From positions 1 through 52,701 of the forward strand of contig CANMJR010000020.1 in assembly GCA_947498025.1 (NCBI GenBank): a DNA stretch of 52,701 nt. The letters run 5' to 3'. This document shows, piece after piece, positions 1-52,701 of this stretch (position 1 is the first letter of the stretch; every line of letters starts with the position of its first letter). The position numbers and the translations under genes are program-made. The stretch comes from Helicobacteraceae bacterium (lineage in GTDB: Bacteria; Campylobacterota; Campylobacteria; Campylobacterales; Sulfurimonadaceae). The notes under the pieces were generated by a model. That model ran no database searches. It was given only the letters and a program-made list of their open reading frames with translations, and was not told the DNA's origin.

Positions 1-93
1 ATCAATCATCGCTTCAAATGTCTCTTTATTTACACCTATAAGTCGCTTGAAATTCTTTGGTTCTTTTTTAGTTAGTTGCTCATATTTACTCAT
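1..93 (-). CDS. IS transposase, N-terminal fragment (cut by window edge)
   Basis: Reading the minus strand from an ATG at 93-91 gives 31 residues beginning MSKYEQLTKKEPKNFKRLIG and ending in ETFEAMID, open to the window edge. This resembles the helix-turn-helix N-terminus of IS5-type DDE transposases common in Sulfurimonas-like genomes; that is recognition by eye, not a search. The start lies 35 bases inside the terminal inverted repeat, as expected for an IS. The matching C-terminal end of such a transposase appears on the minus strand at the right edge of the window, from a second copy. Confidence 0.7.
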   Translation of the reverse strand, partial: MSKYEQLTKKEPKNFKRLIGVNKETFEAMID

Positions 94-145
94 GCTACTT
101 TAACAGCAATTTTAGTGCCTATTTTTGGAGTTTTGCAAGAAGTCT
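1..145 (-). mobile_element. Insertion sequence, 5' (transposase-start) end, partial
   Basis: The window opens inside an IS whose transposase reads on the minus strand. Its outer end is an 18-bp terminal inverted repeat at 128-145 (on the minus strand AGACTTCTTGCAAAACTC). The same 18 bases occur at 52556-52573 at the other visible IS end, so both termini of this element family can be seen. A TA dinucleotide sits at the outer boundary (145-146) and likewise at the other copy, which would fit a TA target duplication, though this is not proven. The rest of the element lies outside the window. The insertion abuts the truncated gene that follows. Confidence 0.8.
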
Positions 146-191
146 AATATATAAAAAATTCCATCCTTTAATTAATGAACTAAATGAAAGA

Positions 192-1019
192 ATGGTATAT
201 TTTGATTATTATTTTGAACTACCATTATCTAAACAAATGGAACATAAAAAAACTCTAGAAGAAATGCACCATTTTTTAGCAGATTTGAATAACAAACTTG
301 AAAATAATATATTAAATATACATATTATAAAAACTTATTTTAATGAATCATTTAAGAATGCATTATTAGGAATGTATTTACATTTTGACATAACTTTTTT
401 AGATTATCCTAGTGAAGTTGACGATTTATATATAAAATTTTTTGATGATTTTAAGGATTTTGAGCTAAAAAGACAAGAACAAAGAAGTTTTTTTATTGAA
501 TATTTTAATAAACATGTTGTAAATAATATCCAAATAGAAATAAATAATAAAAAACTTACTTTAAGTGAATGGATTAAATATACAAACTTAAAAGATGGTG
601 ATTGTTCTAAAAAAGAAGAGATATTACACACACTCCAAATACTAAAAAATATTTATTCGAAAGATGCAGGAATATATGTCTCTCTAGGAAACTTATTTCA
701 TATTTGTTTTTCTGATAATAAACGAGCAATAATGTTTTTAGAAGAAGCTATTAAACTTAACCCTTTGCTAGTAGAGGCATATCTTAGTCTTACAGCGATA
801 ACTTTTAAGCATACGAAAGATATTGAGGCTATACTTAAAATTTATGATAATATGCCAACTGAATTAGCAACAAATGACTTGTTAATTAAGCAAAAGTCGG
901 CATTATTTCTAAGTTCAGGTAATTTGGATGAAGGAATAAAAATTGCTGATATGATTGCTGATAAAGATTTGAGAACTGAATTTTTAAATCAAATACACAA
1001 ACTATACCCCAGCGGTTAA
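192..1019 (+). pseudogene. TPR-like protein, 5' end probably removed by the IS
   Basis: The protein is 275 residues from the first ATG, lysine-rich and very AT-rich. Residues about 150-260 contain helix pairs like tetratricopeptide repeats (a GNLF...AIMFLEEAIKLNP pattern), which usually mediate protein-protein contacts. The N-terminal half has no recognised domain. There is no convincing ribosome binding site before 192. The frame stays open upstream through KKFHPLINELNER into the IS terminal repeat, so the native start was probably lost when the IS inserted at about 146. It could be expressed from an IS promoter or be dead. Function unknown. Confidence 0.6.
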
Positions 1020-1112
1020 ATCTCCACTTTTCAGAATATTTGTAGTTTATTTCACAACTTTTATAAATCCAAACTCAACAAAAAATCCCCACCAAAAAGC
1101 GAGGCTTTAAAA

Positions 1113-1181
1113 TCGTCCCCAAGGGACGAGCAAAGAGATAAAATCTCCAGCCCAAATACTTATCGGTATGCCCTTGAGGGT
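1113..1181. repeat. Cluster of three small hairpins
   Basis: Three perfect short inverted repeats follow one another in the gap between two convergent genes. They are TCGTCCC/GGGACGA (1113-1119 with 1123-1129), GAGAT/ATCTC (1135-1139 with 1143-1147) and CCCT/AGGG (about 1171-1181). It may act as a bidirectional terminator region or be a degenerate intergenic repeat like the three-hairpin elements elsewhere in the window. There is no long T-run. Confidence 0.4.
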
Positions 1182-1191
1182 GTCAATAGAA

Positions 1192-1776
1192 CTACTGATG
1201 CGTTATCGTAACTACAACTGCACCTCTTAAATCATTCATCTTATAATCAAATGCCTTGTCAAGCGGATAAACTTTTGTTATCTCTCTTTTTAGGTCAATA
1301 TCATCAGAAATTTTGCCATGACATTTTAGACATACTTCATTGTTCATAGTGATTGGTTTGTAATATTTGTATGTTTTATCAGCAACTTTTTCTACTAAAT
1401 ACTCCGGCATAACCACATTGAGTGCTTTTAAAGATTCAAAGGTTTCTAAAATTTTTGCTTCATTCTCTTTTGGTGCATTTGCCGGATTGCGCTGTTTTGA
1501 ACTTATTCGTTTTAGGGTAACACCGGCAGCCATCTTTTTGTTGACATCTGAAGTGAGCGAATAAGCCTCATCGGAACAAAATTTCAGTGCATCCATAACA
1601 CCGCCTTTGCTCATATGCTCTTTCATATTTTTGCCAAGTGTTTGTATAAGCAGGTTTGAGCTACTTTCGCCAATCTCTACAGTTTTTTGCAGCTCTGTTC
1701 TCACCTCTTGAGGTGCTTCAGCGAGCAGCACTGCTGCACACAGGCTTAGCATGGTAATTGATTTTAGTAGTTTCAT
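1192..1776 (-). CDS. Periplasmic c-type haem protein, DUF3365 (Tll0287-like)
   Basis: The protein is 194 residues with a clear signal peptide (hydrophobic core about residues 5-18, probable cleavage after LLAEA). A single CxxCH haem-attachment motif, CLKCH, is at residues 149-153. The surrounding sequence, including YYKPITMNNEVCLKCHG and the C-terminal LRGAVVVTI, matches what I know of the DUF3365/Tll0287-like haem domain. That domain occurs alone or as the sensor part of signalling proteins. Here it stands alone and should be a soluble periplasmic monohaem protein, with a redox or gas/redox-sensing role inferred only from the family. It is transcribed alone. Confidence 0.8.
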   Translation of the reverse strand: MKLLKSITMLSLCAAVLLAEAPQEVRTELQKTVEIGESSSNLLIQTLGKNMKEHMSKGGVMDALKFCSDEAYSLTSDVNKKMAAGVTLKRISSKQRNPANAPKENEAKILETFESLKALNVVMPEYLVEKVADKTYKYYKPITMNNEVCLKCHGKISDDIDLKREITKVYPLDKAFDYKMNDLRGAVVVTITHQ

Positions 1777-1830
1777 AAGTATTCTCCGAATAAATTTTGT
1801 GTATTATAGGATATATAAAGTTAAGCTATA

Positions 1831-2724
1831 CTAATAAATATCTTCTATTTTATTTATAATAGAATCGTCGTAAGGATCCAAATGGATTAAAATATGGCTT
1901 TTTTTATCTTCAAAGAGTTTTCTTAATTTTTCTTCAATTCTATCTGAGATTAAATGTGCATCATAGAGAGATATTTTGATATTAAAAACTGCATGCACAG
2001 AGATGAAGATATGAGAACCTGCTTCTCTGGTTTTTAAATCATGGTATGTGGTAATTTCCGGTTCTGATTCTATGATATTTTGTATTTTTTGAATATCCTC
2101 TTGGGGTATGGCAGCATCAAGGAGCATCAAAACACCCTCTCTGATAATCGGAATAGCTGAGTAAATCATATAGATTGCAATACCGACGCCCAAAATAGGG
2201 TCAATTAACTGCTCACCCGTGTAAGAGATAAGTGCAAGAGCGATAAGAACGGAGCCGTTTGAGAAGAGGTCGGTTTTGTAATGGAGTGCGTCTGCTTTTA
2301 TAACCATGTTCTTTGTTTTTTTGGCAACATAATTTAAAAAAAGAACTAAAAATCCCGTGATGACAAATGAGGCTACCATAACTAAAACACTCTCCGTAAT
2401 ATGTTGCATCGGCTCGTTATGTACAAATTTTTTGAGTGCTTCGTACAATATAAAGACAGCAGAAAATGAGATGATTGTTCCCTCAATCACGGCTGCAAGA
2501 GGTTCTATTTTACTTCTTCCAAAGTGAAACTGTTCATCGGGGTCTTTTTCGGCATTGTTGAGTGCAAAGTAGTTGAAGAGTGATACTGTAAGGTCTAAAA
2601 ATGAGTCAATAGCAGAGGCAAGAACGGCAATAGAACCGCTGAAAATCCCAACAATCATCTTTATAAGCACCAACAATCCTGCAACTGATGTTGAAACAAC
2701 CGTGGCTTTTTTCTCTAATCTCAT
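1831..2724 (-). CDS. Cation diffusion facilitator (CDF) family transporter
   Basis: The 297-residue inner-membrane protein should export divalent metal ions (Zn, Fe, Mn or similar) in exchange for protons. The first transmembrane helices span residues about 10-55 and carry the D-x3-D pair of the family (D40, D44 in AIDSFLDL). A second metal-site motif, HYKTD, lies in the fifth helix. HFGRSKIEPLAA is the usual loop after helix 2. The cytoplasmic C-terminal domain (about 205-297) contains the histidine-rich LKTREAGSHIF and HAVFNIKIS segments typical of FieF-like dimerisation domains. Metal specificity cannot be read here. It is divergent from cmoB, with a MITE between them. Confidence 0.9.
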   Translation of the reverse strand: MRLEKKATVVSTSVAGLLVLIKMIVGIFSGSIAVLASAIDSFLDLTVSLFNYFALNNAEKDPDEQFHFGRSKIEPLAAVIEGTIISFSAVFILYEALKKFVHNEPMQHITESVLVMVASFVITGFLVLFLNYVAKKTKNMVIKADALHYKTDLFSNGSVLIALALISYTGEQLIDPILGVGIAIYMIYSAIPIIREGVLMLLDAAIPQEDIQKIQNIIESEPEITTYHDLKTREAGSHIFISVHAVFNIKISLYDAHLISDRIEEKLRKLFEDKKSHILIHLDPYDDSIINKIEDIY

Positions 2725-2737
2725 AAAATTTCCTCAT

Positions 2738-2827
2738 AGATTTTTTGCAAAACTCAAAACTAAGTGAACGATTCTGCAATGCCGAGCGAACCCTTATTGA
2801 GCGTGTTTTGAGTTTTGCAAGAAGTTT
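2738..2827. mobile_element. MITE, 90 bp, with the ends of the flanking IS
   Basis: The element is bounded by inverted repeats at 2738-2755 and 2810-2827. Compared with the 18-bp terminal repeat of the IS at both window ends, the left arm matches 16 of 18 and the right arm 17 of 18. Pairing extends inward by CAAAAC/GTTTTG (2755-2760 with 2805-2810). The interior, about 44 bases, has no coding capacity. A TA lies at each outer edge, as for the full IS. This is a non-autonomous derivative presumably mobilised by the same transposase. It ends 10 bases before the TATAAT of cmoB. Confidence 0.75.
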
Positions 2828-2837
2828 AATACTAAGG

Positions 2838-2843
2838 TATAAT
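2838..2843 (+). promoter_or_regulatory. Candidate -10 box (TATAAT) for cmoB
   Basis: TATAAT lies 31 bases before the chosen cmoB ATG in an AT-rich stretch. There is no clear -35 box, which is usual for sigma-70 promoters in Campylobacterota. The MITE ends just upstream and could supply or alter upstream promoter context. Confidence 0.45.
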
Positions 2844-2874
2844 TGTATTAAAATTTATATTGAAAAAGCATAAA

Positions 2875-3771
2875 ATGAACCTAAATGAAATAAGAACAGA
2901 GCGACAGAAGTGGATGAGTTGGAAAAATATTGCTCCCCTTCGAGAAGCGCTTCATAGTTTAAAAGATGGCACTTGGAAAGTCGAACTTGGCGATACTGTA
3001 AAGATAAGCGGTACATGCGCAGATGAGAAGCATATTTATGAAGTTGCAAAACTTATGATGCCGTGGAGAAAAGGTCCATTTGAGGTTTGTAATACTTTCA
3101 TCGACACAGAGTGGAAAAGCAATATCAAATATAATTTGCTCAGAAAACATTTTAATTTAAAAGAAAGAAGAGTTGCCGATATAGGGTGTAACAATGGTTA
3201 TTATCTTTTTAGAATGCAAGAGGATGCACCAAAACTATTGGTCGGCTTTGACCCATCTGCACTTTATAAAACGCAGTTTGATTTTATAAACCATTTCGTA
3301 AAGAGTGAAATTGTCTATGAACTTTTGGGTGTTGAGCATTTGGAGTTTTACGAAGAGAAATTTGATGTTATCTTTTGTTTGGGCGTTCTTTATCACAGAA
3401 GCGATCCTGTCATGATGCTGAAGTCACTTTATAAAGGTTTGGACAAAAAAGGTGAAGTTATACTGGACACATTTTATATAGAGGGTGAGGGTGAAATGTG
3501 CCTTTGCCCGGAGTCCTCCTACTCAAAGATACCGAATATCTATTTTGTGCCGACAATAGGTGCTTTGAAAAATTGGTGCCAAAGAGCGGGCTTTGATAGT
3601 TTTGAAGTTTTAGAAACCTCTGTTACCGAGGCAAATGAGCAGAGAAAAACATCTTGGATAGAGGGGCAATCGTTGGAAGATTTTTTAGACCCAAATGATA
3701 GTAGTAAAACAGTAGAGGGTTATCCGGCACCTGCTAGAGTATATGTAAAATTGATCAAGGATAAAAAATGA
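2875..3771 (+). CDS. cmoB: tRNA U34 carboxymethyltransferase CmoB
   Basis: CmoB uses carboxy-S-adenosylmethionine to turn 5-hydroxyuridine at tRNA position 34 into 5-carboxymethoxyuridine, widening wobble decoding. The 298-residue protein has the family N-terminus ([14 protein letters not shown]), the segment [20 protein letters not shown], and a methyltransferase motif [16 protein letters not shown]. These are followed by [13 protein letters not shown] and by [15 protein letters not shown] at 2860 would add five residues; the ATG at 2875 gives the usual start near NLNEIR and is preferred. The partner CmoA is not in the window. The stop overlaps the next ATG (ATGA), so the two are probably cotranscribed. 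Confidence 0.93.
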
Positions 3772-4259
3772 GCAAAAATAACGAACATGAGCATGATATA
3801 GAGCTTGATGATTACAGAGAGCATGACATAGATAGAGTTATGCTTCAAACCCATCAAAGAATCAATCAAGATTTAAGCGGTGAGATTGTAAAGCAGGAGG
3901 TAGGATATGTTGAGGTCACTCTTGTTACAACTACAGAAATGGTTGCTGATGAGCTTGGCTTGATTCATGGAGGTTTTATATTTTGTGCAGCCGATTATGC
4001 TGCTATGGCTGCTGTTAATGAGAGAAATGTTGTTTTAGTCGGCAGTGATGTTCAGTTTCTCTCACCCGTAAAACTTGGCGATATTGTAAATGTGACAGCC
4101 AAAGTTCGTCATAAAGAGGGAAGAAAAAGAAATATTCATGTCGAAGCCTTTGTTTTAGATATAAAAGTTTTTGAAGGAGAGTTCAAAACTGTTATAACCG
4201 ATAGACATGTTTTGAGATTAAAACTTCTTGATGCCGAAGATAACGAGAAAAAACGCTAA
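3768..4259 (+). CDS. Hotdog-fold (PaaI-like) thioesterase
   Basis: The cytoplasmic protein is 163 residues with a single hotdog domain over residues about 40-150. The hotdog central helix is recognisable in [23 protein letters not shown], and the sheet follows in [22 protein letters not shown]. Such proteins hydrolyse acyl-CoA or acyl-ACP thioesters, but the substrate is unknown. The histidine- and acid-rich first 25 residues are not part of the fold. Its ATG overlaps the cmoB stop by four bases, indicating translational coupling. Confidence 0.8.
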
Positions 4260-4365
4260 TATCCTGATGGCAAATGAATGGCATACCGATTCGCAATTTA
4301 GTTGCTCACATGGTCTGACGCCAGTTAGGCTAGTTGTTGCTGCGCTCTTGCACATGTAGAAATTT

Positions 4366-4962
4366 CTACTTTCTTGCGGTAAGTAGAAATATTCCAAAAT
4401 CTTTCTTTGGCTTATTGATTGTGTCAATATTTACAAATTCTACATTTTTAAATCCACATGCCAAGACAATTTTGCTAAGTTCATTCTCCTCAAAACCAAA
4501 ATGAAAAACACCCGTATTGTCTGAGTGAAAAGTTCCATCTTCAAGTTCTAAATCGGCTATGGCGATAAAACCATTTTCATTTATATTTCTGTATATCGTC
4601 TCAAAAAAAATTTTTAAATTTTCAATATGATGGAGCGTCATTGAGCTGATAATTCCATCAAATGTTTTTTTAAGCGGCTCATTTATGATGTCTTGACAAA
4701 AAGTTTCTATATGAAGCTCTGAGCTGTTTTTCTCTTTTAGCTTATCAATCATGCTCTCAGATATATCCACGCCGTAAACTTTTTTGGTGATTTTTGCTAT
4801 CTCAAAGCCTAAAAGCCCAGTGCCTACGCCAAAATCCATAATCTCCATGGTGCTGTTTAAATCTACCTTTGCAGCGATGGCATCGGCAATCTTTTTTGCA
4901 CCCATAACTCTTACCTGCTCGTCATCCCAACTCTCAGCTTTTTTGTGAAAAAGGTCTTGCAT
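4366..4962 (-). CDS. Class I SAM-dependent methyltransferase
   Basis: The 198-residue protein has the Rossmann methyltransferase motifs in order: MEIMDFGVGTGLLGFEIA (motif I, about residues 39-56), KVYGVDISESMIDKL (motif II), FDGIISSMTLHHIENL (motif IV) and NGFIAIADLELEDG (motif post-IV). It belongs to the methyltransferase 11/25 type acting on small molecules or quinone-like substrates; the substrate cannot be inferred. Its stop codon lies in a perfect palindrome at 4356-4369 (GTAGAAATTTCTAC). It sits 10 bases after the MBL hydrolase gene on the same strand and is probably in one operon with it. Confidence 0.85.
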   Translation of the reverse strand: MQDLFHKKAESWDDEQVRVMGAKKIADAIAAKVDLNSTMEIMDFGVGTGLLGFEIAKITKKVYGVDISESMIDKLKEKNSSELHIETFCQDIINEPLKKTFDGIISSMTLHHIENLKIFFETIYRNINENGFIAIADLELEDGTFHSDNTGVFHFGFEENELSKIVLACGFKNVEFVNIDTINKPKKDFGIFLLTARK

Positions 4963-4972
4963 GTACTCTCCT

Positions 4973-5566
4973 TTATAAATTACTTATCCAGTAATCTGCA
5001 TTTTTCTGCTCTTGTTTTACGGTTGTTTTTCCGCCATGTCCAGGGTAAATTATTTTATCAAAATCTAATTTTTTGAACTTCTCTAAACTTTTTTTCATCT
5101 CTTGCGGACTGGAATATGGAAAGTCAGTTCGCCCGATTGAGCGTTCAAAAATAAAATCTCCGCTGAACATGGCATTGCCTATCTCTATGGCAGAACACCC
5201 TTGAGAGTGACCCGGAAAGTGGCGGAATTTTACCTTTACGCCGTCAAAATCAATCTCCGCGTCGCCCTCAACTTCATAATCCGGTTTAGATGGCGGTAAA
5301 TCCGGCATCCAGCTGCTATCACGAAGCATCATAACGTCCCCTTTTGGAGTATAAAGAGGGATATTGAGTTTTTTTTGCAGCTCGGCATTGCTCCAAACAT
5401 GGTCAAAGTGTCCATGCGTATTTAAAATAGCAACAGGATTTTTTACATTTTTTAGAACCCACTCGGTCGCATCCACTCCGGGGTCGATGATAAAATCTTT
5501 GCCACCCTCGGTAACGATGTAGCAATTTGTTTGATAAACACCCATAGGTTGCACTTTTATCTCCAT
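4973..5566 (-). CDS. MBL-fold metallohydrolase, glyoxalase II-like
   Basis: The 197-residue cytoplasmic hydrolase carries the metallo-beta-lactamase motif HGHFDH at residues 51-56, a second metal ligand in FPGHSQG, the bridging aspartate in AMFSGDFIFERSIGR, and the last histidine in IIYPGHGG. This short form, lacking the C-terminal glutathione-binding domain of classical GloB, is widespread in bacteria and is related to hydroxyacylglutathione hydrolases. The related Campylobacter gene Cj0809 lies next to nadE in a similar neighbourhood, as I recall. The exact thioester substrate is unknown. Confidence 0.88.
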   Translation of the reverse strand: MEIKVQPMGVYQTNCYIVTEGGKDFIIDPGVDATEWVLKNVKNPVAILNTHGHFDHVWSNAELQKKLNIPLYTPKGDVMMLRDSSWMPDLPPSKPDYEVEGDAEIDFDGVKVKFRHFPGHSQGCSAIEIGNAMFSGDFIFERSIGRTDFPYSSPQEMKKSLEKFKKLDFDKIIYPGHGGKTTVKQEQKNADYWISNL

Positions 5567-5616
5567 TTTAGCCCTTTTTTAGCGTGATTATATCCTATTT
5601 GGATTATCATACCTTT

Positions 5617-6432
5617 ATGAATTTTTATAAAGAAGTAGAGCTTATTTTAGAAGCTAAAATCCCCACTGAGAAGATAAAAGCGTTTGAAAAGTTTTATAGT
5701 GCCTATAAATCCGGTGCTGTAGAATTTGAAAAAGAGTTTGCAGCAAAAAAGTTCAGCGAACCCTCCTATGCTTCAATATGTCAAGTTGTAAATCCTCAAA
5801 ATGTCCCAAAAAGAAGCAATTTAACCACAAAAGAGGGGCAGATAATCCTGCTCCATGCCATCCTCCATATAGAATATTCAGCGATAGATTTGGCTCTGGA
5901 TGCGGCGTACAGATTTACTCATATGCCGAGACAATATTACGATGATTGGTTTGAAGTGGCGGAGGATGAGATAAGACATTTTCTGATGCTTGAGAAGTTG
6001 CTACATGAACTCGGGGCAGAGTACGGGGATGTCGAGGTGCACAACTCTCTTTTTGAAGCAAGCCAAAAAACACAGACACTCATGGAGAGAATGGCGGTAG
6101 TACCAAGATACCTTGAAGCTAACGGGCTAGATGCAACACCGATGATACTCGAAAAGTTGCAAAAACTACCAAAGAATACGATGCTAGAAAAAATTGGGGA
6201 TGCCCTAAAAATTATACTCCATGAAGAGATAGAACATGTAAAAAAAGGCGATATCTGGTTTAGCTTTGCATGTGAAGCTGAGGGAAAAAGCAACGACATC
6301 TATTTTGAAATAATAGACAAATACTACCCGCAAGGCTTTTTAAGAGCCAAAAACCTAAATACAGATGCAAGAAAAGAGGCGGGGTTTAGTTGTAAAGAAC
6401 TCAATTTTATGGCGAAGAGAGAAGTGTGCTGA
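5617..6432 (+). CDS. DUF455 family ferritin-like protein
   Basis: The 271-residue helical protein has diiron-type ligands spaced as in ferritin-like proteins: HAILHIEYSAIDLALDA (about residue 90), EVAEDEIRHFLMLEKLL (about 120) and ILHEEIEHVKKGD (about 205). DUF455 is a member of that superfamily with no agreed function. A GTG at 5584 would extend the frame by 11 residues; the ATG at 5617 (MNFYKEVELILE) is chosen because family members start close to this point, but neither start has a strong ribosome binding site. It is divergent from the MBL gene. Confidence 0.85.
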   Translation: MNFYKEVELILEAKIPTEKIKAFEKFYSAYKSGAVEFEKEFAAKKFSEPSYASICQVVNPQNVPKRSNLTTKEGQIILLHAILHIEYSAIDLALDAAYRFTHMPRQYYDDWFEVAEDEIRHFLMLEKLLHELGAEYGDVEVHNSLFEASQKTQTLMERMAVVPRYLEANGLDATPMILEKLQKLPKNTMLEKIGDALKIILHEEIEHVKKGDIWFSFACEAEGKSNDIYFEIIDKYYPQGFLRAKNLNTDARKEAGFSCKELNFMAKREVC

Positions 6433-6507
6433 AATCATGGCATGTAAAATTGTCAATTTTTACTACACTCCTTTAAATCTTAACATTTAATTGTTACCAA
6501 ACTTAGT

Positions 6508-6513
6508 TATAAT
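6508..6513 (+). promoter_or_regulatory. Candidate -10 box (TATAAT) for nadE
   Basis: A perfect TATAAT lies 38 bases upstream of the nadE ATG in a T-rich stretch. It is the only good promoter signal in the gap after the DUF455 gene, so nadE probably starts a new transcript. Confidence 0.5.
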
Positions 6514-6550
6514 ATTTTTTGTTAAAGTTTTTTAAAGGTTAGAAAAATTT

Positions 6551-7357
6551 ATGAGTAAATATTCGCAAATATCAGATTTTTTACAACGATTTTTAGATGA
6601 TGAAGTTAGAAAAACTGGTATCAACAGAGTTGTGATTGGTTTGAGTGGTGGGATTGATTCTGCTGTTGTGGCTGTTTTGGCTCACAAAGCTTTTGGAGAT
6701 GACCTTTTGTGCGTGAAGATGCCTTCGCACTATTCATCTTTAAATTCACTTCATGATGCGGATGAGCTTTGCCATGCTTTTGGCTTGAGAGCTATTACGG
6801 CTTCGATAGAACCGATGCTTCGAGCCTATGAAGAGCTGAATCCGGACATGGATAATCTAAGAAAGGGTAACTTTTCTGCCCGCATGCGAATGGCTACGAT
6901 TTTTGATATTTCGGCGAGAGAAAATGCCCTTGTTCTGGGTACGAGTAACAAGAGTGAGCTGATGCTCGGGTACGGAACGCTTTATGGTGATTTGGCAAGT
7001 GCGTTGAACCCTATCGGCGATTTGTACAAGAGTGAAGTGTATGAGTTGGCAGAGTATCTCGGTGTGACAAAAAGCATTATAAGTAAAGCTCCGTCGGCTG
7101 ATTTGTGGGACGGACAGAGTGATGAGGCAGATTTAGGTTACAGCTATGCCCAACTTGATGAGGCTCTGAGATTTTATGTTGAAGAGAGATTGAACAGGGA
7201 TGAAGTGGTTGCAAAAGGGTGTGATGCTTCGATGGTTGACATGATAATCGGAAGAATTTTTCGCAATCAGTTTAAGCGAAAAATGCCACTTATTGCGAAG
7301 CTGACATCACGAACAATCAACCATGATTTTAATTATCCAAGAGATATAACTTTATAG
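6551..7357 (+). CDS. nadE: NH3-dependent NAD+ synthetase
   Basis: NadE performs the last step of NAD biosynthesis, adenylating nicotinic acid adenine dinucleotide and amidating it with ammonia. The 268-residue protein has the PP-loop motif LSGGIDSAVVAVLA near residue 37, followed by RMRMATIFDISARENALVLGTSNKSELMLGYGTLYGDLASALNPIGDLYKSEVYELA in pieces along residues 115-175, the typical ATP/NaAD site. APSADLWDGQSDEADLGYSY is the family signature late in the protein. The glutaminase domain is absent, so free ammonia is the expected donor. It is followed by a three-hairpin repeat. Confidence 0.95.
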   Translation: MSKYSQISDFLQRFLDDEVRKTGINRVVIGLSGGIDSAVVAVLAHKAFGDDLLCVKMPSHYSSLNSLHDADELCHAFGLRAITASIEPMLRAYEELNPDMDNLRKGNFSARMRMATIFDISARENALVLGTSNKSELMLGYGTLYGDLASALNPIGDLYKSEVYELAEYLGVTKSIISKAPSADLWDGQSDEADLGYSYAQLDEALRFYVEERLNRDEVVAKGCDASMVDMIIGRIFRNQFKRKMPLIAKLTSRTINHDFNYPRDITL

Positions 7358-7410
7358 CAACTTGACCTTACGTACTTTAGTAAAAAAGAGCGTAAATACC
7401 CTGTAACTCT

Positions 7411-7492
7411 CGAAAAACTTGTTTTTCGTAGCTTTAGGGGGTTGTAGGGACAATCTGTCCCTGCCACTAAAACGGACGAGTTCGTTTTAGTG
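7411..7492 (+). repeat. Three-hairpin intergenic repeat, copy A
   Basis: This copy lies between nadE and the aminotransferase gene. Hairpin 1 is CGAAAAAC/GTTTTTCG (7411-7428). It is followed by the core TAGCTTTAGGGGGTTG. Hairpin 2 is AGGGACA/TGTCCCT (7446-7462). Hairpin 3 is CACTAAAACG/CGTTTTAGTG (7465-7474 with 7483-7492). Copy B at 48591 is nearly identical; copy C at 22206 (opposite strand) keeps the core and the architecture with different stem sequences. Confidence 0.85.
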
Positions 7493-7524
7493 CGTAACAT
7501 CAAATAAAAATTAAGGGCAAAAAG

Positions 7525-8646
7525 ATGAATATTCCGTTTTATAAATATGTGAGTGGACGCGAAGAGCACTCAAATGTAAGTGATGTTTTGGATGGCGAAG
7601 ATATAAATCAGGTAGAAGAACTTGAGAAGGAATTTGCCTCCTATGTGGGCGTTAAGTATGCACTTTCAACCTCACATGGAACCTCCGCTCTTCACTTGGC
7701 AATGCTAGCGTTAGATTTAAAACGAGGAGACAAGGTTCTTTGCTCTGTAAATGCCTATCCGAATGTGCCGGAAGTTGTCCGCCACTTTGATGCAGAACCT
7801 GTTTTTATAGATATTGATGCAACGAGTTACAACATCAATCTTGACCTTTTGGAGGCGTATCTAGAAGACAATGAGTCTAAAAAGCTCAAGGCGGTAATAG
7901 TTACGCATATAGCGGGAAATCCGGTTGATTTGGAGAGACTCTACTCTATTGCAAAAATTTATCATGTTAAAATCGTAGAGGATGCCTGTGATGCACTAGG
8001 AGCGACATATAAAGGCAAAAAAATCGGCTCAACAGGTGCGGATATAACATGTTTCAATTTTTCTTCACACTTAAAGAAAAGTGTTTGCAACGGCGGAATG
8101 CTGGTAACAAATAGTCAAGAGATTATGGAGAGAGCCAGACTTCTGCACAACCATGGAATTGTAAGAGAGGCGGACTCTTTAGAATACATTTATGAGGTTG
8201 TTGATATCGGAAATGACTACTCTATGAGTGAGCTCAATGCAGCATACATTAGAGCGCAAATAAAATCTCAAGATAAAAATATAGCAAGACAGCAGGCAAT
8301 TGCAAAAATTTATAATGAGGCTTTTGAGTCGGTTTCGCATGTAAGTGTTCCGGATTTAAGTAACAAAGAGCATCCATTTTCTCTCTACATTATTAAAGTA
8401 GATAAAAATCGTGACTCTTTTGCGGTCGAGCTAAGGGATGTGGGCATAGAGACTGGGCTTCACTATATTCCTCTTCATCTTCTTTCGTACTATAAAACAA
8501 AATATTCTCTTCGTGTAAATGATTTTCCTGTTGCACTCAAAAAATATCAGCAGGTTTTATCTCTTCCTCTTTATGCAAGCATGAGCGATGCGGAAGTTAA
8601 ATATGTTTGTGAAAAAATCAAAAAAATAGCAAAAACCAGAGTTTAA
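7525..8646 (+). CDS. DegT/DnrJ/EryC1/StrS family aminotransferase
   Basis: The 373-residue PLP-dependent enzyme is of the sugar-aminotransferase type. Visible family elements are YALSTSHGTSALHLAM (cofactor phosphate binding, about residue 48), VTHIAGNPVDLERL, KIVEDACDALGATYKG (cofactor aspartate about residue 153) and the Schiff-base lysine K184 or K185 in FNFSSHLKKSVCNGG. Such enzymes aminate nucleotide-linked keto sugars. No sugar dehydratase or acyltransferase partner is in the window. The gene directly precedes lpxK (3-base gap), so a role in surface glycan or lipid A amino sugars is a reasonable inference only. Confidence 0.9.
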   Translation: MNIPFYKYVSGREEHSNVSDVLDGEDINQVEELEKEFASYVGVKYALSTSHGTSALHLAMLALDLKRGDKVLCSVNAYPNVPEVVRHFDAEPVFIDIDATSYNINLDLLEAYLEDNESKKLKAVIVTHIAGNPVDLERLYSIAKIYHVKIVEDACDALGATYKGKKIGSTGADITCFNFSSHLKKSVCNGGMLVTNSQEIMERARLLHNHGIVREADSLEYIYEVVDIGNDYSMSELNAAYIRAQIKSQDKNIARQQAIAKIYNEAFESVSHVSVPDLSNKEHPFSLYIIKVDKNRDSFAVELRDVGIETGLHYIPLHLLSYYKTKYSLRVNDFPVALKKYQQVLSLPLYASMSDAEVKYVCEKIKKIAKTRV

Positions 8647-8649
8647 TTA

Positions 8650-9573
8650 TTGAAAAAAGCTCTCGTTTTTTGGGTTGAAGAATATTTCTACAACCCAAAC
8701 TTATTTCAAAAACTCCTCTCCTTTTTACTCCTTCCTCTGAGCTATCTCTACTGTTTTGTTATGTATCTTCGTTTTAAAATAAAAACACCGCAAGATTTCT
8801 GTATTGATATAGTGAGCGTCGGAAACCTCAGTGTAGGCGGAAGCGGAAAAACACCGCTAGTTACTGCCCTTGCATGCACATATGAAAATGCAGCCATAAT
8901 TTTGCGTGGTTATGGAAGAGAAAGTCGAGGGCTTCATGTGGTGAAAAATGGTGAAAAGATTTTATGCGATGTAAGTGTGAGCGGGGATGAGGCGATGATT
9001 TATGCGCACAAAGTCCCACATGCAGTGGTCATTGTAAGTGAAGACAGAAAAGAGGGGATTCTAAAAGCCAAAGAGTTGGGTGCAAAGATAGTTTTTTTAG
9101 ATGATGCCTACTCAAAACATGACATAAAAAAACTTGATTTTCTTATAGAGGTAAAGAGCAAAAACAGCAACTGTCTCCCCTCTGGAGCCTTCAGAGAGAG
9201 GCTTTGGAATTCAAAAGAAGCAGTTATTCTACAAGAGGGAGTCGATTTTAAAAGAGTAGTTGAACTTAAAAATAAAAGTGATAAAATGTCGCTTTTAACT
9301 GCCATAGCAAGACCTTCAAGACTTGACGCGTTTTTGCCGGAAGTGGTAAGTAAAAATTACTTTGAAGACCATCACACATTTATAAAAGAAGAGTTGGTGG
9401 CAATTTTAGAGAGAGATAAATCAGATTCACTTTTAGTAACATACAAAGATTTCGTTAAAGTAGAGTCGTTTCATCTTCCTCTATCGCTTTTAGATATGCA
9501 TGTGGAAGTGGATAAAAAAGTTTTTGATATTATAAATAGATACAGAGAGGCAAACAGTGCAAAAAAAGATTGA
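8650..9573 (+). CDS. lpxK: Tetraacyldisaccharide 4'-kinase (lipid A synthesis)
   Basis: LpxK phosphorylates the 4' position of the lipid A disaccharide at the inner membrane. The 307-residue protein has one N-terminal membrane anchor (LSFLLLPLSYLYCFVMYL, about residues 18-35), the Walker A loop SVGNLSVGGSGKTPL (about residue 57) and the LpxK-type segments LRGYGRESRG, SGDEAMIYAHK, VIVSEDRKEGI and VFLDDAYSKH. The C-terminal TAIARPSRLDAFLP is also typical. It starts with TTG at 8650; no ATG fits as well. Its end overlaps argB by 17 bases. Confidence 0.92.
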   Translation: MKKALVFWVEEYFYNPNLFQKLLSFLLLPLSYLYCFVMYLRFKIKTPQDFCIDIVSVGNLSVGGSGKTPLVTALACTYENAAIILRGYGRESRGLHVVKNGEKILCDVSVSGDEAMIYAHKVPHAVVIVSEDRKEGILKAKELGAKIVFLDDAYSKHDIKKLDFLIEVKSKNSNCLPSGAFRERLWNSKEAVILQEGVDFKRVVELKNKSDKMSLLTAIARPSRLDAFLPEVVSKNYFEDHHTFIKEELVAILERDKSDSLLVTYKDFVKVESFHLPLSLLDMHVEVDKKVFDIINRYREANSAKKD

Positions 9574-10408
9574 AACAGTAAAAACGCTCCTAGAGGCTTT
9601 ACCGTTTATAAAAGAGTTCAGGAATGAGATTGTAGTTATTAAGTATGGCGGTTCAGCGCAAGAATCACCTCAGTTGAAAGAGAAGTTCGCACAAGATATT
9701 TTGCTTATGTATTTGGTTGGGATTAAACCTGTTATCGTGCATGGCGGCGGCAGACAGATTAACGAGATGCTTGAAGCATTACATATTGAGAGCAAATTTA
9801 TCGACGGTCAAAGGGTGACTTCAAAAGAGGTTATGCGTATTGTTGAGATGGTGCTCAGCGGTGAAATAAACAAAGAGATAACTTCCCTGCTCAACTCGCA
9901 TAGTGCAAAAGCTATCGGAATCAGCGGAAAAGATGCACATTTTATCACGGCAAAAGCAAAAGAGTTTGCAAAATGGGGACTTACAGGAAACATTACAAAC
10001 GTAAAAGCGGAAGTTATCGCAAATCTCATCCATGAGAAATTTATCCCTGTTATCGCTCCAATTGCAGCAGGTGAAGAGATGGGACATCCGGGATACAACA
10101 TCAACGCAGACCTCTGTGCTTCGTATGTTGCAAAGGCGATAGGTGCAAATAAGATTATCTTTTTAACCGACACGGCAGGTGTTTTAGACAAAGATAAAGT
10201 GCTTTTAGAAACACTCACAAAAGCAGAAGTTGAAGCACTCAAAGCAGACGGAACAATCCACGGCGGAATGGTTCCAAAAGTGGATGCATGTTTAGAAGCA
10301 ATAGAGGGCGGAGTTCAAAAAGCGCATATTATTGATGGAAGAGTAGAACACTCCATGCTTTTGGAACTTTTTACTTCGGCAGGTGTTGGAACGCAGATAG
10401 TTAAATAA
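9557..10408 (+). CDS. argB: Acetylglutamate kinase
   Basis: ArgB phosphorylates N-acetylglutamate in arginine biosynthesis. The 283-residue protein shows the amino-acid-kinase signatures: VVIKYGGSAQ (ATP-binding lysine), KPVIVHGGGRQINEML, KAIGISGKDAHF, PVIAPIAAGEEMGHPGYNINADLCASYVAKAIGANKIIFLTDTAGV read in pieces, and GTIHGGMVPKVDACLEAIEGGV. It starts with GTG at 9557, inside the end of lpxK, so the genes are translationally coupled. The last step of arginine synthesis (argH) is encoded elsewhere in the window, in another transcript. Confidence 0.96.
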   Translation: MQKKIETVKTLLEALPFIKEFRNEIVVIKYGGSAQESPQLKEKFAQDILLMYLVGIKPVIVHGGGRQINEMLEALHIESKFIDGQRVTSKEVMRIVEMVLSGEINKEITSLLNSHSAKAIGISGKDAHFITAKAKEFAKWGLTGNITNVKAEVIANLIHEKFIPVIAPIAAGEEMGHPGYNINADLCASYVAKAIGANKIIFLTDTAGVLDKDKVLLETLTKAEVEALKADGTIHGGMVPKVDACLEAIEGGVQKAHIIDGRVEHSMLLELFTSAGVGTQIVK

Positions 10409-10539
10409 TATATCTTTGCTTACTTTGCTCTTGTTGAGATTTAGTTCAGAATGAAAATAGCAAGACTTAATGATAAAATATAGTGTAATCGCGTGTAGAG
10501 TTTTGGTTTAACTATAGTTGAAAACAAAGAAGGAATATC

Positions 10540-11403
10540 ATGAAAGTTTGTTATGAAGAAAAAACATTCGAAAGCTATTTTAATAATGAGTTAGACAATA
10601 AGTCATCGATATATTTTCCACTTGGGCAAGTTCAAGAAGGTGTCATAGGTGCTGATTCTGTTTCTTACTCAACTCACAGGCGATTATGGCAAAAACTTGG
10701 TTATCCATGGTTTCGGTTTCATTCGCCATTTTCAGGGGTTGATTTTAAAGAGATGGCCTGTGAAATGGAACATTTTCTAACAGAGACAGTTGATAATATT
10801 CCTCCTATTAAAGTGAATTTACTTTTTCAATATAAACGAGCTGAGTATCTTAAATTAACTACTAGTAAGCAGTGGTCTTCTTGGACTCAACCATATTATA
10901 GATACTCAATAAATCAAGAACAACAAAAGTTACTTGACAATCTTGAAAGTAAATTTGGCACTCAGGTTTTAATTTTATATGCTGCTCCTGCTGCTGTCAA
11001 AAATATTGATGAGCTTGTTGAGTTAAAAAGAAAAAATAAAATTATTGATAATACGAATTTTTAAAAAGCATCTGTATTATCAAAACATCATGTAAATACA
11101 TTTATTAGAGCTGGTACAAATTCAAAAGCATTTAGTGAACTTGAGATGATTGAAAACTTTGATTTACTTCAATTTTTGAATAAATATGAAGTAAGGGATA
11201 GAAAATCAAATTATGATTCCATTCTTGAGTTTTCCTCTTCGATTTCTTTGTTGATGATAGAGAATGAGCAATATTCTAAATCATTCAATGCTCTCATGGA
11301 TGAATATAGAGAAGTGAAAGAATATCGATTGTTTTATAGCATGATTCAGATGAAAGTTTTTAGAGAAATAACAGGTATTCAATGGCTAATGGCATTAGTA
11401 TGA
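10540..11403 (+). pseudogene. Uncharacterised protein gene interrupted by an in-frame TAA; possible nuclease-like fold
   Basis: Two open stretches, 10540-11064 (174 residues) and 11146-11403, are in the same reading frame, separated only by TAA at 11062-11064. The intervening codons read KASVLSKHHVNTF and continue smoothly, so this is one gene of about 287 codons with a single nonsense codon in a T5A5 run. The sequence FPLGQVQEGVIGADSVSY, then LLFQYKRAEYLKL and WTQPYYRYSINQEQQ, then LYAAPA and NTNF, resembles a family I have seen only as hypothetical. The D...QxK pattern hints at a PD-(D/E)xK-type fold, unproven. No strong ribosome binding site precedes 11146. Its very AT-rich sequence suggests acquired DNA. 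Confidence 0.6.
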
Positions 11404-11430
11404 AAAACGAATAATGAAGTTTTTTGGGGG

Positions 11431-11483
11431 CAAGGGGCAGAACCCCTTGGCGTTGCTAATGTAGCAACGGTGCAAAAATGCAC
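11431..11483 (+). repeat. Three consecutive hairpins, type 2
   Basis: Three perfect stems follow one another: CAAGGGG/CCCCTTG (11431-11437 with 11443-11449), CGTTGCTA/TAGCAACG (11451-11458 with 11462-11469) and GTGCA/TGCAC (11470-11474 with 11479-11483). The layout recalls the other three-hairpin repeat, but no core sequence is shared. The 329-base stretch 11404-11732 between the broken gene and the DUF2018 gene holds this cluster, the long nested hairpin after it and a promoter; I see no gene in it. Confidence 0.75.
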
Positions 11484-11495
11484 AAAAGAAACATT

Positions 11496-11629
11496 GTGAG
11501 TGCTATCTTTTCCATAAAGACCCCCTATTCGTAAGTTCTTGGAGGACAAAAAAAAAGGTCGAGGGGTAATTACTTCCCTCGACCTTAGTTTGTCGCTCCA
11601 TAGAACTTACAGAATAGATTTGCACTCAC
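11496..11629. other. Long nested stem-loop (structured RNA or MITE candidate)
   Basis: Nested inverted repeats fold this 134-base segment on itself. The outer stem is GTGAGTGC (11496-11503) with GCACTCAC (11622-11629). The middle stem is CTATTC-GTAAGTTCT-TGGAG (11525-11544) with CTCCA-TAGAACTTAC-AGAATAG (11596-11617), with small bulges. The apical stem is AAGGTCGAGGG (11555-11565) with CCCTCGACCTT (11576-11586), 11 perfect pairs. The left arm carries about 20 unpaired bases between outer and middle stems. It lacks the conserved SRP RNA loop and encodes no protein. It could be a small RNA or a foldback mobile element. Confidence 0.6.
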
Positions 11630-11699
11630 GGCAAAATTGTAACCATTTCAAATAAACAAGTCAATGTACTATTTCAAGTCCACATAGTTAGAGTGATGC

Positions 11700-11705
11700 T
11701 ATAAT
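11700..11705 (+). promoter_or_regulatory. Candidate -10 box (TATAAT) for the DUF2018 gene
   Basis: TATAAT lies 28 bases upstream of the ATG, with AGGA at 11722-11725 as the ribosome binding site. It probably drives the long housekeeping operon that follows. Confidence 0.5.
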
Positions 11706-11732
11706 CTCAAAAAATAAAATTAGGAATGATGA

Positions 11733-12014
11733 ATGTACGGAATGTTTGAAGACGAAGATGATATATTTATGGGTTCTCCGAAGAGTAAGTTTATGGATGT
11801 CGTGTTTAACGCAAATAACGACATTGTAAGACATGAGTTAGAAATTTTTATAGATAAAGTTGCGGCAATGGAGCTTATGCTCTCACAGCATGTGGGAGAT
11901 GATATTGACAGAGAAGTAAAAAGATTTGCACTTTCAAATCAGAGTGATGTAGAGACAAAAGCTAAAAGTTTGTACATTGAGCTTATGGGTGCGATTCTTT
12001 CTCAAAGTGAATAG
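11733..12014 (+). CDS. DUF2018 family protein (HP0242-like)
   Basis: The 93-residue acidic, all-helical cytoplasmic protein begins MYGMFEDEDDIFMGSPKSKF and contains VRHELEIFIDKVAAMELML. It fits the DUF2018 family, which I know from Helicobacter and other Campylobacterota. The H. pylori member HP0242 (similar length) forms an intertwined helical homodimer. Its function is unknown. The family's narrow distribution supports the taxonomic call. An AGGA sequence lies eight bases before the ATG. Confidence 0.8.
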   Translation: MYGMFEDEDDIFMGSPKSKFMDVVFNANNDIVRHELEIFIDKVAAMELMLSQHVGDDIDREVKRFALSNQSDVETKAKSLYIELMGAILSQSE

Positions 12015-12021
12015 TTGAGTT

Positions 12022-12435
12022 TTGAAGCTGTTTTTACATGTTACCATTCTTTTGCTGCTCTGTTTTAGTGCAATTTCTGCCGATGAATTCAGAGATATTC
12101 AAAAAATTTCTCTGAAAAAGGATGAGCAAAAGAAAATTCTTGTAAAATATGGCTCATTTGAAAAGATTTTTAAATTTAGATGGACACTTTATCATAACAA
12201 AGGGCTTGTGGTTTTTCGCTCTTATGATAGAATTGTCGCACAAAATATACTTTATTTAAGAGATAAAAATAAAGCTTTTAGAGTTGAACTGAAGCCTAAA
12301 GATACATCTTCCTATGAGGGAGTGTATCTGTTGGTGCAGTTTAAAGAGTTTGATTATGAAAAAAAACAGGCTACTTTTGATGTATCCATATCTGATAAAA
12401 GTGCGCAAGTTAAGTTGAAATATTTAGAAAAATAG
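12022..12435 (+). CDS. Uncharacterised exported protein
   Basis: The 137-residue protein has a signal peptide (KLFLHVTILLLLCFSAISA, cleavage expected before DEF) followed by a beta-rich, lysine-rich domain (for example YGSFEKIFKFRWTLYHNKGLVV). It should be periplasmic. The start is TTG at 12022, seven bases after the DUF2018 stop; no ATG in frame preserves the signal peptide. I recognise no named domain. It lies between the DUF2018 and polyprenyl synthase genes in one apparent operon. Confidence 0.7.
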   Translation: MKLFLHVTILLLLCFSAISADEFRDIQKISLKKDEQKKILVKYGSFEKIFKFRWTLYHNKGLVVFRSYDRIVAQNILYLRDKNKAFRVELKPKDTSSYEGVYLLVQFKEFDYEKKQATFDVSISDKSAQVKLKYLEK

Positions 12436-12449
12436 CCAAAGAGGGATGA

Positions 12450-13337
12450 ATGCAAAGAGTTGAGCATGAGATAGAGAGATTAATAGAAGAGGTTGGCTAC
12501 GATGAGGTCAGTCGTCTTTTTGGCACTCTCAGCGGCGGAAAAAGACTCCGTGCAAAACTTATTTTAAAAATAGCACCTAACCATGAAAAGGTTGCGCTTT
12601 TGGCGGCCATCGTAGAACTTATCCATGCCGCAAGTCTGCTTCATGACGATGTAATAGATGAGTCAATACTCAGACGCGGAGTAGCCTCGGTCAACGCAAC
12701 CGATGGAAGCAAAACAGCCGTTATGCTCGGCGATATTCTTTACTCTAAAGCTTTTAGTGAACTTGTTGCGTTTGATAGAGATATTGCAAAAGTGATAGCA
12801 TCTTCAGTTACAGCCCTCTCTAAGGGTGAGATGAAAGATGTGAAAATGGCGCAGTTCTTTAACAGCGATGAAGAGAAATATCTTGACATGCTTTATCTAA
12901 AAACTGCAACACTGATAGAAGCTGCTGCTATTGGAGCGGCACTATTAGCCGGCAAAGATGCACAAAAATATGGAGTGTACGGGCGAAATCTCGGACTCTC
13001 CTTTCAGATAATTGATGATATTTTGGATATAACGGCGGATGAAAAAACGCTTGGAAAACCTGCTATGAACGATTTTGTAGAGGGAAAATGTACGCTTCCG
13101 TACATCTATCTTTATAATGCTCTTAACTCAAGCGAGAAGCAGAGATTGGCAAACGCACATGCAAAGCATATAGGTGCGAGCGAGGGTATCTGGATTAAGC
13201 AGAAAATGGGCGAACATGGCTCTATAGAGAAGTCATTTCTGTTGGCATCCAAGCTCTCAAATGAGGCGATGGAAGCCGTAAAAGAGGATGAAGAGTTGGT
13301 ACAAATTTTACAAACTATGATAAAAAGAAGTTATTAA
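12450..13337 (+). CDS. Polyprenyl diphosphate synthase
   Basis: The 295-residue trans-prenyltransferase has the first aspartate-rich motif in ASLLHDDVIDES (about residues 65-72), the GGKRLRAKL segment that binds isopentenyl diphosphate, and the second aspartate motif LSFQIIDDILDITADE (about 187). FEGKCTLPYIY-like sequence (VEGKCTLPYIYLY) follows. It builds the long isoprenoid tail, probably of menaquinone, consistent with a UbiD-type decarboxylase later in the block. Chain length cannot be read with certainty. The stop overlaps the hemA ATG (TAATG). Confidence 0.9.
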   Translation: MQRVEHEIERLIEEVGYDEVSRLFGTLSGGKRLRAKLILKIAPNHEKVALLAAIVELIHAASLLHDDVIDESILRRGVASVNATDGSKTAVMLGDILYSKAFSELVAFDRDIAKVIASSVTALSKGEMKDVKMAQFFNSDEEKYLDMLYLKTATLIEAAAIGAALLAGKDAQKYGVYGRNLGLSFQIIDDILDITADEKTLGKPAMNDFVEGKCTLPYIYLYNALNSSEKQRLANAHAKHIGASEGIWIKQKMGEHGSIEKSFLLASKLSNEAMEAVKEDEELVQILQTMIKRSY

Positions 13338-14632
13338 TGCACTACTTAAATATAAGTTTTTCACACAAAAACTCTACCCTAGAAATAAGAGAAAAACTCT
13401 CCTATCCGGATGATGAACACTTAAGAGGCTGTTTGACAAAGTTGAACTCCAGTGAAGCGATAAATGAAGCTATACTTATCTCTACCTGCAACAGAATGGA
13501 AGTTTTTTGTAGCTGCAGTGACATTGCAAAAGCAACACAACACATATTTGAGATGTTGAGCAAAAGAGCCGGAATCAGCATAGATGAGCTTGAAGGCAGA
13601 GCCGATATATATGATGACAGTAGCGCAATTCATCACCTTTTTAGCGTTGCCTCTTCGCTTGACTCTATGGTTATCGGTGAAACACAGATAGCCGGTCAGT
13701 TAAAAGATGCTTTTCGGTTCTCTTACGACAGCGGTTTCAGCGGTCAAAAGCTCGCCCGTGCCATGCACAACGCTTTTAAGTGTGCTGCAAAAGTGAGAAA
13801 TGCAACAGATATATCTTCAAAGCCTGTTTCAATTGCCAGTGTTGCAGTTTCAAACTTAAAATCACTTGTGCATGATTTAAGCGGTAAAAAAGCTTTAGTT
13901 ATCGGTATTGGCGAGATGTCTGAGATTACTGCAAAACATCTCATCTCAAACGGTGCTGATGTTTATATAATGAACAGAACCAAAGAAAAAGCTTTTAATT
14001 TAGCCGGAAGTTGTGGTGCGAAAGTGCTTGACTTTGAGCAACTCCCACATGCTATTAATGAGTTTGAGATTCTTTTTACAGCCACCTCCGCACCTAAGCC
14101 GATAATAACAGATGCGATGATAAAATCTTGCGATTTTGAGCGATACTGGTTTGATATGGCTCTTCCTAGAGATATTCATTGCAGTCATGGCGAGCGAATA
14201 AATCTTTATACAATTGATGATTTAAAGAGTATAGTAAGTGAAAATATTGGGCTTCGTGAGGATAGTGCAAGAGCTGCACATGGGATTATCGGCAGAGCTG
14301 TTGTAGAGTTTTTTGAGTGGCTCAATACTCTCGATGTGGAGCCTATGATAAAAGAGATATATCAAAAAGCTTCCTTTGCTGCAAAAGCTGAGAGTAAGAG
14401 GGCTATTGAAAGCGGTTATATCCCGAAAGAGTATGAAGCGCAGGCGCACAAGATGTGTGAACAGGTATTAAAAAGATTTTTGCACGACATGACAGCCAAG
14501 ATGAGGAGTGTCTCTTCGGAGTCAAAATCTGACATGATAACGGGGGCTTTGCAGTTTTTGGTTCAGAATGATAGCAAGGCAAGAGTACTGGATGAGTACA
14601 AGTGTGAATATATGTTAAAAGGACAAAAGTGA
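13337..14632 (+). CDS. hemA: Glutamyl-tRNA reductase
   Basis: HemA reduces glutamyl-tRNA(Glu) to glutamate-1-semialdehyde, the first committed step of haem synthesis by the C5 route. The 431-residue protein has the catalytic cysteine C51 in [10 protein letters not shown], the signature [21 protein letters not shown] (about residue 108), and an NADPH-binding motif, [17 protein letters not shown] (about residue 185). The C-terminal dimerisation helices run from about 310. It is coupled to the preceding gene by TAATG and overlaps proS by four bases. Confidence 0.96.
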
Positions 14633-16329
14633 GAAGATCAAGAGCATTTATACCGACAACAAAAGAGGCACCTTCGGATGCTTCATTGGCAAGCCATATT
14701 TACCTCTCCCGTGCGGGTTTTATCTCTCAAGTAGCGAGTGGACTTTACAGTTACATGCCGTTGGCAAAAAGAGTCATCAAGAAGATAGAAAATATTATCA
14801 ATGAAGAGATGACAAAAGCCGGTGCAGAAGAGGTGGAACTTAGTTTTGTAACTCCTGCATCACTTTGGCAAGAGAGTGGACGCATAGAGAAGTTCGGAAA
14901 AGAGCTTCTGAGATTTCGTGACAGAAAAGAGAACCTTTTTGTTCTTGGACCAACACATGAAGAGATGATGGTGGACATGGTTCGCAACCGTGTTACAAGC
15001 TACAAGCAACTGCCGATAAATCTCTACCAGATAAAAACAAAGTTTCGTGATGAGGCAAGACCTAGATTTGGGCTTATGCGCGGTCGTGAATTTATTATGA
15101 AAGACGGGTATAGTTTTCATGCATCTGTTGCAGATATGGACAGAGAGTTTGATGCCATGGAAGCGGCGTATAAAACTATTTTAACAAGACTTGGATTGGA
15201 CTTTAGAATCGTTGAAGCTGACAGCGGTGCAATCGGAGGAAGCGGCTCAAAAGAACTTATGGTTTTGGCAGGAAGCGGCGAAGATACAATTGCAGTTTGC
15301 AGTAAATGTGAATATGGTGCGAATGTTGAGGCTGCAAAGCGCTCAGGCAGAGTGACAATACCGGAAGCTCCGGTAGCCGAATTTAACAAATTTAAAACGC
15401 CGAATGTAAAAAGTATAGAAGATTTAGAAGAGTTTTTTAAAGTCGATGGCTACTACACCATGAAGTGTGTTGCAAAAAGAGCGGTATATGAAGATGACAG
15501 TGAAGTGGTTCTTTTCTTTGTAAGAGGTTGCGATACGCTTCAAGAGGTAAAAGCTCAAAATGCAACCGGTGCTTTGGATATCGTGGATGTGAGTGAAGAG
15601 GAGCTTCGTGAATTAGGACTTATTCCAGGATTTATCGGACCATTGGAGCAGGGGTGCGCCAAACATGTAATAGACATTGATTTAAGAGATGCGAAAAGCA
15701 TGATTTGCGGAGCAAATGAAGAGGAGTACCACTTTGTAAATGTTGACATGTCCGTTATGAGTGAAGCTTATTATGCCGACATTGCAGCGGTGAATGAGGG
15801 TGATATTTGTCCTTATTGTAATGGCACGCTCTCCTTTACGAAGGGGATAGAAGTCGGACATATTTTTAAGCTCGGCACTACCTACTCAGCGGTACTAAAA
15901 GCTGAATTTTTGGATGAAAACGGAAAAGCACAGCCCTTTGTGATGGGAACGTATGGAATGGGAGTGAGCCGACTTGTAGCTGCAGTTATAGAACAGCACC
16001 ATGATGATAAAGGGTGTATCTGGACAAAGACAACAGCTCCCTACATGGTAAATATTATGATTTCAAACATCAAAGAGACACCTCAAGTTGAGCTTGGAGA
16101 GGAGCTTTATGCAAAGCTTCAAGCCGCACATGTAGAAGTGATGCTTGATGACAGAAAAGAGAGATTCGGTTTTAAGATGAATGATGCCGAACTCATAGGT
16201 TTTCCATACACAATCATCATTGGAAAAGAACTGGAAAATGGTTTAGTTCAGATATTTGATAGAAAAACGAAAGAGAGTTTTTCCGTAAGCAAAGATGAAG
16301 TTTTCTCTAAAATTATGGATTTAATCTAA
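14629..16329 (+). CDS. proS: Prolyl-tRNA synthetase
   Basis: This is a class II aminoacyl-tRNA synthetase of 566 residues, the long bacterial type. Motif 1 is in the region [24 protein letters not shown], motif 2 in [30 protein letters not shown], and motif 3 in [17 protein letters not shown]. Between motifs 2 and 3 lies the insertion (editing) domain, about residues 220-400. The anticodon-binding domain occupies about 460-566. It starts with GTG at 14629, inside the hemA stop, so hemA and proS are coupled. Confidence 0.96.
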
Positions 16330-16330
16330 C

Positions 16331-16759
16331 ATGCTCTATTTCTTGGTCTATCTTTTTTTAGAAGTACTCATATCCGTTAATATTTCATCTTACCTAGGCG
16401 GTTTGATGACTTTTTTTGAGATAATTTTAAGTGCTTTTATAGGGGTGACAATACTCATTAATTTTAGAAAAACACTGATAGAAAACTTCACGGCAGTAGC
16501 CTATGACTGCATTGATTTAGAGCAATTTCAAAAATTAAATCTCTTTACGCTTATTGGCGCAATTTTGTTGATATTGCCCGGCTTTTTGACAGATATAGTC
16601 GGTATTTTGATGCAATTTACAATTTTTACCACTATGCTTGTTAACCGTTATAATGTAAAATCAGGAAAATGCAAAACAAATTTCACCCAAACTCACATAC
16701 AAAAGGATTCAAATGTCATCGATGTTGAAATTATTAGCGACAGCACTTCTCTTAAGTAG
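16331..16759 (+). CDS. FxsA family membrane protein
   Basis: The 142-residue inner-membrane protein has three or four hydrophobic segments (about residues 1-20, 25-45, 70-90 and 92-105). The FxsA signature is VYLFLEVLISVNISSYLGG at the start and LLILPGFLTDIVGILM in the middle. FxsA in E. coli is linked to F-plasmid exclusion of phage T7, but the family is widespread and its normal role is unknown. The end overlaps the next gene by 47 bases in another frame. Confidence 0.85.
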   Translation: MLYFLVYLFLEVLISVNISSYLGGLMTFFEIILSAFIGVTILINFRKTLIENFTAVAYDCIDLEQFQKLNLFTLIGAILLILPGFLTDIVGILMQFTIFTTMLVNRYNVKSGKCKTNFTQTHIQKDSNVIDVEIISDSTSLK

Positions 16760-17549
16760 TTCTCTTGTTGCTAGTGTCGAAAATAAAAAAGTTGAAAAGT
16801 TTTTAGAGGAGTCATTTAAAAACAATCCAAATATACTCTCTCTAAAAGTTACGGTAGCAGATAAAATGCCACTCGAACAGCTAAAGGGATGGGAAAGTTT
16901 AGTTGTGAACATAGAAGCAACCGTAAAAACTAAAACAGAAAATAAAGTTGTGAAGCAGAAGATGATTTGGTTTACAAACGGAGATGTTATAACTAAAGAG
17001 CTGACGGATTTAAAAACAGGAAACGAGTTTAAAGATTTAGTTTCGCCATCCTTTAAAAATGAGTATTATAAAAAAGAGAACTTGATTTACGGTAATGCAA
17101 ATGCTAAACATAAAGTGGTAATTTTTTCAGACCCGTTATGTCCATTTTGTAGGGAATTTGTTCCAAAAACTATAGAGGAGATGAGAAGTCAGCCGGAGAA
17201 GTTTGCAATCTACTACTTTCATTTTCCACTTCCGTCGCTTCACCCTGCCGCAGTCGAGCTTTCACTTGCTGCAACTGCTGCTGAGTTACAGGGAAATAAA
17301 GATGTTATATTGAACCTTTATAAAGTAGAGATAGACCCAAATGAGAGAGATATAACTAAAATATTGGCAGCATTCAATAAAACAATGAAAACAGATATAA
17401 AAGAAGCTGATATAAAATCGGATGCGGTCATGAATCATAATAAACAAGATTTAGAAATTGCCGAAGAGGTGATGGTTCAGGGAACTCCTACACTCTTTTT
17501 TGACGGTAAGATTGACAAAACAAAAAAATTATATAAAAAGGCTCTATAA
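16713..17549 (+). CDS. Exported thiol:disulfide interchange protein (DsbC/DsbG-like)
   Basis: The 278-residue protein has a signal peptide (residues 1-21), an N-terminal region of about 100 residues that may dimerise, and a thioredoxin-fold domain with active site CPFC at 143-146 (FSDPLCPFCREFVPK). A cis-proline loop, MVQGTPTLFFDG, lies near the C-terminus. This combination points to a periplasmic disulfide isomerase or reductase rather than a cytoplasmic thioredoxin. Its ATG lies inside fxsA. It directly precedes hemC. Confidence 0.85.
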   Translation: MSSMLKLLATALLLSSSLVASVENKKVEKFLEESFKNNPNILSLKVTVADKMPLEQLKGWESLVVNIEATVKTKTENKVVKQKMIWFTNGDVITKELTDLKTGNEFKDLVSPSFKNEYYKKENLIYGNANAKHKVVIFSDPLCPFCREFVPKTIEEMRSQPEKFAIYYFHFPLPSLHPAAVELSLAATAAELQGNKDVILNLYKVEIDPNERDITKILAAFNKTMKTDIKEADIKSDAVMNHNKQDLEIAEEVMVQGTPTLFFDGKIDKTKKLYKKAL

Positions 17550-17552
17550 AAT

Positions 17553-18494
17553 ATGAAAAAATTAACAATAGCAACGAGAGGATCACAACTCGCACTTTGG
17601 CAATCCAACCATATTAAAGCAGTTTTAGAAGAGCAAAATCCTGGTTTAGAGGTAGAACTGAATATTATCGTTACAACAGGCGATAAAATAATTGATAGAC
17701 CTTTGGCGGCTATTGGAGGGAAAGGGCTTTTTTTAAAAGAGTTAGAAGAGGCTATGCTTCGCGGTGAGGCGCAAATTGCTGTGCATTCACTCAAAGATGT
17801 TCCGACTGTAATGCCCGAGGGATTGATTTTGGCAGCAATTACGCAGAGAGAAGATTCGAGAGATGCGCTTTTGTCCGAAAAATATGCAGATATAAACTCT
17901 CTTCCACAAGGTGGCACTGTCGGTACATCTTCGCTCCGCCGCCGCATGCAGATAGAGAAGATGCGACCGGATTTAAAGATTAAAGATTTAAGAGGCAATG
18001 TTGATACAAGAATCAGAAAACTTAAAGAGGGCGAATTTGATGCCATTATTTTAGCAGCTGCAGGAATCAACAGACTCGGACTTGTAGAGAGCGTTAAACA
18101 TGTTTACCCGATTTCGCTCGATGAGATGATTCCATCCATGGGGCAGGGCGCACTGGGCATAGAAGCTGTGAATGACCCTAAAGTTTTGGCGATTGTTGCA
18201 AGATTAGAGAACGAGTATAGCAGAATTGAGACTACAATCGAGAGAGATTTTGTTGACATGCTAAATGGCGGTTGTCACGTTCCTATCGGTGTAAATGCTA
18301 GAGTTCTAGAAAATAATGATGTAGTTATAAAGGCTGTTTTAGGGCTTCCAAACGGAACAAAAATTATGGATGATACAAAAATAGTTTCAAAAGATTTATA
18401 CAAAACTATTGGAAGAGAGATAGCACAAGAGTTTATAAACAAGGGTGCAAAAGAGTTACTTCAAGAAGCAGAAAACATGATGGTGAACAACTAG
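17553..18494 (+). CDS. hemC: Porphobilinogen deaminase (hydroxymethylbilane synthase)
   Basis: HemC joins four porphobilinogen molecules into hydroxymethylbilane in haem synthesis. The 313-residue protein has the N-terminal TRGSQLALWQSNHIK, the substrate-binding SLKDVPTVMPEGL, GTSSLRRRMQI and LRGNVDTRIRKL, and the cofactor-attachment cysteine in MLNGGCHVPIGV (about residue 242). It belongs to the same transcript as hemA. Confidence 0.96.
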   Translation: MKKLTIATRGSQLALWQSNHIKAVLEEQNPGLEVELNIIVTTGDKIIDRPLAAIGGKGLFLKELEEAMLRGEAQIAVHSLKDVPTVMPEGLILAAITQREDSRDALLSEKYADINSLPQGGTVGTSSLRRRMQIEKMRPDLKIKDLRGNVDTRIRKLKEGEFDAIILAAAGINRLGLVESVKHVYPISLDEMIPSMGQGALGIEAVNDPKVLAIVARLENEYSRIETTIERDFVDMLNGGCHVPIGVNARVLENNDVVIKAVLGLPNGTKIMDDTKIVSKDLYKTIGREIAQEFINKGAKELLQEAENMMVNN

Positions 18495-18495
18495 A

Positions 18496-20310
18496 ATGCA
18501 AAGGACAATCAAGCTCTTAAAAAAAGAGAATGAACTAAGAGTTATAGAGGATGAGCTGGATATTTATCTAGAAATAGCCCACTTAGCCTATGCCGAAGTG
18601 AAAAAGAAAGATGGAGGAATGGCTCTTTTGTTTACAAATGTAGTAGATAAAAAAAGCGGTACAAAATTTGAAGAGCCGATTCTTATGAATGCTTTTGGTT
18701 CCTATAAAAGATGTGAACTTCTTTTTGGCAGAACAATAGAATCTGTTGCAGATGAGATAACAAAGCTTCTTCATATGAAACCGCCCGTCGGTTTTAAAGA
18801 TAAACTCTCTATGGCAGGGGAACTCTTCTCTCTAAAAAATATCTTTCCTAAGCGGTTAAAGGGGGAGGGTGCATGTCAGAAGATAAAATATCTTGAAGAT
18901 AATATAGATTTGCACAAGCTTCCTGTTTTAACAACATGGGAGCAGGACGGTGGTCCGTTTATTACGATGGGGCAGGTTTACACGCAAAGTCTTGATGGCG
19001 AACTTGTGAATCTCGGCATGTACAGACTTCAGGTTTATGATAAAAACCACTTAGGAATGCATTGGCAAATTCATAAAGATTCATCACACTTTTTTGACCA
19101 GTATCAAAAGGCGGGTAAAAAGATGCCGGTTTGTGTTGCCATCGGCGGAGACCCTCTCTATACATGGTGTGCAACTGCACCCCTGCCTTACGGCGTGAAT
19201 GAACTTTTAATGTACGGACTTATAAAAAAAGAGTCGGCTAAACTTGTAAAATCACTGACAACACCTCTCTATATTCCGCAGGATGTAGATTATGTAATAG
19301 AGGGATGGGTGGATACGAATGAGATTAGAGTTGAGGGACCTTTTGGAGACCACACCGGCTATTATACGCTCAGAGAGCCATACCCTGTTATGCAGGTGAG
19401 TGCAATTACAACAAAAAAAGAGAAGGTATTTTTGGCAACGGTTGTCGGTAAACCGCCACTAGAAGATAAATATATGGGCTGGGCAACGGGGCGAATATTT
19501 TTGCCGCTTTTAAAAACAACTGCACCCGATTTAATTGATTACCATATGCCCGAAAACGGAGGTTTCCATAACCTGATACTTGCAAAAATGCAACCGCACT
19601 ATAAGGGGCATGCAAAGCAGTTTATGCATGCTTTTTGGGGTGCCGGGCAGATGAGTTTTGTCAAACATGCTATTTTTTTAGATGAGAATGCTCCAAGACT
19701 TGACAATTACGAAGCTTTGGCAACCTATATTTTGGATAGGTTTACTCCAAAATCTCTTTTTATATCCGAGGGGATTTTAGATGCACTCGACCATTCGTCG
19801 CCGGAGACTCTGGTGGGCGGAAAATTGGGTATTGACTCTACCGGAGCGCACAAAGTAGAGGCTCCACAGCTGTTGGGTGATGAAGAGTTGCTTCAAAGGG
19901 TACAAGAACTTGTTCCGGAAGCTGTACATCTTCATCAATTTATGAGAAGAACTAAAAATCCTATAACGGTTATATCTCTGAACAAAACAAGAAATGTAAA
20001 AGAGTGTTTTAAAGCTTTGATAGATTTAAGTACACATATTAGAGTTGTTGTTTTTGTAGATGAGGCTAAAAATGATGTATATAACTCCTACATGCTCATC
20101 TGGAGAGTGACAAACAATATTGATGCAGCAAGAGATATTTTTATATCAGGATTGATGCTAGGGGTGGATGGAACCAATAAAACAGCATTGGATGGTTTTG
20201 TCCGTGAGTGGCCGGATGATGTTGATTGTACCCAGAGCGTTGTAGATTCGCTCAAAGAGAGAGGTATCTGGGATTTGGATGATGATACTTATAAGAAGTA
20301 TCAACTCTAA
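18496..20310 (+). CDS. UbiD-family decarboxylase, menaquinone (futalosine) pathway
   Basis: The 604-residue protein is a UbiD-type decarboxylase using prenylated FMN. Characteristic stretches are PVLTTWEQDGGPFITMGQVYTQ, NLGMYRLQVYDKNHLGMHWQIHKDSS in pieces, IGGDPLYTWCATAPLPYG, EGPFGDHTGYYTLREPYPVMQV and the late HLHQFMRRTKNPITV. Campylobacterota make menaquinone by the futalosine route, and long UbiD homologues near 600 residues are the usual decarboxylase there. The link to that pathway is by family and taxon, not by neighbouring mqn genes. It begins one base after the hemC stop. Confidence 0.88.
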   Translation: MQRTIKLLKKENELRVIEDELDIYLEIAHLAYAEVKKKDGGMALLFTNVVDKKSGTKFEEPILMNAFGSYKRCELLFGRTIESVADEITKLLHMKPPVGFKDKLSMAGELFSLKNIFPKRLKGEGACQKIKYLEDNIDLHKLPVLTTWEQDGGPFITMGQVYTQSLDGELVNLGMYRLQVYDKNHLGMHWQIHKDSSHFFDQYQKAGKKMPVCVAIGGDPLYTWCATAPLPYGVNELLMYGLIKKESAKLVKSLTTPLYIPQDVDYVIEGWVDTNEIRVEGPFGDHTGYYTLREPYPVMQVSAITTKKEKVFLATVVGKPPLEDKYMGWATGRIFLPLLKTTAPDLIDYHMPENGGFHNLILAKMQPHYKGHAKQFMHAFWGAGQMSFVKHAIFLDENAPRLDNYEALATYILDRFTPKSLFISEGILDALDHSSPETLVGGKLGIDSTGAHKVEAPQLLGDEELLQRVQELVPEAVHLHQFMRRTKNPITVISLNKTRNVKECFKALIDLSTHIRVVVFVDEAKNDVYNSYMLIWRVTNNIDAARDIFISGLMLGVDGTNKTALDGFVREWPDDVDCTQSVVDSLKERGIWDLDDDTYKKYQL

Positions 20311-20345
20311 AAAATTATTTATGAATAAAAATTAAGGAAATTGTT

Positions 20346-21725
20346 ATGGAGAAAATGTGGTCAGGTCGTTTTATAGGGAGTGCCTCAAGCCTTTTAGATC
20401 AGTTTAATGCTTCCATTATGTTCGACAGAAAACTTTATCGTGAAGATATAGAGGGTTCTCTCGCACATGCCGCAATGCTTACAAAGCAGGGAATATTGAC
20501 AACAGAAGAGTTTCGTCAAATAACTGAGGGATTAAATCAAGTTATGAGTGAAATAGAGTCTGGGGTATTTGAGTGGAAAATCTCGGATGAAGATTTACAC
20601 ATGGCAATAGAAAAAAGATTAACGGCTATAATCGGTGATGCAGGGAAAAAACTTCATACTGCAAGAAGCAGAAATGACCAAGTTGCGGTTGACTTTCGCC
20701 GTTATGTTTTGCGTAAAAATTTAGAGATTGTGGATGCACTCAAGCTTTTAATGCATGAAGTTTTGGTTGTCGCTTCTAAACATACTGAGACAATCTTACC
20801 AGGGATGACGCACCTTCAACATGCACAGCCGATTAACTTTGCTTTTCATTTAGGTGCCTATTTAGCAATGTTTAAAAGAGATATTGAGAGATTTGAGAGT
20901 TCACACAAAAGAAATAATATTTCGCCTCTTGGATGTGCCGCATTAGCAGGAACACCGCACAATATAGACAGAAATATGACAGCAGAGCTTCTTGGTTTTG
21001 ATGGTGTAAGTACAAACTGTTTAGATACGGTGAGCGACAGAGATTTCGCACTGGAAATTTTGTTTAATATCTCAACTATGATGATGCATATCTCCCGTTT
21101 GAGTGAAGAACTTGTCATGTGGTCGAGTTATGAGTTTGGCTTTGTTGAACTGAGTGATGAGTATTCGACGGGCTCATCCATTATGCCGCAAAAGAAAAAT
21201 CCTGATGTTCCGGAACTTCTTCGCGGAAAGACAGGACGGGTTTACGGCTCACTCATGGGACTCTTAACGGTTATGAAAGGGCTTCCGTTAGCCTACAATA
21301 AAGATACTCAAGAGGATAAAGAGGGAGTTTTTGACGCTGTTGAAACGGCAGAATTATCTTTAGAGATACTGAAAGAGGCGATTAAAACCATGCAGGTAAA
21401 ACCTCATAATATGGAAAAGGCCTCTAAAATAGGGCATCTAAGTGCAACAGATTTGGCTGATTATTTGGTTCAGAAGTGCAATATTCCATTTCGTGAAGCG
21501 CACTTTATTACAGGCAAGGCAGTCGCAAAAAGTGAAGAACTCAAAATTGATTTAAGTGATATAGAGCTTCAATATCTGCAGGAGATTGATAGTAGAATTG
21601 ACGAGGATGTGCTGAAGTTTCTATCGATTACAAACTCTATGAATGCCAGAACTTCGGCGGGCGGAACTGCAACCTTAAGAACAAAAGAGCAGTTAGAATA
21701 TTTTAAAAGCTTTTTAGGAGTTTAG
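20346..21725 (+). CDS. argH: Argininosuccinate lyase
   Basis: ArgH splits argininosuccinate to arginine and fumarate. The 459-residue cytoplasmic tetramer subunit has KMWSGRF at the start, [17 protein letters not shown] (about residue 110), [19 protein letters not shown] and the signature loop [24 protein letters not shown] (read in pieces, about 280-300). A good ribosome binding site, AAGGA, precedes the ATG. The next gene's ATG follows the stop directly. Confidence 0.96.
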
Positions 21726-22190
21726 ATGAAAGTAACCGTTTCTCATCAAGATGGAATGAAGTTTGAGGCAAAAACTGAAAAAAGTAGTTTTGTAATTGAT
21801 TGCCCAGTAATATCTCCGGTGGAGTACTTCTTAGCCGGAATTATTACATGTAGTGCTACTGACATGGTTTTGATACCGAAAAATCAGGGTAAAACCGTAA
21901 CTAATTTGGTAATAGATGGGGATGTTGTAAGAAATGAGGAGCAGCCAAGAAAGTTTAATACTCTGCATTTAACCTATCAGTTTAACTCCGATGCAGATGA
22001 TGTAACGGCGGCTAGATGGGTTATGGCTTCGCTTGAGACCTACTGTTCAACCATTAATACTATTCGTGATACAACTGAAATTTCATATTCTATTATTCAT
22101 AATGGAAAAACTATTCGTGAAAATGAGAAGATGATTTCTGGTGGTGGAAGTAAAATAGATATGGGTGAAATTGAGAGTTGTCCTAGCTGA
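21726..22190 (+). CDS. OsmC-family protein
   Basis: The 154-residue protein resembles OsmC/Ohr peroxide-reducing proteins. The two conserved cysteines are in GIITCSATDMVL (about residue 42) and SLETYCSTINTIRD (about residue 105), positioned as the redox pair of the family. It would detoxify organic peroxides using low-molecular or lipoyl thiols. Divergent OsmC proteins can have other roles, and the C-terminal tail (ISGGGSKIDMGEIESC) is unusual. It begins immediately after the argH stop. Confidence 0.75.
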   Translation: MKVTVSHQDGMKFEAKTEKSSFVIDCPVISPVEYFLAGIITCSATDMVLIPKNQGKTVTNLVIDGDVVRNEEQPRKFNTLHLTYQFNSDADDVTAARWVMASLETYCSTINTIRDTTEISYSIIHNGKTIRENEKMISGGGSKIDMGEIESCPS

Positions 22191-22205
22191 CTATTTGATG
22201 TTATT

Positions 22206-22325
22206 CACTCAAATGAGCAAAACAAGAGAATCGCTCGCAAAGCGATGTTTCTTTAGAAAGCCCATTTGAGTGGCAAGGACAAAATTGTCCTTTGCAATCC
22301 CCTAAAGCTACCAGCTAAACGCTGG
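22206..22325 (-). repeat. Three-hairpin intergenic repeat, copy C (divergent)
   Basis: Read on the minus strand, it has the same order of parts as copies A and B. Hairpin 1 is CCAGC/GCTGG (22311-22325), followed by the core TAGCTTTAGGGGATTG. Hairpin 2 is built on GGACAA/TTGTCC (22275-22293). Hairpin 3 is CACTCAAATG/CATTTGAGTG (22206-22215 with 22263-22272), with a longer loop of 47 bases. Stem sequences differ from A and B but pairing is kept. It lies between convergent OsmC and HIT genes. Confidence 0.75.
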
Positions 22326-22350
22326 AGATTTATAAGGTTTTTGCACGTAT

Positions 22351-22707
22351 TTAAAGGTACCCTTTTGGATCTGCATCGCTGATATGTTCCCATTTCAGTT
22401 TTGCGCCGCCTAATACATGAAAGTGTAGATGTTTTACCTCTTGCCCGCCATCTTCACCTATGTTCGTTATAACCCTGTAACCGCTCTCATCTAGTCTTGT
22501 CTCTTTGGCAATCTCTTGAATAAAAGTTGTCATTCCAGCCATAAGCTCTGCCTTTGCCTCATTGAAACTATCTACGTGAACTTTAGGAATTGCCAAGATA
22601 TGAACCGGAGCTTTTGGATTAATATCATGAAAAGCTATGAAGTTTTCATCTTCTAAAATTATATTTGAAGGTATCTCTTTTTTTACTATTTTACAAAATA
22701 AACACAT
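22351..22707 (-). CDS. HIT family protein (HinT-like)
   Basis: The 118-residue protein hydrolyses purine nucleoside phosphoramidates or related nucleotides. It has the family N-terminus CLFCKIVKKEIPSNIILEDE with a Cys pair, HDINPKAPVHILAIPK in the middle, and the histidine triad HLHFHVLGG near the C-terminus. The frame extends 11 codons upstream, but the ATG at 22707 has a clear AAGGAAG ribosome binding site six bases away and gives the standard start MCLFCKIV. Confidence 0.92.
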   Translation of the reverse strand: MCLFCKIVKKEIPSNIILEDENFIAFHDINPKAPVHILAIPKVHVDSFNEAKAELMAGMTTFIQEIAKETRLDESGYRVITNIGEDGGQEVKHLHFHVLGGAKLKWEHISDADPKGYL

Positions 22708-22830
22708 GAACACTTCCTTGTTTTTGAGTAATTGTAGCATATAAATTTAATATACTGCGATGAATGAAGCTATATATAAATTATTTTTGACTATAATCCC
22801 CCATAAATTTTATAGTAATGGAGACTCTAT

Positions 22831-23823
22831 TTGAAAGAGTGGTATGATGCAATAAAAGGGGCACAGAGTGTTGAAAAACTCGAAGAGATTCGCATATCTG
22901 TTTTTGGAAAAAAAGGTGTTTTGGCAGAAGAGTTTGCTAAGATGAAAAATGCCTCGGATGAAGAAAAAGCACAAATTGCAAAAGATTTGAATACTCATAA
23001 AAGCTCTCTTATGAATGAGTTTACAGCCAAAAAAATAACTCTGCAAACTCTACAGTTGCAAGAGGCTTTAAGAGCAGAATATATAGATGTTTCGCTTTAT
23101 GGTTCAAAAAGCAGCGCGGGTGCTCTTCATCCCGTAATGGAAACGATGGATAGAATTGTTGAATACTTTTCTGCCATGAACTTTGCTGTTAAAACAGGAA
23201 CGATGGTAGAAGATGATTTTAACAATTTTGAAGCACTTAATCTGCCAAAGTATCACCCTGCACGCGATATGCAAGATACATTTTATTTTAAAGATGAGAT
23301 GCTTTTAAGAACGCACACTTCTCCGGTTCAGATTAGAACCATGATGAGTACAAAGCCGCCTATTCGCATGATAGCGCCGGGTGCTGTTTTTCGTCGTGAT
23401 TATGATTTGACGCATACTCCAATGTTTCATCAGGTTGAGGGATTATTGGTAGATGAAGAGGGCAAGGTTTCTTTTGCTAATCTGAAATATATATTGGAAG
23501 ATTTTTTAAAGTACATGTTTGGCGATGTAGAGGTGCGTTTCCGCCCTTCATTTTTTCCTTTTACTGAGCCATCTGCAGAAGTTGATATCTCTTGTGTTTT
23601 CTGTAAAGGAAGTGGATGCCGTGTCTGTTCAAAAACAGGCTGGTTAGAAGTTTTAGGATGTGGAATAGTTGATTCGAATGTATTTGAAGCCGTAAAATAT
23701 GAAAATGTGAGCGGGTATGCTTTTGGACTGGGTGTTGAGAGATTTGCCATGTTGATTCATCAAATTGGTGACCTTCGCTCTCTTTTTGAGGGTGATATTA
23801 AATTGCTGGAGCAGTTTCAATGA
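22831..23823 (+). CDS. pheS: Phenylalanyl-tRNA synthetase alpha subunit
   Basis: PheS is the catalytic subunit of the alpha2-beta2 enzyme. The 330-residue protein has the N-terminal coiled coil (to about residue 85) that contacts tRNA, then the class II core: [46 protein letters not shown] in pieces, [36 protein letters not shown] and the final [10 protein letters not shown]-like [12 protein letters not shown]. It starts at TTG 22831, preceded by GGAG. The stop overlaps the pheT ATG by four bases. Confidence 0.96.
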
Positions 23824-26156
23824 TAGTTACAAGAAGTTGGTTAAATGAGTGGATAGACCTAAAGGGTATATCCACAGAAACTCTATTAAAAACACTCAAC
23901 TCTATTGGTTTAGAGGTCGACAGAGTCCACAATTATGAAGTGCCAAAAAAAATAGTATTTGGCAAAGTTTTAGAGTGTGAAAAGCATCCGGATGCAGATA
24001 AACTTAATATTTGTAAGGTTGATGTCGGAACCAGTATCCGTCAAATAGTTTGCGGTGCTTCCAATGTCAGAGCTGGTCTTACTGTAGTTGTTGCAACGAT
24101 AGGTGCTGTAATGCCGAATGGTTTAGTTATCAAACCTGTAAAGCTTCGTGATGTTGAATCAGATGGAATGATTTGCTCTGCAAGCGAAATCGGTTTTGAG
24201 AGCTTTCAAGACGGGATAATGGAAATTGATAGCAGTATTGGCGCCTTTGCTATAGGTCAAGAAGTGAGTGAAAACCATATTTTTAGCGATACTTTGATTG
24301 AGATAGAACTGACTGCAAACAGGGGTGACTGCCTTAGCGTAAGGGGTATTGCCAGAGATCTAAGTGCAGCATTTGATAGAGTTTTAAAAGAGTTTAAGCA
24401 AATAGATAATGAAAATAAGAGAGGAATCGGCAGAATATTGAGCCTCTCCCATGAAAAAGAGTTAAAAGTAAATGTTCGCTACAAAGCTTTTGATTTAAAA
24501 GAGTTAAAACTTCCATTTTTAATGAAGTTGAGACTTGCACAAATAGAAGAGAAAAGAGTGAGTGATATAGATTCTATTGTGTCCTATGCAACGCACAGTG
24601 TCGGTGTAGTTTTGAGTGCGTATAACTATGGTTATTTTTGTGAAAATAATGAAATTATGGCAAAACTTGAACTCGGTGAAGATGAAAATGGTTATGCATG
24701 TATTATGGGCACAAATAAAGAGAAAGCTTCGACTATTGGAGTTATTCAAGAGGAGTGTTCAAAAGTAACTTATACTGAAGGCACTGTTTTACTTGAAGCC
24801 AGTTATATTCAGCCGGAAATTATCTCTAAAAAGATGGCAGAACATAAAATAGAGACAAGCCCTATGTATTATAGAAGTTCAAGAGGAAGTGAGCCTGAGT
24901 TAAATTATGGGCTTACCTATTGTATTAACTTAATTGAATTATATTCTACGGCTTCAACTTTTAGCGGAAGTATTGAATATGGGCATCTTCATAAAGATAC
25001 AATCGTAAGCATTAGTAAGCAGACTATTGATGAGATAATCGGTGCTCAGATAGATAAGGCTAAAATCACTAAAATTTTAAAAAATTTAGGTTTCAATACG
25101 GCAAAATCTACCTCGGATGGTTTTGTTATTTCAGTTCCACATTTTCGTCATGATATAGTTAATAAGCAAGATATTGCAGAAGAGATAGTTCGTTTGGTGG
25201 GGATTGAGAATATTCCGTCAAAACCTTTCGTCTTTACAGAGAAAAATAGACTTGAAGATGATTATTTTGAGTATAAAAAGAGAAGTATATATAGACATCG
25301 TGCAGCCCAAAGTGGTTTTTTTGAGAGTGTTCATTTCGTTTTTGATGAGAAAAAAGTGCTTAACGAGTATGGCTTTCTTACGACTTTAGAGGAGTTAGAA
25401 CTCCTAAATCCAATAATCAACACACTAGATACTTTAAGACCGACTCTTTTAACCGGGCTCTTAAAGGCAGCCTCTCGTAATGTAAAAAATGGATACTCAT
25501 CTGTGAGACTTTTTGAAATAGGCTCTGTATTTTCTCCGGCCAGAGAGGAGTCACTTAGATTTTCATTTCTATTCTCCGGAGATAAAGAGTCTCAGAAGCT
25601 CTCGAACATCGGTAAGCCTGATAAGATTGATTTTTCCTATTTTACTCAAAAAATTTCTGATATTATCGGTGCGTTTGAACTTGTCTCTTATGAAACAAAA
25701 CATACATTGTCACATGTATATCAGAGTGCTCAAATTTCAATAGAGGGCGAAGCAGTCGGAGAGCTATTTAGAGTGCATCCGAGCGTAGAAGAGAGTTATG
25801 ATTTAGAGGCAACATTTCTTTGTGAATTAGATTTTTCAAAAATTCCGCATGCACTGAAAAAAGCAAAAAAATCATCTAAGTATCAGGCATCTTTTAGAGA
25901 TTTAAGTTTAATCATGCCTAAAAATATGAGCTATGAAAAAGTGAAGCAGGTAATTAAAAATAGTGCGAGCGAAGAGTTGATAAACTTCTATCCGGTTGAT
26001 AGGTACAGTGATGAATCACTGGGTGAGAATATGAGTTTATCTATCCGTTTTATGCTTCAGTCATTTGAAAAAACACTTCAAGAAGAGGATATTACTTCAT
26101 CCATGGATGCCATTTTAAATGCACTCTCAAATGAGCTTGGAATAGGGCTTCGATGA
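23820..26156 (+). CDS. pheT: Phenylalanyl-tRNA synthetase beta subunit
   Basis: The 778-residue protein has the standard domain order. It begins with an N-terminal tRNA-binding (EMAP-like) domain containing [20 protein letters not shown] and [11 protein letters not shown] (about residues 40-150). The B3/B4 editing domain includes [19 protein letters not shown] and [13 protein letters not shown]-like sequence. The B5 and catalytic-like core follows from about residue 395, and the C-terminal anticodon-binding domain starts about residue 685 ([16 protein letters not shown]). Overlaps at both ends (ATGA) tie it to pheS and aroA in one transcript. Confidence 0.96.
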
Positions 26157-27433
26157 GTAGAGTAGAAGTTTTTCCATGCTCTGAATTTTCTCTAAAAATA
26201 TCAGAAATAGCACCGGATAAGTCTATCTCGCATCGCAGTGCCATGTTCTCAATGCTTGCCCGTGGTACGAGTATTATTACAAATTTTTTAAGAGCTGAAG
26301 ATACGCTCAATACTTTAGAAATTGTAAAAAACTTAGGGGCTAATGTTGAAGATGACGGTATAACAATAAAAATAAGTTCAGATGGAATAAAAGAGAGCTT
26401 AGAGATACTTGATTGTGGAAATTCAGGAACGGGAATGAGACTCTTTTGCGGACTTTTAAGTTCTGCAGATGGGCATTTTATCTTGACCGGAGATGAGTAT
26501 CTTCGTCGTCGTCCTATGAAAAGGGTTACTGCTCCGCTTCGCGATATCGGAGCAAAGCTTGATGGCAGAAGTAATGGAGATTTGGCACCGCTAAGTATTC
26601 GAGGAGCCTCACTCAAAGCGTTCAGTTATGAGAGCAAGATAGCATCTGCCCAGGTGAAGAGTGCGATGATTTTAGCAGCTCTTAGAGCCGATGGAGTTTG
26701 TACATACAGTGAGCCTGAACTCTCTCGCGACCACACAGAGAGAATGCTAGGTGGAATGGGTGCCGACATAAAAGTGGATGGACTGAAAACTACAATTACA
26801 CCTATGAAAGAACTTCTCTCACCGCTTATTATAAGAGTTCCGGCTGACCCTTCAAGTGCATTCTTTTTTGCAGTTGCCGCTGCAATCACTCCTTATGCAG
26901 AGGTTGTTTTAGAGGGTGTTACTCTTAATGTTACCCGAATAGAAGCTTTTAAAGCTCTAGGGCGAATGGGCGCAGATATTAGTTATGAAATAAAAGATAA
27001 TAAATATGAACCGATAGGCGATATAAGAGTTAAATATGCTCCTCTTAAGGCTATAACAGTTGATGAGAATATCTCTTGGCTTATTGATGAACTTCCTGCA
27101 CTTTCTATTGCCTTTGCATGTGCAGATGGGGTAAGTGTCATAAAAAATGCCGAAGAACTCAGAGTAAAAGAGTCTGATAGAATCTCTACTGTTGTCAACG
27201 GACTTATAGCATGTGGAATTGAAGTAAATGAGTTTAGCGATGGCTATAGTGTGAAAGGCGGAGAGCTGAAATCTGCGACAGTGGATAGCCATGGAGACCA
27301 TAGAATTGCCATGAGCTTTATAATCGCAGGACTGAGATGCGGCATGCAGGTGAGTGACATTGATTGTATAAATACATCATTTCCGAATTTTTTTGAACTA
27401 CTTCAAAAAATTACAAAAATAAAAATGTTATGA
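26153..27433 (+). CDS. aroA: 3-phosphoshikimate 1-carboxyvinyltransferase (EPSP synthase)
   Basis: AroA transfers enolpyruvate from PEP to shikimate-3-phosphate in aromatic amino acid and chorismate synthesis. The 426-residue protein shows [16 protein letters not shown] near the start, [17 protein letters not shown] (about residue 86), [39 protein letters not shown] and the late [12 protein letters not shown] and [11 protein letters not shown] signatures. Chorismate also feeds other pathways; menaquinone made by the futalosine route starts from it too. The stop overlaps the ispH ATG. Confidence 0.96.
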
Positions 27434-28257
27434 AAATAGAACTAGCTGAAAATTACGGCTTCTGTTTTGGTGTTAAAAGAGCTATTAAAATTGCAGAAGA
27501 GAATAAAAATTCTTCTACTTACGGACCTCTTATACATAACTCAAAAGAGATAGAGAGGCTAGAGCGAGATTTTAAAGTTGCCCTTACAGATGATTACAAA
27601 ACCTTTAAATCGGGCGATAAGGCGGTTATTAGAACACATGGAATCCCTAGAAATGAGCTTGCAGAATTAAAAAACAGTCGCGTAGATGTTGTGGATGCGA
27701 CATGTCCTTATGTCACGAAACCACAGCAAATTTGCCAAGAGATGAGCGAAGCCGGATACGACATTATTATTTTTGGAGATGAAGCACACCCGGAAATAAA
27801 GGGTGTTAAAAGTTATGCAACGCATGGTGCTAGAGTTGTGACATCTCCGCAAGAGCTAGAAAAGTTAAAACTCGGAGAAAGAGTAGCATTAGTTGCTCAA
27901 ACAACAAGAAAAGTAGAAGATTATATGGAGATTGCAAACTATCTCATACCCCGTCATAAAGAGGTTAGAGTTTTTAACACAATCTGTAATGCAACATTTG
28001 AAAACCAAGAGGCTGTTAGAAAAATTTCTAAAAATGCTGATATTATGATAATTATCGGCGGCAAAAACTCATCTAACACAAAGCAACTCTTCAGTATATC
28101 TAGGGATTATTGCCAAGATAGTTATCATATAGAAGATGAAAATGATTTGGATTACTCTTGGTTTTTAAATAAAAGTTTTTGCGGTATTAGCGCCGGAGCT
28201 TCTACTCCTGACTGGATTATACAAAACGTTGTTGATTCAATCAAGAAAAACTGCTAA
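27430..28257 (+). CDS. ispH: 4-hydroxy-3-methylbut-2-enyl diphosphate reductase
   Basis: IspH is the last enzyme of the MEP isoprenoid pathway and carries an iron-sulfur cluster. The 275-residue protein has the three cluster cysteines in [11 protein letters not shown] (C12), DATCPYVTK (about C92) and [12 protein letters not shown] (about C188). The HGIPRNE, HPEIKGV and [11 protein letters not shown] motifs contact the substrate. Its products feed the polyprenyl synthase encoded about 15 kb upstream. It is coupled to aroA and followed by the promoter of rpsA. Confidence 0.96.
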
Positions 28258-28270
28258 TTTATTCTTTTTT

Positions 28271-28303
28271 AAGTAAAAAAATTCTTTTTTTAAATTTTTA
28301 CTT
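28271..28303 (+). terminator. Weak AT-only hairpin after ispH
   Basis: AAGTAAAAA (28271-28279) pairs perfectly with TTTTTACTT (28295-28303) in a T-rich context between ispH and rpsA. With no GC pairs and no trailing T-run beyond the stem, it is a poor terminator at best. Confidence 0.25.
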
Positions 28304-28334
28304 ATAATTAATCTAAAAACAATCAATAATTAGA

Positions 28335-28340
28335 TACAAT
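28335..28340 (+). promoter_or_regulatory. Candidate -10 box (TACAAT) for rpsA
   Basis: TACAAT lies 32 bases before the rpsA ATG, after a run of A/T tracts. A purine-rich ribosome binding site (AGAGGATAGG) follows. This is the only promoter-like signal in the 115-base gap, and a separate promoter suits a highly expressed ribosomal protein gene. Confidence 0.45.
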
Positions 28341-28372
28341 CACGGCAATTTTTATGTAACAGAGGATAGGTA

Positions 28373-30031
28373 ATGGCGTTCGATAACGAATCATTTGAAG
28401 AAGAAGAAAATTTTGCAGAGATGTTTGCTGCTAGTGAAAAACAGCAAGAAACTAGCCGAATTGTAGAGGGCGAGATTGTTGAAATCCAAGAGGAAGAAAA
28501 CAGAGCATTAGTGGGTGTAGGCGATAAGCTAGAAGGAATTTTAAGTTTGGATGAAATCCGTAATCCAGACGGAAAGTTAAAGTTTAATGTCGGCGATAAG
28601 ATAAAAGTAATGGTTATGGGATACTATAATGAGCGTCCTAAAATCTCTTATAAAAAAGTTTTAGAGCAACAAAAAACTATTGACTTTATTGATGCACACA
28701 AAGATAACTTTGAAGAGTTGATTATCGACGGTATTATTACTAAGAAAAACCGTGGTGGATATGTTGTAGAGGCTGACGATGTTGCTTTCTTTATGCCTCG
28801 TTCCCTTGCAGCCTTTAAAGATACTGACGATGTAGTCGGTCGTAAAATTAAAGCTCAGGTTGTAAAAATAGACCCAGCTGAAAACTCGATTATAGTTTCT
28901 CGTCGTAAACTCTTTAATGAAGAGAGAAAAAAGAAAAAAGAGGTTATTGATCAATTGATGGAGAGCGGTACTATAGTTGAAGGTACTATTAAAAAAATCA
29001 CTAGCTATGGAATGTTTGTAGATGTTGGCGGCGTTGATGGTTTAGTTCACTACAATGAAATCAGCTACAAAGGTCCTGTTAATCCATCTAAACTTTATAA
29101 AGATGGTGATGTAGTAACTGTTAAAGCTATTGGCTACGACAAAGATAAAAGACACCTCTCTCTTTCTATAAAAGCTGTTCAATCTGACCCATGGGCAGAA
29201 GTTGAGAGTGAATTGGATGAAGGCGATACGATTACCGTAACTGTTTCAAATATTGAAGCGTATGGTGTATTTGTTGACTTAGGAAATGATATTGAAGGTT
29301 TCTTACATATTTCAGAGATTACTTGGAATAAAAATGTTAAAAATCCTAATGATTATTTAACTGTTGGTCAAGAAATTGATGTTGAAGTTATAGAAATAAA
29401 TTCTAAAACTCATAAACTTCGTGTTTCACTGAAAAGACTTTTAGCAAAACCATTTGATGAGTTTATGAAAAGTCATAAAGAAGGAGATATCGTAACAGGT
29501 ACTGTTACATCTTTAACTGATTTTGGTGCTTTTGTTCGTATTGATGGTGTTGAAGGCCTTTTACATAACCAAGATATTTCTTGGGATAAAAATGTAAAAT
29601 GTAGAGATATTTTAAAATCCGGTGATGAAGTCGAAGTTAAGATTGCTAAAATCTCTTCGGAAGATCAAAAAATATCTTTAAACCGTAAAGCATTGTTGGA
29701 AAGTCCAATAGATAAATTTGCAACTACGCATAAAATGAACTCTGTTGTAACCGGTACTATCCGTGATATTAAAGACTTTGGTGTGTTTGTATCTTTGGAA
29801 GATGGTGTTGATGCTCTTATTCGTGATGAAGATTTATCTCCTTTGGTTAAAGAAGAGTTAGAAGTAGGACAGCAAATAGAAGCTGCTATAGCTGTTATTG
29901 ATACTCGTCGTGACCGTATCCGTTTATCTGTAAAAAAATTAGATTACATTAAAAATCAAGCCTTACTTGATGAGATTAATGATAATCAATCACACTCTTT
30001 AGGTGATTTAATAAAAGATAAATTTAAGTAA
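28373..30031 (+). CDS. rpsA: 30S ribosomal protein S1
   Basis: The 552-residue RNA-binding protein helps the 30S subunit capture mRNA. Six S1 (OB-fold) repeats can be counted, starting near residues 25, 105, 195, 280, 365 and 455. The best conserved have the G-x-V-x-(8)-G-x-F-V-x-(4)-G-x-x-G-L-x-H pattern, for example GTIKKITSYGMFVDVGGVDG and GTVTSLTDFGAFVRIDGVEG. The N-terminus is acidic (SFEEEENFAEMF), as is usual. It lies directly after ispH, an order I recall from other Campylobacterota. Confidence 0.96.
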   Translation: MAFDNESFEEEENFAEMFAASEKQQETSRIVEGEIVEIQEEENRALVGVGDKLEGILSLDEIRNPDGKLKFNVGDKIKVMVMGYYNERPKISYKKVLEQQKTIDFIDAHKDNFEELIIDGIITKKNRGGYVVEADDVAFFMPRSLAAFKDTDDVVGRKIKAQVVKIDPAENSIIVSRRKLFNEERKKKKEVIDQLMESGTIVEGTIKKITSYGMFVDVGGVDGLVHYNEISYKGPVNPSKLYKDGDVVTVKAIGYDKDKRHLSLSIKAVQSDPWAEVESELDEGDTITVTVSNIEAYGVFVDLGNDIEGFLHISEITWNKNVKNPNDYLTVGQEIDVEVIEINSKTHKLRVSLKRLLAKPFDEFMKSHKEGDIVTGTVTSLTDFGAFVRIDGVEGLLHNQDISWDKNVKCRDILKSGDEVEVKIAKISSEDQKISLNRKALLESPIDKFATTHKMNSVVTGTIRDIKDFGVFVSLEDGVDALIRDEDLSPLVKEELEVGQQIEAAIAVIDTRRDRIRLSVKKLDYIKNQALLDEINDNQSHSLGDLIKDKFK

Positions 30032-30040
30032 TTAATTGTA

Positions 30041-30520
30041 ATGCAAAAAATATTAAAGTGGTTTACTCCAGTCTTAGCACTAGGGGTTGCCATTTTTATT
30101 TATTTCTTTTTACTTTCTATAAACTCTTCAGAAGAACCTCTTCACCATGACCCATTAGTTTACAAGAGTGAAATAGTTGAAAAAAAAGAAGATAAACTTT
30201 GGTTAAACCATTTTTCTCAAACCGAAAGATTAGGATATTTTTATCCTGTTAATGAAGTTTTTGTTAAAGTTGATTTAGACGAAAAAATTATTAAAATAAT
30301 CATGTATAAATTATCCGCTCCTCTTTTAGATCCATATCAACTTTTTTGTTTAAAAGAGGAGTTGAAGCAACATCAACTGAAGTACTATCTTCAAAAAGAT
30401 AAAAGCGGTATCGAGTTACTTATTTATTCAAAAGAGATTGATAAATTAAACTCTTTAGTTAAAGTATTGAAAAATTATCAAATTTCGGCAACTGTAATGC
30501 CGTATAACGAGGATGCATAA
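30041..30520 (+). CDS. Uncharacterised membrane-anchored protein
   Basis: The 159-residue protein has one N-terminal transmembrane helix (WFTPVLALGVAIFIYFFLLSI, about residues 7-27) and an outward-facing domain of about 130 residues with no recognised motif. The domain ends in a helical segment, LIYSKEIDKLNSLVKVLKNYQ. It fits between rpsA (nine-base gap) and serA (the stop overlaps the serA ATG region by one base), so it is cotranscribed with both. I cannot assign a function. Confidence 0.8.
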   Translation: MQKILKWFTPVLALGVAIFIYFFLLSINSSEEPLHHDPLVYKSEIVEKKEDKLWLNHFSQTERLGYFYPVNEVFVKVDLDEKIIKIIMYKLSAPLLDPYQLFCLKEELKQHQLKYYLQKDKSGIELLIYSKEIDKLNSLVKVLKNYQISATVMPYNEDA

Positions 30521-32106
30521 TGAAAAAACATACAATTGTAGTTTGTGACCATATCCATGAAGCCGGATTAAAGATGCTTCGTGAGGATAAAAGTATAAAT
30601 TTTATCATGGCTGCAGATGAAGACAAAATAAAATTATTAACTATTATTGAGCAGGCAGATGTTGCCATTACAAGAAGCTCAACGGATGTTGATGCGGCTT
30701 TTATAGCACATGCAAAAAACATGAAAGCTATTGTTCGTGCCGGTGTCGGTGTGGATAATGTTGACATTGAAGGCTGCTCAAAAGAGGGGATAATTGTTAT
30801 GAATGTTCCTACAGCAAACACTATTGCAGCAGTTGAACTTACAATGGCACACATGCTCTCATGTATGAGAATGTTTCCATATTCACACAATCATCTCAAA
30901 CTTGATAGAGTTTGGAAGAGAGAGAAATGGTATGGTTATGAGATGATGGGCAAAAAACTAGGTGTTATTGGTTTTGGCAACATCGGTTCTCGTGTAGCAA
31001 AACGAGCCAAAGCTTTTGAGATGGAGGTTGTTGCATACGACCCATATATTCACCCATCAAAAGTAACAGATTGCGACATGACATACACTAAAAATTTTGA
31101 TGATATTTTAGCTTGTGATATTATCACAATTCATACGCCAAAAAATCAAGAAACTACCGATATGATTACTGAAACTGAAATAGCTAAAATGAAAGACGGT
31201 GTAGTTTTAATCAACTGTGCAAGAGGTGGTCTTTATAATGAAAAAGCACTCTACAATGGTCTAAAATCCGGAAAAATCCGTTTTGCAGGAATAGATGTAT
31301 TTGATAAAGAGCCTGCAATAAATAATCCTCTTCTTGATTTAGATAACATTACGGTATCTCCACATCTTGGTGCAAATACTTATGAGTCTCAGTACAACAT
31401 AGGCACGCAAGCTGCAGAAAATGCGATTGAAGCAGCAAAGGGTATCGCATATCCACATGCTATGAACCTTCCAATTGATGAGAGTAAAATACCGTCATTT
31501 GTAAAGCCGTTTTTAGAGATGGGGCAAAAGATTGGTTTCTTAGCTTCTCAAATAAATAAGTCACAAATCATTGCCGTTAAAGTAAGCGGGCAGGGTGAAA
31601 TATCTAAATATGTTGATTCACTCTCTACCTTTGTCGCGGTTGGTGCTATGAGTGAAACAAGTGGTGATACTATCAATTACGTTAATGCTGAGTTTATTGC
31701 AAAAGAGAAGGGGATTAAGATAGAGTCAGAAGCTCTAAGCGATTCATCTGTGTTTAAAAACCTCATTACAGTAAAACTTACAACTTCTGAAGGTACGACA
31801 ACTATCTCTGCAACAATCTTTGATGATCACGTACATCGCATAGTCGCAATAGATGGTTTTGATATAGAAGTAGCACTTAAAGGGAACATGATACTATTTA
31901 AAAACAGCGATGTACCTGGTGTTATCGGAAGCATTGGCTCAACCCTTGCAAAGCATAATGTAAACATAGCAGATTTCTCACTTGCTAGAAATAACCAAGC
32001 ACAGGCGTTGGCAGTTATCCTTGTTGATAACGCTGTTGATGATGTGACTCTTAGTGAATTAGCAAATCTTGAAGCTTGCATAAGTGTTAATTACGCAAGA
32101 CTTTAG
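30520..32106 (+). CDS. serA: D-3-phosphoglycerate dehydrogenase
   Basis: SerA oxidises 3-phosphoglycerate with NAD+, the first step of serine synthesis. The 528-residue protein is the long form. Its Rossmann motif is LGVIGFGNIGSRVAKRAKAF (about residue 147), with catalytic segments INCARGGLYNE and DVFDKEP and the histidine in SPHLGANT. The intervening domain lies at about 320-450. A C-terminal ACT domain (LFKNSDVPGVIGSIGSTLAK, about 455-528) suggests serine feedback. Confidence 0.96.
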   Translation: MKKHTIVVCDHIHEAGLKMLREDKSINFIMAADEDKIKLLTIIEQADVAITRSSTDVDAAFIAHAKNMKAIVRAGVGVDNVDIEGCSKEGIIVMNVPTANTIAAVELTMAHMLSCMRMFPYSHNHLKLDRVWKREKWYGYEMMGKKLGVIGFGNIGSRVAKRAKAFEMEVVAYDPYIHPSKVTDCDMTYTKNFDDILACDIITIHTPKNQETTDMITETEIAKMKDGVVLINCARGGLYNEKALYNGLKSGKIRFAGIDVFDKEPAINNPLLDLDNITVSPHLGANTYESQYNIGTQAAENAIEAAKGIAYPHAMNLPIDESKIPSFVKPFLEMGQKIGFLASQINKSQIIAVKVSGQGEISKYVDSLSTFVAVGAMSETSGDTINYVNAEFIAKEKGIKIESEALSDSSVFKNLITVKLTTSEGTTTISATIFDDHVHRIVAIDGFDIEVALKGNMILFKNSDVPGVIGSIGSTLAKHNVNIADFSLARNNQAQALAVILVDNAVDDVTLSELANLEACISVNYARL

Positions 32107-32169
32107 TTTTATTTTCAAGCTTTTAGGCAAGTTCTTGTTTACTACGCTAGATTACAATCTTCTTTTTTA

Positions 32170-32193
32170 TTAAACCTCTTTTTTGAGGTTTAA
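32170..32193 (+). terminator. Hairpin after serA, probable terminator
   Basis: TTAAACCTC (32170-32178) pairs perfectly with GAGGTTTAA (32185-32193) around a T6 loop, 64 bases after the serA stop. A pyrimidine-rich stretch follows but no clean T-run, so efficiency is uncertain. It separates serA from the next gene's promoter. Confidence 0.5.
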
Positions 32194-32259
32194 TATCCTC
32201 CTCTTCTTTTTTACGTAATGAATCTATTCTTGTATCGTTTTTTGTAAAATTTTTTGTGA

Positions 32260-32265
32260 TACAAT
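32260..32265 (+). promoter_or_regulatory. Candidate -10 box (TACAAT) for the GGDEF/PilZ gene
   Basis: TACAAT lies 26 bases before the chosen ATG at 32291, preceded by T-rich tracts and TTGTAA at 32242. Together with the terminator-like hairpin upstream it makes the next gene an independent transcript. Confidence 0.45.
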
Positions 32266-32290
32266 ATTGAACAATCTGGTGGAGGACGTA

Positions 32291-34303
32291 ATGCAAAATA
32301 TAAAAGAACTGGCACCTAATCTTTTAAATATTGTTAGCGATATTGAGTTTGGGCAAGATAAAATAGTCTCTGAGTGGATTGAAGTTTCGACCGTTAAAGT
32401 TGTGTTTAAATCATATAAAATTTCTGCGAAAAAGTTTAAAGATGGTTTTGGAATATCTATACTGGAGTATTTTATTGCTGTAGTAAGAGAAGAAAAAGAA
32501 GTAGGTAATTGTCCTATAATGACTAAGCTCGTTCTTTTTTTACTTGAAAAAAATATCACACCAAAAGATGTATTTGATATCTGTATGGGGCTTCGAAGAA
32601 TACTCATTTCGTACCTGTTTAGAGAAGGTTTAATACAAAATAATGCTTTGAATATCATGGATGAGATTGCTGATTTATTTGATGCAAATCTTTCCGGTGT
32701 TTTAACTATTTTCACTAAATATTATCAAGAGCAGCAAAAAACTGTACTTCAATCTCTAACGTATCAACAAAAACTAAAACAGATTATGAAAATTATTAAT
32801 TTACTCAATACAAAAATTATAATTATTCAAAACAGTCGCATGATTATGGGTAATCAATCTTTTTTTGATACCATAGGTGTAAAAGATATTAAAGATTTTT
32901 ATCAAAAGTATGAGAACACCTTTAGTTTTATGAGAAATATTGACTGTTATAAAGAGTATTTTAATATAAATGACATGGATGTTTGGCTAAAAAAAGTTTA
33001 TGACTCTAATCAGCCTTTTAAAACTGAAATTTATAATCATAAACACGCAAAAGAATTTACATATAGTGGACGAATAACTACTTTACCGGAGAGTGATCCA
33101 ATTCAGTATATAGTTACACTTAATAATATTAATTCATATATAGAAGATATAGCTGAAATTAAAAAGATGACTAATCATGATGAACTAACCGGATTAAATA
33201 GTTACACTGCTTTTGAGCATCTTCTTGGAAAAGCACAGGAAGAGGCGCGAATTGATGGTAGCAAACTTGCATTGGTCATTGTCGATATTCCTGAAATTAA
33301 AAAGATTAATGAAGAAGACGGGCGTAATTATGGTGATGAAATAATTATTGAAGTTGCAGAGTGTATAAAATCTTTTGCAAATGATACAATGACATTAGCT
33401 CATCTTGAAGGAGGCAGGTTCGGTATTTTAATGCCATGTGAATCTGATCAAGGTTGTTATGATTGGTGTTGTTCATTGCAGATGAAATTAAGCACAAAAA
33501 GTGAAAGAAAAACCGTCGCTATAACAGCTTTTGATCTTTGGGAAACCGTTAACAAACTTCAAATGCGAGCTTACAACCTTGTAGAAACAGCCATGAGTGC
33601 AGAAGATGATTCAGTTCAAACTGATTTTGAATATATAAAAGTTTTTGTTAATATTTCTGACCAAGAACAGTTTACTAGTAAATTAAAAGAGATAAATATA
33701 ATAAATACATCGCTTTATTATAAAGAATTGCCGGTATCTGTCAGTAATAAAGTACTCTCTGTTAATAGAGAGAGTGTTATTTTGAACCTATCTAATAAAC
33801 AGCTTCTTATTGCTTCAGATAATGATGCAATATATTTGGAATTTCCATTATTAGGATTTGTTAAAGCATCTATAAAACATGTTGATCTTATAAATATGAA
33901 TATGTCGGTGCATAAATTTAGTTTAGATAAATATTCTCCAAAACAGCGTAAAAAGTTTCGTATAGGAGTGGAAAAGAATACTTTAATTAGTATCAGTTAT
34001 TCTGGACTGGTAGTTGAAGGTATGGTTATTGATGTAAATGAAGACTCCATTGCGTTAACATTAAAAAGTAAAAAAAATTTATATGAGGGGAGTCTTGTTT
34101 TTGCAAAAATGATGCTGAATATAGAAAACAATATAGAACTTTTTCATACAAGTGCTACAGTACAAAAAATTGAAAAAATGAAGGATACTTATAAAGTTGT
34201 TTTATTTTGTCATTTAAATAGTGAAAGTGAAACACTTTTACATCGTTATATTGCTAAACGTCAAATTGAAATTATTAACGAAATGCGAAATAAAGCTATT
34301 TAA
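32291..34303 (+). CDS. Degenerate GGDEF protein with C-terminal PilZ-like domain
   Basis: The 670-residue cytoplasmic protein starts at the ATG 32291, which has a strong GGAGGA site; an upstream in-frame TTG (32267) lacks one. The order is a helical domain (1-150), a PAS-like segment (about 165-295), a GGDEF-type domain (about 305-450) and a PilZ-like domain (about 555-670). The cyclase loop reads LEGGRFGIL instead of GG(D/E)EF, so it is probably inactive. The PilZ arginines RKKFR are present, but the second motif, DVNEDSIAL, is altered. It is probably a c-di-GMP receptor or scaffold rather than an enzyme. Confidence 0.8.
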   Translation: MQNIKELAPNLLNIVSDIEFGQDKIVSEWIEVSTVKVVFKSYKISAKKFKDGFGISILEYFIAVVREEKEVGNCPIMTKLVLFLLEKNITPKDVFDICMGLRRILISYLFREGLIQNNALNIMDEIADLFDANLSGVLTIFTKYYQEQQKTVLQSLTYQQKLKQIMKIINLLNTKIIIIQNSRMIMGNQSFFDTIGVKDIKDFYQKYENTFSFMRNIDCYKEYFNINDMDVWLKKVYDSNQPFKTEIYNHKHAKEFTYSGRITTLPESDPIQYIVTLNNINSYIEDIAEIKKMTNHDELTGLNSYTAFEHLLGKAQEEARIDGSKLALVIVDIPEIKKINEEDGRNYGDEIIIEVAECIKSFANDTMTLAHLEGGRFGILMPCESDQGCYDWCCSLQMKLSTKSERKTVAITAFDLWETVNKLQMRAYNLVETAMSAEDDSVQTDFEYIKVFVNISDQEQFTSKLKEINIINTSLYYKELPVSVSNKVLSVNRESVILNLSNKQLLIASDNDAIYLEFPLLGFVKASIKHVDLINMNMSVHKFSLDKYSPKQRKKFRIGVEKNTLISISYSGLVVEGMVIDVNEDSIALTLKSKKNLYEGSLVFAKMMLNIENNIELFHTSATVQKIEKMKDTYKVVLFCHLNSESETLLHRYIAKRQIEIINEMRNKAI

Positions 34304-34381
34304 TAATAATCTTTAAATTACAGATACTTGTATCGAAGTGGTACTTCCTCATTTTGCTTATGCGAATGAGGAAGTTGGATG

Positions 34382-36094
34382 TTACGGTTCGTAAACAGAT
34401 ACCGCTTTTTTCTCATGGAAGTTGAAGTGTCTTTCTAAATCTGCGTTGTATAAAAGTACGGGAACAATAATGAGTGAAGCAACAACAGCTGCTATGGTTC
34501 CAAATATAAGTGAAACTCCGAGTCCTCCAAAAACAGCATCTCCAGCTAAAAGAGTAGAAGCTAAAATAATGGCCGCTGCAGTTAAAAAGATAGGTTTTGC
34601 CCGTGTTGCCGTTGCATAGGCGATAGCTTCAGCTTTGTGCATGCCCTTCTCTCCCATAAGCGATTTTGTAAAGTCTATCAGCAGCAGAGAGTTACGAGAA
34701 CTAATACCTATGAGCGCGATAAAACCTATGAGAGAGGTAGCCGTTAAAAAGAATGTATCGCTGACAAAGAGATCCATAATCCAGTGACCCACAATGACCC
34801 CGACGATAGACAAAAACGAACCTAAAAGAATAATTCCGCTGAGTGTGTAGCTTTTATAATAAATTACCATAAGTAAAAATATAAGCACAAGAGCGGCTAT
34901 AAATGCGGCTCCAAGTTCAACGAAAGTGTCGAGTGTTACTTCCATTTCCCCATCCCATATAATTTTATGCACAGCACCACTCTTTTTCTCTGTAAGTTCT
35001 AAGTTAAATAGTCCTATCTTTTTTATATCGAACTCATCGCTGAATGTATCAAGTATTACATTTCTTGCACTCATAAGTGGATAAACTTGAGAAACCATGT
35101 CGGTCTCCGCCATAACATTTACCATTTTATGCAGATTTTTACTCATAATCATAGCATTCGATTTTTTCGGAATAACCGTTACCAGCTCATTGATGGGCGT
35201 CATCATGCCCATTTGATTCATAAGCTTGAGTGCAGCCAGTTTTGATTTAACAGCCTCTATATCTTTGTTTGTAAATTTCTTGGACTCTTGAGAGAGTGAT
35301 AGATAAATAGGTATCTGATCGTTATGAATATCAGAATTTTTAACTGCAATTTCCATCCCCTCAAAAGCGAGGTAAAGTATGTCATTGAGCTGTTTAATCG
35401 ATACTCCGGAGTTTGAAACCTTTGTTGTATTTATGTGAATTTCATAGGTATCATAAATATCATCTTGCATAATATCAACATCCACAAGCCCTTTTGTATC
35501 TTTAAATACATCTGAAACTCTTGTAGCTAATTTTCTAATACTCTCTGAGTCCTTTCCGTATATTTCAGCCACAATCGCCGCTAAAACAGGGGGTCCAGCC
35601 GGTGGTTCTACAAAAGAGATGATTGTATTTGGATAAAGTGTTCCACATGTCGAGGTTATAGCCGGTCGCATTCTTTGAACCATAAAATAGGAAGGCTCCC
35701 CTCTATGATGTTTGCTTGTAAGATTTAAAACTATCTCTGCAACATTCTCAGAATTTTTGTATTGTGAGCCTTTGATAAGTCCTGCAAAATCAAGCGGAGC
35801 GCCCATGCCAAGAAAGACTTCAATGTCATTTAGCTCCTCTTCTTTTTGCACAAAACCGACAACGCAGTCACTCACCTCTTTGGTCTGCTCAATTGAACTG
35901 CCGTTCGCCATGTCAATATATATGGTAAAAGTGTCGTTGTTTTTTCCGGGAAGCATCTTTGCCAAAACCATCTGCGTAGGCGCTATCATAAGTATAGATA
36001 AAATAAAAGCTATCAGAGTTCCGGCAAGAATGAGTTTTCTCTGCAGAGAGCTTTGAATTCCATTTAAAATCAGATTTTCAAATTTTTTAAACAT
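34382..36094 (-). CDS. RND efflux permease, C-terminal half (separate gene)
   Basis: The 570-residue protein corresponds to the second half of an AcrB-type permease. It has one transmembrane helix near residues 20-38, a periplasmic porter/docking domain (about 40-390) and five further helices (about 393-555). In the helix equivalent to TM10 the sequence is IGISSRNSLLLIDF, with R467 where AcrB has its relay lysine. A GGAGGT ribosome binding site precedes the ATG, and the start overlaps the stop of the N-terminal half (TAATG). Two coupled half-proteins would assemble into one subunit; a simple sequencing frameshift would not place a good binding site here. Confidence 0.85.
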   Translation of the reverse strand: MFKKFENLILNGIQSSLQRKLILAGTLIAFILSILMIAPTQMVLAKMLPGKNNDTFTIYIDMANGSSIEQTKEVSDCVVGFVQKEEELNDIEVFLGMGAPLDFAGLIKGSQYKNSENVAEIVLNLTSKHHRGEPSYFMVQRMRPAITSTCGTLYPNTIISFVEPPAGPPVLAAIVAEIYGKDSESIRKLATRVSDVFKDTKGLVDVDIMQDDIYDTYEIHINTTKVSNSGVSIKQLNDILYLAFEGMEIAVKNSDIHNDQIPIYLSLSQESKKFTNKDIEAVKSKLAALKLMNQMGMMTPINELVTVIPKKSNAMIMSKNLHKMVNVMAETDMVSQVYPLMSARNVILDTFSDEFDIKKIGLFNLELTEKKSGAVHKIIWDGEMEVTLDTFVELGAAFIAALVLIFLLMVIYYKSYTLSGIILLGSFLSIVGVIVGHWIMDLFVSDTFFLTATSLIGFIALIGISSRNSLLLIDFTKSLMGEKGMHKAEAIAYATATRAKPIFLTAAAIILASTLLAGDAVFGGLGVSLIFGTIAAVVASLIIVPVLLYNADLERHFNFHEKKAVSVYEP

Positions 36095-37686
36095 TAGTGA
36101 CCTCCTTCTTTACTGAAATCCGGTTTTTTAAGCATTCTGACCGCCAAGTAAGGTGTAAATATATAAGCAACAAAAAGAGAAGCAATGAGAGCAACGGGAA
36201 CATTTGCAGGAATCGGTTTCATAAACTGACCCATCATCTGTCCGACAAACGCCATCGGAACCATAGTCATAATAATTGCCAAAGTTGCAATATTTGTCGG
36301 CGGCCCAATCTCGTCGGTTGCTTTAATCATCAAATCATCCGCACTCTCATGTTGGGATTCTATTGAGTGGTAATGTCTGTGGATGTTTTCTATTACGATA
36401 ATTGCCGCATCCACCAAAAGCCCAAGGGAGAGCAAGAATGCAAAGAGCGTAATTCGGTTAATCGTCTGACCGGTTAAGTAAGCGATGAAAAGTGTTATTG
36501 CTAAAATTGCAGGAACAGTAAAAGTAACAATGAGGGATTCTCTCCATCCAAGAACAACTGCCAGTAAAATAGCAATGATAACTATGGATAGAAGCAGGTG
36601 ATAGACAAGTTCATTCACCGCTTCATCTGCCTTATGACCATCATTTCTCGTGATAACATAGTTGATGCCATTTTGTGCCAAAAGCTCTTTGTAAGACTCT
36701 AACTCCTTTTTAACGGCATTTGCAATAACAACGGCATTTGTGCCCTGAAGCTTAGAAACAGTGAGTGTAACCTGCTCTTGAAGAGGTAGAAATTTGCCAT
36801 CTTCGCCTTTTGTGCTGATAGAAGCGGATTTGAAGTTTTGAGTGTCATAGGAGTTTGTCACCTCTGCTACTTGGTTGAGATAAATAGGGGAACCCATGTA
36901 CTGTGCTACGATAATATTTCCAATATCTTGCGTACTCTCGATAGCATTTTTTACACCGACCATTATGATTTGGTTGTCTTTTGTTCTGTTTTTTACTGCA
37001 GGAACACTGTATGATAGGGACTCAACTGCCTGAACAATCTGACCTAAAGATAAGTTATAGCCTGAGAGTTTGTATAAATCAACATCGATGTTAAACTGAG
37101 GTTTATGTCCGGCTTTTACCTCTGTAACCGCAACATTATCAAGACCGTTTATTTGATGTTGAATCTTCTTTACTCTGTCATAAAGTTCTGTATGCGTCAT
37201 CTTCTCGTTTTTTGAAAAAAATGCAACAGAGACAACGGGAATATCAATATCAATATCAAGAGGTTTTATAATAGGGTTCATGGCCCCCTTTGGAAACATG
37301 CCGGAGTTTTGCATAATCTTGTCATAAACTTTAAGGTTTGAATCCTCTTTTTTCTCGCCTATATAAAATGCTGCAGTCACGATGCCAACATTATCCATGG
37401 CTCTGCCGTAGATATGCTCAACACCTTTTACCTCTTTTAGTTTTCGCTCCAGCGGGTTTACTATCACTTTTTCTATCTCGGCAGCACTCGCCCCCGGAAG
37501 TGCAACAATAACTGTCGAACCGCTCACGACCATTTGAGGGTTCTCCTCTCTTGGCATTATCATGAGAGCTAAATAACCTATAGAGAGTAAGAAGACGCCT
37601 AAAACTAAAGTTAAAGGGTTTCTCAAAAATCCTTTTGCCAATTTACCCGCAGCATCTGTCGGCTGATAAGGTTGAATATTTTTCAT
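36094..37686 (-). CDS. RND efflux permease, N-terminal half (separate gene)
   Basis: The 530-residue protein contains TM1 (about residues 23-43), the first porter/docking region (about 45-355) and five helices (about 360-520), ending just after the sixth helix with RMLKKPDFSKEGGH. The TM4 motif is GLLVDAAIIVIENIH, with D426 present but the second aspartate of the AcrB pair replaced by alanine. Usual RND permeases are about 1,000-1,100 residues in one chain; here 530 plus 570 make up that length. It is 10 bases after the adaptor gene in the same operon. The substrate class, drug or metal, cannot be settled. Confidence 0.85.
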   Translation of the reverse strand: MKNIQPYQPTDAAGKLAKGFLRNPLTLVLGVFLLSIGYLALMIMPREENPQMVVSGSTVIVALPGASAAEIEKVIVNPLERKLKEVKGVEHIYGRAMDNVGIVTAAFYIGEKKEDSNLKVYDKIMQNSGMFPKGAMNPIIKPLDIDIDIPVVSVAFFSKNEKMTHTELYDRVKKIQHQINGLDNVAVTEVKAGHKPQFNIDVDLYKLSGYNLSLGQIVQAVESLSYSVPAVKNRTKDNQIIMVGVKNAIESTQDIGNIIVAQYMGSPIYLNQVAEVTNSYDTQNFKSASISTKGEDGKFLPLQEQVTLTVSKLQGTNAVVIANAVKKELESYKELLAQNGINYVITRNDGHKADEAVNELVYHLLLSIVIIAILLAVVLGWRESLIVTFTVPAILAITLFIAYLTGQTINRITLFAFLLSLGLLVDAAIIVIENIHRHYHSIESQHESADDLMIKATDEIGPPTNIATLAIIMTMVPMAFVGQMMGQFMKPIPANVPVALIASLFVAYIFTPYLAVRMLKKPDFSKEGGH

Positions 37687-37696
37687 ATTTTTGACC

Positions 37697-38452
37697 TTAA
37701 TCGATGCTTACTGTAGCGTACATACCAGGGTAAACCGACTTATTTAAACTGCTAAATGAAACTTTTATTTTAAAAGTATGCGTCATCGGATTTGAGCTTG
37801 GTATGATAGCTGCAACGGTTCCAATCTCTTTTATTCCTAAAGACGGGATTTCAACTGTCACTTTTTTACCATGTTGTATAAGGTTTAGGTTGCTCTCTGC
37901 AATTTCGGCAGATATTTTGAGGTTGCTCAAATCTGAAAGCACGATTGCCGGCATACCAGGCATTGCCATTTCGCCGACTTTGATATTTTTAGCAACAACA
38001 ACACCTTCATTCGGGGCAGTTATGTTTAAATAACGGTATTGGTTGTTTACCTCTTGAAGTCTTGCTTTGGCAATCGAAATCATATCCTGAAGATTTTTAG
38101 CAGCGAGTTCGAGATTTTCTACCTCATACTTGGAAACCATATCTTTTTCTAAGAGTCTTCTATGTCTATCAAGATTGATTTTCACATTCGTGAATTGGTT
38201 ATCATACATTTGAAGACTAAGCTCCGCCTGAGCTTTTGCCGAGTCTATTTCCCTTGAATCGATAGAGTAAAGAATTTGGTTTTTACTTACCTTCTCCCCC
38301 TCCGATACATTGACACTTGTTACAAAGCCCATAAAACGGCTCGTTATCATCTTTTGATTATCAGAAATAACACTTCCTGAGAGTGTAAGCGTCTCCGCTA
38401 CAAGTGAAGCACTAAGGGCAGCTATTGTCAGTAAATTTTTAATGATTGTCAT
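37697..38452 (-). CDS. RND efflux periplasmic adaptor (membrane fusion protein)
   Basis: The 251-residue exported protein links the inner-membrane permease to the outer-membrane channel. It has a signal peptide (MTIIKNLLTIAALSASLVAE), lipoyl-like half-motifs at SRFMGFVTSVNVSEGEKVSK and NITAPNEGVVVAKNIKVGE, a central helical hairpin (about 75-125), and a beta-barrel domain ending in VYPGMYATVSID. It is short for the family, lacking the membrane-proximal domain. The ATG at 38452 has GGAG seven bases upstream; an earlier ATG at 38464 would put residues before the signal peptide. It overlaps the TolC gene by 14 bases. Confidence 0.9.
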   Translation of the reverse strand: MTIIKNLLTIAALSASLVAETLTLSGSVISDNQKMITSRFMGFVTSVNVSEGEKVSKNQILYSIDSREIDSAKAQAELSLQMYDNQFTNVKINLDRHRRLLEKDMVSKYEVENLELAAKNLQDMISIAKARLQEVNNQYRYLNITAPNEGVVVAKNIKVGEMAMPGMPAIVLSDLSNLKISAEIAESNLNLIQHGKKVTVEIPSLGIKEIGTVAAIIPSSNPMTHTFKIKVSFSSLNKSVYPGMYATVSID

Positions 38453-39833
38453 GTTTTTCTCCATTTGCTAAATTTTCAAGTGCGAAAATTCTCTCATTTC
38501 GCTTATTGTGTGCTTGTTGCAGTTGTAAAATCTTTTGAATCTGCTCGGATTGTTTGATGATTACATCGCTCATGGAAGAGAGTTTTTCTCTGTATCTTCC
38601 CTCGTAGTTAATGTAAATTTCGTTTGCAAGTTCAAGCTCTTTTTCTAAAGATTTTATCTCAGAGTCGGAAGTTTGTATTTCGGTTCTTATTTTAGCAACT
38701 TGAAGAGCAATTCCCTCTTTTGCAAGTTGAAGCTGTGTCTGAGTTTTGAGATGCTCTATTTTTGATTTTTCAAATTTTGCATGGTCTATGCCGCCGTTAA
38801 AAACATTCCAAGAGAGTCTTGCACCCACAGAATAGGACTTATGGTCATTTGCATCGCCCAAAAATGTATTATCCGAAGTGGAGGTCTCAGCAAATGCTCC
38901 CACCATTGGATAGTAGGATGATTTTGAAACATCCACCATGTTTTTTCTTATTTCTAAACCTGTTGAAGCTCTTTTTATATCAAGATTGCTATGAAGTATG
39001 TCATCGCTTGTCAAAGAGGATTCAGAGACTTCATGTGTGGGTGTTTTAATTTCACTCACTTTTTCATTGAGCAAAAAACTAATATAGTGATAGAGAAGTT
39101 CTTCGTTTGATTTTATTTCGTTTACAAGTCTTTGAACATTCCCTTTTTTAGCCTGAACTTCTAGTAAGTCAACTTTTTTTGCATAACCGACTTCTATCAT
39201 ATTTGTTGTCATGTTCTCGAGCGTATTAATATTTTCTAAAATAGTATTTAGATTTTTCTCGGAGTTTTTAAGAAGAGCCATGTCGTAAAAGCTTTTTCTC
39301 ACTTGATAGATTTTTTCACTTACAACTTGCTCTTTCTCGAGTGTTTTCATTTTTATCATGGATTGCATAATGTCAGAATAACTAGTGAGAGCAAAACCTG
39401 TAAAAAGAGGAACTTCATACTTTAGTTTGCTCTGAAAGAAGTTTCTCGCCTCTGGATAATTCAGATTCTCCGGTGGAGTCGTATAGGCGCTGGCAGGAGG
39501 TACACCCCCGTTCATTCCGGTAGCATTCATAAACTCTGCCGCTCCAAAATCACCGAATGTAGCCTCTCTACCAGAGAGTTTAAACCCAAAGACATTCCCT
39601 GCATCGTTAGAGTTGGCAAAGTCTTGAATAAAATCTAATTTGCCCCAATTGCCGCCCGAAGCAATCTCGACATCACTCTTTGCAGCGTCCACATCAAACG
39701 AGGCTGCTTTAATTTCTAGGTTTTTAGATTTTAAAATATTTATAGCATTATCAAGTGTTAAAGAGCTAGAAGTTATAGGCTCTGAAGCAGTTAATAATAG
39801 AGAAGCACATACCATGCTGACTATTTTTTTCAT
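38439..39833 (-). CDS. TolC-family outer membrane efflux protein
   Basis: The 464-residue protein has a signal peptide (residues 1-17) and two repeats of the long alpha-helical hairpin typical of TolC (about 150-260 and 350-460, as in NTLENMTTNMIEVGYAKKVDLLEVQAKKG). It forms the trimeric outer-membrane channel of the pump. It is the first gene of the minus-strand efflux operon. The intergenic region to pstS (169 bases) holds both divergent promoters. Confidence 0.9.
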   Translation of the reverse strand: MKKIVSMVCASLLLTASEPITSSSLTLDNAINILKSKNLEIKAASFDVDAAKSDVEIASGGNWGKLDFIQDFANSNDAGNVFGFKLSGREATFGDFGAAEFMNATGMNGGVPPASAYTTPPENLNYPEARNFFQSKLKYEVPLFTGFALTSYSDIMQSMIKMKTLEKEQVVSEKIYQVRKSFYDMALLKNSEKNLNTILENINTLENMTTNMIEVGYAKKVDLLEVQAKKGNVQRLVNEIKSNEELLYHYISFLLNEKVSEIKTPTHEVSESSLTSDDILHSNLDIKRASTGLEIRKNMVDVSKSSYYPMVGAFAETSTSDNTFLGDANDHKSYSVGARLSWNVFNGGIDHAKFEKSKIEHLKTQTQLQLAKEGIALQVAKIRTEIQTSDSEIKSLEKELELANEIYINYEGRYREKLSSMSDVIIKQSEQIQKILQLQQAHNKRNERIFALENLANGEKHDNH

Positions 39834-39938
39834 CCGTTTTTCCTCATAAATAGAGTTTTTAATTTAAGTTCAGATTATAACATATATTTTATTTTTGTAT
39901 ATGACATGAAAATAAATAAGTAAAATAATTCAAGTTTA

Positions 39939-39967
39939 TGTAACTAAAGCGTAATTGAGATGTCTTA
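39939..39967 (+). promoter_or_regulatory. Candidate Pho box upstream of pstS
   Basis: Three direct-repeat units, TGTAACT (39939), CGTAATT (39950) and TGTCTTA (39961), are spaced exactly 11 bases apart with four-base spacers. This is the geometry of PhoB/PhoP-type boxes. It ends 35 bases before the pstS ATG. A PhoB-like regulator gene ends the same operon, so autoregulation by phosphate starvation is a natural inference. Unit identity to the enterobacterial consensus is modest. Confidence 0.5.
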
Positions 39968-40002
39968 AACTTCCGCCGTAAAAAAATAAAAGGAAGTCCA
40001 TC

Positions 40003-41061
40003 ATGACATTAAGTAAAATCACAATCGCTCTTTTAGCTGCGTCTGCACTTACAATCTCTTTAAGTGCTAGAGACCAAATTAAAATCGTAGGTTCATCTAC
40101 TGTTTATCCATTTTCATCATCAGTTTCTGAAGAGTTCGGTGCTACTACAAAACACCCGACACCGGTAGTTGAATCAACAGGTACAGGCGGAGGAATGAAA
40201 CTATTTTGTGCTTCCAATGACATGACTTCTCCGGATATTACAAATGCTAGCAGAAGAATGAAAACTGATGAGCTTAAACTTTGTGAGACAAACGGTGTTA
40301 CGGATATTACTGAAGCTGTTATAGGATTTGACGGTATCGCTATTGCTCAGGCAAAAGCAAATGCTCCTTTTAATGTAACAAAAAAACAGTTGCTTTTAGC
40401 AGTTGCTGCTGAGGTTCCTTCGGCTGATGGCAAAACACTTGTTGCAAATCCATACAAAAAATGGTCAGAAATTGATGCTTCTTTACCTGATAGAGAGATT
40501 ACGGTTTACGGTCCTCCAAAATCAAGCGGTACGAGAGATGCGTTTGAGGAGATGGTTTTAAAAGCACTCACAGAGAAGATGGAAGTTTATACCAACCTTT
40601 ATAAAGCGGACAAAGAAAAAAACAAAGCGTATAAAGAGTACAGCACAATCAGAACAGACGGTGTGTATGTTGAAGCCGGTGAGAACGATAACTTAATCGT
40701 TGCAAAACTTGACAAAAACAGAGCAGCCTTCGGTGTTTTCGGATACTCATTTTTAGAAGAAAATGCAGATAAGGTTCAAGGCTCAAATGTTGATGGCGTA
40801 GCTCCAACTCCTGACAATATCTCTAGCGGCAAATACCCTGTTTCAAGAAGTCTATTTTTCTATGTTAAAAATGCACATGCGGCAGAGGTTAAATCATTAA
40901 ATGAGTATGTAACTCTATTTATGAGTGAAAAGATGATTGGCAAAAAAGGAATTTTAGGCGAAATCGGACTTATTCCTCTTCCAGAGGCAGAGAGAACAGC
41001 AATTAGAGAATCAGTAGCTAAAAAAGAGAAAGTAACTCTTGAGAGTTTAGCTAAAAAATAA
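40003..41061 (+). CDS. pstS: Phosphate ABC transporter substrate-binding protein
   Basis: The 352-residue periplasmic phosphate-binding protein starts the operon. The signal peptide spans residues 1-22 (SALTISLSA). Binding loops are visible in KIVGSSTVYPFSSSVSEEF, STGTGGGMKLFC, DITNASRRMK and GPPKSSGTRDAFEEM. GVFGYSFLEENADK and KYPVSRSLFFYVKNAH are further family segments. The C-terminal tail (RESVAKKEKVTLESLAKK) is lysine-rich. GGAAG precedes the ATG. A hairpin follows the stop. Confidence 0.93.
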   Translation: MTLSKITIALLAASALTISLSARDQIKIVGSSTVYPFSSSVSEEFGATTKHPTPVVESTGTGGGMKLFCASNDMTSPDITNASRRMKTDELKLCETNGVTDITEAVIGFDGIAIAQAKANAPFNVTKKQLLLAVAAEVPSADGKTLVANPYKKWSEIDASLPDREITVYGPPKSSGTRDAFEEMVLKALTEKMEVYTNLYKADKEKNKAYKEYSTIRTDGVYVEAGENDNLIVAKLDKNRAAFGVFGYSFLEENADKVQGSNVDGVAPTPDNISSGKYPVSRSLFFYVKNAHAAEVKSLNEYVTLFMSEKMIGKKGILGEIGLIPLPEAERTAIRESVAKKEKVTLESLAKK

Positions 41062-41072
41062 ATCTTCTATCG

Positions 41073-41096
41073 GTTGCAGAGGAGTTTCTCTGCGAC
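41073..41096 (+). terminator. Hairpin after pstS (attenuator or processing site)
   Basis: GTTGCAGAG (41073-41081) pairs with CTCTGCGAC (41088-41096), nine pairs with one G-T, 12 bases after the pstS stop. There is no T-run, so it more likely stabilises or attenuates the pstS message than fully ends it. Excess of the binding protein over the permease is a common need. Confidence 0.45.
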
Positions 41097-41199
41097 TAAA
41101 GCCCTCTTAGAATTCTTTCATAAATTAAGCTTATTTTAATCTACGTACATTTATTGTTGTCGAAATCATTGCAATGATAAAAATAAAATAGGAGACACA

Positions 41200-41403
41200 A
41201 TGACATTTGAGCATAAAGGTCATAATATTCGATATGAAGAACAAGAAGATGGTGCAACATACCGTGTTGAATTAGGAGGTGTAATTCATCATTACAACAC
41301 AAAAGAGGAAGCAATAGAAGCTATAGAATCGTTTATTATTGATGAATATGTAAAAGCAGAAGAAGCAAGAGCAGCAGAAGAACAAAAACTAATAGTAAAT
41401 TAA
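41200..41403 (+). CDS. Small acidic protein inside the pst operon
   Basis: The 67-residue protein sits between pstS and pstC. It has a strong ribosome binding site (AGGAG, seven bases before ATG). The first 45 residues look like a small beta-beta-beta-alpha fold (KGHNIRYEEQEDGATYRVEL, then YNTKEEAIEAIESFI). The tail (KAEEARAAEEQKL) is a charged helix. It has no signal peptide or membrane segment, so it should be cytoplasmic. I do not recognise a named family. Hairpins on both sides suggest its message level is set separately from pstS and pstC. Confidence 0.75.
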   Translation: MTFEHKGHNIRYEEQEDGATYRVELGGVIHHYNTKEEAIEAIESFIIDEYVKAEEARAAEEQKLIVN

Positions 41404-41441
41404 AGTGTTGTTTTTTCCCTCTTAAAAAATCTAAATTTAGA

Positions 41442-41471
41442 AGCAGAAAGCTATTTTTTAGTTTTTCTGCT
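41442..41471 (+). terminator. Hairpin between the small ORF and pstC
   Basis: AGCAGAAA (41442-41449) pairs with TTTCTGCT (41464-41471); the stem extends to CTA/TAG with one mismatch around a T6 loop. It lies 40 bases before the pstC start and could terminate or attenuate transcription into pstC. Confidence 0.4.
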
Positions 41472-41511
41472 AAATAGACATATCCATCATAGGCACTTTC
41501 TCTTTTTGTTA

Positions 41512-42522
41512 ATGGCACTGCCAAAAAAACTTTGCAACCATTTTGTAACCAATCAACTCTACAATTCCAAATCAAATGACACAAGGATTAGTTTGGCAAC
41601 CTTTGAAACAAAAAACAAACATGCGCATCTGCAAGAGGATATAATCAAATATCTTCTTATTCTCGCGGCAGCCATCTCTATACTCACAACCTTCGGAATC
41701 CTCTTTTCTATCCTTTTTGAAGCAATAGAATTTTTTAAATTAAAAAGTTTTGTTTACTTCTTTACCGGAACAGAGTGGACTCCCGGAGTTGAAAATAGTC
41801 AGTTCGGGGCATTGCCTATATTTGCCGGTACATTTATGATTACGGCTATCGCCATGGCGGTGGCACTTCCTATCGGTCTTGGGAGCGCAATTTACATGAG
41901 CGAATATGCTACCCCAAATGCAAGAAATGTACTTAAACCGCTCTTGGAGATATTGGCAGGAATACCAACCGTCGTGTATGGCTTTTTTGCGGCTATTACC
42001 GTTGCCCCATTTATTGTAAAAATATCCGCTGCGGTTGGCATAGAAGCCTCTTTTAACAGTGCTTTGGCTTCGGGTGTCGTTATGGGAATTATGATAATTC
42101 CTTACATCTCTTCACTCAGCGATGATGTCATTACTGCGGTGCCGGATAGTCTAAGAAAAGGGAGTCTGGCTCTTGGCATGACAAAAGCCGAAACCATCAA
42201 AGATATTGTGATACCTTCAGCCATGCCGGGGATTATCTCTGCTACACTTCTCGGCATATCTAAAGCCTTGGGTGAAACTATGATTGTTGTTATGGCGGCA
42301 GGACTTCGCCCTAATTTATCGTGGAATATACTTGAAGACATGACAACGGTAACTGTGAGAATAGTCGATGCGCTCACAGGGGATCAGGCGTTTAATTCAC
42401 CTGCGACACTCTCTGCTTTTGCTTTGGGATTAGCACTGTTTGTGGTAACCTTAATCTTAAATATTGTCTCGGTTCGTTTGATACAAAAATTTAAAGAAAA
42501 ATATAAAATGAGTAGTTTATAA
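41512..42522 (+). CDS. pstC: Phosphate ABC transporter permease PstC
   Basis: The 336-residue inner-membrane subunit has six transmembrane helices: one near residues 48-73, then five from about 100 to the C-terminus. The permease-ATPase contact loop is DVITAVPDSLRKGSLALGMTKAETIKDIVIPSAMPGI (read in pieces, about 205-240). The start is uncertain. The ATG at 41512 lacks a ribosome binding site and yields an odd N-terminus rich in Asn and Lys. A TTG at 41593, with AAGGA before it, would start close to the first helix. It ends one base inside pstA. Confidence 0.88.
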   Translation: MALPKKLCNHFVTNQLYNSKSNDTRISLATFETKNKHAHLQEDIIKYLLILAAAISILTTFGILFSILFEAIEFFKLKSFVYFFTGTEWTPGVENSQFGALPIFAGTFMITAIAMAVALPIGLGSAIYMSEYATPNARNVLKPLLEILAGIPTVVYGFFAAITVAPFIVKISAAVGIEASFNSALASGVVMGIMIIPYISSLSDDVITAVPDSLRKGSLALGMTKAETIKDIVIPSAMPGIISATLLGISKALGETMIVVMAAGLRPNLSWNILEDMTTVTVRIVDALTGDQAFNSPATLSAFALGLALFVVTLILNIVSVRLIQKFKEKYKMSSL

Positions 42523-43688
42523 TGGATAAAAACAGTATATTTTATGACCCGAGTTTAAAGAGAAGACACTTTAAATCAAAACTTTTTAAGTATTTCACTC
42601 TCTCATCTTTGGTGGTTTCTTTGCTCTTTTTAGGAATCTTTTTGCTTGACATGGTACTAAAAGGCAGCTCTGCCGTGCAGCAAACATATATACAAGTTGA
42701 GGTTTCATACAATCAAGAGAGTATTGATAATTACAGAAGTATAGTAGATAAAAAATATCTGAATTTACTCAGTCGTGCAGCCCTAAGAGAAGTTCCTGAA
42801 CAAATGCAAGCAAACCCCTCTTTAATGAATACAAAAGAGGTTGTCTGGATACTGGCGGATGACCAAGTCGATATGTACATGAAAAAGTACTATTACAAAA
42901 TCGGTGAGAAAGATTTAAGTACGCTTGAAGAACTGCAAAAAAACGGTATGGTGGATAAAAAGTTTAATACAATCTTCTTTACACATGGAGATAGTAAAAC
43001 ACCTGAATATTCAGGGATACTCTCGGCATTCATCGGAACTATACTGACTCTTGCGGTGACGATGCTTGTTGCATTTCCAATCGGTGTGGCTACGGCGGTC
43101 TATCTTGAAGAGTTTAGCAAACAAAACTGGTGGTCAGAGTTTTTAGAGATAAATATAAATAATCTAGCAGCAATTCCATCCATCCTTTTTGGACTTTTGG
43201 GACTTGCCATCTATATAAATCTGTTTGGACTTCCAAGAAGCTCGGCACTCGTCGGCGGGCTTACTTTGGCACTTATGACTCTTCCGATTATAGTTGTGAG
43301 TTCAAGAGCGGCACTGAGAAGCGTACCTGCAAGCATAAGACAAGCCGGATACGCTCTGGGGCTTACAAAAGTTCAGGTTGTAAAAGACCATGTCATCCCT
43401 TTAGCATTTCCTGGAATTATGACGGGAAATATTATCGGTTTGGCACATGCTATGGGAGAGACGGCTCCTCTTATTATTGTCGGCATGATAGCTTTTATTC
43501 CGGACAGTCCGAGTAGCGTAATGGAAGCAGCAACCGTTATGCCCGCACAGCTCTTTACATGGGCGGGAATGCCTGAACGCGCCTATATCGAGAGAACGGC
43601 CGCAGGAATCCTTGTGCTTTTAAGTGTACTGATTTCACTTAATTCATTGGCAGTGTATTTAAGAAAAAAATTTGAAGTTAAGTGGTAA
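42522..43688 (+). CDS. pstA: Phosphate ABC transporter permease PstA with DUF3333 insert
   Basis: The 388-residue inner-membrane subunit has a first helix at about residues 20-45. A periplasmic domain of about 115 residues (to about 160) follows, matching the DUF3333-type extension of many proteobacterial PstA proteins. Five further helices carry the coupling motif [39 protein letters not shown] (in pieces, about 260-300). The late [13 protein letters not shown] segment is usual. Its ATG follows the pstC stop within TAATG. Confidence 0.93.
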
Positions 43689-43702
43689 AAGGAAGATTCA
43701 TA

Positions 43703-44470
43703 ATGGCAAAAAATAAAGTAAAAATAGAAGTAAAAGATTTAAACCTTTGGTATGGAGACAAACATGCTCTGCATGGTCTAAATATAGAGCTGTACAAAAA
43801 TAAGATTACAGCTTTAATCGGACCCTCGGGATGTGGAAAATCTACATTTTTAAGATGTTTGAACCGCATGAATGACTTGATTACTTCGGTCAGAGTTGAG
43901 GGTGAAGTTGTTATTGATGGTAAAAATATCTATGATAAAGATGTGGATGAGGTAAGTGTGAGAAAAAGAATCGGCATGGTGTTTCAGCAGCCAAACCCTT
44001 TTCCAAAATCAATCTATGAAAATGTTGCCTATGCACCACTCAAACATGGTATTGTGAAAAAGGGTAGCAGTTGTGATGAGCTGGTTGAACAATCTCTCAG
44101 AAGTGCAGGTATTTGGAATGAAGTTAAAGATATACTAAAGGAGCCGGGAACAGGTCTTAGCGGTGGACAGCAACAGAGACTTTGTATTGCAAGAACTATC
44201 GCCGTGAAACCCGATGTTATACTTATGGATGAGCCGACGTCGGCACTTGATCCTATAAGTACGGAAAAAATAGAGGCTTTGATGCTGGAGCTTAAAAAAG
44301 AATACACAATTATTACTGTGACGCATAACATGCAACAAGCTGCAAGAATTGCCGACATGACAGCTTTCTTTCATCTTGGTGATTTGATAGAGTATGATGA
44401 AACAGAGAAAATTTTTATTAATCCGGCACAGAAAAAAACAGAAGATTATATTACGGGGAGATTCGGTTAA
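43703..44470 (+). CDS. pstB: Phosphate ABC transporter ATP-binding protein
   Basis: The 255-residue ATPase shows Walker [22 protein letters not shown] (in part, about residue 35), Q-loop [23 protein letters not shown] signature [13 protein letters not shown], Walker [14 protein letters not shown] and switch [13 protein letters not shown]. The frame extends to a GTG at 43682, but the ATG at 43703 has AAGGAAG just upstream and gives the normal start [10 protein letters not shown]. The stop overlaps the phoU ATG (TAATG). Confidence 0.95.
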
Positions 44471-45132
44471 TGCTAGCAAAATATGAGAATAAATTATTAA
44501 AGATAAAAGAGTCTATTTTTGAGATAGGCATGGGGCTTATCAGTGCAAACAAGTTGATTTTAGAGGGTTTTGAGAATTGCGACATTGAGAAGTTTAACGG
44601 TGCAAAATCATATATAAAAAATATAAGTAACAAAACAAGTCATATTGATAGAGATATAATCACAATACTTGCACTTCAGTCACCTGAAGCGAGTGATTTA
44701 CGAGCGATGGTCTCTTATTTGAAAATTACAAATGAACTGCTCAGAGCATGTGCAAACACTCGAAATTTTATTAAGGGTTTTGTGAATGTATGCGGTGAGG
44801 TAGATTTAAAAACAATTAATGATTATGCGATTCCTATGCAAAAATCAACGGTTGAAGCTTTAGAACATGCAATAGCTATGATTAATGTGGATTGTGTGGA
44901 TGAGATTCAAGAGTGTTTTAACAAAGTTTTAATTGCAGAAAATAAAACAGATGAACTCTTTGAGATGATTGAAGCCAATTTAATGGAGCAATCAAAGGCA
45001 ATAGAGGAATTTGGTAAGTATCATAAAATGCTCTCAGCTCTGAGAAAAAGCGAGAAGATAGCAGACCGTGCCATGAGTATTGCTTCTCTTTTACTTTTTG
45101 CAAGAATTGGCGGAGAGATTCATCAACGTTAA
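44470..45132 (+). CDS. phoU: PhoU-like phosphate regulatory protein
   Basis: The 220-residue all-helical protein is made of two PhoU three-helix bundles (about residues 10-100 and 115-205). Metal-binding-type patterns are visible in SPEASDLRAMVSYLKITNELLRACANTRN and SEKIADRAMSIASLL. PhoU restrains the Pst transporter and, in organisms with a PhoR kinase, signals phosphate sufficiency. It is translationally coupled to pstB and followed by the regulator gene 13 bases later. Confidence 0.88.
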   Translation: MLAKYENKLLKIKESIFEIGMGLISANKLILEGFENCDIEKFNGAKSYIKNISNKTSHIDRDIITILALQSPEASDLRAMVSYLKITNELLRACANTRNFIKGFVNVCGEVDLKTINDYAIPMQKSTVEALEHAIAMINVDCVDEIQECFNKVLIAENKTDELFEMIEANLMEQSKAIEEFGKYHKMLSALRKSEKIADRAMSIASLLLFARIGGEIHQR

Positions 45133-45145
45133 AGAGGAGTAGAGT

Positions 45146-45811
45146 ATGAGCACAATTTTAGTTGTAGAAGATGAAGAGGATATTTTAGAGCTTATTGAAT
45201 ATACGCTAAGCAAAGATAACTATGAGATTATCGGCTGTTTAGATACCTCAAATGTTTTAAAATTGCTTGATGAAGAGGCTGTTGACCTGATAATTATGGA
45301 TAGAAACCTTCCCAATACCGAGGGAAGTGTTTTTATTCAAAGTATAAGAGCTATGGGTTATGTTCAGCCTGTAATATATCTTACTGCTAAAGATAGCGAT
45401 AGCGATATACTTGAGGGGTTTGAGCGAGGTGCGGACGACTATATTACCAAACCTTTTAACCTTGATGTACTGAGAGCCAGAGTCAAAGCTATAATGAAAA
45501 GAGCCGGCAATAGCATGGAAGTTGTAAAAATAAGAGACATAGTCTATCAGGCATCCAATAAAAAGTTTTTTATAAATGATGAAGAGATTCTCTTGACCCA
45601 TTTAGAACATGATTTGCTACTGGAATTTTTTAATAATAGAAATATTCTGTTGAGCCGTGATACACTCCTTGAAAATGTTTGGCATGACAGTGTTGACCTG
45701 CAATCAAAAACAGTGAATGTTGCCATCAAAAGATTAAAAGAGAAGATTGACCCAACCGGAGAAAAAGAGTATATAAAACCGGTAAGAGGCGAGGGGTATA
45801 TATTTTCTTGA
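45146..45811 (+). CDS. PhoB-like response regulator (OmpR family)
   Basis: The 221-residue protein has a receiver domain (1-120) with acidic pocket EDEED, phosphoacceptor aspartate in LIIMDRNLPNTEG, conserved lysine in DYITKPFNL, and a C-terminal winged helix (about 125-220, ILLTHLEHDLLLEFFNNRN and SKTVNVAIKRLKEKID). Position after phoU makes it the likely PhoB equivalent; in Campylobacter the analogous regulator is called PhosR. No histidine kinase gene is adjacent, so the partner must lie elsewhere. A long hairpin follows. Confidence 0.88.
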   Translation: MSTILVVEDEEDILELIEYTLSKDNYEIIGCLDTSNVLKLLDEEAVDLIIMDRNLPNTEGSVFIQSIRAMGYVQPVIYLTAKDSDSDILEGFERGADDYITKPFNLDVLRARVKAIMKRAGNSMEVVKIRDIVYQASNKKFFINDEEILLTHLEHDLLLEFFNNRNILLSRDTLLENVWHDSVDLQSKTVNVAIKRLKEKIDPTGEKEYIKPVRGEGYIFS

Positions 45812-45838
45812 TTCTATCTTTTAATAAGTAACCAAGAG

Positions 45839-45888
45839 GCTTTGAGCTTTTATGTGAAATTCACACTCTACTGTAAAAGCTTCAAAGC
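45839..45888. terminator. Nested hairpin after the phoB-like gene
   Basis: GCTTTGAGCTTTTA (45839-45852) pairs with TAAAAGCTTCAAAGC (45874-45888), with one bulge. An inner TGTGAA/TTCACA stem caps it. It lies between convergent genes and has no T-run on either side, so it is a probable bidirectional transcript end or a structured 3' UTR. Confidence 0.5.
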
Positions 45889-45901
45889 TACAGCGGAGTA
45901 A

Positions 45902-46429
45902 CTAGACAGAAAGATTTGTTGTCATTCCGGTTGTCGCTGCTGTGTTGCCATAAGCAGCAATAATTTTGTTGAACAATGTTTTTTGCATCTCATCCGTTTG
46001 AGAAGATGGCTGTTTTATTAATTGGTCGGTTTGCTGGCTTAATAAACTAGAATCCAGTGAATTTTTCTCAGCGTGATGTTTATGCTGCTGTTTTTTTTCA
46101 TTTGCTTCTTTAAGAGCATTTATAAATTCATCCGAACTTATTTGCCCATTACTGTCTGCATCAATCTTGCCAAAAGCATTATCCACATTTTCACTGCTTT
46201 GACTTTTTGCCAAAATTTTAGCAGCTTCACTAAACTCTGTTTTATCAATTGTGCCGGTTTTGTTGGTGTCAAGTGCAGTCATAAGCATCTGAGCAATAGC
46301 ATCAAAAGCTTTACTTCCATCCGTACCCTGTGTTGCACTGCCACTTGCACAGCTTTGTGATTGAACATTTCTATTGTTAGATACCTGAGATGCGTAGCTA
46401 GACATCATAGGGTTATTGCTAACTGTCAT
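45902..46429 (-). CDS. EF-hand protein
   Basis: The 175-residue protein has two canonical calcium-binding loops: DTNKTGTIDKTEF (about residue 54) and DADSNGQISSDEF (about residue 89), each with Asp/Asn/Gly ligands at positions 1, 3, 5, 6 and 12 of the loop. It lacks a signal peptide or membrane segment and has low-complexity Ser/Gln/Asn ends, with a histidine patch (QQHKHHAEK). It should bind Ca2+ or act as a buffer or sensor. Related EF-hand proteins are frequent in Campylobacterota, but the function is unknown. It is transcribed alone, convergent with the phosphate operon. Confidence 0.85.
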   Translation of the reverse strand: MTVSNNPMMSSYASQVSNNRNVQSQSCASGSATQGTDGSKAFDAIAQMLMTALDTNKTGTIDKTEFSEAAKILAKSQSSENVDNAFGKIDADSNGQISSDEFINALKEANEKKQQHKHHAEKNSLDSSLLSQQTDQLIKQPSSQTDEMQKTLFNKIIAAYGNTAATTGMTTNLSV

Positions 46430-46526
46430 TTTAAACTTCCTTAAAACAATTTATGCGTTTTGCATAAGTTATATAAGCAATAATAGTACCAATGATTATA
46501 AAAAAAATAAAAAGTGTCTGCATGTG

Positions 46527-46555
46527 AAAGTTTATTTTTGAACTAAATAAACTTT
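46527..46555. promoter_or_regulatory. Perfect 11-bp inverted repeat upstream of htpG
   Basis: AAAGTTTATTT (46527-46537) and AAATAAACTTT (46545-46555) form a perfect dyad with a seven-base spacer in the 214-base divergent region between the EF-hand gene and htpG. It is 56 bases before the TATACT box, so it could be a regulator site. It does not match CIRCE or the HspR repeat as I know them. Confidence 0.4.
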
Positions 46556-46610
46556 AGTCAATAACACTAAACTAAGTTGATATAACTTTAAGCCATTAAC
46601 CTTTTTTTGC

Positions 46611-46616
46611 TATACT
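46611..46616 (+). promoter_or_regulatory. Candidate -10 box (TATACT) for htpG
   Basis: TATACT lies 27 bases before the htpG ATG, after a T7 tract, with AAGGA as ribosome binding site. Confidence 0.45.
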
Positions 46617-46643
46617 CACATAAATTATTTTAAGGAATTACAA

Positions 46644-48536
46644 ATGGCAAAACATCAGTTTCAGACGGAAGCAAATCAGATTTTAAATTTAATGATTCAC
46701 TCACTCTACTCAAATAAAGAGATATTTATTCGTGAGCTTGTTTCGAATGCTTCAGACGCACTTGATAAGTTGAATATGTTGGTATTAACTGACGAAAAAT
46801 ATAAAGGTGTGACTTTTGCACCCCGTATAGATATTGTGGCAAACAAAGAGGCAAAGACTCTTACTATTAAAGACAGTGGTATCGGTATGAACGAAGAGGA
46901 TTTAATGAGTCATCTTGGTACTATCGCAAAGTCAGGTACAAAGGCATTTTTAGAAAATCTGACAGGGGATCAGAAAAAAGATTCTAACCTGATTGGTCAG
47001 TTTGGTGTCGGTTTTTACGCATGTTTTATGGTCGCAGATAAAGTTGAAGTTACAACTAAAAAAGCGGGTGAAGAGCAGGCTTATTTATGGACAAGCAGAG
47101 GTGACGGCGAGTTTGATATAGAAAATACGACTCAAGAGGGGCATGGAACAACAATCGTCATGCACCTCAAAGAGGATGAGGATGAGTTTTTAGAGTCACA
47201 TAGAATAGAAACAATTATCAAAAAATACTCGAACCATATTCCTTTCCCAATCTTTATGGACAAAGAAAAATTTGTTCCTTCGGTAAAAGATGAGGAGGGC
47301 AAAGAGATTGAACCATCAAGAACAGATTTAGTAAACACGCAAATTAACAAAGCAAATGCGCTCTGGACAATTTCTAAAAATGAAATTACAGATGATGAGT
47401 ACAAAGATTTTTACAGTTCAATCGCACACTCCTCTGAAGAGCCGCTTGCATGGATGCACAACAAAGCAGAGGGTGCAATAGAATACACTACGCTTTTTTA
47501 CATTCCAAGTAAAGCACCGATGGATATTTATAGAGTGGATTATAAAACCGGTATTAAACTCTACATTAATCGTGTATTTATTACGGATGATGAGAAGGAG
47601 TTGATGCCGACATACCTGAGATTTTTACGCGGTGTAATCGACTCTAAAGATTTACCTCTGAATGTTTCCCGTGAGATTTTACAGTCAAACGCAGTTATGG
47701 CAAAAATCAAAAACTCATCTGTTAAAAAAGTGCTCTCAGAACTGGCTAAAATAGCTAAAAACGATGCAGAAAAATACGGTAAGTTTTACACTGAATTTGG
47801 CAATGTGTTAAAAGAGGGACTCTATAACGACTTCTCAAATCGTGAGAAAATTTTAGAGTTAATGCTTTTTAACACACTTAAATCAACTGAAAAAACAAAC
47901 ATCGAAGAGTTCGTAAAAAATGTAGATGCAGATAAAAAAGAGATTTACTACATTACGGGTAAAACATCTCTGGCAATGCTCAAGAACTCTCCTGCGCTAG
48001 AGAGATTTAAGGCTCGCGGTATTGATGTTTTGGTTCTCAATGAAGAGATTGACACAATCATCTTCCCTATGGTGCATGAGTATAAAGAGTATAAACTTAT
48101 TCCTGTTGCCGATGCGAAGTTTGAAGAAACGGAAGAGGAGAAAAAAGAGGAAGAGGAAGTTGCAAAATCGTATGAAGGTTTAGCAAAAGAGTTTAAAGAT
48201 GCACTCGGTGAGAGCGTAAAATCTGTTGAGACTACTTTTGATTTAACTGACTCGCCGGTGGCTATAAAAATAGACAAAGAAGACCCGTCTTACATGATGG
48301 CTCAGATGATGAAGCAGATGGGACAAGGCGGTGATATACCGGCGCCTGCTCCGATTTTACTGATAAATCCTAAACATGAACTTATTGTGAAGTTAAAAGA
48401 TTCTGTGGATCAAAACCTTGTCAATGATGCGGCACATGTATTGCTTGACCAAGCGAAACTATTTGACGGACAAGAACTTGGAGATACTGCAGATTTTATT
48501 GCAAGACTCAATAGAATTATCACAAAAGCGCTCTAA
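46644..48536 (+). CDS. htpG: Chaperone HtpG (Hsp90 family)
   Basis: The 630-residue cytosolic chaperone has the Hsp90 order. The N-terminal GHKL ATPase domain has LYSNKEIFIRELVSNASDALDKL, IKDSGIGMNEEDL, GTIAKSGTKAFLE and LIGQFGVGFYACFMVADKV. The middle domain runs from about residue 230 (LPLNVSREILQ). The C-terminal dimerisation domain covers about 500-630, with the low-complexity acidic linker ETEEEKKEEEEVAKSYE near 495. The length is normal for bacterial HtpG. It is transcribed alone. Confidence 0.97.
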   Translation: MAKHQFQTEANQILNLMIHSLYSNKEIFIRELVSNASDALDKLNMLVLTDEKYKGVTFAPRIDIVANKEAKTLTIKDSGIGMNEEDLMSHLGTIAKSGTKAFLENLTGDQKKDSNLIGQFGVGFYACFMVADKVEVTTKKAGEEQAYLWTSRGDGEFDIENTTQEGHGTTIVMHLKEDEDEFLESHRIETIIKKYSNHIPFPIFMDKEKFVPSVKDEEGKEIEPSRTDLVNTQINKANALWTISKNEITDDEYKDFYSSIAHSSEEPLAWMHNKAEGAIEYTTLFYIPSKAPMDIYRVDYKTGIKLYINRVFITDDEKELMPTYLRFLRGVIDSKDLPLNVSREILQSNAVMAKIKNSSVKKVLSELAKIAKNDAEKYGKFYTEFGNVLKEGLYNDFSNREKILELMLFNTLKSTEKTNIEEFVKNVDADKKEIYYITGKTSLAMLKNSPALERFKARGIDVLVLNEEIDTIIFPMVHEYKEYKLIPVADAKFEETEEEKKEEEEVAKSYEGLAKEFKDALGESVKSVETTFDLTDSPVAIKIDKEDPSYMMAQMMKQMGQGGDIPAPAPILLINPKHELIVKLKDSVDQNLVNDAAHVLLDQAKLFDGQELGDTADFIARLNRIITKAL

Positions 48537-48550
48537 CAACTAATCTCAGC

Positions 48551-48571
48551 CACTTTTGTAAAAAAAAAGTG
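48551..48571 (+). terminator. Weak hairpin after htpG
   Basis: CACTTTT (48551-48557) pairs with AAAAGTG (48565-48571) around an A-rich loop, 15 bases after the htpG stop. It is AT-rich, and on the minus strand it is preceded by a T-run, so it may end transcripts from both sides. Confidence 0.35.
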
Positions 48572-48590
48572 TTTAAAGCCTTCCGAATCT

Positions 48591-48673
48591 CGAAAAGCAA
48601 AGTTTTTCGTAGCTTTAGGGGGTTGTAGGGACAATTTGTCCCTGCCACTAAAACGGACGCGTTCGTTTTAGTG
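48591..48673 (+). repeat. Three-hairpin intergenic repeat, copy B
   Basis: This copy nearly repeats copy A at 7411. Hairpin 1 is CGAAAA/TTTTCG (48591-48609), then the same core TAGCTTTAGGGGGTTG. Hairpin 2 is AGGGACA/TGTCCCT with loop ATT instead of ATC. Hairpin 3 is CACTAAAACG/CGTTTTAGTG (48646-48655 with 48664-48673). The loop of hairpin 1 has an insertion relative to A, while the stems are retained. It lies between htpG and the small membrane protein gene. Confidence 0.85.
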
Positions 48674-48687
48674 TGTAATATTGGATA

Positions 48688-48864
48688 TTAGCGTTCTAGC
48701 CTATCCTGTACAGCTTTTGAAATAGCATCTAACTGGCTTTTTGGCTTAAGAACACCCTCTTCTTTTTGAAGAGGAAGTGCAAAAGCCAACAAGATAAATA
48801 TAAATGAAAAAATTATGCCACCAAGTAAGCTAAGAACCAGCTTCAGTTTAAAATCATTCATCAT
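48688..48864 (-). CDS. Small membrane protein, 58 residues
   Basis: An ORF starts at ATG 48864, with AGGGG just upstream as ribosome binding site. It begins MMNDFKLKLVLSLLGG, continues with IIFSFIFILLAFALPL as one transmembrane helix (about residues 9-31), and ends in a short soluble tail (KSQLDAISKAVQDRLER). The composition is clearly protein-like and the tail is helical and charged. It should be a single-pass inner-membrane protein with unknown role. The ORF ends 14 bases from repeat copy B. Confidence 0.7.
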   Translation of the reverse strand: MMNDFKLKLVLSLLGGIIFSFIFILLAFALPLQKEEGVLKPKSQLDAISKAVQDRLER

Positions 48865-49006
48865 TCATCCCCTGAAATTTATTAATATGATTATACATAA
48901 GAATCTTTAAAACTATTGTTTTTATTAATCTTAAATCCATCACTCAATACACTGACATCGAATTGAGTCACAAATTTTATTTGTCACTAATTTGAATATT
49001 TTATGA

Positions 49007-49012
49007 TACAAT
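49007..49012 (+). promoter_or_regulatory. Candidate -10 box (TACAAT) for the REC-PAS-GGDEF gene
   Basis: TACAAT lies 56 bases before the GTG start in an AT-rich region of about 200 bases that is otherwise without features. It would serve the three-gene signalling cluster. Confidence 0.35.
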
Positions 49013-49068
49013 AAATTGAAATAAAAATTACTAAATAGTGTATTAGACCTTACATTGGGAGCTATGCA

Positions 49069-50385
49069 GTGCCTTTAAATAAAGAGTTAAAATTACGTGA
49101 TAATGCGGAAGAGTACCTTTTAAAATATGCAAAAAAATATAGTGTATTGTATGTTGATGATGATAAGCCGTATAGAGAACTTATGAAAGACATACTGGAC
49201 ATGTTCTTTGATACTGTAATAATTGCAGAGAATGGTGCAGAAGCTTTAAAATTATATAAAGAGTTTACTCCAAATATAGTTATTACGGATATCGTTATGC
49301 CTAAATTCAATGGATTGCAGCTCATAGAAGAGATACAAAAAATAAATTCAGAAGTCGGTTTTATAATTTTAACCGGTTTTATAGAAAATGTACATCTTTT
49401 AAAAGCACTAGAACTAGGCGTAGATAAATATTTAATCAAGCCGATTGATAAAGAAAAATTTTTTGCACGCTTGTATGAAACTATTTTTGACTTGGAGTTT
49501 ATAAATCGGTTTGATATGATGCAAGAGGAGATGGAGTTATTGAGTCTCGCATTAGAATTATCGCCTGTCTTTACCCTACTAGAAACAGATGGAAAAATCA
49601 GATATATAAATAACTCATTCTTAGATTTTTTGGGTTATAACAGTATAGATGCATGCATAAAAATAAATGAGAATTTCTACACTTTTATAAAAAATGAGAC
49701 GGCCAATGTGGTTTATAAAGATTATGAAGAGTACAAGCGTGATGCCCTGAATTTTGAAGATAATAGTAAGAAGGTGTATTTAAAAGATAAAAACAACACT
49801 CTTAAAGCCTTTCAATTAACAAATAAGTTTTATCCGAATATTAATACACTTGTTTCAGTATTCACGGATATAAACAGTTTAGATAAAAATTCTATGGAGT
49901 TGAAAAAACTATCAGAAATTGATACGCTTACTAACTTATACAATAAATATAAATTTGACAATTATCTGAATGAAACATTTGAAAATTTTCTAAAGAAAAA
50001 GTATCAAAGTGTCTCTTTGGTCATGATAAGCATTGATAATTTAAGTGCAATCAAGAATCTTTATGGGAACCAAGTGAGAGATAAAATTATTCGTTCCGTT
50101 GCAAATTTTATTAAAAAGAATCTTCAAAATGGCGGATTTTTAGCACGCTACGGCAGTGAAGAGTTTGTAATAATTTATAAAGATGTGAATTTAGAGGGTG
50201 CTTTTAAAAAATCAGATTCTTTAAGAATATCAATTAGTAGAGAGTATAAATCTAAGTTAACATGCTCTTTTGGTGTAACAGAATTTATGTACAGTGATAC
50301 CGTTAAAGATATACTATTTAGAGCTAACGATGCCATTATGAAAGCGAAAAAAGGTGGGAAAAATTTAGTAATGATTTCTGTTTAA
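49069..50385 (+). CDS. Response regulator diguanylate cyclase (REC-PAS-GGDEF)
   Basis: The 438-residue cytoplasmic protein has a receiver domain (about residues 20-140; acidic DDD, phosphoacceptor in IVITDIVMPKFNG, lysine in YLIKPIDK), a PAS-type sensor (about 155-275) and a GGDEF domain (about 285-438). The cyclase signature is RYGSEEFVIIY, so the second glycine of GGEEF is serine; the two acidic residues remain and activity is plausible. The GTG start at 49069 has GGAG nine bases upstream; an ATG at 49064 is out of frame. It is the first of three REC genes on the same strand. Confidence 0.88.
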   Translation: MPLNKELKLRDNAEEYLLKYAKKYSVLYVDDDKPYRELMKDILDMFFDTVIIAENGAEALKLYKEFTPNIVITDIVMPKFNGLQLIEEIQKINSEVGFIILTGFIENVHLLKALELGVDKYLIKPIDKEKFFARLYETIFDLEFINRFDMMQEEMELLSLALELSPVFTLLETDGKIRYINNSFLDFLGYNSIDACIKINENFYTFIKNETANVVYKDYEEYKRDALNFEDNSKKVYLKDKNNTLKAFQLTNKFYPNINTLVSVFTDINSLDKNSMELKKLSEIDTLTNLYNKYKFDNYLNETFENFLKKKYQSVSLVMISIDNLSAIKNLYGNQVRDKIIRSVANFIKKNLQNGGFLARYGSEEFVIIYKDVNLEGAFKKSDSLRISISREYKSKLTCSFGVTEFMYSDTVKDILFRANDAIMKAKKGGKNLVMISV

Positions 50386-50411
50386 TAAAATTGTTTTATC
50401 AGGAGCAAGAA

Positions 50412-52034
50412 GTGTTAGAGATGCATAAAAAATTAAGTAGCGTTACAAAAAATATTTCTGTCTTGTATATTGAAGATGAAAAAGACACGAGAGAGCAGTA
50501 TTCGAATATATTTCAACTTTTGTATAAAGAAGTTAAATCTGTAGAAAACGGTGAAGCAGCTTTGACGGAGTACAATCTAAAAAAATATGATTTAATAATT
50601 ACAGATTTAACAATGCCCAAAATGAATGGGGTTGATTTAATCAGCGAAATACTCAAAATCAATCCTACCCAACATATTGTTATCATGACCGCTCATAATA
50701 CAAGCGAAAACTTAAGAAACTCCATAGAGTTTCAAGTGGATGGAATACTGCTAAAACCTGTTGTTATGGATAAACTATTTCAAATGCTCTATAAAGTAAG
50801 CCATTTGATAGAGATGGATAAAAAAGATAATGGAGATAGCGAAAAAGATAAAAAGCTTACAGATTTATTAGAAAACAGTAATCAAGCACTTTTTTTAGTG
50901 GTTGTAGATAAGTTTAACGAGATTATCAAGCGATTTGGCAGTGAAACAAGAAAGTATATTATGGAATCGGTCAAAGAACACCTCTCAAACTTCGGTGTAG
51001 AAGATGAAAATATAGTAGAGCTCTATAATGATGTTGTTATATGTGGTGTAGATAAACGCTATTTAGACAATACACTTGAGGCGGTGCAAGCTTTTTCCGA
51101 CCATAATAACAGTTTAATAATTAGATTTAACGATTTAAGAATTTATATAACTCTCTCTTATGGCGTAATCTTGATCAAGGAGAGCAGTAGCGTCACCAAT
51201 CTCAGCGAGGAATTTTTACTTCATATAAACTCTATTGTTGAAAATATAAGAAGTGATGAGAATAGTAATCAGGTTGTTAAGATGGATGTGGACATGGAAG
51301 AGGCTCAAAAAAATAATGCTCTTGCATGGCTTGGAATCACGCTCGAAGCATTGAAGCAAAAAACAATAGTACCGTTCTATCAGCCTATTGTGGATATTAA
51401 TACTCTGGAGATATTTTCGTATGAAGTTTTTGCGAGAATTAAACAGGGAAATAAATACATATTACCGGAATTTTTTATTGATTTAAGTGAAAAAGCCGGA
51501 ATACTCGAAGAAATATCACAAAGTGTATTTAAGCAGAGTTTTGAGATATTAGCTCCAACTGAATTCCCTTTTCATATAAATGTTTCAGATGCCGAATGGA
51601 AAAATAGTGCTATGAAAGATTATCTTGTCTATCTGTGTAGCCAATATAAGATTCAATGCAACAGAGTTATTCTCGATATTGTGAATTATGAACTATTAAA
51701 ACCATCGAGTCATGTAGTAAAATCTTTAGTAACATTAAAGGAGTTGGGATTTAAAATAGCGCTCAAAGGGTTTGCGACCAGCAATATAAATATAGAATTG
51801 CTATCTATACTACAGCCAGAATATATTAAAATAAACCAAGTTTTACTGCAAAAATCTTTGACAGACTCAAATATGAAAAAGTTTTTATCCTTTATACTGG
51901 AATATACTAAGAATGAAAATATTAAAAGTATTTTAGTCGGTGTTGAGACCGCAGAGATGTTAGAAGAGGGTAAAAGTCTAGGTATTCAATATGCTCAGGG
52001 CTATTTTATAAAAGAACCATTAAATGTACTCTGA
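50412..52034 (+). CDS. Response regulator with degenerate GGDEF and EAL domains
   Basis: The 540-residue protein has a receiver domain (about 18-135; LYIEDEKDTREQ, LIITDLTMPKMNG, ILLKPV), a GGDEF-like domain (about 155-290) whose signature is lost, and an EAL-like domain (about 305-540). In the EAL part the catalytic glutamate motif reads YEVFARIKQ and the usual metal site DDFG is replaced by LKGFATSN, so phosphodiesterase activity is unlikely. It probably relays signals by binding. The frame opens at TTG 50391, but GTG at 50412 with AGGAG upstream is preferred. Confidence 0.85.
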   Translation: MLEMHKKLSSVTKNISVLYIEDEKDTREQYSNIFQLLYKEVKSVENGEAALTEYNLKKYDLIITDLTMPKMNGVDLISEILKINPTQHIVIMTAHNTSENLRNSIEFQVDGILLKPVVMDKLFQMLYKVSHLIEMDKKDNGDSEKDKKLTDLLENSNQALFLVVVDKFNEIIKRFGSETRKYIMESVKEHLSNFGVEDENIVELYNDVVICGVDKRYLDNTLEAVQAFSDHNNSLIIRFNDLRIYITLSYGVILIKESSSVTNLSEEFLLHINSIVENIRSDENSNQVVKMDVDMEEAQKNNALAWLGITLEALKQKTIVPFYQPIVDINTLEIFSYEVFARIKQGNKYILPEFFIDLSEKAGILEEISQSVFKQSFEILAPTEFPFHINVSDAEWKNSAMKDYLVYLCSQYKIQCNRVILDIVNYELLKPSSHVVKSLVTLKELGFKIALKGFATSNINIELLSILQPEYIKINQVLLQKSLTDSNMKKFLSFILEYTKNENIKSILVGVETAEMLEEGKSLGIQYAQGYFIKEPLNVL

Positions 52035-52067
52035 AATGTTTATTGAGATTAGTTGTTGGAGTTAAAT

Positions 52068-52555
52068 ATGGATAAGCTAAAAGAAATAATTCAATATGCA
52101 GAAGATATAACTCTCCTTTATGTTGAAGATGATGAAGACGCTAGACATGAACTGAGCGGGCTTTTGGGCATATTTTTTAAAAAAATAATTGTGGCTAAAA
52201 ATGGTAAAGAGGGTATGGAGTGCTTTAAAAACAGTGATATTGACCTTGTAATAAGTGATATTACTATGCCTGTTATGAATGGTTTAGAGATGATGCATCA
52301 TTTGAAGTCGCAAGGGAAGGAGTTTAAAGCAATCTTCATAACGGCCAGTTCCGGCAAAGACATTTTGTTAGACTCTATTGAGTTAAATATTGATGGATAT
52401 ATATTAAAGCCGATCAGTCAAGTGCAACTCATAACCGTTTTGTCTAAAATAATAAATATAATACACTCTGAAAAGGTGAAACAAAATTTTGATGCTCAGC
52501 TGCAAATTGAACTAAAAAAACAGAAAGCAACTATTGAAAAACAGTCAAATACATT
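52068..52555 (+). pseudogene. Response regulator truncated by IS insertion
   Basis: From ATG 52068 (GGAG six bases upstream) the gene encodes a receiver domain (about residues 15-130; LYVEDDEDARHEL, LVISDITMPVMNG, YILKPIS) and the start of a coiled coil (QIELKKQKATIEKQSNT). The IS terminal repeat begins at 52556. The frame runs on through the IS to 52637, adding a foreign tail. By analogy with the two upstream genes an output domain has probably been lost. The receiver alone could still be made. Confidence 0.8.
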
Positions 52556-52701
52556 AGACTTCTTGCAAAACTCATTTTACGGGCACCTCAAATCCACGAT
52601 CAAAATTTACCAATCCACATATCAAATTAAATCGTAAATTAAAGTATTTTCGGCGGTTACGATATTTTTGCGTCAGGATTTGAAATGTTTTCAGTTTAGC
52701 G
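52556..52701 (-). mobile_element. Insertion sequence, 3' (transposase-end) part, partial
   Basis: The 18-bp inverted repeat at 52556-52573 is identical to that at 128-145. It directly overlaps the transposase stop. The element continues past the window. Its orientation is the same as that of the left copy. A TA lies at the outer edge (52555-52556). Confidence 0.8.
52572..52701 (-). CDS. IS transposase, C-terminal fragment (cut by window edge)
   Basis: On the minus strand from 52700 the frame reads KLKTFQILTQKYRNRRKYF, then NLRFNLICGLVNFDRGFEVPVK and a TGA at 52574-52572. The end RYNLIAGI-like segment before a short tail is what DDE transposases of the IS5 type show. Only the last 42 residues are in the window. 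Confidence 0.75.
   Translation of the reverse strand, partial: AKLKTFQILTQKYRNRRKYFNLRFNLICGLVNFDRGFEVPVK

Follow-up and report, generated by a model that had tools for sequence, protein, structure and literature searches.

A Family of MITEs with a Conserved Folded Interior in Campylobacterota, Probably Moved by an ISAba11-group Transposase

Results

Three Hairpin Repeats between Genes

The window, i.e. the whole stretch of 52,701 nucleotides that was analyzed (contig CANMJR010000020.1 of assembly GCA_947498025.1), contains three copies of a hairpin repeat, each located next to genes. Copy A follows nadE, the NAD synthase gene, copy B is situated between two convergent genes, and copy C has the Hsp90 gene (htpG) and a short opposing ORF as its neighbors. 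The features are listed below.

7362..7503, plus strand: copy A, complete element (142 bp); nadE lies on one side (stop 7357), a DegT-family aminotransferase gene on the other (start 7525)
7362..7375, plus strand: left terminal inverted repeat of copy A, TTGACCTTACGTAC (consensus CTGACCTTACGCAC)
7411..7428, plus strand: hairpin 1 of copy A, CGAAAAAC..GTTTTTCG (sequence, folding)
7429..7440, plus strand: core of copy A, TAGCTTTAGGGG (exact match)
7444..7464, plus strand: hairpin 2 of copy A, GTAGGGACA..TGTCCCTGC (sequence, folding)
7465..7492, plus strand: hairpin 3 of copy A, CACTAAAACG..CGTTTTAGTG (sequence, folding)
7490..7503, plus strand: right terminal inverted repeat of copy A, GTGCGTAACATCAA (consensus GTGCGTAACATCAG)
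22193..22331, minus strand: copy B, between convergent OsmC and HIT genes; hairpin 1 stem different, left end decayed
48540..48684, plus strand: copy C, after htpG (stop 48536); limits set by eye, model match 48585-48686

The first-pass annotation had placed three-hairpin repeats at 7411, 22206, and 48591. All three are present there, each with the exact core TAGCTTTAGGGG (7429-7440 and 48610-48621 on the plus strand, 22299-22310 on the minus strand); that the 22206 copy lies on the minus strand had gone unstated. The part described was real, but the whole element is longer and includes terminal repeats and a fourth, upstream hairpin. The copies had been sorted into 7411 plus 22206 against 48591, which was wrong: the 7411 copy resembles that at 48591, and the odd one is at 22206. 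Complete replacement of stem sequence with preserved pairing had been claimed for hairpins 1 and 3. This holds for hairpin 1, the arms of which are CGAAAAAC/GTTTTTCG as opposed to CCAGC/GCTGG in the 22206 copy, but not for hairpin 3, where only 2 of the 10 outer pairs differ. The 22206 copy also harbors an additional hairpin, nested within the hairpin 3 loop.

Compared with dinucleotide shuffles, the three copies yielded folding z values of -4.95, -5.27, and -5.36, and none of 200 shuffles was as good. In the window alone, six core matches with up to two mismatches stood against 3.45 expected, which is not beyond chance. The left terminal repeat of copy C has decayed to CTAATCTCAGCCAC. A clear target duplication was not found for any of the three window copies (copy A matches at 2 of 7 positions; the left ends of copies B and C are decayed).

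Distribution of the Family

The source genome (2.93 Mb, 102 contigs) contains the core, at one mismatch or fewer, 114 times as compared with three times for the reversed pattern. A covariance model was built on 25 copies and gave 125 matches in this genome, or 118 after removal of seven shadows on the opposite strand; these 118 are a minimum, since scoring was limited to 150 candidates. The core is carried by 112 of the 118, and the copy number was thus put at 112-118, again as a lower bound. The covariance-model search over related genomes, which the first-pass annotation had proposed as a check, brought up many further copies. The family is mobile and mostly intergenic. Matches were obtained in 42 of the 99 genomes searched (the source genome included) and in 6 of 30 genera. 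Four genomes belonging to other families of the order gave 70, 45, 133, and 53 matches, 133 being the maximum.

The 24-base core occurs in at least 100 stretches of GTDB contigs, and among the core matches listed all 80 titles were from Campylobacterota (Sulfurimonas, Sulfuricurvum, Sulfurovum, Sulfurospirillum, and unplaced MAGs). No viral contig contained the core, and a single plasmid, NC_014754 of Sulfuricurvum kujiense, gave a match (81% across 66% of the query). A role as phage or plasmid cargo was rejected on these grounds. Neither the window nor six loci of relatives gave an Rfam match at gathering score, only sub-threshold ones, and a known RNA family was likewise rejected.

Anatomy of the Element

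The element of ~142 bp begins with CTGACCTTACGCAC as its left repeat. This repeat and its inverse form a hairpin, after which come a linker, hairpin 1, GTAGCTTTAGGGGGTTG, hairpins 2 and 3, and finally the right terminal repeat GTGCGTAACATCAG. As expected of a MITE, both ends carry terminal inverted repeats (CTGAYSTTACGCAC), here of 14 bp. The element also has no coding capacity and no gene inside, falls within 70-300 bp, is multi-copy, and lies next to genes; a crude rule flagged 5 of 117 copies in the source genome as falling within an ORF of 100 or more codons. Among the 118 copies, the left repeat was recognized in 44 and the right one in 91 at up to three mismatches, and both were present in 35. 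Measured from TGA to TCA, 22 of these 35 two-ended copies are 140-142 bp long, two are 143 and 145 bp, and one is 148 bp; nine carry inserts and reach 183-199 bp, and the end pair of C19_49647 (248 bp) looks spurious. The element of genome G086 is ~115 bp long and has nearly perfect ends.

Hairpin 1 exists in several unrelated versions and hairpin 2 in two inverted forms, GGGACATAAGCAGC and GCTGCTTTTGTCCC. Some copies have extra hairpins nested within hairpins 1 and 3. The possibility that the nested hairpin is a free unit was discarded: 31 of 33 matches to the hairpin 1 version (one mismatch or fewer) fall, by eye, in copies of the element, and the nested hairpin is therefore a module of it. 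A different nested hairpin (TTCTGTGCTTTTATATGGCACAGAA or similar) was seen in hairpin 3 at G000:C16_21121, C9_16238, and C1_40364. At L043 (G000:C10:63559), the left arm of hairpin 3 is extended and mirrors the right terminal repeat, giving a long palindrome as template switching would.

Target Duplications, Empty Sites, and Insertion Sites

As expected of a MITE, the element has target duplications; they lie directly outside CTGA..TCAG and measure 7 bp, sometimes 8 bp. For 34 copies of the source genome, flank identity was 0.507 in a single register, whereas shuffled pairs gave 0.367 and none of 2000 shuffles was as high. Nine of the 34 matched at six or more of 7 positions and a further three at seven or more of 8 (8-bp duplications), and 22 had no clear duplication. 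The signal was also seen in other genomes, where 58 elements, a number that includes overlapping loci and was not de-duplicated, gave a flank identity of 0.677 versus 0.459 for shuffled pairs (0 of 2000); 27 matched at six or more of 7 positions, 15 of them perfectly.

An empty site was found for an element of genome G040 that is flanked by TTAATCA and TTAGTCA. The source genome has a single TTAGTCA and no element at this place, and the two sequences align without gaps at 94.4% identity over 301 bp. Copy A is absent from the orthologous junction in a Sulfuricurvum MAG, which is a weaker case (74% over 152 bp, nine gaps). Another Campylobacterales MAG (L315) probably has an element at the copy A junction too, since it gives the same flank match as copy A. 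Further flank-joined candidates for empty sites (L267 and L414 versus L137; L328 versus L243) were too weak or partial and were set aside.

A crude ORF rule assigned both neighbors for 106 of 117 copies in the source genome: 36 lie between convergent, 58 between tandem, and 12 between divergent genes. Of 104 typed rows, 71 have the downstream gene directed towards the element, and in 58 of these 71 its stop codon is located between -20 and +10 of the end of the element. The element prefers AT-rich sites at the 3' ends of genes.

Candidate Transposases

In all likelihood, the three copies are MITEs, i.e. non-autonomous DNA transposons, of one family that has a conserved folded interior and is moved by an ISAba11-group DDE transposase. 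Mobilization would occur in trans; NCBIfam assigns this transposase group to the IS701 family. The ISAba11 group is the well supported candidate because insertion sequences of that group share both the ends and the duplication lengths of the MITE. In G135, a genome of the same genus, two contigs end inside one repeat that begins exactly with CTGACCTTACGCAC and encodes, running outwards, the C terminus of a transposase, the stop codon of which lies within the terminal repeat. The peptide is 64% identical over 39 amino acids to transposases of Moraxella osloensis plasmids and resembles the "group ISAba11" transposase of a Cyanobacterium plasmid; the repeat is known from 94 and 126 bp only. The contig ends in question (G135:C16 and C49; L433 and L434) appear as ends of a multi-copy ISAba11-like element that has the exact terminal repeat of the MITE.

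The insertion sequence on the Cyanobacterium plasmid ("group ISAba11", L438) is 1108 bp long. Its left end, CTGATGTTACGCAC, agrees with the right repeat of the MITE at 14 of 14 positions, as does the G135 repeat with the MITE end, and its right end, TTGCGTAACATCAG, agrees at 13 of 14; the flanks match at 5 of 7 positions. Two Moraxella insertion sequences of 1138 bp have the ends CTGAAGTTACGCA, with 12 of 13 positions identical to CTGATGTTACGCA, and both are bordered by perfect duplications, TTACTAA (7 bp, L439) and TTAAATAA (8 bp, L440). Duplications of 7 and 8 bp are thus common to these insertion sequences and to the MITE (7 bp, sometimes 8 bp). Both ISAba11-type proteins scored above the cut-off of 250 bits with NCBIfam IS701_2 (353.5 and 343.8 bits) and carry the full Y..R...E......K motif. 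The family name IS701 may not fit this group because Table 1 of PMC2266710, the part of that source drawn on here, gives duplications of 4 bp for IS701 as compared with 7-8 bp here.

Intact insertion sequences of the ISAba11 group came from other phyla only, and none was seen whole in Campylobacterota. No whole insertion sequence with MITE ends was detected in the source genome (at one mismatch or fewer) or in G086. In 100 genomes of the genus, with ends 0.7-3 kb apart, the matches listed held none except G134:C228, which on reading turned out to be two MITEs and was rejected. Pfam DDE_Tnp_1 is another model that matches this transposase; across the 99 genomes, its presence was not associated with that of the MITE (odds ratio 0.89, p = 0.84).

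Two other movers were weighed. It is improbable that the same MITE is moved by IS4-family elements of the ISPepr1 type (1486-1501 bp, with a transposase of 454 amino acids), although such elements are common in relatives, with 52 of 398 genomes from the order carrying them, and their transposase reaches 268.5 bits against a cut-off of 250 with NCBIfam IS4_4. Their ends, CTCAACTTTCGCAC, agree with the left and right MITE repeats at 11 and 10 of 14 positions, respectively, and the variant CTGAGCTTTCGCAC of G162 at 12 of 14. Among 17 distinct loci that reach the N terminus, the left end was exactly CTCAACTTTCGCAC in 11, differed by a single mismatch in one, was CTGAGCTTTCGCAC in G162, and was not found in four. 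Eight IS4 copies had both flanks readable; by eye, three show perfect 7-bp repeats and one a repeat at 6 of 7 positions. For ISPepr1, Table 1 of PMC2266710, the portion consulted, gives 7-8-bp repeats and the ends YT-AA-YTT---A. However, it is the ISAba11-group insertion sequences and not the IS4 elements that match the MITE ends exactly, and of 13 genomes in the 99-genome set that have an IS4 element or remnant, five contain the MITE and eight do not. The ISPepr1-type elements had been the favored mover and were demoted after the G135 repeat was found.

The first-pass annotation had considered a REP-like element with an unknown transposase and had proposed a search for a Y1/REP-associated transposase in the same genomes. 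That a Y1 (RAYT) transposase moves the element as a REP is very improbable. The search did bring up Y1 transposases in 43 of the 99 genomes, with 10 hits in the source genome, and their presence goes together with that of the MITE (odds ratio 3.8, p = 0.002; for genomes with at least 10 MITE matches, odds ratio 6.8, p = 0.003). GTAG is found after hairpin 1 and before hairpin 2, and a fragment of the element lies 20 bp after a Y1 gene of 470 codons. The elements, however, do not flank the Y1 genes: among 41 Y1 loci, there was one copy, in two overlapping loci. Moreover, G021, G024, G035, and G046 have 22, 7, 23, and 10 MITE matches, respectively, and no Y1 hit. Y1 transposases are not known to make terminal inverted repeats or target duplications. 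The terminal inverted repeats and the duplications of 7-8 bp therefore identify a MITE rather than a Y1-moved REP, and the empty site also speaks against Y1.

Some Y1 proteins are long and have extra C-terminal parts, as at G000:C22:2047-2790 (247 amino acids), C22:7579-8991 (470 amino acids), and C47:1967-2806 (279 amino acids). Open frames of 462-483 amino acids recur in relatives.

Conservation of Structure

The interior of the element (hairpin 1, GTAGCTTTAGGGGGTTG, hairpin 2, and hairpin 3) is a folded module kept by compensatory change. The conservation of structure across copies that the first-pass annotation had seen in three sequences was confirmed on 55 model-aligned ones: 97.9% of cells were paired, and covariation was 0.465 as compared with 0.162 when shuffled and at most 0.114 when slid. 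Changes on both sides occurred at 21 of 33 pairs. This alignment was fitted to the model, leans towards the structure, and consists of related copies; pair counts were taken from it because a MAFFT alignment misregistered hairpins 1 and 3 and contained one row (L196) with the wrong stretch of sequence. One of the four helices, that between the core and GGGTT, showed no change on both sides and is unsupported.

Wobble pairs were used to address the strand. Among 95 distinct hairpin 3 arm pairs from other genomes, 52 G-U stood against 14 A-C, a count that is inflated by related sequences and for which the register was chosen by Watson-Crick pairs only; the model-fitted alignment gave 45 G-U versus 9 A-C. 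In the source genome, the difference was not significant (12 to 9 when counted at variable pairs, and 11 to 7). Two wobble pairs, G.T close to the hairpin 3 loop and T.G within hairpin 2, are conserved between families, occurring in 36 and 37 of the 55 sequences, respectively, and were not seen as A-C there. The excess of G-U over A-C in the other genomes points to folding of one strand and favors the plus strand, be it as RNA or as single-stranded DNA. A strand preference derived from folding energy was rejected: the difference between strands was no more than that of shuffles (p = 0.15) and is explained by composition. In 66 copies of the source genome, identity to the consensus is 89% in the right part and 65% in the left 45 nucleotides, where the null is 49%; the two parts are little correlated. 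This contrast of left decay and right conservation is only a hint of constraint because the copies were found through their right part.

Discussion

Less certainly, what is kept in this MITE would be the fold of one strand, most simply that of transcripts running through the element. A folded transcript would shield or process mRNA ends, as is thought for folded MITEs elsewhere. It is conceivable, but we regard it as rather doubtful, that the transposon carries a functional structured RNA, the interior of which is selected across several families of Campylobacterota for the fold of one strand, with the 24-nucleotide core nearly fixed, stems swapped, and hairpins nested. The role of such a putative RNA would lie in the transcript of the host or in control of the element's own transposition.

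A reading in which the covariation is a by-product of repair of DNA palindromes, by template switching between the arms, and not of selection for the fold, is possible as well, although we would not expect it to be correct. In the source genome, most changes in hairpin 3 affect both members of a pair together, double changes being common and intermediates rare (one such pair is T-A in 60 copies, C-G in 17, A-T in one, and another combination in three), and the two inverted forms of hairpin 2 are of the kind that this process would leave. On the other hand, the G.T pair of hairpin 3 and the T.G pair of hairpin 2 persist across families instead of being repaired, and G-U exceeds A-C in the other genomes. 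It is unlikely that the copies are small structured RNAs or cis-acting RNA elements for which function rather than transposition explains the spread, the terminal repeats being secondary. In other families of the order, the body is kept where the terminal repeats are weak; the stems covary; the G-U excess would fit an RNA; and by eye many copies are located just before an AGGA that resembles a ribosome-binding site. Against this, the copies occur in all contexts of neighboring genes, whether convergent, tandem, or divergent, orthologous sites are empty, and Rfam offers no match at gathering score.

Taken as a MITE with a folded interior, the element is closest in kind to the modular BOX elements of Streptococcus pneumoniae. 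According to the portion of PMC3049150 available, these are also modular structured MITEs that have many copies and optional internal hairpin modules, and mobilization in trans by an insertion sequence with similar ends has been proposed for them. Unlike BOX elements as described in that portion, and compared by description rather than by sequence, the family presented here has its optional hairpins inside the loops of hairpins 1 and 3, clear duplications of 7-8 bp, and hosts among the Campylobacterota. Insertion sequences of the ISAba11 group/IS701 family (L437-L440) have the ends CTGAWGTTACGCA and duplications of 7 and 8 bp beside TTA..TAA; they are the likely source of the transposase because ends and duplications are alike. 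They differ in that they are 1.1 kb long and carry a gene, whereas the MITE has 142 bp and an unrelated folded interior. The ISPepr1 subgroup of IS4 shares duplications of 7-8 bp, a preference for AT-rich sites, and 5'-CT ends, but the ends of the MITE agree with 6 of the 8 conserved end positions (Table 1 of PMC2266710, the section used).

As far as the excerpt of PMC3733652 goes, ERIC, NEMIS/Correia, RUP, and bcr1 MITEs are likewise short folded non-coding repeats that lie beside genes and are mobilized in trans; they differ in sequence and host and are set apart here by description only. The same excerpt describes GTAG-tagged REPs and their RAYTs, which resemble the present family as multi-copy extragenic palindromes with GTAG near a hairpin and a preference for the 3' ends of genes. 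REPs are, however, palindromes of 20-40 bp, in contrast to an element of ~142 bp with terminal repeats and duplications. GTAG/CGTC repeats in Sulfurovum are reported there too, a REP count for Sulfurimonas gotlandica is listed in the accessible part of PMC12306157, and a MITE of Moraxellaceae, MITEAba12, is listed under PMC6382973. In the literature searched, no description was found of MITEs of this kind in Sulfurimonas, Sulfurovum, or other Campylobacterota. The family is a further structured MITE that is unusual in its breadth and stem turnover.

In some genomes of Sulfurimonas and its relatives, this one small family accounts for at least 100 mostly intergenic hairpins, and it will confuse searches for RNA motifs in them. 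It probably also breaks short-read assemblies, to judge from elements near contig ends in G086. Its stem-swapped variants form a natural series that could show whether the fold of a MITE is selected as RNA or as DNA.

Several related repeats were encountered. A second MITE body of ~250-266 bp has an unrelated hairpin interior between the same CTGACCTTACGCAC ends; it was found in G086 (L217, L218, L219, L220:682-945, and L221), G001 (L418), G007 (L419), and G054 (L420), with perfect 7-bp duplications in L418 and L420. In G097, a larger GC-rich repeat (CCCC(A/T)TGCGGGGCAGACGCTC...) adjoins elements on one or both sides (L158, L193, L197, and L205). Very short palindromes with little beyond the two terminal repeats, as if they were internally deleted elements, were observed at L055:552-599 (G000:C8), L222 and L236 (G086), L421 (G121), and L435 and L436 (G026).
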